A DNA stretch of 36,899 nt from Nitrospirales bacterium (GTDB lineage: Bacteria; Nitrospirota; Nitrospiria; Nitrospirales; UBA8639): NCBI GenBank assembly GCA_021604005.1, contig BQIV01000042.1, positions 1 to 36,899 of the forward strand, read 5' to 3'. Made by a program: the position numbers and the translations under genes. How positions within the stretch are numbered: position 1 is the stretch's first letter; every line of letters begins with the position of its first letter. Below are positions 1 to 36,899 of the stretch, piece by piece. The notes under the pieces were generated by a model that made no database searches, was not told where the DNA came from, and saw only the letters and a program-made list of their open reading frames with translations.

Positions 1-2
1 CC

Positions 3-131
3 GACTTATCCAGGTATACGCAAGCCCAGCTCAACAAAGTCGCGCGGCAGTTAAACGAACGGCCGAGAAAAACATTAGACTACGCAACACCAGCAGAGAA
101 ATTTCAGGCCTGTGTTGCAGCGACCAGTTGA
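3..131 (+). mobile_element. IS30-family transposase, C-terminal fragment
   Basis: An open frame enters from the left edge and ends at TGA 129-131. The visible 42 residues include LNKVARQLNERPRKTLDY followed by ATPAEKF, the usual C-terminal tail of IS30-family transposases, which carry a DDE integrase core upstream. The core and N-terminal HTH lie outside the window, so intactness cannot be judged. I could not find a convincing terminal inverted repeat between the stop and the HxlR gene, so the right end of the element is not placed. Its position beside the HxlR/oxidoreductase island is compatible with that island being an accessory region. Confidence 0.85.
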
Positions 132-372
132 ACTCACAGCCGATACCTGCAATTCAGGGATGAATGTCAGTATTCAGTAGATGAAAAAGTCTGCTTGGAA
201 TCTACTTTTTACGACCTTCGTACACCTCTTTCCAGTAAGTTGAGATCTACTGTCGACAAGAATCGTGACGTTGCAAAACTGACCTTTTGTGCAACATTAT
301 TATTCTCACAACATGGCTTTGTGCGAAATACTATCTGACGAACGGAGTCGACGCACGATGTACAAATATCCT
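132..372. other. Intergenic, end of IS element
   Basis: No convincing gene. It should contain the right end of the IS30 element. An imperfect inverted repeat at 270-295 (GTTGCA and TGCAAC arms, with A-rich and T-rich inner flanks) could form a hairpin downstream of the minus-strand HxlR gene, but it has no T-tract, so a terminator role is weak. Confidence 0.4.
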
Positions 373-726
373 TCACGCACTTCGTACCTTGCCGGATGCT
401 TTCGGAAGCGCATGCCGCGTTCCCCACTTTTCCAGGGCCAACAATATCGGATGAAGAGATTGGCCTTTTTTTGTGAGGGTGTACTCGACCTTTGGCGGCA
501 CTTCGGCATAGATCTGTCTGGAAATTAGTCCGGCGCCTTCTAATTCTCTGAGTTGTTTAGTCAGCATACGTTGGGTGACGTTTCCCGTCTTACGCTTGAG
601 CTCATTGAACCGCATGGTCCCATCCAGCAGATGGTACAGCACAATCCCTTTCCACTTCCCTCCGATCATCTCTAGCGCCGCCTCGACCGGGCAGCCTTGT
701 GAACAATCGTAGCGCTGGAATCTCAT
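373..726 (-). CDS. HxlR-family (DUF24) winged-helix regulator
   Basis: A 117-residue protein with the full HxlR pattern: [15 protein letters not shown] near the N-terminus, [20 protein letters not shown] as recognition helix region, and [13 protein letters not shown] as wing. Cysteines at residues 8 and 12 lie where redox-sensing members such as Bacillus YodB (Cys6) carry their sensor cysteine, so thiol or quinone sensing is a reasonable inference. The start is supported by AGGTGA just upstream of the ATG. It is divergent from the MDR oxidoreductase at 885, the classic arrangement for an HxlR repressor and its target. Palindromes in the shared promoter region are listed separately. Family assignment is firm; the ligand is unknown. 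Confidence 0.93.
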
Positions 727-739
727 AGATCACCTCAAT

Positions 740-774
740 AGTATACTTTCTGTATCTATGATACATTTATGTAT
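740..774. promoter_or_regulatory. Candidate HxlR operator cluster
   Basis: Three adjacent or overlapping short palindromes sit in the AT-rich divergent promoter region: AGTATACT (740-747), GTATCTATGATAC (752-764) and ATACATTTATGTAT (761-774). They begin 13 bases upstream of the HxlR start codon. Winged-helix dimers of this family bind such dyads, so these are the best candidates for autoregulation and control of the gene at 885. No experimental motif for this regulator is known to me. Confidence 0.5.
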
Positions 775-884
775 GTACTTGTGTAATATTTAAGTATAAC
801 GTATTTTAGTCATAACATACACTCGCGCTTCTGAAAAGGGCAGCACGATCTTTATTATCTTCCATGCATCGGAAAGGACATATC

Positions 885-1904
885 ATGAAAGCTGTTGGTT
901 TGTATCGCTACTTACCCATCGAGAACGAACAATCATTAGTGGATGTTCAGATTGACCAACCGCTACCCACTGGAAGAGACCTCCAGGTTCAGGTTCAGGC
1001 CATTTCCGTTAATCCTGTCGATTATAAAGTGCGCGCACCACGAGACGAGATTGAAGCGACGCCCCGCATCTTAGGGTGGGATGCTGCCGGTGAGGTGACG
1101 GCTGTGGGATCGAAAGTTAAACACTTTGCCGTTGGCGATCAGGTGTACTATGCCGGTGACATTACCCGACCGGGGAGTAACAGCGAGTATCAACTGGTTG
1201 ATGAGCGCATCGTTGCAAAGAAACCCACATCGCTCGCGTTTCCTGAAGCGGCGGCACTTCCGTTGACGAGCATCACCGCCTGGGAAGGATTGTTCGAGCG
1301 ACTCGGGATCTCATCGCGTGGTGAAAATGCAGGCCAATCCATTCTGATCATTGGAGGGGCTGGTGGCGTCGGTTCGATCGCGATTCAACTGGCGAAGCAA
1401 CTGGCGAAGCTGAATGTGATCGCCACCGCTTCCCGCCTCGAATCGATTACGTGGGTCAAGAAGCTTGGGGCCGACCAGGTGGTCAATCATCGCAACGCGC
1501 TTGATCAGGAACTGAGCGCCATTTCCATACAACAGGTCGACTATATCTTCTGCCTGAACGATACCATGCAACATTGGCCGGCGATGACCAATGCGATCGC
1601 CCCGCAAGGACGCATCTGCTCAATCGTCGAGACGCCCGAGCCTGTGGATCTTGATTTGCTTAAGAGTAAGAGCGCAACCTTTGTCTGGGAATTCATGTTT
1701 ACGCGGTCGATGTATCAGACTCCGGATATGATTGAACAACAACGGTTGCTCACGTCGATTGCTACACTCATCGATGATGGTCTACTCGTGACGACCCTCA
1801 ATGAAGTGATTCGCCCTATCAACGCAAACAACCTCCGCAAAGCGCACGCCATGTTAGAACAAGGCCGTTCGACGGGGAAAGTGGTTCTGGCTGATTGGGC
1901 CTAG
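885..1904 (+). CDS. MDR-family zinc-independent quinone reductase-like oxidoreductase
   Basis: A 339-residue medium-chain dehydrogenase/reductase. The N-terminal GroES-like half includes the NPVDYK and GWDAAGEV motifs; the Rossmann half has the nucleotide-binding GGAGGVG at about residues 157-163. The catalytic-zinc cysteines of alcohol dehydrogenases are absent. It resembles the zinc-binding-alcohol-dehydrogenase-like subfamily of NADPH:quinone reductases. ATG 885 is preferred over ATG 864 because GGAAAGGA lies six bases upstream and it gives the family start MKAVG. It is divergent from the HxlR gene, so control by that regulator is likely. The true substrate (quinone, enone or other electrophile) cannot be read from sequence. 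Confidence 0.9.
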   Translation: MKAVGLYRYLPIENEQSLVDVQIDQPLPTGRDLQVQVQAISVNPVDYKVRAPRDEIEATPRILGWDAAGEVTAVGSKVKHFAVGDQVYYAGDITRPGSNSEYQLVDERIVAKKPTSLAFPEAAALPLTSITAWEGLFERLGISSRGENAGQSILIIGGAGGVGSIAIQLAKQLAKLNVIATASRLESITWVKKLGADQVVNHRNALDQELSAISIQQVDYIFCLNDTMQHWPAMTNAIAPQGRICSIVETPEPVDLDLLKSKSATFVWEFMFTRSMYQTPDMIEQQRLLTSIATLIDDGLLVTTLNEVIRPINANNLRKAHAMLEQGRSTGKVVLADWA

Positions 1905-2024
1905 GCATATCACAAAACGAAGTTCAGGAGAGGGATCGACCCAGGTCAGACAACGTATCCATGAGCATGTCCTATTGATGACGATTGTGTGAGATTCACA
2001 ATTATGAGAGGAAGGATAAATGAT

Positions 2025-3023
2025 ATGAAAGCCATGCTTGTTCATGCCTATGGCGAAGACGCCGTATTTAAAGTGGCAGAAGTTCAAAAACCTAAAGTCA
2101 AAGCTGGTCATGTTCTCGTAAAGATCGCGGCATCAAGCGTCAACACGGTGGATACCATGATTCGCAAAATGGGGAAGGAGTTACCATTATCACCCGATAC
2201 GCCAGCCATTTTAGGAATGGACTTTGCCGGCACGATTGAAGCAGTCGGCCAGGGTGTGAAAGATTTTTCAATGGGCGATGAAGTCTATGGCTGTGCAGGT
2301 GGGTTAGCAGATTTACCCGGCACATTGGCGGAATACATGGTGGCGGATAGCAACTTGATTGCCCAGAAGCCAAGGAATGTGTCGATGCGAGAAGCTGCGG
2401 CATTGCCAATGGCTGCCATCACGGCCTACGAAGGGTTGACTCGCGCGGGTATCACGCCAGGCCAAAAAGTTCTGGTGCATGGTGGCTCTGGTGGCGTTGG
2501 TCATGTGGCGTTGCAACTGGCAAAACATTTTGGCGCCGATGTGTATTCGACGGGTGGCGGTGAGAAACAATTGGCGTTAATCGAACACCTGGGGGCCACG
2601 GCCATCAACTATAAAACGGAAACGGTTAAGCAGTACGTCACCAGTCATACGGGTGCGACAGGGTTTGATGTGGTGTTCGATTCTGTTGGCGGTGCCAACA
2701 TGGCGAACTCATTTGAGGCAGCGGCCCTGAATGGTCACATAGCCTCGACAGTGGCGCTGTGTGAGATGGATTTATCGGTGGCCCACTTTAAGGGCTTGTC
2801 GTTGCACGTCGTGTTTATGTTGATTCCGATGCTGCATAACGTGAAACGCGAAGAACTTGCAGAGATTTTGCGCAATGTGACTCAGATCGTAGAGTCTGGC
2901 GGACTAACACCTGTGCTTGATGAACAGCGTTATGCACTTGAAGAAGTCGGACAAGCGCACGCTCTCTTAGAGAGCGGACAGGCTATGGGCAAAGTGGTTG
3001 TGGAAAATGACAAACTGTCCTAA
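2025..3023 (+). CDS. MDR-family NAD(P)H quinone/alkenal reductase-like protein
   Basis: A 332-residue MDR protein, distantly related to the gene at 885. It has SVNTVDTMIRK in the GroES-like domain, GMDFAGTIEAVG, and the cofactor loop GGSGGVG at about residues 153-159. No catalytic zinc cysteine set is seen, fitting the quinone oxidoreductase branch. ATG 2025 is chosen over in-frame GTG 1989 and ATG 2004 because GAGGAAGGA (2007-2015) sits nine bases before it. The gap of 120 bases after the previous gene could be co-transcribed. Substrate unknown. Confidence 0.9.
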   Translation: MKAMLVHAYGEDAVFKVAEVQKPKVKAGHVLVKIAASSVNTVDTMIRKMGKELPLSPDTPAILGMDFAGTIEAVGQGVKDFSMGDEVYGCAGGLADLPGTLAEYMVADSNLIAQKPRNVSMREAAALPMAAITAYEGLTRAGITPGQKVLVHGGSGGVGHVALQLAKHFGADVYSTGGGEKQLALIEHLGATAINYKTETVKQYVTSHTGATGFDVVFDSVGGANMANSFEAAALNGHIASTVALCEMDLSVAHFKGLSLHVVFMLIPMLHNVKREELAEILRNVTQIVESGGLTPVLDEQRYALEEVGQAHALLESGQAMGKVVVENDKLS

Positions 3024-3212
3024 CGCGGAAAGGGTGAGAGGGACCATTGGGGGCATCGGCTACCCGAGCTGTCGTCACCTGCATGTGATGGCTCGTGCTG
3101 GTCTCGGACGAGTGCTAAATAATATTCTCAGTGCTCGTGACTTTGAAGTTGGCGAAGCCGGAAAACAACGGCACATTGAGCAACGGCTGAAACCATTTGG
3201 AGGTTTTGCGAG
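3024..3212 (+). other. Short intergenic stretch
   Basis: No supported gene. Open frames here have no family resemblance. A TTTGGAGG sequence near 3198-3205 is the likely ribosome-binding site for the flavin oxidoreductase that follows. Confidence 0.4.
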
Positions 3213-4186
3213 ATGACAATGACTGCGACGTTCAATACAACCGAGTTCCAATCCATCAATCGGGCGTACAACTCCGTGTTCCGCACGAACCGGCTGAGCC
3301 TTGGATTGGTGGTGCCGCTGGAGAGTTACTCTCCGGGCACGGTGCCGGCGATGACCCGTCACGTGGAACGCATTCAACTGGCTGAAGCACTCGGGTTTTC
3401 CGCAATCTGGTTGCGAGATGTGCCGTTCAACGTGCCGACCTTCGGGGATGCGGGTCAGATCTACGACCCTTTCGTCTATCTGGGCCTGTTGGCTGGTCAG
3501 ACAGAGCGGATCGCACTAGGTGTGGCTAGCATCGTCCTGCCGCTGAGACATCCGGCGCATGTCGTCAAGGCCGCGGCCAGCGTCGATGCGCTGTCGGGAG
3601 GGCGGCTCATCCTTGGTGTCGCTTCGGGTGATTGGCCAGAGGAGTATCCGGCGCTCAATCTGTCCTTTGCCGAGCGCGGCGCACGATTTCGCGAGAGCTT
3701 TGACTATATCAGGTACATGGGCGAGGTCGCACCGGCGTTCAAGAACACTTATGGCATTCCAGGTGGCGGAATAGATATGCTGCCCAAACCGGCATCCGGA
3801 AAACTGCCGCTGCTGATTACGGGAGGCAGTCAACAAGATTCCGCATGGATTGCCAAAAATGGAGATGGCTGGATGCTGTATCCACGTAATACCATGGTGC
3901 AAGCACAGACCATTCGCAACTGGCGGAGCAGGTCGAGGCGTCAGGAAGACCCGTCCAGCCGGTCATGGAACCGTTTTATATTGACCTGACCGAAGATCCT
4001 GACACGCCTCCCCAACCGATTCATCTTGGACTCCGGCTAGGATCGCACCATTTTCGAGCGTATCTGAAATCGCGGGAAGAAATCGGCGTCAACCATGTAG
4101 CGCTCAACCTACGCTTTAATCAGGCGGATATCGAGACCACGTTGAAACGACTGGCCGATGACCTCTTGCCAGACTTTTCAGCGTGA
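3213..4186 (+). pseudogene. Luciferase-like (LLM class) flavin oxidoreductase, frameshifted
   Basis: Residues from 3213 match the LLM class: SLGLVVPLESY, RHVERIQLAEALGFSAIWLRDVP split over the first 80 residues, then LSGGRLILGVASGDWPEEY and LPLLITGGSQQDSAWIA. The frame derails after IRNWR and ends at 3989, whereas another frame continues with EQVEASGRPVQPVME and FYIDLTEDPDTPPQPIHLG to TGA 4184-4186. The switch fits loss of one G at about 3926 (CGG-AG where CGG-GAG is expected). Restored, the protein would be about 324 residues, similar to the luciferase-like subfamily with this C-terminal tail. It may be a real pseudogene or a sequencing error. Its end is 13 bases from the SDR start, so they form one transcription unit. 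Confidence 0.85.
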
Positions 4187-4199
4187 AGGAGACAACGAC

Positions 4200-5015
4200 A
4201 TGCAAAAAATTATTCTTGTTACCGGTTCGACAGACGGCATCGGGTTGGAAACGGCCAAGATGCTGGTCTCGCTAGGCCAACACATTCTATTGCACGGGCG
4301 CAACCCGTCAAAACTGGAAAAAGCAGAAAAAATGCTTTCTGCGCTATCGGAAGGTGGGCGCGTTGAACGCTACGTGGCTGATCTCTCACGCATGGCCGGG
4401 GTCGGCGCACTTGTGAAGGCTGTGGCAGACAAACACGCGAAACTGGATGTGCTCATCAATAATGCAGGTGTCTATAACACGTCTGATCCTGTCATGCCGG
4501 ATGGGCTTGATGTGCGGTTCGCGGTCAATACGATTGCGCCCTATCTGTTGACGCAACGCCTTTTGCCGATGCTTGGCGCGTCCGGACGGGTCATTAATGT
4601 GTCTTCCGCGGCTCAGTCTCCGGTCGATCCGAAGGCGCTGGCCGGACAGGGTCGTCTGTCAGACGGCGCGGCGTATGCACAAAGTAAGCTGGCGCTGACC
4701 ATGTGGTCGCGTCATATGGCGCTTTCGCTCAAGGGTGAAGATCCAGCGATTATTGCCGTGAATCCAGGGTCGATGCTTGGGAGCAAGATGGTAAAAGATG
4801 CTTTTAGAGTGGCTGGCGGCGATATCCGCATCGGCGCGGAAATCCTGACCCGCGCGGCCCTGGAAGATGAATTCGCGACGGCGTCGGGCCAGTATTTCGA
4901 CAACGATTCCGGTCAGTTTGCCTCGCCACATCCCGATGCGCTTGATCCCAAGAAATCCCAAGAGATGGTGCGCGTGATCGAGACGGTTTTGGCTAAGATG
5001 ACCCAATTGGATTAA
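4200..5015 (+). CDS. Short-chain dehydrogenase/reductase
   Basis: A 271-residue classical SDR. It has the cofactor motif TGSTDGIG (8-15), NNAG (87-90), a catalytic serine region NVSSAAQ and the catalytic YAQSK (Tyr159, Lys163). HGRNPSKL after beta-2 suggests NADP preference (Arg34). ATG 4200 is chosen over upstream in-frame starts because GAAGGAG (4185-4191) overlaps the end of the preceding gene and is well spaced. Its substrate is not predictable. Its neighbours are all NAD(P)H- or flavin-dependent reductases, consistent with a carbonyl or quinone reduction role. Confidence 0.93.
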   Translation: MQKIILVTGSTDGIGLETAKMLVSLGQHILLHGRNPSKLEKAEKMLSALSEGGRVERYVADLSRMAGVGALVKAVADKHAKLDVLINNAGVYNTSDPVMPDGLDVRFAVNTIAPYLLTQRLLPMLGASGRVINVSSAAQSPVDPKALAGQGRLSDGAAYAQSKLALTMWSRHMALSLKGEDPAIIAVNPGSMLGSKMVKDAFRVAGGDIRIGAEILTRAALEDEFATASGQYFDNDSGQFASPHPDALDPKKSQEMVRVIETVLAKMTQLD

Positions 5016-5405
5016 ACGTAGCCTTTCCTAGGGACGATCAGCAGGATGATCCGTTGAAATGGATTCTTCTTAGGTTTCTGGCTGAATTTTCTGAAACAAT
5101 ACCTTAACAAGATCTTTGAGTCGGGGCAGTAACTTCAAATGAGTAAGCAAGGAAGCGCGTTTTGTACCTGAAGCCATAATTCTTGTCGATGGCAGGCTCA
5201 GTGCTTCTAACGGACAACCCAAATTCTCGTTGCGTCAATCCGCGGATAATGTCAGACAACAAGGAGTGGGAGGGTTCTATGACCGTTACCGATAGTGTGG
5301 TTGAAGATTTCACGATCTAGGAACTGATGAGAGTGAGTACCCGAGACAGTCTGAAGGGGCTGGTGGTACGCTGGCTTGTTGGCATGATTAAGAAAGGAGA
5401 ACATC
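5016..5405. other. Intergenic region, no recognised gene
   Basis: About 390 bases without a recognisable gene. A minus-strand frame (5104-5313) and a plus-strand frame from the ATG at 5280, interrupted by a stop after 13 codons, have no family resemblance. The last bases hold AAAGGAGA, the ribosome-binding site of the DUF3500 gene. No strong terminator hairpin was seen after the SDR. Confidence 0.5.
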
Positions 5406-6572
5406 ATGAAAACAGATATACTTTCAGCTATACTTTCAGCCGTGTTAGCTGCCTGTGTCTTAGTGACTGCGGTGCTGCTTGCAGAAATACCACAATCTTT
5501 TGGAATGTCGAATGACGCCCCTGCTCTTTCATCGCTGTCGAACAGTAGGAATAATCCGTTGGAAGATGTCCAATTACTTTCGGAAGCCGTGCGTTCCGAA
5601 ATGGTCGACATTGCCAGTGAGATTTTGAAGTCGGTATCAGAAGGCAGTCCGTTTGCTGGGCTGCTGGGGGTTGATCATGCAGAACGAATGGTTCTCAAGT
5701 TTACGGATCAGAACCGGGAAAATTGGCAATTCTGGCCAACCGCCCGCGTGGGCCTGTCCCTCGAATACATGTCCGCCGAACAACGTATGCTTGTGCATGA
5801 TCTTTTAACCCACACATTGAGTTCGGCGGGCTATCTCAAAGTGGTGACCATTATGCAGCTTGAAGAGATCCTCGATGTACTCGACGACGTGGGATTGCCA
5901 CGCAGCGTCGATCACTATGTATGGGTGCTCTTTGGCACCCCATCAATGGAATCCGCTTGGGGATGGCGTTTTGAGGGACATCACGTTTCACTAAACGTCA
6001 CGGTTTCCCCCAGCGGCTTATCGGTCACGCCGTCCTTTCTCGGGTCCAACCCCGCCGAAGTGACAAGCGGTCCTCTTGCCGGCTTGAGAGTGCATGGGAT
6101 TCAAGAGGATCTTGCGCGGAAGCTTGTGATGTCGCTGAACGACTCGCAGAAGAAGGCAGCGATTCTGTCCGAGCAGGCGCCCGCCGAGATTTTTGCTGCC
6201 AATCTCCGCAAGCCGAGAGAGCAATGGAATGACTGGGAGGAATCGCTCGAACCGCAAGGTATATCCGTCGTGTCGCTTGACGAATTGCAGCAGTTTTGGA
6301 TACGCCGTATCCTCGATGAGGCTATCGCCAACTACCGGCCAGAAATCTCTCTTGGAATCACCGACACGATCAATCTTGATGTCCTTCACTTCACGTGGAT
6401 GGGTAGCACGGAGCGTCGGAAGCCGCACTATTTTCGCCTGCAAGGGCCGGACTTCGTATTTGAATACGATAATGTGCAAAACGGCAATCACGTTCATGCC
6501 GTCTGGCGAAGCAAGTCGAATGACTTTGGCGCGGGGATACTTGAACAGCATTACAAACGCAACGCTCACTAG
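5406..6572 (+). CDS. DUF3500 domain-containing exported protein
   Basis: A 388-residue protein with an N-terminal hydrophobic segment (about residues 7-28), likely a signal peptide. The body shows the DUF3500 pattern: WQFWPTARVGLSL, MSAEQRMLVHDLL, a downstream LSSAGYLK, then FGTPSMESAWGWRFEGHH and VTPSFLGSNPAEV, and later DSQKKAAIL. A late segment (HYFRLQGPDFVFEYDN and HVHAVWR) is also typical of this family's C-terminus. The biochemical function is unknown. The repeated Trp/His-rich blocks look like an active or ligand site but that is inference. It has its own good ribosome-binding site and lies in the reductase island. Confidence 0.88.
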   Translation: MKTDILSAILSAVLAACVLVTAVLLAEIPQSFGMSNDAPALSSLSNSRNNPLEDVQLLSEAVRSEMVDIASEILKSVSEGSPFAGLLGVDHAERMVLKFTDQNRENWQFWPTARVGLSLEYMSAEQRMLVHDLLTHTLSSAGYLKVVTIMQLEEILDVLDDVGLPRSVDHYVWVLFGTPSMESAWGWRFEGHHVSLNVTVSPSGLSVTPSFLGSNPAEVTSGPLAGLRVHGIQEDLARKLVMSLNDSQKKAAILSEQAPAEIFAANLRKPREQWNDWEESLEPQGISVVSLDELQQFWIRRILDEAIANYRPEISLGITDTINLDVLHFTWMGSTERRKPHYFRLQGPDFVFEYDNVQNGNHVHAVWRSKSNDFGAGILEQHYKRNAH

Positions 6573-6706
6573 CGGTCCTCGGAACGACGAGGGCATTGGC
6601 CTACACGTCAGCGCATGGGGAAGATGGACATTGTGGAGAGCGAAAGATAGTAATGTACAAACAGGTTACTTGTTAATCTCACCCGTTACTATTGGAGTGC
6701 TAAGCC
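6573..6706. other. Short intergenic region
   Basis: No gene seen. GGAG at 6694-6697 would serve the ATG at 6707 of the relic that follows. Confidence 0.4.
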
Positions 6707-7176
6707 ATGGCAAAAAATATCATGATCGGGGTTACCGGTTTGTCTTTCCATCGCGAGACAGCTTCTCTGGTTGGGAAGATCTTAAAGGGCATGGGGTTAG
6801 GTGCCCGCCGAAGATGTTCCGGAGGTTTCTGATCTCCTGAAATCCGATGTGATGGAAAAGAAGAAGCCTACGGATCCAAGGGACTACTCCTGGAGCTAGT
6901 ATTGCGTGTTTTTCGATCAAGATGGTGGATGAATACGGTCTTAATGAGGCTGGCTAGACGTTTCATGCCGGGATTGAAGAGGATTGTTTCGGTCCATTCG
7001 AATGCGCAGTAAAGCATAAAGAATGGATCGTGGTGTCATTGTGGAAATCGCAGGTTTTGCATTACCGGTATACTATTCGCGAAGTAAAAGAGCCGAAAGG
7101 GCTTCTTGGTATTGTCGAGAAATCGGTTCTGCTTGTCCGAGACGATAACAAATCGTCGTTTATCAAGGAGCAATGA
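6707..7176 (+). pseudogene. Degenerate gene relic of unknown family
   Basis: An ATG with a plausible ribosome-binding site starts MAKNIMIGVTGLSFHRETAS, but this frame stops after 41 codons. A second frame then reads VPAEDVPEVSDLLKSDVM and ends in PTDPRDYSW, and a third frame reads TTPGASIACFSIKMVDEYG, TAG at 6955-6957, then TFHAGIEEDCFGPFECAVK and on to TGA 7174-7176, giving a charged C-terminus GLLGIVEKSVLLVRDDNKS. The successive frames all look protein-like, which suggests one gene of about 155 codons broken by two frame changes and a nonsense mutation. I do not recognise the family. A non-coding region with chance frames is the alternative. Confidence 0.4.
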
Positions 7177-7356
7177 TAAACGTTAGACTCCTTATGGTAA
7201 TGGATTGATTGGATCGAAATGGTCCGAATTGAGATTTGTATGTTACAGTGGCATGCCAGACTGAGGGATGCTCAGTGGAATCTTTTTGCTGATCTTGCAG
7301 TCAATTGCTAGCGAGCGTTCCTCGGATTCAGCTTTACGAGATGATGTGAGGGGACC
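7177..7356. promoter_or_regulatory. Region upstream of acuI-like gene
   Basis: A perfect ten-base palindrome TGGCATGCCA lies at 7249-7258, about 100 bases before the AcuI-like start, and could be an operator. No clear promoter box was identified. GAGGGGA at 7348-7354 is the likely, closely spaced ribosome-binding site. Confidence 0.3.
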
Positions 7357-8349
7357 ATGATCTTCAATGCTCTCGTGGTCGAAAAAACCGGACAAGCAGA
7401 CGTTTCTGTTTGCGTTCAAGAGATGACTGAAGATCGATTGCCGCCAGGCGATGTGACGGTCGCTGTTGAGTACACGACAGTCAACTATAAAGATGGCTTG
7501 TGCATGCAGGCGAACAACGGGCTGGTTCGCCATTATCCTCATGTGCCGGGAATTGACTTTGCGGGAACGGTCGAGGCGTCTGATGATTCACGTTACAAGC
7601 CCGGCGACAAAGTCGTGTTGACGGGTTGGCATGTCGGTGAGACCCATTGGGGCGGCTATTCACAGAAAGCTCGCGTCAAGGCCGATTGGTTGGTGCCATT
7701 GCCGGATGGTTTGACAACGAAGCAAGCGATGGCCATTGGAACAGCTGGCTTCTCCGCATTCCTTGCGATTGCTGCGTTGGAAGATCACGGTCTTATGCCG
7801 GAACAAGGAGAAGTGCTCGTCACCGGAGCAGCGGGAGGAGTCGGTTCGATCGCGACGGCGATTCTCGGCAATCTGGGTTACAAAGTCGCAGCGGTGACGG
7901 GCCGACCGGAGACAGCGGATTACTTGAAGTCGCTCGGTGCGACTCGGATCGTCGCTCGCCAAGAGATTAACACCGCATCTGCCAAGCCACTGGAATCGGA
8001 GACATGGGCGGGCTGTGTCGATGCGGTCGGCGGTGAGATGCTTGCGCGGGTGATCGGTCAGTTGAAATACGGCACGTCAGTCGCGGCGGTCGGACTTGCC
8101 GGCGGAGCGGCGCTGCCAACAAACGTGCTTCCCTTTCTGCTACGCGGAGTTAATTTATTGGGGATAGATAGTATGCTACAGCCTTTTGACCGGCGCTTGA
8201 GAACGTGGCAACGCCTCGCCACTGATCTACCGTTGGATAAACTCGAAGCCATGATCCGTCCAGCGAAGTTAGCCGAGGTTCCGAAACTGGGGGTCGAGAT
8301 TTTAAACGGTCGGATCAAGGGTCGCATCGTCGTCGATGTCAACGCCTGA
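7357..8349 (+). CDS. acuI: AcuI/YhdH-family acryloyl-CoA reductase-like MDR oxidoreductase
   Basis: A 330-residue MDR protein with the signatures of the YhdH/AcuI subgroup: TTVNYKDGLCM, PGIDFAGTVE, VLTGWHVGETHWGGYSQKA, the cofactor loop GAAGGVG (about 157-163), and SLGATRIVAR. The family's characterised members (AcuI) reduce acryloyl-CoA with NADPH; E. coli YhdH is the same fold and reaction. Length and motif set are full. It stands alone, with its own leader, after a gene relic. It is the third MDR reductase in the first 8.4 kb, so detoxification of reactive alkenes or quinones is as likely as a metabolic role. Confidence 0.9.
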   Translation: MIFNALVVEKTGQADVSVCVQEMTEDRLPPGDVTVAVEYTTVNYKDGLCMQANNGLVRHYPHVPGIDFAGTVEASDDSRYKPGDKVVLTGWHVGETHWGGYSQKARVKADWLVPLPDGLTTKQAMAIGTAGFSAFLAIAALEDHGLMPEQGEVLVTGAAGGVGSIATAILGNLGYKVAAVTGRPETADYLKSLGATRIVARQEINTASAKPLESETWAGCVDAVGGEMLARVIGQLKYGTSVAAVGLAGGAALPTNVLPFLLRGVNLLGIDSMLQPFDRRLRTWQRLATDLPLDKLEAMIRPAKLAEVPKLGVEILNGRIKGRIVVDVNA

Positions 8350-8413
8350 AAATTTCCAAGATGGCTGATCCGATATTTAGACTCAAACTTCAAGGTCAAA
8401 TACGATTGATATA

Positions 8414-8490
8414 TATCAGATAGTTTTCCGTAGATGGTATGCTCCTTTTTATGTCCGGCTTATGCGATGTCTTCTAACAAGAGCAAACAA
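8414..8490 (+). promoter_or_regulatory. Weak sigma-54-like promoter and leader before ankyrin gene
   Basis: ATGTCCGGCTTATGC at 8451-8465 has the -12 half of the two DoxX promoters (GGCTTATGC is identical to 20809-20817), but its -24 half keeps only one of the two G residues. The downstream leader also resembles the DoxX-2 leader (ATGTCTT, then ACAAGA, then an A-rich run). A weak IHF-like match, TATCAG-N4-TTT, starts at 8414. No upstream element at the 98-base spacing was found, so this copy is either degenerate or differently controlled. Confidence 0.4.
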
Positions 8491-8533
8491 ATTATGAGGT
8501 CATGCACGAAAACATATTGGTGCAGGAGATAGA

Positions 8534-9217
8534 ATGATGAAGACGATCGTCTTCTTCAGTCTACTGGGATTTGGAATATTCATTTCCGTGATTGTCCTAG
8601 CAAAACCCGGCAATCTTATGACGGACAAAGAACAACGCCTGCTCGAGGCCGTCTCTCAAAACGACCTGACCACGGTACAGGAATTGGTGAAGGAAGGCAT
8701 CAACATTAACGCTCAGGATATTCGAGGACGTACCGCCTTGCTCGTCGCGGTGGAGAACCACCATTTTGAAAGTGCTAACATGTTACTTGAAGCTGGCGCA
8801 GATGTGAATATGCAAGATCACAAACAGGATAGCCCTCTCCTCTTGGCGGGAGCCGAAGGCAGGGTCGATATCATGAAGCGTATCTTGCAAGCCAAACCGG
8901 ATTTTACCGTGTATAACCGCTTTGGCGGGACTCCGCTGATTCCGGCTGCTGAGCGAGGCCACGTGGATATGGTGGAATTGTTAGTCAACACAAACGTCGA
9001 TATCGATCATGTGAATCATTTGGGATGGACGGCTTTATTAGAGGCCATTGTCCTCAGTAATGGTGGTCCCCGTCATCAGAAGATTGTACAGTTGCTCGTG
9101 GATGCTGGGGCAAATGTCAATGTTAGCGACAAAGAAGGCGTAACACCCTTGCAGCATGCCCGGCGAAAAGGATTTCATGAGATCGTAGAAATTTTGGAAT
9201 CTGCCGGAGGCACATAG
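8534..9217 (+). CDS. Exported ankyrin-repeat protein
   Basis: A 227-residue protein with an N-terminal hydrophobic segment ending near LAKPG (about residue 25), read as a signal peptide. Five to six ankyrin repeats follow, with the typical DIRGRTALLVAVENHHFES, LLEAGADVNMQDHK, GGTPLIPAAERGHVDMVELL and DAGANVNVSDKEGVTPLQHA units. Bacterial periplasmic ankyrin proteins act as protein-binding scaffolds and some accompany peroxide-defence enzymes; the partner here is unknown. AGGAG at 8524-8528 fits either ATG 8534 or the adjacent ATG 8537. Its promoter region resembles that of the DoxX-2 operon. Confidence 0.88.
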   Translation: MMKTIVFFSLLGFGIFISVIVLAKPGNLMTDKEQRLLEAVSQNDLTTVQELVKEGININAQDIRGRTALLVAVENHHFESANMLLEAGADVNMQDHKQDSPLLLAGAEGRVDIMKRILQAKPDFTVYNRFGGTPLIPAAERGHVDMVELLVNTNVDIDHVNHLGWTALLEAIVLSNGGPRHQKIVQLLVDAGANVNVSDKEGVTPLQHARRKGFHEIVEILESAGGT

Positions 9218-9425
9218 TCAGAAATGACTCTACATATGCTCCTGCTTATTGTAGGTTTCGCTTCAACATCGATGATGCCATCGTTGGAGCAATTGGTCTG
9301 AGCGGCGACCGGGTATCTGGAGGTCGTGTGTATCCACGTGGGCCTCGAAAGTATCGGTGCTGCTCCACAGGTAGGAGCGGAACAATAGATTGCAGAAAGT
9401 TTGGAATACCTTCAGGTGGGAAAGA
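9218..9425 (+). other. Possible gene remnant after the ankyrin gene
   Basis: Between the ankyrin stop and the terminator at 9426 there is no intact gene. One frame around 9268-9310 reads DDAIVGAIGLSGDRV. This recalls the GAIGVSGDGVDQDD signature of GlcG/HbpS-type haem-binding proteins, but the match breaks off at once and the frame has no start. It is a weak hint of a decayed gene and could be chance. Confidence 0.2.
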
Positions 9426-9453
9426 GGCGGCCACAGCTGGGCCGCCATTTTTT
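9426..9453 (+). terminator. Rho-independent terminator
   Basis: GGCGGCC (9426-9432) and GGCCGCC (9440-9446) form a perfect seven-base-pair GC stem with a seven-base loop. It is followed by A and six T residues (9448-9453). It would end transcription coming from the ankyrin gene. Confidence 0.85.
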
Positions 9454-9893
9454 ACGAGAATATTTCACTAAACACTAACTCTAGTTTTCGTGTTGCCTCC
9501 ACGTCAATTGTTGATATATCGTCACGCCAAGGTTGACAGATCACCTTAGCCTTCTCTTCTCATCTAAAAAATTTTCATACATTTCAAGTCATGAGTGAGG
9601 ATTCTAATTGCCTGTTATCTTAACTTCACCATGATGCCACATCCCTGTTTGAATCTTTGCAGAAGTTGAGTGTCAGTTTCTCCTTTCTCTCGAAATACCA
9701 AATGTTTTTCTGCCCTGATACCCAGTGCATATGCTAGATTGGGATAATTGGGTTACGGTGAGCCAGGCTTGGTTCGATTGGGGATCAAAAATACAAGAAA
9801 TATGGCGTTACTCCTTTTGCTGTGTTGCATGTTTTTCCCGGAAGTCGATCTGAGCCTCGACAAAGTCTCGTACGATTGGGAAGTTGCTTGACG
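9454..9893. promoter_or_regulatory. Decayed copy of the shared sigma-54-type control region
   Basis: TTGTTGATATATCGTCA (9508-9524) matches the upstream element found before the Spy-like and DoxX-2 loci. An IHF-like site, TTTCAA-N4-TGA, starts at 9582. Both place a -24 box at exactly 9621, but the sequence there (TAACTTCACC, with GATGCC to 9638) lacks the GG and is two bases too long. TGTTTGAATCTTTGC at 9646-9660 is a possible replacement core. The rest, up to the kinase start, has no gene. The next gene is the histidine kinase at 9894. Confidence 0.4.
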
Positions 9894-11354
9894 ATGAGAA
9901 AGGCCGTGAGACCGTTTTCTCTTTATCTCATTATTGGTAGTGGTAGCGTTGCTGCACTCTTAGTCAGTCTGGGGCTTCCCATGCTCTTTCCTGGTTGGCG
10001 TTGGCAACATGAACCACTTCACTCCACTATTGAGGCTCTTGGTGGGCTGACCGCCATCGCCATGGCGATCGTGTTGCTCTCTAGTACTCAAGAGCAGGCT
10101 CGCAAGAAATTTTATCCGGTGGCAGGTGGATTTCTGACGATGGGCCTTCTTGAAATTTTTCACGCGCTTTCGACACCAGGGAATGGGTTCGTGCTTTTAC
10201 GCAGTATGGCGAGTCTCGTAGGAGGACTTGGATTTGCCTTGGTCTGGCTCAGAACATCTGAACATAGAAGAACGAATGACGTATCGATATTGTGGTTGAT
10301 TGCTATGGGGACCTTTGCGTTCGGCATATGGACATTCGGATTTCCGGAACAGCTCCCTGTCTTGATTCGCCAGGGCGAATTTACCCCAACCGCGATCGCA
10401 CCCAAAAGTATCGCGTGCATGCTCTTTCTAGCTGGTGCTCTGTATTTTTTATTAGATTACCGAAGCACTCGCAAATCAAAAGATGGCATGTTTGCAGGCC
10501 TGGCACTCATGTTCGGTCTTGCCGAACTGATGTTCACCTACTCGATTATGTGGGATGGGCCATGGTGGTTCTGGCACTGGCTTCGTCTCATGGCCTACCT
10601 ATTGGTATTGTGGTATGTAGGGCGTGGCTATCTCAGCACTCTCTCCGAATTGCAGATATCGCTGGCTCAGACCCAACAGGCTGAAGAATCGGTGCGTCGA
10701 AGCGAGCAGCAACTACGCGACATGTTGGAGGAGCGGGAACGGTTGGCACAGGACCTTCATGATGGCGCAATCCAATCGATTTTCACCCTCGGGCTTAGTC
10801 TTGAACGGTGTCAGCGGCTTATTCCCAAACATCCAAAAGAAGCAATCAGTAAGATTGGCGATGCGATCACGGATCTTAAGTTAGTGATTCGAGACCTGCG
10901 AAGTTATATTAGTGGAATAGAATCTGACTCTGAGCATGAACGGCCATTGGGAGAGGCGATCGCTTCGTTGGTCGATACCATGAATCACTCTGCTCCTTTT
11001 AATTTTCGCATGCATGTTGATCCCACTGCGGCATTGCAGCTGACTCAAGAGGAAGCCACCCATGTGTTGTATATCCTGAAAGAAGCAATGAGCAATTGTC
11101 TTCGGCATGCTCAAGCCAAATCAGGGTCAGTGTCTCTGCAGATGCAAAGTAAGTCTGTTCGCTTGGAGGTTGAAGATGACGGATGCGGCTTTGATATTGA
11201 TATTGATCAGAACCATGGGTATGGGTTGCGAAATATGGCGGAGCGAGCTAGGCGTCTTGGGGCTCGGTTCGAGTTAGCGTCCCAAAAAGGGAAGGGCACT
11301 CACATCATTTTTGACATTCGCAAAAAGGAGAGCCATGTCGCGGCGTCAATCTAA
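9894..11354 (+). CDS. Membrane sensor histidine kinase (MASE3-like, HisKA_3)
   Basis: A 486-residue kinase. The first 250 residues form about seven to eight membrane helices in a MASE3-like pattern (LLEIFHALSTPGNGF after the third helix). A coiled coil (about 255-285) leads to the dimerisation box ERLAQDLHDGAIQSIFTLGL with phospho-acceptor His289. The ATPase domain has the N box ILKEAMSNCLRHA, G1 DDGCGFDI and G2 HGYGLRNMAERA. This is the NarX/DegS-type HisKA_3 class. ATG 9894 is favoured over ATG 9822 because the upstream extension is non-hydrophobic and lacks a ribosome-binding site. It overlaps the response regulator gene by 20 bases, so they are a cognate pair. The signal is unknown. Confidence 0.92.
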   Translation: MRKAVRPFSLYLIIGSGSVAALLVSLGLPMLFPGWRWQHEPLHSTIEALGGLTAIAMAIVLLSSTQEQARKKFYPVAGGFLTMGLLEIFHALSTPGNGFVLLRSMASLVGGLGFALVWLRTSEHRRTNDVSILWLIAMGTFAFGIWTFGFPEQLPVLIRQGEFTPTAIAPKSIACMLFLAGALYFLLDYRSTRKSKDGMFAGLALMFGLAELMFTYSIMWDGPWWFWHWLRLMAYLLVLWYVGRGYLSTLSELQISLAQTQQAEESVRRSEQQLRDMLEERERLAQDLHDGAIQSIFTLGLSLERCQRLIPKHPKEAISKIGDAITDLKLVIRDLRSYISGIESDSEHERPLGEAIASLVDTMNHSAPFNFRMHVDPTAALQLTQEEATHVLYILKEAMSNCLRHAQAKSGSVSLQMQSKSVRLEVEDDGCGFDIDIDQNHGYGLRNMAERARRLGARFELASQKGKGTHIIFDIRKKESHVAASI

Positions 11355-11994
11355 GTCCATCAGTCTCCTACTCGTCGATGATCATGATGTGCTTCGTCTT
11401 GGTCTGCGAACTTTGTTTGGGGAGACGGAAGGAATCCAGGTCATTGGCGAGGCCGGAACTAAAGCGAAGGCCATAATGGAAGCCATCCGCCTCAAGCCAG
11501 ATGTCGTCCTCATGGACGTGCGCTTACCCGATGGCAGTGGTATCGAAGCTTGTCGTGAAATTCGGAATGCATACCCAAACACACGAATACTTTTTTTGAC
11601 CTCTTTTGCGGATGATGACGCTGTGATGGCAACCATCATGGCGGGGGCTGACGGCTTTCTGTTGAAGGAGATAGGAGGTGATGAATTGATCCGTGCGGTT
11701 AAAACTGTCGCGGAAGGGCATTCGATTCTCGATCCTGCGACGACACAACGCGTACTCGCGAAAATGAAAACCATTTCGGAGGCAACCCCAGAAAGCAAAA
11801 GTGAAAACTTGTCTCCGCAAGAAAAGAAAGTGTTGGCCCTCGTCGCAGAGGGAAAAACCAACAAAGAAATCGCGGTTGCTATGGACTTGAGTGACAAAAC
11901 GGTCGGCCACTATCTCGAAAATATTTTCCAGAAACTGAATGTCACTCGCCGCTCGCAAGCCGCCGCACTGTTCGCCCGCCGATTTCCCCAATAG
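11335..11994 (+). CDS. NarL/LuxR-type response regulator
   Basis: A 219-residue regulator with a receiver domain (Asp15-Asp16 acidic pocket, phospho-acceptor Asp61 in VVLMDVRLPDG, Lys in FLLKEIGG) and a C-terminal LuxR HTH (about 155-215: LSPQEKKVLALVAEGKTNKE followed by LSDKTVGHYLENIFQKLNV). ATG 11335, with AAGGAG five bases upstream inside the kinase gene, is preferred over the upstream in-frame start. It is the partner of the kinase it overlaps. The thiol-relay genes begin 158 bases downstream and are natural candidate targets, though no binding site is evident. Confidence 0.95.
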   Translation: MSRRQSKSISLLLVDDHDVLRLGLRTLFGETEGIQVIGEAGTKAKAIMEAIRLKPDVVLMDVRLPDGSGIEACREIRNAYPNTRILFLTSFADDDAVMATIMAGADGFLLKEIGGDELIRAVKTVAEGHSILDPATTQRVLAKMKTISEATPESKSENLSPQEKKVLALVAEGKTNKEIAVAMDLSDKTVGHYLENIFQKLNVTRRSQAAALFARRFPQ

Positions 11995-12009
11995 GGGTAT
12001 TCACCCCTA
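11992..12009. other. Hairpin on the regulator stop codon
   Basis: TAGGGGT (11992-11998, containing the stop codon) and ACCCCTA (12003-12009) form a perfect seven-base-pair stem with a four-base loop. No T-tract follows, so it is more likely an mRNA 3'-end or processing structure than a classical terminator. Confidence 0.4.
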
Positions 12010-12152
12010 GCAAACTACGGGAATAAAAGTTCTGATTCTCCAGGCGTTCTCACCTAACGGTCTGTCTTCCTCAAGGCTATAGTGTCAACATAGTTGATTA
12101 GCGAGATGGCAGCCATATGGTTCACCGTCATGTTTAACAAAGGGAGGTCGTC

Positions 12153-12629
12153 ATGTTTATCAAACACCAACAATCTTTTTTGAATTTCTCTGCGTTGATT
12201 TTCACCATCGTCTGTTCTCTGCTTATCGGAGCGAATTTGACCCAGGCGAGCGAATCCCATAACAAGGACAAAGTCAAAGTCGTGTATCATGTGGATGGTC
12301 CAGATCCCGCGGTCGCGAAGTACGCTCTCGCTCTCATTAATAAACACATAGAAGCTGAAGGTGGCCCCGATAACATTGATGTTGTCCTGGTCGTGCACGG
12401 ACCAGCCTTGAAACTCTTTGAAAATGCCAACGCCGATCAAGAGTTGAAAGACAAAATCAAGGTGGTTCTAGACAAGGGCGCCACGGCTGAAATGTGTCAG
12501 GTCTCCATGAAACTGTTTGGGACTCCGTTAGAGAAGTTAGTGGCTGGGTTTATCCCGACTGAACATCCGGTTGCTGTCAAACGTATCGCCGATCTTCAGC
12601 ATGAAGGGTATGTGTACATTAAACCGTAA
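12153..12629 (+). CDS. Exported DsrE-family sulfur-relay-like protein
   Basis: A 158-residue protein with a signal peptide (hydrophobic core about 9-27, cleavage near TQASE) and a DsrE/YchN-like domain: VKVVYHVDGPDPAVAKYALALI as first strand and helix, IDVVLVVHGPALKLF, and a single cysteine, Cys115, in GATAEMCQVSMKLFG. In DsrE/TusD relatives a cysteine at this place carries persulfide, so Cys115 is a plausible sulfur-carrying residue. Export is unusual for classical cytoplasmic DsrE proteins but is common in the uncharacterised exported subgroup. GGGAGG (12142-12147) sets the start. It heads a set with the TlpA and CcdA genes, which could keep the cysteine reduced. Confidence 0.85.
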   Translation: MFIKHQQSFLNFSALIFTIVCSLLIGANLTQASESHNKDKVKVVYHVDGPDPAVAKYALALINKHIEAEGGPDNIDVVLVVHGPALKLFENANADQELKDKIKVVLDKGATAEMCQVSMKLFGTPLEKLVAGFIPTEHPVAVKRIADLQHEGYVYIKP

Positions 12630-12731
12630 GGAGCAGTTATGTTGCATAATCAGATGAGAGGTGAAACCGTTTTTATTCGTGGGTGCCAATCAGGCGCCCA
12701 CCAGAAAACGAGAGACAAAGGGGTTTGTAAA

Positions 12732-13220
12732 ATGGCCCTACGTCTCATGGTTATCCTTGTCAGTCTGGTTCACTTGGCTTCTGCGGTCGACGCGGCTCCC
12801 CCCGTGGACGCTCCGGAATTTGAGATGGTGACATTAGATGGGCAACGTTACAGTAAGGCATCACTGCTCGGACAGCCCACACTCCTGGCATTTTGGGCAC
12901 CATGGTGTCATTTTTGCCAATTGGAATTACCGGTTTTGGCCAAATTTTATCAAGAAAATAAGCCGCAACAACTTCGCATCGTAAGCATTGCTTTTGCGGA
13001 TACACGTGCCAATGTCGAAGCGTACGTCACGGCTAATCCTGAGACATTTATCTTCCCAACTGTGTACGATACCGAGGATCGGCTTGCACAAAAGTTTGGC
13101 GTTTCGGCGACTCCAACCTTTGTCGTGATGAATGAACACGGTGAATTAATCGTGGCGCATTTTGGAGCTCGGCTTAATCAGAATCCCCAATATCAAGCCT
13201 TTCTGAAAAGTGTAAGATAA
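12732..13220 (+). CDS. TlpA-like periplasmic thioredoxin
   Basis: A 162-residue exported thioredoxin-fold protein. From ATG 12732 there is a clean signal peptide ending at AVDAAP, then VDAPEFEMVTLDGQRYSK, the redox motif WAPWCHFC and the cis-proline ATPTFVV. This is the TlpA/ResA class of thiol oxidoreductases reduced by CcdA or DsbD. An alternative in-frame start at 12639 has a better ribosome-binding site (AAGGAG just after the DsrE stop) but would add 31 polar residues before the signal peptide; I take it as less likely, or as a coupled leader. CcdA follows 20 bases downstream. Confidence 0.9.
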   Translation: MALRLMVILVSLVHLASAVDAAPPVDAPEFEMVTLDGQRYSKASLLGQPTLLAFWAPWCHFCQLELPVLAKFYQENKPQQLRIVSIAFADTRANVEAYVTANPETFIFPTVYDTEDRLAQKFGVSATPTFVVMNEHGELIVAHFGARLNQNPQYQAFLKSVR

Positions 13221-13240
13221 AAAATATGGCGTAAATTTCC

Positions 13241-13996
13241 ATGCTTGAATCTTCTGCACAGATTCCGCAGATCACCTTGTTGGCCGCGTTTGGAGCCGGC
13301 TTTCTATCGTTTCTATCCCCGTGCGTACTGCCTCTCGTGCCGTCGTATATTTCCTATATCACGGGTCTATCCGTTGAGCAGCTTCAAACGTTCACGGAAC
13401 GCGAGCAGTTTCGAAAATCCATTATGCTAAATTCGTTGCTGTTTATCACGGGATTTTCTTCAATTTTTATTGCCTTGGGGGCTTCGGCGAGCGTGGTGGG
13501 ACAATGGTTATTCGACTATCAGGAGCATCTTCGAAAGGTTGGGGGAGTCGTTATAATTCTTCTGGGGCTCAATGTCCTTGGGGTACTCAAGTTTGGTTGG
13601 TTGGTAACTGAAAAACGTCTGCACTTTCAATCTCGTCCACTTGGGTATGGGGGGTCGTTTTTGATCGGAGTTGCCTTTGCAGCAGGTTGGACTCCATGCG
13701 TGGGGCCCATTCTGGGTACCATCTTACTGTATGCCAGTACTTCGGACACACATCTCGATGGGCTTACGTTCCTGGCTTTCTATTCGCTTGGGTTGGGCTT
13801 ACCGCTTTTTGCTGCGGCGGTGAGCCTGGACCGCTTCTTGACTCATTTCAAGCAAATCCGACGATATATCAGGGCTGTGTCGATCACAAGCGGAGTGTTA
13901 TTGGTCGCGGTAGGGACTCTGCTTTATTCTAACTCTTTCGTTCGGCTGACGAGCATCCTAGAACGTACTGGTGTCGGATGGTATATCGGGCAATAA
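13241..13996 (+). CDS. ccdA: CcdA-type thiol-disulfide transmembrane transporter
   Basis: A 251-residue membrane protein with six predicted helices. It has the two signature cysteine motifs of the CcdA/DsbD transmembrane family: FLSPCVLPLVPSY in helix 1 and GWTPCVGPILG in helix 4. The protein passes electrons from cytoplasmic thioredoxin to periplasmic partners. The TlpA-like protein upstream is the obvious partner and the exported DsrE protein a possible end user. Length fits the family. The operon seems to end at the hairpin at 14133. Confidence 0.94.
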   Translation: MLESSAQIPQITLLAAFGAGFLSFLSPCVLPLVPSYISYITGLSVEQLQTFTEREQFRKSIMLNSLLFITGFSSIFIALGASASVVGQWLFDYQEHLRKVGGVVIILLGLNVLGVLKFGWLVTEKRLHFQSRPLGYGGSFLIGVAFAAGWTPCVGPILGTILLYASTSDTHLDGLTFLAFYSLGLGLPLFAAAVSLDRFLTHFKQIRRYIRAVSITSGVLLVAVGTLLYSNSFVRLTSILERTGVGWYIGQ

Positions 13997-14132
13997 CGCA
14001 TGTTTAGTATCGTCGTAAAGCCGGAAAAATTTTTCCTAACGCCCCCTCACGCCCATTGTATGGTTGTCCGTACCTCTTATTGATTACGTTTTCTCTCGAG
14101 GTAGATGTGATTGAGAGGGCTGTTATTCTTTT

Positions 14133-14158
14133 ATAGAGATCCGCTCTCTATGGTTTTT
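14133..14158 (+). terminator. Rho-independent terminator after ccdA
   Basis: ATAGAGA (14133-14139) and TCTCTAT (14145-14151) form a perfect stem with a five-base loop, followed by GG and five T residues. A perfect A/T palindrome GGAAAAATTTTTCC lies closer to the gene at 14023-14036. The sigma-54-type control region begins immediately after this terminator. Confidence 0.65.
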
Positions 14159-14174
14159 GTGTTATCCCGGTATC

Positions 14175-14304
14175 ATTCGTCGATATATCGTCGCCCCTCT
14201 TTCAACACGGCACCCATTCCTTGCCTTTTACAACGGGCAAAATAAATAAAAATCATATGCTTGTATGTGAGGTTTTGCCTCGTGATTCCTGGAATGGCTC
14301 TTGC
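14175..14304 (+). promoter_or_regulatory. Sigma-54-type promoter with upstream element and IHF-like site (copy C)
   Basis: Upstream element ATTCGTCGATATATCGTC at 14175-14192 differs from the DoxX-2 copy at one of 18 positions. An IHF-like site, AATCAT-ATGC-TTG, lies at 14251-14263. The core TGGAATGGCTCTTGC at 14290-14304 has GG and GC at the canonical -24/-12 spacing. The element ends 98 bases before the core and the IHF-like site starts 39 bases before it, exactly as in the two DoxX copies. It points toward the small ORF at 14346 and the Spy-like gene at 15088. Confidence 0.7.
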
Positions 14305-14345
14305 CGTACAAGGTGTAAAGCCAACATTCAAACCGGGTGGTGGTA

Positions 14346-14675
14346 ATGGGAATTGGCATTCAGCAAGTAGGACAGATGATTATCACCAGGACGGTCCTCG
14401 TTGCGGGGTTGAGTGTCCAAGCGTGGGAGCTTGAACGTTCGACAAGAAGACAAGCCTCCCATGCTCACGCATATGAAGCGCAATGGAGACAACTGCTAGA
14501 TCGGCTAACACCGAGTGGTTTGTCCAAATTAGTAAAAACCAACTTCAATCGGTCTGTCTTGGAACCTGCACGCATGAGGGCTTACTCCGAACTCCAGAAG
14601 TATCAAAAAACTACGTCACGTACGTTTGTGCCGATGGACATGGACCTTAGCTCTTCGCGAACTTCGGTGTTGTAA
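14346..14675 (+). CDS. Small hypothetical protein, doubtful
   Basis: A 109-residue frame starting at ATG 14346, with GGGTGG about six bases upstream; a GTG start at 14337 is also possible. It lies about 30 bases downstream of the predicted start of transcription from the sigma-54-type promoter. The sequence has an N-terminal weakly hydrophobic stretch, then a basic, mixed region (YEAQWRQLLDRLTPSGLSKL). I recognise no family. It may be a real small protein, a decayed gene or a chance frame. Confidence 0.3.
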   Translation: MGIGIQQVGQMIITRTVLVAGLSVQAWELERSTRRQASHAHAYEAQWRQLLDRLTPSGLSKLVKTNFNRSVLEPARMRAYSELQKYQKTTSRTFVPMDMDLSSSRTSVL

Positions 14676-15087
14676 GGGTCTGTCGTTGCGGGAACGAAAT
14701 CTATCATTCACAGCTTCGTATCGAAGCCAGCCAGGCTTAGCGGCGTATTTTCGAAAGTGCAATTCTTCGCGAATCTTTCAAACCGGAAGGTTCGAAGGCC
14801 CCCACGGCCATGGTGTTATTTTCGCTCTCAAGAACATATGTGGCTTCAGAGAGACGCCAACGCATTGTCATCAAAAAGAGATGACAGGCAGGTCGTTACA
14901 ATTTGTTACAAACTATTACGAGTCTGAGACGAATTTGACATTTTCAAGGGGTACAATATTTACGGGATGGCTAATGCACACATATATAATTTTGTCAGGA
15001 TTTTTACGCAAGGAATTGGATAAGCCCAATCATCATTTCCGTCCAGCTACGGGCGGCATTTCTTCGCTTTTCACAAAGGAGATAGTC
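14676..15087. other. Long leader or decayed region before Spy-like gene
   Basis: No supported gene in 412 bases. A plus-strand frame runs through this region but has no family resemblance and no start. Towards the end is a hairpin, CCGTCC-AGCTAC-GGGCGG (15039-15056), and a strong ribosome-binding site AAAGGAG (15075-15081). If transcription begins at the promoter near 14304, the Spy-like mRNA would have a leader of over 700 bases. Confidence 0.4.
15039..15056 (+). repeat. Leader hairpin, copy 1
   Basis: CCGTCC and GGGCGG arms (one G-U pair) with a six-base loop, ending 32 bases before the ATG of the Spy-like gene. A related hairpin at 16416-16435 precedes the intradiol dioxygenase gene at nearly the same distance (30 bases), followed by a similar ribosome-binding site and signal-peptide sequence. 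The two leaders appear to be duplicates. Confidence 0.5.
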
Positions 15088-15631
15088 ATGACTCGCCACA
15101 CTCATTTGTCCATGGTAGCTGCGTCGGTGTTCGTCAGCATGTTTTTAATCATGAGTAGCCTCGGGTATGCGTATCCAAGGAGCGGAGGGCATGGAAAAGA
15201 GAGTGCCCATCATGTCGAACAATCTCATCATCGAGATATGGAGTATGGGAAGAAACGGCACAGCAGCTCATGCTGGACTAAAACGCTGACTGCTGAACAA
15301 AAGGCCAAAATTGGCAAACTGCAGTTAGACTTTAAGAAAACCAAAAGCTTTGTTGAAGGCTCAGAAAACCGTCAAGAAGGTTGAGATGCCGATCTTGGTT
15401 ACGCAAGACAATGCTGATCAGGGGGCCATCAATAAAAAAATCGACGAAGTTCTGAAACTGAAAAAGGAATACATGCAAAAAAATATACATTTAAAGTTGC
15501 CATGCGCAGCATTTCTGACTCCGGAGCAACGAGTTACATTTGATATGCAGATACTGAAGAAGGTAGTGCATGGTAAAGGACATGGAAGCAAAAAGGGGCA
15601 TGGATATAAAAAAGGTCATAGCTATTGGTAA
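15088..15631 (+). pseudogene. Spy/CpxP-like periplasmic protein, frameshifted
   Basis: ATG 15088, with AAAGGAG upstream, begins a signal peptide ending SSLGYA, then a His-rich stretch (HGKESAHHVEQSHH) and TLTAEQKAKIGKLQLDFKKT. The frame then derails and stops at 15384, while the next frame continues LLKAQKTVKKVEMPILV through CAAFLTPEQRVTFDMQILKK to a Gly-His-Lys-rich tail at 15631. One extra T at about 15349-15351 explains the switch. The two LTxxQ motifs are those of Spy/CpxP/ZraP envelope-stress chaperones, and the His-rich ends suggest metal binding. Repaired length is about 180 residues. It may be a true mutation or a homopolymer error. Confidence 0.8.
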
Positions 15632-15700
15632 ATCGATTGACTGTCCAAGCGAAGAGCCCTGAGTAAAGGTCTGCGAAAGCTCTTCCGGACGCAATCTTGG

Positions 15701-15738
15701 CGCCCCGAGGGAAGTCATTCTTGATTCCTCTCGGGGCG
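15701..15738. terminator. Strong hairpin, probable terminator
   Basis: CGCCCCGAG (15701-15709) pairs perfectly with CTCGGGGCG (15730-15738), and the stem continues GGAA/TTCC inside past a one-base bulge. There is no good T-tract, so termination may be factor-assisted. It separates the Spy-like gene from the DoxX-1 promoter. Confidence 0.5.
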
Positions 15739-15778
15739 TCAGTGCTTCAGGGTACTGTCCAGCAAAATCTTGTCGTCA

Positions 15779-15929
15779 TGTCGCTGTCGCCATTTCGTCG
15801 TATGTCGAAATGTCATCATGCTCATATCGTCACTTCGCTGTTTCTCGTTTAACTGCTCAGAACAGTTAGTCATGAAATCATAGCGTTATGAATTCTTTGT
15901 GTATCACATGCGTTTGGTACAACTTATGC
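15779..15929 (+). promoter_or_regulatory. Sigma-54-type promoter with two upstream elements and IHF-like site (copy A)
   Basis: Core TGGTACAACTTATGC (15915-15929) has the GG/GC -24/-12 spacing. TGTCGCTGTC (15779-15788) ends 127 bases before it, GTCGAAATGTCATC (15804-15817) ends 98 bases before it, and AATCAT-AGCG-TTA (15876-15888) starts 39 bases before it. All three distances equal those of copy B. An inverted repeat ATTTCG/CGAAAT (15792-15811) overlaps the second element. It drives DoxX-1 with a leader of about 60 bases. Confidence 0.75.
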
Positions 15930-16002
15930 CATATTGAATCGTCAAGAAAAAACAACGAGCATCGACACATATATTTTCAAATCAACGACAGGAAGGAACA
16001 TT

Positions 16003-16386
16003 ATGAACGTATTGCAGCCACAAGCCTACGCACTCATGCGCATCATCGTTGGATTGTTATTCTTGTGGCATGGAACGCAGAAGTTATTTGGTTTTCCGAC
16101 GTCCATGCCTATGGAAGCGCCTGATTTTGTCGTGTACATCGCCGGGCCGATTGAACTGTTCGGTGGATTTCTCGTCATGATTGGACTTTTTACTCGTTGG
16201 ACGGCATTTCTGTGCAGTGGTCTGATGGCTGCTGCATACTGGATGGCTCATGGAACCAAAGCGTTGTTTCCTCTCGAAAATGGAGGAGAGCTGGCAGCTC
16301 TGTATTGCTTTGTCTTTCTGCTTATTTCAGCACAGGGTGCAGGCATTTGGAGTGTGGATGGATTGAAGGAAAGTGAGGAAGATTAA
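16003..16386 (+). CDS. DoxX-family membrane protein 1
   Basis: A 127-residue protein with four predicted helices and the DoxX signature LMRIIVGLLFLWHGTQKLFG, PIELFGGFLVMIGLFTRWTA and a final GIWSVDGL. DoxX proteins are small quinone- or thiol-linked membrane proteins; MtDoxX works with a thiol transferase and superoxide dismutase, and Bacillus CatD accompanies a catechol dioxygenase. ATG 16003 with GGAAGGA (15991-15997) is chosen over upstream starts. It lies directly under the sigma-54-type promoter copy A and upstream of an intradiol dioxygenase gene. Confidence 0.93.
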   Translation: MNVLQPQAYALMRIIVGLLFLWHGTQKLFGFPTSMPMEAPDFVVYIAGPIELFGGFLVMIGLFTRWTAFLCSGLMAAAYWMAHGTKALFPLENGGELAALYCFVFLLISAQGAGIWSVDGLKESEED

Positions 16387-16415
16387 ACAGCAGTTAGAAA
16401 CACAAAGTCACCACA

Positions 16416-16435
16416 TCCGTCCGCTTATGGACGGA
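16416..16435 (+). repeat. Leader hairpin, copy 2
   Basis: TCCGTCC and GGACGGA form a perfect seven-base-pair stem with a GCTTAT loop, 30 bases before ATG 16465. It lacks a T-tract, and its resemblance to the leader of the Spy-like gene suggests a 5'-UTR element rather than a terminator of DoxX-1. Confidence 0.5.
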
Positions 16436-16464
16436 AAATTTCACCAAACAATAAGGAGGATATC

Positions 16465-17232
16465 ATGAATCGTTCGGTAGATATTCACACCATTTTGGTG
16501 GCAGCTTTCGTGAGCATGTTTTTTCTGTTCACAAGTCTTGGGTAGGCGATACGCTCAGCGAAGGACATCGAAAAGTGACAGGAGCCTCCCTTACGTGAAG
16601 GACTTCCTTCGAGTGGAAAGACTCCAAGGCAAACCTTGGGTCCGTTTTTTCCTGATGATGGAGATCCGATGACAGAAATATGCGAAAACTTGGATTTTCG
16701 ACTGCCTGTCAGTGAGGCAAATGACAATGATCTCACGACTATTCAGGGAAAGAATGGAAAGGCCAAGGGGCAAGTGGTCTACATAAGAGGAAAAGTGCTG
16801 AGAGATACCTGGGGAACTCTCAAGCCAGTTCAAGGGGCTGTGCTGATTGAATGGATCGAACGGTTGTACGATGACAATTTTCAGTATTGGGAACGGTGCA
16901 TTACGGATGCCGACGGAAATTACTCGTTCAAAACCATCGTCCTTGGATTTTATCCTGTCAATTTTGAAAAGCAGTGGTACCGGCCGCCTCATTTGCATTT
17001 TATGGTGATGGCCCCCGGCGTACCTCAGCTTGTGACACAATTATACTTCAAAGGGGAACAGGTTCCAGGCAATGATTTTATTCAAGAATTGAACGCCAAA
17101 GACGGCATCTTGCGAAGCAACCGGATGACTCAAGCAGAACAGGAGAGCGTTATCATTGAATACACAAAGGATTCAACCAGTTTGATCACGGATGGTCTTG
17201 TGGGGCACTATAATTTTGTCCTGACCCTTTAA
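16465..17232 (+). pseudogene. Exported intradiol ring-cleavage dioxygenase with two in-frame stops
   Basis: ATG 16465 behind AAGGAGGA starts a signal-peptide-like sequence (HTILVAAFVSMFFLFTSLG). TAG 16543-16545 and a TGA about 11 codons later interrupt it, yet the same frame continues TPRQTLGPFFPDDGDP and the whole dioxygenase domain to 17232. TPRQTLGPFFP is the conserved N-terminal motif of intradiol dioxygenases. Fe(III) ligands are recognisable: Tyr in GFYPV, and RPPHLHF with two His plus the Arg ten residues after that Tyr; the first Tyr ligand may be in ERLYDDN. The enzyme domain looks intact, so the defect is in export or translation start. No good internal start precedes the conserved motif. 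The related Spy-like leader has TAT where this has TAG. Confidence 0.8.
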
Positions 17233-17258
17233 GCTGCGGTTGGACATTTCACGATTGT

Positions 17259-17930
17259 TTAGCTTGACTTGCCGGCAATGGGGGAATGGGAGAGCAGTAG
17301 TGCGTGGGTCCACAACGGAAACAACAGAATGAGCGTATAGATCCCCAGCGTCAACTCTAACGATTCTTCGAGAATGCCTCTGAGTACATCAATAAACGGG
17401 TAGGGAGTGTGACGATAAAAAGGCAGATACACTGATTTATCGATCAGCATGGTGGTGACGATGACGAGAAGCCAAAGGAGGACATCCCGCGTCCATTGCT
17501 CACCGGCTTGATACGCCGCCCAAAGGGTCTTCCATCTACGAGGAGGAAATATCGTATACAGCCAGCTGATCAAGACGCCACTGAGACATACGATCAGTAA
17601 TCGTTCAAGAATAGGAATAGAGGGATTCCAGTATAATGCCAATTTATCGAGGTTCCAGCCGAACAGCCAGATGTGTCCATCGAGTTCGCGAAAACCCAAT
17701 AAGAAGAAAAAAATAGAACCACTCAGCCATTCTTTGGTATGACTGCAGCCGTGAATGGCTGACGCGGCACACCACACCGATGCCATAAACCACATGCCGG
17801 CACTGAGTCGCTCGATGAGGTCCCATTCTTGAGTATAAGCATCAGTCACCACGGGATTCTGAAAATACAGGAATCCCGGCAAGCTTACGCCGAAGAACAG
17901 AATAAGCACTGTGGCAAGGCGTGATACCAT
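17259..17930 (-). CDS. Uncharacterised multi-pass membrane protein
   Basis: A 223-residue protein with an N-terminal hydrophobic segment (signal anchor) and about six hydrophobic helices. Conserved-looking polar positions inside or beside helices are FRELDGHIWLFGWN and RGILEESLELTLG, an arrangement with paired acidic residues seen in some unknown membrane families. I do not recognise it. It is convergent with the dioxygenase gene, 26 bases away, and follows the other minus-strand membrane gene by 26 bases, so the two are likely co-transcribed. Confidence 0.75.
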   Translation of the reverse strand: MVSRLATVLILFFGVSLPGFLYFQNPVVTDAYTQEWDLIERLSAGMWFMASVWCAASAIHGCSHTKEWLSGSIFFFLLGFRELDGHIWLFGWNLDKLALYWNPSIPILERLLIVCLSGVLISWLYTIFPPRRWKTLWAAYQAGEQWTRDVLLWLLVIVTTMLIDKSVYLPFYRHTPYPFIDVLRGILEESLELTLGIYTLILLFPLWTHALLLSHSPIAGKSS

Positions 17931-17956
17931 TCATGCAGTCCTTGTGGAAGTGGGGC

Positions 17957-18364
17957 CTACGGCGATGAAGTCAAAAACGAGAGTCTTTTCGTAAAGACAT
18001 CGATATTGCCAGCATCAAGCAGTGTCAGAAAGACATAAAACGTGAGGCCCGTGAGCAAGAATGCTCCGACACCCAATTTCCATTCCTTAGAAAACGTCTT
18101 GTGTCGTAAGGAGTGATGGAAGAGGAAGGAGAGCAGCCCAAACATGCCCACACTCAAACAACCCATGGCGAGATAAAAACAGACAAGTGCCCATCCATTG
18201 ACTGGAGGGACCGAGAACGATGGATTGAGCAACCAGGATATGAAAAAAATCGACAAGCCAATAGAAATGAGAAAGAAAAAGCCGTAGATCGTCAAGGACG
18301 CCGAGTGTTGGGATGCAAAACTCTTCATGCCGGGATCATGCTCGTGGTAGATTACCTGATTCAT
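17957..18364 (-). CDS. Uncharacterised four-helix membrane protein
   Basis: A 135-residue frame with three to four hydrophobic helices (YGFFFLISIGLSIFFISWLL first). The N-terminus is His/Asp-rich (YHEHDPGM). No clear ribosome-binding site precedes the first ATG; the internal Met at residue 13 is an alternative start. No family recognised. It appears to be the first gene of a two-gene minus-strand unit with the gene at 17259. Confidence 0.65.
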   Translation of the reverse strand: MNQVIYHEHDPGMKSFASQHSASLTIYGFFFLISIGLSIFFISWLLNPSFSVPPVNGWALVCFYLAMGCLSVGMFGLLSFLFHHSLRHKTFSKEWKLGVGAFLLTGLTFYVFLTLLDAGNIDVFTKRLSFLTSSP

Positions 18365-18563
18365 TCATTATGTCGTGAAAAGAGGAATTACACAACAGGA
18401 ATGTGCGTCATTTTTTCTTGTCTCTTACGTTTAGGTCTGGCGTTCCATCATTGTTGCCCGGCACACTGTCAAGGATATTGCCCCACAGTTCGTGAATCAG
18501 GTGCTTGAGCAGTGAGGCGAAACCTGCATGCGATTCATGAACCATGAGATGCTGTAGGGGACT

Positions 18564-20609
18564 ATGAAACGTCAATGGGATGCAGTCATTCTTGGTGGTG
18601 GGTTCGCGGGATTGGCATGTGCCAAGCGATTGGAGAAATTATGGGGACCGGATTGCGCGCGCCGAGTCCTCTTAGTCAACGCGGAAAACTATTTTGTTTT
18701 CCAGCCGTTCTTGCCCGAAGTCATCGGTGCGTCGATTGAACCGCGCCATGTCACGAACCCCATTCGATTCGTGCTTCGACGCTGCACGCTCATGCGAGCG
18801 CAAGTGAAACGGATTCATCTCAAGGAACGGCGAGTTGAATTTGATTCCACCGATGGCCCGTATCTAGACCATATTGAGGCCCGGCATGTGATCCTGGCTC
18901 TCGGCAGCAGCACGAATCTGCGTGCAGTTCCAGGGATGATGGAGCATGCGCTCTTTTTGAAGACATTAGCCGATGCGCTTTCTCTTCGCGAACACATCGT
19001 CCGCCGGCTTGAAGAGGCGAGTTTGGAATCGCATGCACACAGCAGAAAGCACTTGTTGCATTTCGTTGTCGTTGGTGGGGGATACAGCGGTGTCGAGACA
19101 GCCGGAGAGATTTTAGATTTGCTCCATGACGCTCGACGTTTTTATCCAATGCTGGACCTCGGTGAATTTCAGGTGACTTTAGTGCATTCAGGTTCTCATG
19201 TCCTTCCGGAATTGGGAGAAAAGCTTGGTCGATTTACTCAAAAAACTCTGGAAAGCCGCGGCATGGTTGTGATGGTCAACCAGCGTGTCACCTCCGTGAG
19301 CCGCGACTATCTTCGACTGAAAGATGGAACTCGACTCGACACACACAATGTCATCTGTACGATCGGGAATGCCCCGAATCCTGTACTCGCGGATCTAGAG
19401 GCCGAATATGAACGAGGCAAGCTCCTGACGGACGAATACCTACGTGTGAAGGGTTATGAGGATGTCTGGGCAATTGGTGATGGTGCGTCGAATCCAGATG
19501 GGTATGGTGGACGTTGTCCGCCCACAGCTCAATGTGCCACACCGTTAGGCGAACAGGTCGCCAGGAATATCGATGCCGCATTGGCCAATCAGCCCCTCGA
19601 CCCCTTTCGATTCAAGATGCTTGGCCAGATGGCAACCATTGGACATCATAAAGGTGTCTGCTCGATCTTCGGAGTCCAATTTAGCGGCATATTGGCTTGG
19701 TGGGTTACACGGACTGTTCACTTACTGAAACTTCCAGGAATCGACCGAAAGCTTCGGGTGATGATTGATTGGACATTTGAGCTGTTTTTTCCTCCGGATC
19801 TCAATTATTGGGATCTCAGGAAAACGCAGAAGCTCGCGCGGGTCCATGTCGAGCCTGGAGACCTTGTCTTTCGACAAGGTGATCAAGGGCAGGCCTTTTA
19901 TGTCGTGGAGGAGGGTATTCTCGAGGTCATACGATGCGATGCCAATGGCAACGTGTTATGGAAAGATGAATTAGTGCGTGGAGATCATTTTGGGGAAGGG
20001 TCACTGCTGTATGGCCTCGAACGTCGCGTGACGGTAACGGCAAAGACAGAAGCGACTCTGCTCGTCTTCGCATCCAAAGACTTCAAACTGTTCGTCGACT
20101 TGTTCCAATCGTTGCGTGAAATGCTCAGTTCCACGGCAACCAGGGGACCACTGGAAGAATTTTTAAACCCGGCAACATGGTCAGAAGAGCTCCTTGAAAG
20201 TCCGGTCACGGATCACATGAACACGTCGCCGGTCTCTATGGCTGGGGCAGCGACCATAGCCGAAGCGGTTCAACAATTAGCAGAACGCCGTCAACACATG
20301 CTGCTCGTGATCGATGAAAACGGAAAGTTGACTGGTCTCTTGACAAAAACAGATCTATTCAGGTGCACGGTCAACCGACAACCATTATCTGAAACCCTGA
20401 ACAATATTGGGTCGCAAGACGTGACCTCCGTGCAGTCAACACAGTCTATCCGCGATGCTCTTCGCGTACTCTATATGAAGGCCGTGAAGCAGGTGCCTAT
20501 TCTTGATGACACTGGTCGGCCCGTCGGTTTGTTGAGCTACCTCGATGTGGTGCTTGCACGAGCACAACGTGTTCAAAAGACTTCTCACACGACTCTGCAA
20601 GATTCCTAG
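18564..20609 (+). CDS. Type II NADH dehydrogenase fused to cNMP-binding and CBS domains
   Basis: A 681-residue fusion. Residues 1-420 are an NDH-2-type flavoprotein: FAD loop GGGFAG (11-16), NYFVFQPFLPEV, LALGSSTN, NAD loop VVVGGGYSGVETAGE (168-182), second FAD motif VWAIGDGA (301-308), PPTAQCATPLGEQVARNI, and a membrane-associating tail GILAWWVTRTVHLLKLPG. Residues about 425-515 are a cyclic-nucleotide-binding domain with VEPGDLVFRQGDQGQAFYVV and a phosphate cassette HFGEGSLLYGLERRVTVTA (Glu and Arg kept). Residues about 545-665 are two CBS motifs ending GLLTKTDLF and GLLSYLDVV. This suggests quinone reduction gated by a cyclic nucleotide and an adenylate ligand. AGGGGA upstream supports ATG 18564. 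Confidence 0.92.
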   Translation: MKRQWDAVILGGGFAGLACAKRLEKLWGPDCARRVLLVNAENYFVFQPFLPEVIGASIEPRHVTNPIRFVLRRCTLMRAQVKRIHLKERRVEFDSTDGPYLDHIEARHVILALGSSTNLRAVPGMMEHALFLKTLADALSLREHIVRRLEEASLESHAHSRKHLLHFVVVGGGYSGVETAGEILDLLHDARRFYPMLDLGEFQVTLVHSGSHVLPELGEKLGRFTQKTLESRGMVVMVNQRVTSVSRDYLRLKDGTRLDTHNVICTIGNAPNPVLADLEAEYERGKLLTDEYLRVKGYEDVWAIGDGASNPDGYGGRCPPTAQCATPLGEQVARNIDAALANQPLDPFRFKMLGQMATIGHHKGVCSIFGVQFSGILAWWVTRTVHLLKLPGIDRKLRVMIDWTFELFFPPDLNYWDLRKTQKLARVHVEPGDLVFRQGDQGQAFYVVEEGILEVIRCDANGNVLWKDELVRGDHFGEGSLLYGLERRVTVTAKTEATLLVFASKDFKLFVDLFQSLREMLSSTATRGPLEEFLNPATWSEELLESPVTDHMNTSPVSMAGAATIAEAVQQLAERRQHMLLVIDENGKLTGLLTKTDLFRCTVNRQPLSETLNNIGSQDVTSVQSTQSIRDALRVLYMKAVKQVPILDDTGRPVGLLSYLDVVLARAQRVQKTSHTTLQDS

Positions 20610-20666
20610 GCACATTTGAAGTGAAAGATTAATACCCTCTAGTTCCTGATCGAACTACTCTTGCTC

Positions 20667-20817
20667 TGTCGCTGTCACGTCTTCGTCATTCGTCGATATA
20701 CCGTCATGTATCGTTTCGACACATCGTGTTCCCATCTTTTCTACTCACAAAACAATATAAATAAATCAAGTACTTATAAGTCATTCTGATGCCATCGTGG
20801 TTTGGTACGGCTTATGC
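20667..20817 (+). promoter_or_regulatory. Sigma-54-type promoter with two upstream elements and IHF site (copy B)
   Basis: Core TGGTACGGCTTATGC (20803-20817) fits the sigma-54 -24/-12 pattern. TGTCGCTGTC (20667-20676) ends 127 bases upstream of it, ATTCGTCGATATACCGTC (20688-20705) ends 98 bases upstream, and AATCAA-GTAC-TTA (20764-20776), a perfect match to the IHF consensus WATCAA-N4-TTR, starts 39 bases upstream. The leader after the core also resembles copy A (CTTATGCCAT, then an AGAA/A-rich stretch). It drives DoxX-2 and probably the whole STAS-VOC-RND operon. Confidence 0.8.
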
Positions 20818-20902
20818 CATGTCTTATGACAAGAACAAAAAATATTAGTCGTAGGATTTAACGACAAACTTTACAACAAAACAACAAACAGGAGGCAGAA
20901 TC

Positions 20903-21400
20903 ATGAAAGCATTTTTTGAAACAGACGATCGGTGGTCGGGATTGATCTTGAGAGTCATGTTGGCGCTCGTAATTTTTCCCCATGGCGCGCAAAAGCTGTT
21001 GGGATGGTTTGGCGGCAATGGGTTTGAAGGTACGATGGGGTTTTTTACTCAGCAAATGGGCATGCCTTGGGTGATCGCGTTCCTCGTGATCATTGGGGAA
21101 TCAGTTGGGGCGCTAGCAATCGCGCTTGGTTTATTCACTCGATTTTCTGCGGCTAGCCTTGCGGTCATTATGCTTGGTGCCGTGGCAATGGTGCACTGGC
21201 CGCATGGGTTTTTCATGAATTGGTTTGGCCAACAGGCGGGCGAGGGATTTGAATTTCACCTGTTAGTCATCGGCATGGCCCTGGCATTGGTTACCAACGG
21301 TGGCGGAAAATGGTCGATGGATCGAGTCATCGCGAGATGCATCACTGGCGATTCTCTCGCCCAGAATCTTGTGTCTCAAAAATTGGTTTCAGTGGTCTAA
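20903..21400 (+). CDS. DoxX-family membrane protein 2
   Basis: A 165-residue protein with four helices and a typical DoxX layout: GLILRVMLALVIFPHGAQKL, MPWVIAFLVIIGESVGALAI, LGLFTRFSA and a closing NGGGKWSMDR. AGGAGG (20890-20895) sets the start. The last 25 residues (VIARCITGDSLAQNLVSQKL) extend past the usual end of the family and include a cysteine. It heads an operon with STAS, VOC and efflux genes. The DoxX-VOC pairing parallels Bacillus CatD-CatE, where it protects against catechols. Confidence 0.93.
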   Translation: MKAFFETDDRWSGLILRVMLALVIFPHGAQKLLGWFGGNGFEGTMGFFTQQMGMPWVIAFLVIIGESVGALAIALGLFTRFSAASLAVIMLGAVAMVHWPHGFFMNWFGQQAGEGFEFHLLVIGMALALVTNGGGKWSMDRVIARCITGDSLAQNLVSQKLVSVV

Positions 21401-21434
21401 GAACTGATTGGTTTTTGACAAAGGACATGCAACC

Positions 21435-21725
21435 ATGCTCAAAATCACAGTGGACACAGTCAAGACCGGCATCGTCATCAAGCTTGAAGGCAGGCTTGCC
21501 GGTCCCTGGGTTCAAGAGCTGGAAAAATATTGGGAATCCATCCGGGTGGTGAATGAATCGAACAGAGCTCGGGTAGATCTCCAAGGAGTCACCCATGTGG
21601 ACGAATGTGGAAAACAATTGTTGAAACAGATCTATCGACAAGGCGGCGTGCTCATCGCTTCGGGATGTATGACCAAAGCGATCGTACAAGAGATTATCGT
21701 GGAGAAGACGTGTGAATGGAAATAG
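21435..21725 (+). CDS. STAS-domain protein
   Basis: A 96-residue single-domain protein resembling anti-sigma-factor antagonists: MLKITVDTVKTGIVIKLEGR first strands, VDLQGVTHVDECGKQLLKQI around the usual phospho-serine position, and GGVLIASGCMTKAIVQEII. The residue normally phosphorylated (Ser/Thr in DxSG) appears as Glu-Cys here (DECG), so classical phospho-switching is doubtful. ATG 21435 is preferred over GTG 21408 because AAAGGAC lies shortly upstream. It sits 34 bases after DoxX-2 and 35 before the VOC gene. A sensing or scaffolding role in the operon is inference. Confidence 0.75.
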   Translation: MLKITVDTVKTGIVIKLEGRLAGPWVQELEKYWESIRVVNESNRARVDLQGVTHVDECGKQLLKQIYRQGGVLIASGCMTKAIVQEIIVEKTCEWK

Positions 21726-21760
21726 GCACACCCCTTTTTCTTGAAAGAACGGAGACGGCT

Positions 21761-22207
21761 ATGAAAGCGCAGTATGTAGGTCATGTTGTGTTTTATGTGA
21801 AAGATCTAGAGCGTTCGCTGAGCTTTTACCGTGATCTTTTGAGGTTTCAAGAAGTCGGTCGGGCGTTCGAAGGCACGGCCGTAGCCTTGACCTCCGGTAG
21901 GACGCATCACGAATTGCTCTTAATCGAGGTGGGAGATGTTCCGGGACCTCCGCCAGGCAGACGGCGTGGTTTCTATCATATTGGCATTAAAATTGGTGAT
22001 AGCTTGGAGGAACTTCGTTCTGCTAAAAAAGACCTTGAACAAGCAGGTGTTCTCATTATGGGAATGAGTGACCACACCGTGAGTCAAAGTTTGTACCTTC
22101 ACGATCCTGACGGCAATGAAGTCGAATTGTATGTCGATGCCCAAGGAGTCGATTGGAAGGAAAATCCCATGATGGTGCTTTCCCCGAGCAAGCCGCTGGT
22201 GTTATGA
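21761..22207 (+). CDS. VOC-family dioxygenase/glyoxalase-like protein
   Basis: A 148-residue VOC-superfamily protein: YVGHVVFYVKDLERSLSFYR (His metal ligand), GFYHIGIKIGDSLEELRS (second His) and LYLHDPDGNEVELYVD (Glu ligand). This three-ligand set is that of glyoxalases and type I extradiol dioxygenases. The LYLHDPDGNEVELY block and the DoxX neighbour favour a CatE-like catechol-2,3-dioxygenase activity, but a single-domain glyoxalase or thiol transferase cannot be excluded. ATG 21761 is supported by GGAG at 21751-21754. Confidence 0.85.
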   Translation: MKAQYVGHVVFYVKDLERSLSFYRDLLRFQEVGRAFEGTAVALTSGRTHHELLLIEVGDVPGPPPGRRRGFYHIGIKIGDSLEELRSAKKDLEQAGVLIMGMSDHTVSQSLYLHDPDGNEVELYVDAQGVDWKENPMMVLSPSKPLVL

Positions 22208-22257
22208 AGCCAACGTACCGGCGCGTTTATGTATCCTGATGATGTGGAGAAATTGCC

Positions 22258-22275
22258 ATGAAAGAATTTCTGTAG
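22258..22275 (+). other. Possible five-codon leader ORF before the RND adaptor
   Basis: ATG 22258 has a well placed GGAG (22246-22249) and encodes MKEFL then TAG. The adaptor ATG follows two bases after this stop and lacks its own ribosome-binding site, so reinitiation coupling is plausible. A chance arrangement cannot be excluded. Confidence 0.35.
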
Positions 22276-22277
22276 TG

Positions 22278-23507
22278 ATGAAAGTCCATAGTCCATCCAA
22301 CCTGTCTTTCGCATTACTTGTGCTGATGTTGTTAGGTCTCACGGCCTGTCAACAGGAAGCTGGTCCACCGCCTGCACCTCTTCCACCCGAAGTTAAAGTC
22401 ATAACTGTGGTTCCTAAAACGATTCCTGACGAAGTGGAGTTTATTGGTCAAACGGATTCATTTCGGCCAGTTGAAATTCGCTCGCAAGTTACGGGGATTA
22501 TTAAGAAAGTTTTCTTTACTGAAGGCCGTGATGTCAAGAAAGGTGATCGGCTCTATCTCATTGATCCTATCCCGTTTAAGGCTGCGGCCGGAAGTGCTCG
22601 AGGGCAAGTGGGCCAAGCTGTGGCCCGTTTGGCGCAAGCCCGAGCGGAGCTAGCTCGTGTGAAGCCGCTTCTTGACGAACAGGCCGTGAGTCAAAAAGAT
22701 GTGGATGACGCGATTGCCGAAGAGTTGGCGGCAGAGTCGGCCCTGGTCTCGGCGAAGGCGGATTTTGAAAAGGCCAAATTCGATCTCAAAAATACACTTA
22801 TCGTGGCTCCTGTGTCGGGACGCATTGAGCGTAGCCAGCTCTATGAGGGGCGCTTGGTTTCTGCTCAGACCGACTTGCTCACCAGTATCCGTCAGATGGA
22901 CCCCATGTACGTCAACGTGAATGTTCCTGAAAGCTATATTCTGAGACGTCAACGAGAACTATCGGAACAGCGTGTGGAGCGTCCTGACCTTTTTGAATTA
23001 CGAGGGATTATGACCATGGCTGATGGGACCACCTATCCCCATGAAGGTACATTGGATTTTGCCGGAACGGGGTTTCGTTCCGAAACAGGTTCCTTGCAAT
23101 CGCGCTTTGTGTTTCCCAATGTACGGCAACGATCGGTTCCGGGAGATCGTGATGATCGACCGGTGTATGCCTTGTTCCCAGGCCAATTTGTTCAAATTCG
23201 CGTGAAGGGATACATGCGAATGAACGCCTTGTTAGTCCCGCAACGCGCGGTCCAACAGGGCGCTCAGGGTACGTTTGTCTATGTCATCGATGGCGAGAAT
23301 AAGGCCGAGCTTCGTCCGATTACAGCGAGTGCCTGGCACGGTCAAAACTGGTTGATTGATGAGGGCTTGCAAGCAGGAGAGCAAGTTGTCGTTGAAGGGT
23401 TTCATCGTGTTCGGCCTGGAGCTCAGGTGAGTCCGGTTCCGTTTCACAGCCCCGCAGACTCTTCGGTGACCCCACCTGTAGACGCGGACCGTGTGGAGGA
23501 GTCGTGA
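22278..23507 (+). CDS. RND efflux periplasmic adaptor lipoprotein
   Basis: A 409-residue membrane-fusion protein of the AcrA/MexA type. The signal ends in lipobox LTAC (Cys24). It has the lipoyl-like half motif VEFIGQTDSFRPVEIRSQVTG, a coiled-coil hairpin (about 105-165, VARLAQARAELARVKPLLDE) and the second lipoyl half NTLIVAPVSGRIERSQLYEG. A beta-barrel and membrane-proximal domain follow (QFVQIRVKG, LLVPQRAVQQGAQGTFVYV). It is lipid-anchored in the inner membrane and joins the pump to the outer-membrane channel. The upstream ATG 22239 frame is possible but less natural. Its stop overlaps the pump start by four bases. Confidence 0.94.
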   Translation: MKVHSPSNLSFALLVLMLLGLTACQQEAGPPPAPLPPEVKVITVVPKTIPDEVEFIGQTDSFRPVEIRSQVTGIIKKVFFTEGRDVKKGDRLYLIDPIPFKAAAGSARGQVGQAVARLAQARAELARVKPLLDEQAVSQKDVDDAIAEELAAESALVSAKADFEKAKFDLKNTLIVAPVSGRIERSQLYEGRLVSAQTDLLTSIRQMDPMYVNVNVPESYILRRQRELSEQRVERPDLFELRGIMTMADGTTYPHEGTLDFAGTGFRSETGSLQSRFVFPNVRQRSVPGDRDDRPVYALFPGQFVQIRVKGYMRMNALLVPQRAVQQGAQGTFVYVIDGENKAELRPITASAWHGQNWLIDEGLQAGEQVVVEGFHRVRPGAQVSPVPFHSPADSSVTPPVDADRVEES

Positions 23508-26500
23508 GTCCGCACTTTTTTATTGATCGTCCAATCTTTGCCTCCGTGTTGTCGATCATCATTGTTGTCATCGGCCTTGTATCATTGCAGGCTTTGCCTA
23601 TTGCACAGTTTCCGCAAATCACGCCACCGATGGTGCAAATTGATGCGGACTATCCAGGAGCCAGTGCGGAAGTGGTTGCTGAATCCGTCGCTCGTCCCAT
23701 TGAAGTTCAACTTCCGGGTATCGACAATCTTTTGTACTACGACTCTACAAGCACCAATGACGGTCACATGACGATGAAGCTCACGTTCGAAATTGGGACG
23801 GATGTCGATATTGCACAGGTGCAGACACAGAATCGGCAACGACTCGCGGAACCGCAGCTTCCTGATGAAGTCGTGCGTCAGGGCGTCACGGTGAAAAAGA
23901 CCTCTCCTGATCTCCTAGCGGTGATCGCATTAAGCTCGAACGATCCTAATCATGACACAATTTTTCTTTCAAACTATGCCTTGCTTCGTATTCTCGACAA
24001 TGTCAAGCGACTGCCTGGTGTCGGCGATGCGTCAATTTTCGGCGGTCAAAACTATTCCATGCGCCTCATTCTTGATCCCGTGAGTATGGCGCAACTTGAT
24101 TTGACCCCGAGTGATATCGCCGATGTCGTACGAGAGCAGAACCGCGATTTCCCTGCAGGGCGAATTGGACGCGAACCTGCACCTCAGGGAACGGAGTTAA
24201 CGATTCCTATTATCACGCATGGTCGAATGAGCGATGTGAAGGAATTTGAAAATATGATCGTTCGGGCCTATCCCGATGGGTCAATGGTGAGGTTACGGGA
24301 TGTCGCTCAAGTTGAGTTAGGCGCACAATCCTATGATCTTCAAGGACGATGGGATGGGAAACCCAATACCTTTCTCATCACATTTCTTGCTCCTGGAGCC
24401 AATGCCCTTGATACCATCGAACGGGTTCGGAATGAGATGGATCGACTTGCCCCAAGTTTTCCGCGAGGCGTGTCGTACGATATTCCCTATAACACCACAC
24501 AATTTATTGAAGTGTCTATTCAGGAAGTCGTCAAGACACTCATGGAAGCGATGGTGCTGGTTATTTTGGTGGTGTTTCTGTTTCTCCAAAGTTGGCGTGC
24601 GACCCTTATTCCTGCGGTCGCCGTTCCCGTCTCGCTTATTGGTACATTTGCTGGCATGGCCGCATTGGATTTTTCCATCAATACCTTAACGTTGTTTGGC
24701 ATGGTGTTGGCCATAGGAATCGTTGTGGATGATGCCATTATTGTTGTGGAGAACGTCGAACGTCTTATGAGCCAGCAAGGTCTTTCACCGAAGGAGGCTG
24801 CTCAAAAAGCCATGAGCGAAGTCACTGGGCCGGTGATTGCCAGCGTGCTTGTACTGGTCGCCGTGTTTGTTCCCGTTGGATTTTTGGGTGGGATTACTGG
24901 TGAACTCTATAAACAATTTGCCATTACGATTGCGGTGTCCGTTGCGATTTCAGGGCTTGTAGCATTGACGTTGAGCCCTGCGCTGTGTGCTCTTGTTCTC
25001 AAGCCGAACCATGGTGAACCCCAAGGATTTTGGAAGCTGTTCAATCGATCATTTGATTGGATGCAGATTCGCTATGTAGGGGCTGTGGGTGTGTTGATTC
25101 GACGTTCCATCATGTCGTTGGGCATTTTTGCCATTTTGTTGTTCACAGTATGGGGCCTGTTTCGAACGATTCCCGGTGGGTTTCTTCCACCAGAAGATCA
25201 AGGCTATTTCATTACGATTGTTCAATTGCCAGATGGAGCATCTCAAGAACGAACGATCCGGGTTCTGGAAAAGGTTGAAGGGTATTTCAAGTCGGTTCCG
25301 TCCGTACATTCGACGGATACCCTTGCTGGTCAGAACTTTATTTTCAATACTCGTGGAGCCAATCAGGCGACGATGTTTATCCCATTACATCATTGGGATG
25401 AGCGAGAGGAGGAGCATGAGCAGGCGCCTTCTCTGATTGCCGCTGCGTTTCAAGAGTTTGCCAAAATTCCAGAAGCCCTGATCTTGGCATTCAATCCACC
25501 TTCAATTCGAGGGGTCGGGGCTACCGGTGGTTTTACGCTCCAACTTCAAGACCCGAGCGGAGGCGATTTCAAGAAGTTTGCAGCTGTGACCCAAGAGTTT
25601 GTGACGAAGGCCGCTGAGCATCCCGCGATCGCTGCCGCCAATACCAGTTTTCGTATCAGTGCTCCACGCCTCAATGCCATGGTTGATCGAGATCGAGCAA
25701 AGGCCTTGGGTGTGCCGATTTCAGAAGTCTTCGATACTATGCAAGCTTACTTCGGAAACCTGTATATCAACGATTTTGTCAGGTTTGGTCGTGTGTATCG
25801 TGTTCAGACGGAAGCGCAGCCCCAGTACCGATCGAGTCCTGAAGACATCAGTAAGATGTACGTCCGCGCACAGAATGGATTCGAGAGCAGCATGATTCCA
25901 TTGAATACGGTTGTCACGACCGAATTCACGACGGGGCCTGATCCTGTGACTCATTTTAATGGATTCAATACCGCGTTGGTCTTGGGTGGGGCCGCGCCAG
26001 GCTATAGTTCTGAAGAAGCGCTCGATGCCTTGGAAGAGGTCGCCGGTGACGTGTTAACCCCTCAGGGATATGCCATTGACTGGAGTGGGATGTCATTTCA
26101 AGAACGCAAGGCTGGAGGGCAGTCGGTGTTGGTGTTTGCCTTTGCCATGCTAATGGTCTTTTTGGTGTTGGCTGCACTGTATGAAAGTTGGTCGATCCCA
26201 TTTGCCGTTCTCCTGGCTGTTCCGTTTAGTATTCTTGGCGCGTTGGGTGCCGTGTGGATGCGGGGTCTGACCAACGATATCTACTTTCAAATCGGACTTG
26301 TCACATTGATTGGCTTGGCGGCGAAGAATGCCATCTTGATTGTCGAGTTTGCCAATCAACGGTATGAAGAAGGCCACTCGTTGGTGGATGCCGCACTTGA
26401 GGCGGCCCGGCTTCGATTTCGACCTATTATCATGACATCGGTGGCCTTTATTTTAGGGGTGGTTCCTCTCGTCATCGCGTCAGGAGCTGGGGCTGCGAGT

Positions 26501-26677
26501 CGCAATTCGATCGGGACGGGAGTGTTTGGAGGCATGTTGGCCGCCACATTCCTGGCCGTCTTCTTTGTCCCACTCTTTTTTGTGGTTATCGGGAAATTTC
26601 GCAAGGACACACGCGATGTGCAGAATGAGCAATCTTTGAAAACAGAACCGACCCTTCAAGAACGGGAAGAGTATTAA
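23504..26677 (+). CDS. RND multidrug efflux transporter, HAE-1 family
   Basis: A 1057-residue inner-membrane pump starting at GTG 23504, in a GTGA overlap with the adaptor stop. The N-terminus FFIDRPIFASVLSIIIVVIG is the HAE-1 hallmark. Proton-relay residues are present: Asp409-Asp410 in GIVVDDAIIVVENVERL and Lys941 in LAAKNAILIVEFANQR. Two large periplasmic loops and twelve helices are expected and the length is normal. Substrates of such pumps include detergents, dyes, phenols and antibiotics. Gene order with DoxX and VOC genes suggests aromatic or quinone-type toxicants, but this is inference. Confidence 0.97.
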   Translation: MSPHFFIDRPIFASVLSIIIVVIGLVSLQALPIAQFPQITPPMVQIDADYPGASAEVVAESVARPIEVQLPGIDNLLYYDSTSTNDGHMTMKLTFEIGTDVDIAQVQTQNRQRLAEPQLPDEVVRQGVTVKKTSPDLLAVIALSSNDPNHDTIFLSNYALLRILDNVKRLPGVGDASIFGGQNYSMRLILDPVSMAQLDLTPSDIADVVREQNRDFPAGRIGREPAPQGTELTIPIITHGRMSDVKEFENMIVRAYPDGSMVRLRDVAQVELGAQSYDLQGRWDGKPNTFLITFLAPGANALDTIERVRNEMDRLAPSFPRGVSYDIPYNTTQFIEVSIQEVVKTLMEAMVLVILVVFLFLQSWRATLIPAVAVPVSLIGTFAGMAALDFSINTLTLFGMVLAIGIVVDDAIIVVENVERLMSQQGLSPKEAAQKAMSEVTGPVIASVLVLVAVFVPVGFLGGITGELYKQFAITIAVSVAISGLVALTLSPALCALVLKPNHGEPQGFWKLFNRSFDWMQIRYVGAVGVLIRRSIMSLGIFAILLFTVWGLFRTIPGGFLPPEDQGYFITIVQLPDGASQERTIRVLEKVEGYFKSVPSVHSTDTLAGQNFIFNTRGANQATMFIPLHHWDEREEEHEQAPSLIAAAFQEFAKIPEALILAFNPPSIRGVGATGGFTLQLQDPSGGDFKKFAAVTQEFVTKAAEHPAIAAANTSFRISAPRLNAMVDRDRAKALGVPISEVFDTMQAYFGNLYINDFVRFGRVYRVQTEAQPQYRSSPEDISKMYVRAQNGFESSMIPLNTVVTTEFTTGPDPVTHFNGFNTALVLGGAAPGYSSEEALDALEEVAGDVLTPQGYAIDWSGMSFQERKAGGQSVLVFAFAMLMVFLVLAALYESWSIPFAVLLAVPFSILGALGAVWMRGLTNDIYFQIGLVTLIGLAAKNAILIVEFANQRYEEGHSLVDAALEAARLRFRPIIMTSVAFILGVVPLVIASGAGAASRNSIGTGVFGGMLAATFLAVFFVPLFFVVIGKFRKDTRDVQNEQSLKTEPTLQEREEY

Positions 26678-26678
26678 C

Positions 26679-28085
26679 ATGCGTGTGATTGTCGTCGTTT
26701 TCTTCACAGTTCTCAATGCCTGTGCGGTGGGTCCTGACTATTCTCAGCCTGAGCTTCCGATGCCTGAGGACTTTCGGCAAGCTGAAACGTCAAGTTCTCT
26801 GGAGTCCTTGGCGAATCTTCCGTGGTGGGAACTTCTGAAAGATGCCACACTTCAGAAACTTGTTCAGACGGCGCTTGAGGAAAATAAGGATCTTCAGCAA
26901 GCTGTCGCGAGCATCGAAGAATTTGAAGCTCGTCTCTACGCCGCGCGGACGGATTTTGCCCCACAGATGACCGGTAGTGCGAGATTCCCGGCTCTTGGCC
27001 GAACCGGTGGATTTCGTTTTCCCGGTTCTCCTGGAACGTTTAGTTATTCCTTACTGGGAGATCTGGCCTGGGAGTTGGATGTGTGGGGACGGATTCGGAG
27101 ATCGACGGAAGCGGCCTTGGCCGACCTCTTGGCACAAGAGGAAAATCGACGAGCCGTGGTCCTTGGTCTTGTGAGTGGCGTGGCTCAATCCTATTTCGAT
27201 CTTTTACAGTTTGATATGCAACTTGATATTGCGAGACGGACGCTCGAATCCTGGGAAGAGTCTGTGAGGATTGCGAGCGCGCGGCTGAAAAGAGGGATTA
27301 CGTCAAGACTTGATGCGGATCAATTTGAAGCTGAACGCGCGAATGCTGCCGCACGTGTAGCCGAACTTGAACGACTCATGATCCAGAAAGAAAATGAGTT
27401 GAGTGTTCTATTGGGGAGGAATCCGACCGAAATTGAAAGAGGGACGATGCTCACGGACCAAGTCTTTCCACCTGAAGTTCCCGCTGGGTTACCTTCTGAA
27501 CTTCTTCGCCGTCGGCCTGATATTGTGAAGACCGAACATGAGTTAATCGCGGCGACGGCGCGAATCGGTGTTGCAAAAGCTGATCGTTTTCCCAAAGTCA
27601 CTCTTACTGGGATTCTTGGCGTGGCCAGTCCTCGTCTTTCAAACCTGTTTGAGTCGGAATCCAAGTTTGGCGCCGCCGGATTTGATCTTGTCGGCCCACT
27701 CCTCAATGCGGAAGCCCTTGGGTTTCAGCAAGACATTGCCGAAGCTCAAGCTCAACAAGTGCTTGCCCAATATCAACAAACGATTCTTGTGGCCTTTCGG
27801 GAAGTTGAAGATGCCTTAATTGCCGTACAAACCGCTCGCATTCAACGACAGGCGCAGAGTGAACAAGTTGAGGCTTTACGATCGGCCTTGCGCCTGGCAA
27901 ATCTCCGCTATCAGGGTGGGGTGACGAGCTACATCGATGTGCTCATTGCGAAGCGCAGCCTCTTTGATGCGGAATTGTCGCTCGCTGAAACCCATCGCCT
28001 TCACCTTGTCTCCATTGTCCAGCTCTATAAGGCCCTTGGTGGCGGCTGGTCGCCGGACTCTGTGGCTGTTTCAGCGAAAGGGTAA
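26679..28085 (+). CDS. Outer-membrane efflux channel lipoprotein (NodT family)
   Basis: A 468-residue TolC-type channel protein of the RND lipoprotein NodT branch. The signal ends in lipobox LNAC, followed by AVGPDYSQPELPMPEDFRQ, which is typical of this branch. The two repeats each contain long helices (LVQTALEENKDLQQAVASIE; ELIAATARIGVAKADRFPKV) and a C-terminal LANLRYQGGVTSYIDVLIAK. It begins one base after the pump stop, so the three genes form a complete tripartite exporter. The C-terminus converges on the repressor gene at 28240. Confidence 0.95.
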   Translation: MRVIVVVFFTVLNACAVGPDYSQPELPMPEDFRQAETSSSLESLANLPWWELLKDATLQKLVQTALEENKDLQQAVASIEEFEARLYAARTDFAPQMTGSARFPALGRTGGFRFPGSPGTFSYSLLGDLAWELDVWGRIRRSTEAALADLLAQEENRRAVVLGLVSGVAQSYFDLLQFDMQLDIARRTLESWEESVRIASARLKRGITSRLDADQFEAERANAAARVAELERLMIQKENELSVLLGRNPTEIERGTMLTDQVFPPEVPAGLPSELLRRRPDIVKTEHELIAATARIGVAKADRFPKVTLTGILGVASPRLSNLFESESKFGAAGFDLVGPLLNAEALGFQQDIAEAQAQQVLAQYQQTILVAFREVEDALIAVQTARIQRQAQSEQVEALRSALRLANLRYQGGVTSYIDVLIAKRSLFDAELSLAETHRLHLVSIVQLYKALGGGWSPDSVAVSAKG

Positions 28086-28239
28086 GGTCAGTTGAATGTA
28101 GTTGAGGCGTATGTTGGGCCTGGGGGGTGTGCGCGGAGTCGTGTGTTGAACGATTCGTGAGAGCAGCCTGGCCATCCACATGTGTTGAAGTTTTTTTGAA
28201 ATGATGTTCGTCATAGCATGACAACCTTTTGTTGAAAAA

Positions 28240-28785
28240 TTATTCACAGTACCGAATCACACCGATTACGATTCCTTCCAGTCGAAACTCGTCACCCGGC
28301 TTCATCCAGATTGATGTCATCGTCGAATTTGCAGGTCGAAGTTCGATCTGATTGTCTTTTTGATAGTATTTTTTGATGGTGGCTTCGTTATTCAAGAGCG
28401 CGACGACCGTTTGGCCATTCCTTGCCGTTTCTTGTTTTCGGATAATCACTAAATCGTTTGGAAGAATCCCATCGTCTTTCATAGACTCTCCCTTCACGCG
28501 GAGCGCGAATGTTTTTTCGCTGGTCAACATTGCATGAGGGACTTCAACGAACTCTGTTTGCGGAATGGGTTCGATGGGGGTGCCGGCTGCAACAATGCCG
28601 GCCATGGGTACGTGTTGGCGGGGAGCGTCTAGTTGAGCAAGTGCGACTTCAATCATGCCTGGAATGCGCCGGTCGCCGCATTCATAGCGAGCAATTGTGG
28701 TGCGGGTTGTTTTGAGGTGACCGGCTAATGCTTGTTGCGTCAACCCTAAGCTCTTCCGTATATTTTTGAGTGTTTCTGGCTTCAT
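28240..28785 (-). CDS. XRE-S24 self-cleaving repressor (CI/LexA-like)
   Basis: A 181-residue protein. Residues 1-45 are a Cro/CI-type HTH (RKSLGLTQQALAGHLKTTRT), not the LexA winged helix. Residues 60-180 are an S24 peptidase domain with the Ala67-Gly68 cleavage site (GIVAAGTP), nucleophile Ser101 in KGESMKDDGI and general base Lys138 in EATIKKYY. It should therefore autocleave in response to RecA filaments or a similar signal. A perfect palindrome covers its own start codon. It is convergent with the RND operon; phage genes are absent, so a chromosomal SOS-type or stress regulator is more likely than a prophage repressor. Confidence 0.92.
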   Translation of the reverse strand: MKPETLKNIRKSLGLTQQALAGHLKTTRTTIARYECGDRRIPGMIEVALAQLDAPRQHVPMAGIVAAGTPIEPIPQTEFVEVPHAMLTSEKTFALRVKGESMKDDGILPNDLVIIRKQETARNGQTVVALLNNEATIKKYYQKDNQIELRPANSTMTSIWMKPGDEFRLEGIVIGVIRYCE

Positions 28786-28822
28786 GCAACCAATGGTTGC
28801 ATTTTGAGGATGTGCTTGTCAA
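28785..28822 (-). promoter_or_regulatory. Self-operator and promoter of the XRE-S24 repressor
   Basis: TGCAACCAATGGTTGCA (28785-28801) is a 17-base palindrome with eight-base perfect arms; its left edge touches the ATG start codon. A TTGACA -35-like box on the minus strand lies at 28822-28817. With this spacing the transcript would begin at or near the ATG, so the mRNA may be leaderless and the operator would block it completely. No ribosome-binding site is visible. Confidence 0.65.
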
Positions 28823-28964
28823 GGGGATCTATGAGCGGTTGTGTGCTTTTAAATTTTCTTGCGTATCCCCTCAAAAGAGGAATAGTTTTTCCTGTTGTTG
28901 ATGTCTTTCAATGTGCTATGGGTGTTCGTGACAATTGATTGCTACGCATGAAAGTGGTCTGAAC
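28802..28964. promoter_or_regulatory. Divergent intergenic region
   Basis: Besides the repressor promoter this stretch is AT-rich and holds no gene. A plus-strand promoter for the gene at 28965 was not confidently identified. Confidence 0.35.
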
Positions 28965-29360
28965 ATGGGACTTCCCTGTTACTCCAGTAAATATATTTTG
29001 ACAATACTGCTTCTTGTGGTGTTATGGAGTATTCCCTCTTCGCTCAGTGCAGAGATTTGGAGTTATGCCTGCGCCGAGGCCATGACCTTACTGAGTCAGG
29101 CGCAACACGATGTCGTGCAGCAGCATAATCGGGTCTATCAAGCAAAGTTAACGTTAAAGCTTTTTCCTGATGGATTAGAAACTTGTCGAAATGGCAATCG
29201 TGGGTTTGCGGGTGGAACGATTCATTGCGTAACCCATCGGTCTCATGGAGGAGTGGCCATTAAGGAAGTCATTCAGGCCCAGCGAATGTTAGAGCAGGCG
29301 ACTCAAACATTTGCACGTCGCCTCAAAGGCATGACTCGAGCCTGTTCTCTTTCTGAGTAA
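28965..29360 (+). CDS. Small secreted protein of unknown function
   Basis: A 131-residue protein with a signal peptide (core ILTILLLVVLWSIP, cleavage near SLSAE). The mature part of about 103 residues has four cysteines (YACAE, LETCR, IHCVT and TRACS), probably two disulfides, and is largely helical (AMTLLSQAQHDVVQQHNRVY; IQAQRMLEQATQTFARRLKG). I do not recognise the family. ATG 28965 is preferred over TTG 28935 because it starts the signal peptide directly. Confidence 0.65.
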   Translation: MGLPCYSSKYILTILLLVVLWSIPSSLSAEIWSYACAEAMTLLSQAQHDVVQQHNRVYQAKLTLKLFPDGLETCRNGNRGFAGGTIHCVTHRSHGGVAIKEVIQAQRMLEQATQTFARRLKGMTRACSLSE

Positions 29361-29848
29361 CGCCTTCTTGCTATCAACTCTTACATGTGCCACAGTCTTT
29401 TCGTGTTTCAGGCCGAAGACGCCGAGTCATGTCATGTTTCCTTCTTTCCTATAGTTGTTTTGCCGTATTTGAGATTGTTTGAGTCATATATGGACATGAT
29501 GCCAATGAGAAGCATGGAGTGAGTCCTCTCTGGATTCACTCTACTTCTTACGTTGTGTGAGTCAGATTGGCTTGACCTCAGGAGTGCTTCTCTCAGCAAT
29601 GGCTCTGGTAGATGGCGGAGGCATCTATCGGGATATCTATGACGCATGTGCCGTCAGCATTACTTCTGTACCCATCTGTACTGTCAGGCAATCATGTGGA
29701 TTTGCTGTAGTACAGTGGAAAATATGTGATACGTTGAAATGGCAGAAGGCCGAAAGCCTTCCGGGCGGAGATCATGCGTTTTCAGGAATCGCGAAGGGAA
29801 ATGTAGAGAGGGAGCTATCGTGACTGCAGAATTAGGGATGAGGCTGCA
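29361..29848. other. Intergenic region with two hairpins
   Basis: No supported gene in 488 bases. GAGTGAGTCC (29517-29526) and GGATTCACTC (29532-29541) form a ten-base-pair stem with one G-U pair, which could be a terminator for the upstream gene, though the T-tract is weak. GAAGGC-CGAAA-GCCTTC (29745-29761) is a second perfect hairpin. A frame at 29557-29823 contains a run with several Cys (ACAVSITSVPICTVRQSCG) but no recognisable family or convincing start. Confidence 0.45.
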
Positions 29849-30634
29849 ATGTTTTTGATGAAGAAAATTATAGGCGAGCTTCTCCTTCCGCTTCCGCTGT
29901 GTTTAGAAATTATGGGAATCGGGCTGGTCCTGTTGTGGTTCACAAACAAAAAGTGGTTGGGAAAGGTATTGGTGAGCGTCGGATTTGCCGTCTTGATGGC
30001 CGTGAGCACTGAAGCGATATCCGGTCGAATCATTCACACTCTTGAATCACAATATGGTCCTCTCACGTCATCGCAGATCCAAACATTGTCGGTCCCGTCG
30101 AACTCATCGAAGAGTCCTCAAATTGTGGTGCTTGCGGGTGGTCTAACCGGAGATCCTACGCTGCCGCTTCACTTGCAAATTTTGCATGCGTCTCGAGAGC
30201 GGTTATTGGAGGGGGTTCGTCTGTATCGTCTGTTGCCAGGCAGCCAACTCATTCTAACCGGTGGGCTTGGATTTCAGACCGTTCCTGAGGCCACGGTGCT
30301 GAGCCGTGTAGCTCAAACGTATGGAGTCAAAAAGTCTGATATTGTGCTAGAGGTCCAGTCTCGTGATACAAAAGATCATCCCCGGTTTGTGTCTGCCTTG
30401 GTCAAGGACGATCCCTTTATTCTGGTGACATCCGCCTATCATATGCCCAGGGCCATGAAGTTATTTGCAAAATACAATCTGTATCCGCTCCCGTCACCGA
30501 TCGGACATTGGAAGCCTGATCGGACGTTGTCGTTCTGGTCCTGGATTCCAGGGTCTGGTGGCTTGCGGCTCGCAGATAGGGCCACGCATGAATATCTTGG
30601 TATCGCATGGGCGTGGCTCCAAGGGCAAATTTGA
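29849..30634 (+). CDS. YdcF/ElyC-family (DUF218) membrane-anchored protein
   Basis: A 261-residue protein with two N-terminal hydrophobic helices (about residues 8-30 and 38-55) and a periplasmic or extracytoplasmic DUF218 domain: QIVVLAGGLTG, RLLEGVRLYRLLPGSQLILT, a GGLGFQTVPEATVLSRVA segment, and FILVTSAYHMPRAMKLFAKY. E. coli ElyC and SanA of this family influence envelope and peptidoglycan-precursor metabolism. Either ATG 29849 or 29858 could be the start; no strong ribosome-binding site separates them. Confidence 0.9.
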   Translation: MFLMKKIIGELLLPLPLCLEIMGIGLVLLWFTNKKWLGKVLVSVGFAVLMAVSTEAISGRIIHTLESQYGPLTSSQIQTLSVPSNSSKSPQIVVLAGGLTGDPTLPLHLQILHASRERLLEGVRLYRLLPGSQLILTGGLGFQTVPEATVLSRVAQTYGVKKSDIVLEVQSRDTKDHPRFVSALVKDDPFILVTSAYHMPRAMKLFAKYNLYPLPSPIGHWKPDRTLSFWSWIPGSGGLRLADRATHEYLGIAWAWLQGQI

Positions 30635-30814
30635 CGCTCCGTGTTGAGTGGCACCCTTGCGGTGTCGACGAGAAAACCGCATGTGTGAGCATTTTCCCCT
30701 CTATTGATTCCTCTCATTTTCCGATACATGCATTGAAGGCATGTTCAGGCCTGTCGGTAGAGCCTTCTGATGGAATTGGCAACATACAAAAAGAATGCGA
30801 TTGGGGGTGAGGAT

Positions 30815-31138
30815 ATGGAAATGCCGTGGCGAATGGGACTCTGGTTCGTGTTGGGAGCCGTCGTATTGAATGGGTGTATGGCGGACACATGGGAGCGTTA
30901 CGCAGCTCCTCAACATGGTCGCGACAGGGCTGAACGAATCTGTCATCCGTATACGCACTGTACGCAGGGCATGTGGGTAAAGGATGAACCTGAGCAAGAA
31001 GATGTGGCAGTCGTTCATGCAAGGTGTACGGAAGAAAAACTATATAGGGAAAACGGGTGGTCGATCGAGACCGTATCGTTGGGTTTGGAAATCAATCGTT
31101 GTATGGAGGACAACGGCTATAGGCTTATCCAAGAGTGA
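30815..31138 (+). CDS. Small lipoprotein of unknown function
   Basis: A 107-residue protein with a short signal and lipobox LNGC (Cys21), then a polar mature part with four more cysteines (RICHPYTHCTQ, HARCTEE, NRCMEDN). Such Cys-rich small lipoproteins are common and uncharacterised. ATG 30815 is chosen over 30770 because GTGAGGA is directly upstream and the signal peptide begins there. It converges on the MinD-like gene 14 bases away. Confidence 0.7.
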   Translation: MEMPWRMGLWFVLGAVVLNGCMADTWERYAAPQHGRDRAERICHPYTHCTQGMWVKDEPEQEDVAVVHARCTEEKLYRENGWSIETVSLGLEINRCMEDNGYRLIQE

Positions 31139-31152
31139 TGTGTATGGTGTCG

Positions 31153-32094
31153 TCAACTATTGGTTGTGTGCTGAATGGCTTCTGCTGGTGATGGCCTGTC
31201 GGGGTTCGGCATGAGAAGGCGTTGTTGCAAGGCATAGAAGGTTTGTGTCAAGGCAATAGATGCGGGTGAATCTGGGGCCCAGTCAATCACGGGTAAATAA
31301 TTTCTGATGGAATGGGTGACAACATCGTCGTGCGGAATTTCGCCAAGTACGACTAATTCGGTACCCAAGAATTTCAAGAGTACTTGTTGGAGTGATGACG
31401 TGGAAAACTTGTGCCGGGCATTCGCACGATTCAGAATAAAATAGGGATCAAAGGTCCCGAGGATCGCCAGGGCTTCGGTTTTCTGCACCTCGTGTGTCGG
31501 GCTACAGGCGTCAAGCACTTCCTGGATGTTGGAGAATTCCTGATTGACAAGCGAGTGTCGTACCTCACCATGTAATCGAACGGACAGGTGCGTCATGAGT
31601 TTTCGAATAGCCGCCAATTTGATGAATCGGTAGACTTCGATGACCGATGTGGGATCTGGAGTGGCGACGGTGATCTGAACGTCTGCCGCAAGAAAGAAGT
31701 CCAGCGTATGATAATTCGTGCCCGGAGCGCAGTCTAAGATGACAATGTCGGCATCCAGGTTTTTGAGGTGCCGGAGCAACCGGAGTTTTTTGCTATGAAG
31801 TAGATTACCCCCTCCCAGGGTATTTCCCGTTCCGGGAATATACCCTAGGCCCTTTGCCCAAGAAATAGTGTGCACAACAGCATCGAGCGAATCGGTATGG
31901 CGTTCAAGGAAATCCGAGAGTGTGGGTGAGGGAGACAGGTTGCCGAACAGAATGTGGAGGTTGGCCCCTCCTATATCAAGGTCGACGAGCACAACTTTTT
32001 GGCCTTGTCGTGAGAACTGAAGGGCGAGATTGCTGGCAATGACGCTCTTCCCAACACCGCCTTTTCCTGATGCAATAGAGAGAAGTGTCCCCAT
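31153..32094 (-). CDS. Orphan MinD/ParA-family ATPase
   Basis: A 313-residue deviant Walker A ATPase: SGKGGVGKS (9-17), VVLVDLDIGGANLHILFG, DADIVILDCAPGTNYHTLDF as Walker B/switch II, and VATPDPTSVIEVYRFIK. The pattern is that of the FlhG/MinD-like branch. The C-terminal 100 residues (IRKLMTHLSVRLHGEVRHSL, FSTSSLQQVLLKFLG and SIRNYLPVIDWAPDSPA) are longer than MinD and lack an obvious membrane-targeting helix. No flagellar, min or partition genes are nearby. Function in positioning is inferred from the family only. Confidence 0.92.
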   Translation of the reverse strand: MGTLLSIASGKGGVGKSVIASNLALQFSRQGQKVVLVDLDIGGANLHILFGNLSPSPTLSDFLERHTDSLDAVVHTISWAKGLGYIPGTGNTLGGGNLLHSKKLRLLRHLKNLDADIVILDCAPGTNYHTLDFFLAADVQITVATPDPTSVIEVYRFIKLAAIRKLMTHLSVRLHGEVRHSLVNQEFSNIQEVLDACSPTHEVQKTEALAILGTFDPYFILNRANARHKFSTSSLQQVLLKFLGTELVVLGEIPHDDVVTHSIRNYLPVIDWAPDSPASIALTQTFYALQQRLLMPNPDRPSPAEAIQHTTNS

Positions 32095-32159
32095 GGGTTT
32101 CGTCCTAGATACAGAGTCTTCACGCTACTCAAACGTGCCGAACATTATTTCAGGTTGTG

Positions 32160-32699
32160 CTACCGTTCTTGTCCCGATTGATTCGTCGCGGTGACACAGA
32201 TTGTGGTTTCAACCTGTTTTCGGGGGCCGACATCGATAGCCAATGTTTCCGTAATGGTTCCGCCTCCTTTGGGATTCGTTGCCGGTACGTCTTTTGTTTT
32301 CTTAAATCCGTTTCCCAGATTATGGTAAATGGTTGTTTTGGCGAGGGTGCGCAATGGGCTTCCATCAATTCGTGTGTTGGGTTCTACGTACGAAATGGTG
32401 ATGGAAGGCTGGTGTTTCGTCACGATGGCTTTGACTGTTGTGATACAAGGCGGTGGCGATGGTGGTTGACGTGTGACCACGGGTTGAGGTGTCGCTACGG
32501 GTTGACGTGGAGGGGAGGCTTGGGGACGATTGGGAGGGTCGGGAGAGGTGTGAGGAGTCGAAGTCGATTGATTGGGAACGCATGAGGGCCGGAGCCAGCA
32601 CAAAAACGTGTCAACGTTGTTTCGAGGTTGTTGTGATGAACACCCCACAAAGACAAGAAGTGTTCCGGCTATCAAGAGCCAACTACAAAGTTTTTTCAT
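32160..32699 (-). CDS. Proline-rich lipoprotein with a beta-sandwich-like C-terminus
   Basis: From ATG 32699 the 179-residue protein has a lipobox FVGC at about residue 19, a Pro/Gln/Ser/Thr-rich linker (about 45-85) and a C-terminal segment PSITISYVEPNTRIDGSPLR to CVTATNQSG, which reads like a fibronectin type III or Ig-like strand pattern. Two Cys in the domain may pair. An upstream in-frame extension to 32798 exists but would precede the signal peptide and is rejected. It lies 65 bases upstream of the MinD-like gene on the same strand, so the two may be co-transcribed. Confidence 0.7.
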   Translation of the reverse strand: MKKLCSWLLIAGTLLVFVGCSSQQPRNNVDTFLCWLRPSCVPNQSTSTPHTSPDPPNRPQASPPRQPVATPQPVVTRQPPSPPPCITTVKAIVTKHQPSITISYVEPNTRIDGSPLRTLAKTTIYHNLGNGFKKTKDVPATNPKGGGTITETLAIDVGPRKQVETTICVTATNQSGQER

Positions 32700-33029
32700 G
32701 TCGTGTTTCTTACGAAGGGCACTTGGTGTATACGAGCGGGCAAATTCTTCAGCCCTACATACCGTGACACATTGCCACGGCACATAATTCTCATGCATGC
32801 GCTAGATTCATCATACCACTGTTTTTGAATTCAAGAAAGAATAAAGTATCACGTGAATAATTATTGAATTCCGGCATTGCGTGGTTGCCTATTTTTTTCT
32901 TGGCAATAGCGTGTTTCACTGGTACAGTTTTCTTCCGCGACGATGCTGAGTCTTGATATGGTCGGTTGCATTGTGAACGTGACATGCCTATATATGGCAA
33001 CACGATCTTGATATATTCAGGGAGGTTTC
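32700..33029. other. Divergent intergenic region
   Basis: No gene recognised in 330 bases between the minus-strand lipoprotein and the plus-strand KdsC-like gene. It must hold both promoters; none could be placed with confidence. GGGAGG at about 33020-33025 is the ribosome-binding site of the KdsC-like gene. Confidence 0.4.
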
Positions 33030-33584
33030 ATGCCAGGGATATCGAGTCGACGAACTTCGAAGAAAATCTTAACAGCCACCGCACGGAGAAAGGTCTTACG
33101 GAGAATTCGTTTGATCGCTTTCGATGTCGATGGTGTGCTGACAGACGGTGGGATGTATTATGGCAAAGGTGGGGAAGAATTTAAAAAATTTCAGACGCGC
33201 GATGGCATGGGGATCAAGCTATTACAGGCTGAACAGCTCATTACTGCCATCGTGACGATGGAGCACACGACAATGGTGAAACGGCGGGCTCACAAGCTCG
33301 CCATTCCAGAAGTACATCAAGGCATCCGAGATAAATTATCTGTCCTCCAGGCCTTAGTGTCAAAGTATGACATCTCTCTCGACGATGTGGCGTATATGGG
33401 TGATGATGTGAACGACTTGCAAGCCTTGCGGCACGTGGGGTTTGCGGCGACACCAGCGGACGGCATGGATCCGGTTCGAAACCTTGTCCATTATGTCTGT
33501 CGTCATAATGGCGGCCATGGTGCTGTTCGAGAAGTCGCCGATCTTATTTTGTCTGCCCGTGGAGCGCAACCGTTGTTCCGGTAA
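33030..33584 (+). CDS. kdsC: KdsC-like HAD phosphatase
   Basis: A 184-residue HAD-IIIA phosphatase of the KdsC/YrbI family: catalytic IAFDVDGVLTDGG with the two Asp, FQTRDGMGIKLLQAE, motif II-like region AIVTMEHTTMVKRRAHKL, and YMGDDVNDLQALRHVGFAAT as motif IV. The usual ITGR of motif II reads VTMEH here, so the specific substrate is uncertain. The family removes phosphate from KDO-8-P or related sugar acids in LPS synthesis. About 28 basic residues precede the domain. It stands just upstream of ManC and phosphomannomutase genes, consistent with envelope polysaccharide work. Confidence 0.88.
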   Translation: MPGISSRRTSKKILTATARRKVLRRIRLIAFDVDGVLTDGGMYYGKGGEEFKKFQTRDGMGIKLLQAEQLITAIVTMEHTTMVKRRAHKLAIPEVHQGIRDKLSVLQALVSKYDISLDDVAYMGDDVNDLQALRHVGFAATPADGMDPVRNLVHYVCRHNGGHGAVREVADLILSARGAQPLFR

Positions 33585-33692
33585 TGCCCAGGTCCAGCGA
33601 ATATGGTACTTGTGTAGGAAGTCGACAACTGTATACGCGCTCAGATTTTTTCAATGCTCTTACGCACAACGAAAGTGTAATGGTTTAAACAC

Positions 33693-35141
33693 ATGGCACA
33701 TGCTCATTTATATGGAGTGATCCTAGCCGGTGGAAGCGGTACGCGTTTTTGGCCGTTGAGCCGTGAACGATTTCCCAAGCAACTGTTACGGATTATTGGA
33801 GAAGAAACGCTTATCCAGCAGACGGTTCGGCGACTGCTTCGTTCGATGTCCGCGGATCGCATCATGGTCGTGACCAATCAGGGGCAAGCCGACTCCATCA
33901 CCTTGCAATTAATGAACTGGAAAGACGATTTATCGGGGAATATTATATTCGAACCTGAAGGCCGGAATACCGCACCTGCGATTGGACTTGCCGCGCTTCA
34001 ATTACTCCGTCGCGATCCCGATGCCGTGATGGTGGTCTTGCCGGCTGATCATGTGATTGCCCAACCTGGGAAGTTTCAGCAAGCCGTGAGTCTTGGCGTA
34101 CAACTCGCGACCGAGGGAAATCTTGTCACGTTTGGTATTCAGCCGTCGAGACCCGAGACCGGGTATGGATATATCCAACCAAACCGACGGTCGCGTCTCG
34201 GACATCGAGGGAAAATGACCGGGTATCGCGTGGCTCGTTTTGTCGAAAAGCCAGATATATCCACGGCGAAACGATATGTGCAATCAGGAAATTTCTTCTG
34301 GAATAGCGGGATTTTTATGTGGAAGGCCGACGTGGTATTGCGGGAACTTGAAAGACAGAAGCCAAAGCTTGTCAAGGGATTGAAGCGGGTCGACGCTATG
34401 CTTCACGATGGTGCGGCGAAGGCGGACATCGCGAAACAGTATCATCGTTTAGAATCGGTGTCGATTGACCATGGCGTCATGGAGCATGCCTCAGGCGCGG
34501 CGGTGATTCCCGTTGATTTTGGCTGGTCCGATGTCGGGAGTTGGAGTAGCCTCGAAGAAGTGGCACCGCAAGATCGAGGGGGCAATGTCTTGAGTGGAAA
34601 CATTATGGATATCGGGAGTACCAATTCCGTCCTGTTTGCCGACCGGCGAATGGTGGCAACCATTGGTTTATCGGATATGGTGGTCGTCGATACTCCGGAT
34701 GCGACATTGATCTGTCCGAAATCGAAAGCGCAAGACGTGAAGCAGGTCGTGCAGGAGTTGAAAAAGCGAAATGCGCCGGAGCATTTGGAGCATGTGACGG
34801 TGATGCGCCCGTGGGGAGCCTATACCGTGTTGGAGGAAGCCCCGGGGTATAAAGTTAAACGGATCACGGTGATGCCAGGCCGTAGGTTATCGCTTCAGAT
34901 GCATCATAAGCGAACGGAACATTGGGTGGTGATCAATGGACGAGCGAGGGTGACGTGTGGCGACGACGTGTATGATCTCCATGCCGGTCAAAGTACGGGG
35001 ATCCCGATTGAGACTCCGCATCGTTTAGAGAACCCCGGGTCGGACGTGTTAGAAATTATTGAAGTGCAAAATGGTCCATACCTCGGGGAAGATGATATTG
35101 TTCGATTTCAAGATGATTTTGGACGAGGGGAAACGACATGA
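33693..35141 (+). CDS. manC: Mannose-1-phosphate guanylyltransferase / mannose-6-phosphate isomerase
   Basis: A 482-residue bifunctional enzyme. The N-terminal GT-A nucleotidyltransferase has VILAGGSGTRFWPLSRERFP (pyrophosphorylase signature), QLLRIIGEETLIQQTVRR, EPEGRNTAPAIG, VVLPADHVI and a FVEKPD motif. The C-terminal cupin (about 365-475) has RPWGAYTVLEEAPGYKVKRI, LSLQMHHKRTEHWVVINGRA and IPIETPHRLENPG with the metal His residues. It makes GDP-mannose from Man-1-P and can supply Man-6-P. The start MAHAHLYGVILAGG is the natural one. It overlaps the next gene by four bases (ATGA), so the mutase is its partner. Confidence 0.96.
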   Translation: MAHAHLYGVILAGGSGTRFWPLSRERFPKQLLRIIGEETLIQQTVRRLLRSMSADRIMVVTNQGQADSITLQLMNWKDDLSGNIIFEPEGRNTAPAIGLAALQLLRRDPDAVMVVLPADHVIAQPGKFQQAVSLGVQLATEGNLVTFGIQPSRPETGYGYIQPNRRSRLGHRGKMTGYRVARFVEKPDISTAKRYVQSGNFFWNSGIFMWKADVVLRELERQKPKLVKGLKRVDAMLHDGAAKADIAKQYHRLESVSIDHGVMEHASGAAVIPVDFGWSDVGSWSSLEEVAPQDRGGNVLSGNIMDIGSTNSVLFADRRMVATIGLSDMVVVDTPDATLICPKSKAQDVKQVVQELKKRNAPEHLEHVTVMRPWGAYTVLEEAPGYKVKRITVMPGRRLSLQMHHKRTEHWVVINGRARVTCGDDVYDLHAGQSTGIPIETPHRLENPGSDVLEIIEVQNGPYLGEDDIVRFQDDFGRGETT

Positions 35142-36565
35142 GTGTGCCACGCAAGCAGGTCGTGAATCAGCGGATTTTTCGAGAATATGATATCCGGGGC
35201 ATCGTCGGGCAAGATCTGACGATTGATGTTGCGGAACGTGTGGGCCGAGCCTATGCCACACTTGGTCGGGAAAACGGTATTCGCACTGTTGCCGTTGGCT
35301 GGGATGGGCGCCTGACATCTCCTGAATTGCGTGACCGTCTGATCTCAGGGTTAACGGCAGGAGGCGTCAACGTCGTCGATATTGGAGTGTGCGCGACACC
35401 GCTGTTATATTTTTCGTTATTCAAGCGTGAGGTGGATGGCGGTATTATGATCACAGGGAGTCATAATGCCGCCGAGTATAATGGGTTTAAGATGTGTATG
35501 GGAAAAAGTGCATTGTACGGAGACGGCATCCAGCGCTTACGTCAGATCATCGATGCAGGACAGTACGTCGATGGGAGTGGGGCGGTCGTCGAGTCACCTA
35601 TCATTCCGGACTATTTAGCCTTTCTGAAGAATAGTTTTGCTTCGTTGGATGGACGCGGGATTCATGTGGTTATTGATTGCGGGAATGGCGCTGCCTCGCT
35701 TGTTGCGAAAGACGCGTTAGAGCAATTGGGTTGTACCGTCACAGGGTTGTATTGCGAGTTAGATGGGCGTTTTCCGAATCATCACCCCGATCCCACCGTC
35801 GTGGACAATCTTCAAGACTTGATCCATGCGGTGAAAGAGCAAGGCGCGCACGTCGGTATCGGATATGATGGAGATGCCGACCGAATTGGGGCAATCGATG
35901 AGCAAGGCAATATTCTCTGGGGTGATCGTCTGTTATTACTCTTTGCCAGAGATGTCTTGACAGTCAACCCCGGCAGTACCTTTATCTCGGAGGTCAAAGC
36001 CTCTCAGCTGCTCTATGACGATATTGAAAAACGCGGAGGGCGAGGCATCATGTGGAAAACCGGCCATTCCGTGATTAAGGCGAAGATGAAAGAAGAGCAG
36101 GCCGCGCTTGCCGGAGAAATGTCCGGTCATATGTTTTTTGCCGATCGGTATTTCGGATATGATGATGCCATTTATGCGTCCTGTCGGTTAATCGAAATTC
36201 TGGCAAAATCCCGGCAGTCCCTTTCGAGTCTGTTAGCGGATGTGCCGCAAACGTCCGTCACGCCAGAAATTCGAGTCGAGTGTTCCGATGAACAGAAGTT
36301 TCAGTTGGTTGATGCGGTTATCGAGCGCATTACGCACCTGGCCAAGACCCCACATCCTGAGACGCCATCGTTATCCATTAAAAATCTCTTGACCATTGAT
36401 GGAATTCGGGTAACATTTGATGAAGGGTGGGGGCTCATTCGTGCGTCGAATACGCAGCCAGCACTGGTGCTTCGCTTTGAAGCCTCCACGCCTCAGCACC
36501 TTCAAGCCATTCGAACGTTTCTTGAATCAGAACTGAAGGCCTGTCAGCATTCACTTGAGTCGTAG
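35138..36565 (+). CDS. Phosphomannomutase/phosphoglucomutase (AlgC/ManB type)
   Basis: A 475-residue alpha-D-phosphohexomutase: FREYDIRGIVGQDLTIDVAE at the N-terminus, the phosphoserine loop GGIMITGSHNAAEYNGFKM, the metal loop GIGYDGDADRIGAID, and EVKASQLLYDDIEKRGGRG with a KTGHSVIKAKMKEE substrate loop and GEMSGHMFFADRYFGYDD. The phosphoserine loop reads SHNA where SHNP is usual. It converts Man-6-P to Man-1-P for the ManC enzyme just upstream. The C-terminal domain has the RASNTQPALVLRFEA signature. Length is normal. Confidence 0.96.
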   Translation: MSVPRKQVVNQRIFREYDIRGIVGQDLTIDVAERVGRAYATLGRENGIRTVAVGWDGRLTSPELRDRLISGLTAGGVNVVDIGVCATPLLYFSLFKREVDGGIMITGSHNAAEYNGFKMCMGKSALYGDGIQRLRQIIDAGQYVDGSGAVVESPIIPDYLAFLKNSFASLDGRGIHVVIDCGNGAASLVAKDALEQLGCTVTGLYCELDGRFPNHHPDPTVVDNLQDLIHAVKEQGAHVGIGYDGDADRIGAIDEQGNILWGDRLLLLFARDVLTVNPGSTFISEVKASQLLYDDIEKRGGRGIMWKTGHSVIKAKMKEEQAALAGEMSGHMFFADRYFGYDDAIYASCRLIEILAKSRQSLSSLLADVPQTSVTPEIRVECSDEQKFQLVDAVIERITHLAKTPHPETPSLSIKNLLTIDGIRVTFDEGWGLIRASNTQPALVLRFEASTPQHLQAIRTFLESELKACQHSLES

Positions 36566-36793
36566 TCGTGGCCAGCAGAGCATGCGGTGGTTCAACGTTA
36601 TTGCACTCAACAACCCCGTAGGTCTCTATGTTGCGGCTACAGAGTTTCTCGTTGATCGTACTATCGTGAACATGTTTACCTTGAGTAGACTTTTTCCAGG
36701 TTATACTCGCACTATAGTTTTTTAACTTTTTCTTAGTACCTAATGCTCTGACGCCTGCAGTCCAGTCTGTTGAGTGAACGCCTCTCATGCTGA
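36566..36793. other. Intergenic region after the mutase gene
   Basis: No gene recognised. A T-rich stretch near 36718-36730 follows no clear stem, so no terminator is called with confidence. Confidence 0.4.
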
Positions 36794-36899
36794 GCGGGCT
36801 TGTTTGAGCGCAGCGAGTTAGCCCGCCCCACCAATCGGGGTTCAGCTCATCCGATGAGCCTGGCCTGGGCGTTCATGGTTTTGGGTCCTTTTGCCGAAA
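36794..36899. repeat. Hairpin-bearing intergenic repeat-like tail, cut by window edge
   Basis: GCGGGCT (36794-36800) and AGCCCGC (36820-36826) form a perfect seven-base-pair stem. Downstream is a GC-rich stretch ending TTTTGGGTCCTTTTGCCGAA at the window edge. GGTCCTTTTGCCGAAAC-like sequences occur as dispersed intergenic repeats in many bacterial genomes. Whether this is such a repeat here needs other copies from the same genome. Confidence 0.35.

Follow-up and report, generated by a model that had tools for sequence, protein, structure and literature searches.

Our analysis suggests that three sigma-54-type promoters in the window, i.e. the whole stretch of 36,899 nucleotides analysed here, belong to one regulon, which is very likely driven by an FhlA-like activator encoded elsewhere in the genome, on contig C7. 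The regulon would cover two DoxX loci with their neighbouring genes, while the target of the first promoter is less clear.

The three promoters share the same parts at the same distances, which supports their reading as sigma-54 promoters with a common enhancer element and an IHF site. The predicted cores lie on the forward strand at 14290-14304 (TGGAATGGCTCTTGC, promoter 1), 15915-15929 (TGGTACAACTTATGC, promoter 2) and 20803-20817 (TGGTACGGCTTATGC, promoter 3), exactly where an earlier note on this DNA had placed them. All three keep GG and GC at -24/-12, 10 bases apart, as do the orthologous promoters. A putative enhancer element (UAS) on the same strand ends exactly 98 bases before each core, at 14179-14192 (GTCGATATATCGTC, 0 mismatches), 15804-15817 (GTCGAAATGTCATC, 3 mismatches) and 20692-20705 (GTCGATATACCGTC, 1 mismatch), and an IHF-like site (WATCAA-N4-TTR) starts 39 bases before it, perfect at 20764-20776 and with one mismatch at 15876-15888 and 14251-14263; both of these distances had been claimed before and hold in every case. 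The enhancer region of promoter 2 (15794-15817) includes the palindrome TTCGTCGTATGTCGAA (15794-15809), which overlaps GTCGAAATGTCATC, and that of promoter 3 (20692-20722) combines GTCGATATACCGTC with a downstream half-site, TTCGACAC (20715-20722).

The composite arrangement is nearly confined to these three sites in the 4.7-Mb genome, which we scanned with sequence patterns and with a promoter profile. The spacing of 98 between element and core was seen three times in the window and every other spacing at most once. With up to three mismatches, the composite pattern matched the three window sites and C34:5984 only, and the reversed pattern used as control gave 0 matches in the whole genome. 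The match at C34:5984 was set aside as chance, having none of the other promoter features. The profile was built from sequence only, using 15 promoters near DoxX or activator genes, and it scored the three promoters with E values of 1.2e-23, 6.3e-18 and 1.7e-17. Since these promoters are among its own training set, the telling point is the weakness of the next best genome match (E 1e-3). Hence the further copies that the earlier note expected are missing at full strength from both whole-genome scans, and they were found in other species instead.

Weaker copies do occur in this genome. Two decayed ones lie on the forward strand of the window, a relic of a promoter 3-like segment at 8388-8472 that has lost the -24 GG of its core, and a relic UAS at 9510-9523 (GTTGATATATCGTC) with no core at the correct distance. 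A weak candidate for regulon membership is C35:10341, where a variant UAS (GCCGAAATATCGGC) and a core (TGGAACAACCTTTGC) stand about 107 bases apart before an MFP-RND operon. The palindrome TTCGTCATCTGACGAA at C68:4193 and its one-mismatch copy at C46:11527 were rejected, both being within ORFs and having no suitable core.

An alternative hypothesis could be that the identical geometry reflects recent duplication, with only promoter 3 and perhaps promoter 2 functional and promoter 1 a relic. We consider this a serious possibility without favouring it. Promoters 2 and 3 retain residual homology (44% identity outside the motifs), the decayed copies at 8388 and 9510 fit such a history, and what follows promoter 1 is an orphan ORF and then a frameshifted gene that has a control element of its own. 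However, the identity of promoters 1 and 2 is 28% outside the motifs, where 26% is expected from composition, yet 67% inside them, with all motifs at the exact spacing. The shared geometry is therefore not just the trace of a recent copy, since neutral decay would not keep exact spacing, and it is also kept across genera. For promoters 2 and 3, a duplication fits alongside a common sigma-54 regulon.

One regulator for both DoxX loci, as the earlier note had proposed, is supported. On the forward strand, promoter 2 is followed by DoxX-1 (16003-16386; Pfam DoxX 7e-15), a second Spy-like start that is cut off by a stop after 26 codons (16465-16545) and a gene for an intradiol dioxygenase-like protein (16660-17232), whose homologue in the family genome G021 has its own UAS-99-core promoter. 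Promoter 3 is followed by DoxX-2 (20903-21400; Pfam DoxX 4e-22), a VOC (glyoxalase/dioxygenase-fold) protein (21716-22207), which scores under every specific NCBI cut-off, and an RND efflux pump (22239-26677) made of a membrane-fusion protein (22239-23507) and an AcrB-type transporter (23504-26677). The order DoxX-2 then VOC recurs in relatives, and the ORF after the pump (26679-28085) matches the OMF-position ORFs of relatives.

The proposal that the same regulator also controls the Spy-like locus is weakened. Promoter 1 is directly followed by an orphan ORF of 112 codons (14337-14675), for which the family's other 48 genomes gave no homologue, and lies about 800 bp from the Spy-like (LTxxQ-type) gene (15088-15631), which is split by a frameshift into 15088-15384 and 15350-15631; all of these are on the forward strand. 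This gene has a conserved element, GTTACAATTTGTTACAA, seen here as a tandem 10-base repeat at 14895-14921 (GTTACAATTT-GTTACAAACT-ATTACGA, forward strand), and the GTTACAA repeat was the sole conserved part in a homologue search of 14310-15085. The repeat probably serves the Spy-like gene as a separate control element. We also looked between 14310 and 15090 for traces of a lost DoxX-1 copy and found none. Judged by its motifs, promoter 1 is probably a true regulon member, and the Spy-like gene is doubtful as its target.

The predicted machinery for such promoters is encoded in the genome. The earlier note had treated a missing rpoN as fatal to its proposal; one rpoN gene was detected (E 1.7e-59, with the RpoN box ARRTVAKYR). 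IhfA scores 122 bits against a cut-off of 111, and IhfB, which adjoins SppA-like and S1-domain ORFs, scores 114.1 bits against a cut-off of 115, one bit short. Neither an activator gene nor a strong remnant of one was found in the window, in agreement with the earlier note, and about 28 sigma-54 activators are present in the genome. The best identified candidate for the one missing from the window is the protein encoded on C7 at about 126952-129048, which has the order GAF-GAF-AAA+-HTH and the features of a group 3 bEBP, i.e. GAF sensory domains, AAA+ with GAFTGA and a Fis-type HTH. Among NCBI models, the protein matches that of the formate hydrogenlyase activator best; it reaches 563.7 bits on the NCBIfam FhlA equivalog, below the cut-off of 830, and is therefore filed as FhlA-like only.

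The relatives link this activator to the DoxX genes. In eight named Nitrospira/Nitrospiraceae loci with an activator near DoxX, the nearest of our genome's activators is the C7 one each time, and the activators of these loci form one clade with it (99/99). These orthologues begin 2-6 kb upstream of DoxX, and the distance between activator and DoxX is 0.2-6 kb in G021, G027, G028, G029, G032 and G047. A sigma-54 activator of the kind that the earlier note advised seeking near other promoter copies is found beside DoxX, in the C7 orthologous group. Among 49 family genomes, 14 have both the activator and a strong promoter, one has the promoter only, two have the activator only and 32 have neither (p 2.5e-9, counted over genomes that are related to each other). 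The sole promoter-only genome, G022, has an incomplete activator at a contig end, and when this is counted all 15 genomes with strong promoters carry the activator.

The promoter architecture is also conserved before non-orthologous genes. The distance between UAS and core is 96-99 before DoxX-1, DoxX-2, VOC and dioxygenase genes in other genera, within the range of about 70-150 bases expected for a sigma-54 enhancer. In 10 of 19 promoters an IHF-like site with no more than one mismatch starts at -39, and no other offset is seen more than once; the VOC promoters do not have the site at -39. In distant Nitrospira, the DoxX cores are preceded by a clean dyad, GTGACGAW-N4-WTCGTCAC, and the UAS spacing differs by clade, with N4 or N6 between GACGA and TCGTC.

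Another of the roughly 28 activators, a paralogue, could drive the same sigma-54 regulon if the C7 gene were damaged or repurposed, which we regard as unlikely. FhlA-like paralogues are present, the C7 gene is unlinked to its proposed targets in this genome, and at the place where its homologues begin it offers GGAGG-N5-ATT in place of an ATG, GTG or TTG, so that it may start unusually or be damaged. Its reading frame, however, has no interruption across the two GAF domains, AAA+ and HTH, and the linkage and co-occurrence in relatives implicate solely the C7 orthologous group. It is very improbable that the cores are chance resemblances and that sigma-70 transcribes the genes: the core alone is weak evidence, with TGG-N-A-N7-TGC seen seven times in the window, and a sigma-70-like promoter is used for the same genes in other Nitrospirota, but the composite and profile statistics oppose chance, the conservation in other genera already contradicts it, and sigma-70-like sites are not in excess in the region (5 found against 9.2 expected).

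Under the favoured regulon driven from C7, the activator would bind half-sites of the TTCGTCA/TGACGAA type at about -100 to -130, and IHF at the -39 site would bend the DNA so that the activator could reach RNA polymerase-sigma-54 at the -24/-12 core. On sensing a small molecule through its GAF domains, the activator may switch on the target genes, DoxX-1 together with the dioxygenase and DoxX-2 together with the VOC protein and the RND pump. We infer this binding and bending, the ligand, the start sites and the operon extents from the arrangement of sites and genes. The regulon may help to defend the cell against aromatic or quinone-like electrophiles, a role that we would put well short of probable.

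The mechanism is known and the regulon is apparently undescribed; no description of a link between the activator and a DoxX regulon was found in the literature searched (DoxX with sigma-54, RpoN, pirin or MarR). In other Nitrospirota the same cargo has a sigma-70-like promoter with a palindrome, or MarR, whose genes accompany the set in some of them. We speculate, with slightly less than even confidence, that the regulon is Nitrospirota-wide, with an FhlA-like sensor, its signal perhaps aromatic or quinone-like, travelling with a promoter-bearing DoxX-dioxygenase-RND cargo under a rigid enhancer-IHF-core unit that is swapped with palindrome/sigma-70-like or MarR control. Apart from this speculation, a single stress-defence gene set is seen with three kinds of control inside one phylum, and a candidate activator can be presented together with its predicted DNA site and probable target genes in Nitrospirota.

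The catDE and mhq-type operons of Bacillus combine DoxX with a glyoxalase-fold dioxygenase. Likewise, DoxX is encoded here beside a VOC-family protein, and the MarR genes found with the set in some Nitrospirota are a further resemblance, but the control is predicted to be sigma-54 activation rather than repression, and the cargo adds pirin, the intradiol dioxygenase-like protein and the RND pump. The FhlA type is a sigma-54 regulon with a group 3 bEBP carrying GAF domains (PMC7175178). Our regulon resembles it in the domain order of the activator and in combining a UAS, an IHF-like site and a -24/-12 core, but the genes it covers are those for DoxX, dioxygenase and RND proteins, and no formate hydrogenlyase genes were seen in the gene maps of the loci. 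The pspA promoter with PspF is IHF-assisted and has the IHF site between UAS and core (PMC7175178), as here, whereas our activator has two sensory GAF domains and the spacing stays at 96-99 in different genera and before different gene families. Such a strictly spaced unit offers a test of how rigid sigma-54 looping must be.

The three sigma-54 promoters of the window have cores at 14290 (promoter 1, ahead of an orphan ORF and a Spy-like gene), 15915 (promoter 2, ahead of DoxX-1) and 20803 (promoter 3, ahead of DoxX-2). The earlier note placed every core, upstream element and IHF-like site correctly. In promoters 1, 2 and 3 the end of the element is exactly 98 bases ahead of the core (0, 3 and 1 mismatches) and the start of the IHF-like site exactly 39 (1, 1 and 0 mismatches). 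Spacing 98 between element and core occurs three times in the window and every other spacing at most once. A scan of the 4.7-Mb genome for the element-98-core composite with up to 3 mismatches recovered the three window sites and one other match, C34:5984, rejected as it has none of the remaining promoter features; the reversed control pattern gave 0 matches in the whole genome. A sequence-only promoter profile built from 15 promoters gave E-values between 1e-17 and 1e-23 for the window sites, the next site in the genome scoring 1e-3; the three are in its training set, so that their own E-values are weak proof and what matters is how far they stand from all other sites of the genome.

Identity between promoters 1 and 2 is 67% inside the motifs and 28% outside them, where 26% is expected from composition. 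Promoters 2 and 3 probably have a more recent common ancestor because they keep 44% identity outside the motifs. The window also holds two decayed copies, namely an element without a core at 9510-9523 and, at 8388-8472, a core that has lost its GG, which show that promoter copies have arisen and died here. These copies precede an ankyrin-repeat gene and a MASE3 histidine kinase gene.

The genome encodes a single rpoN, with the RpoN box ARRTVAKYR, and about 28 sigma-54 activators; sigma-54 activation of this type is a textbook mechanism (PMC7175178, PMC3844500). Among three HU/IHF-family genes, one scores above the NCBI cut-off for IhfA and precedes a MerR-like ORF, and a second, 1 bit under the IhfB cut-off, adjoins SppA-like and S1-domain ORFs (neighbour names read from translations).

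The earlier note placed the activator outside the window and proposed to look for one near other copies. We compared the genome's activators with 80 stretches of DNA that surround DoxX-2 relatives in named genomes. In eight loci, all Nitrospira or Nitrospiraceae (L040, L041, L042, L044, L046, L052, L053, L055), the start of an activator gene lies 2 to 6 kb upstream of DoxX, and its best match among the genome's activators is in each case the one on contig C7. A maximum-likelihood tree built from 40 activators groups the C7 protein with these eight in a single clade (support 99/99) that leaves out the genome's other 26. The C7 protein combines two GAF domains with an AAA+ domain that carries GAFTGA and with a Fis-type HTH, and is classed by its score as FhlA-like, not FhlA, because it reaches 564 bits against a cut-off of 830 for its best NCBI model, formate hydrogenlyase activator. 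Its frame (L116:6453-8552) is open through all domains and has no ATG, GTG or TTG at the homologues' start, where GGAGG is followed five bases on by ATT; an ATT start, a late start (651 aa), a mutation or an assembly error may account for this.

Across the 49 genomes of the family, a strong activator match is found in 16 and DoxX-2 in 12. Where both lie on one contig they are 217 bp (G027), 2.4 kb (G047) or 3 to 6 kb (G021, G028, G029, G032) apart, and the gene maps combine activator, DoxX-1, Spy, DoxX-2, VOC, pirin, methyltransferase and MFP-RND-OMF in varying subsets. The profile, trained on promoters near DoxX or activator genes, has matches with E <1e-5 in 15 genomes; the activator is matched in 14 of these versus 2 of the 34 others (Fisher p 2.5e-9, inflated by relatedness). 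In the fifteenth, G022, a truncated activator lies at the end of its contig, just ahead of DoxX-1. G024, a 99% complete genome of the same genus, lacks activator, DoxX-2 and promoter altogether, and G006 is alone among 14 members of its genus in having the activator and likewise a strong promoter match. The matches at G019 C25 and C22, G022 C55:29693, G023 C152 and G037 C232, none of them in the training set, are all in activator-bearing genomes.

The element of close relatives approximates G[T/A]CGA[T/A]AT[A/G][T/C]CGTC(A) and lies 96 to 99 bases ahead of the core. It is accompanied by extra half-sites, TTCGTCA(C) on its upstream side and TTCGACAC some 10 bases downstream of it. More distant Nitrospira have a clean dyad for the element, GTGACGAW-N4-WTCGTCAC. 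Depending on the genome, the promoter precedes DoxX-2, DoxX-1, VOC or an intradiol dioxygenase gene, in places that are not orthologous. Of 19 promoters, 10 match the IHF-like site at -39 with one mismatch or none, and any other offset does so in one promoter at most; the VOC promoters are without the -39 site. On contig C35 of the same genome (10341-10486, L217), a variant element TTCGGCATCTGCCGAAATATCGGC and a sigma-54-like core TGGAACAACCTTTGC stand ahead of another MFP-RND operon, a possible extra regulon member or paralogous regulon.

That the Spy-like locus shares this activator holds only in part: promoter 1 is present with full geometry, but the Spy-like gene may not depend on it. Directly after promoter 1 comes an ORF of 112 codons for which the family's other genomes have no homologue, and the Spy-like gene (15088-15631, broken in two by a frameshift when compared with homologues of 209 codons) starts 800 bases downstream of the promoter. 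At 14895-14921 lies a threefold 10-base direct repeat, GTTACAATTT GTTACAAACT ATTACGA, also found ahead of Spy/LTxxQ-like genes in G022, G023, G038 and G039. It looks like another regulator's site, perhaps of the OmpR/CpxR kind, hence the doubt that the Spy-like gene depends on promoter 1. A second Spy-like start, cut off after 26 codons, lies behind DoxX-1 (16465-16545), which is thus flanked by two damaged Spy-like copies; our guess is that a promoter-DoxX-1-Spy unit was doubled and each copy then lost one part.

The same cargo is found under other control. In 10 other Nitrospirota loci (L043, L049, L050, L051, L054, L057, L058, L071, L087, L095) a palindrome close to AGTTCTA-N2-TAGAACT lies in a sigma-70-like promoter upstream of DoxX. 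In most of them pirin, VOC and RND genes come next, and sigma-54 features were found in none of the 10. A MarR gene adjoins DoxX in L063, L070, L073 and L085 and in G040.

No description of the regulon, its activator or its site turned up in the part of the literature that we searched. By likeness to the catDE/mhq operons of Bacillus, DoxX, VOC, intradiol dioxygenase-like proteins, pirin and the RND pump may serve in defence against aromatic or quinone-like electrophiles, a tentative reading that we consider less likely than not. At 18564-20609 the window encodes an NDH-2-like dehydrogenase fused to a cyclic-nucleotide-binding domain and two CBS domains, and its place beside DoxX-2 is kept in close relatives.
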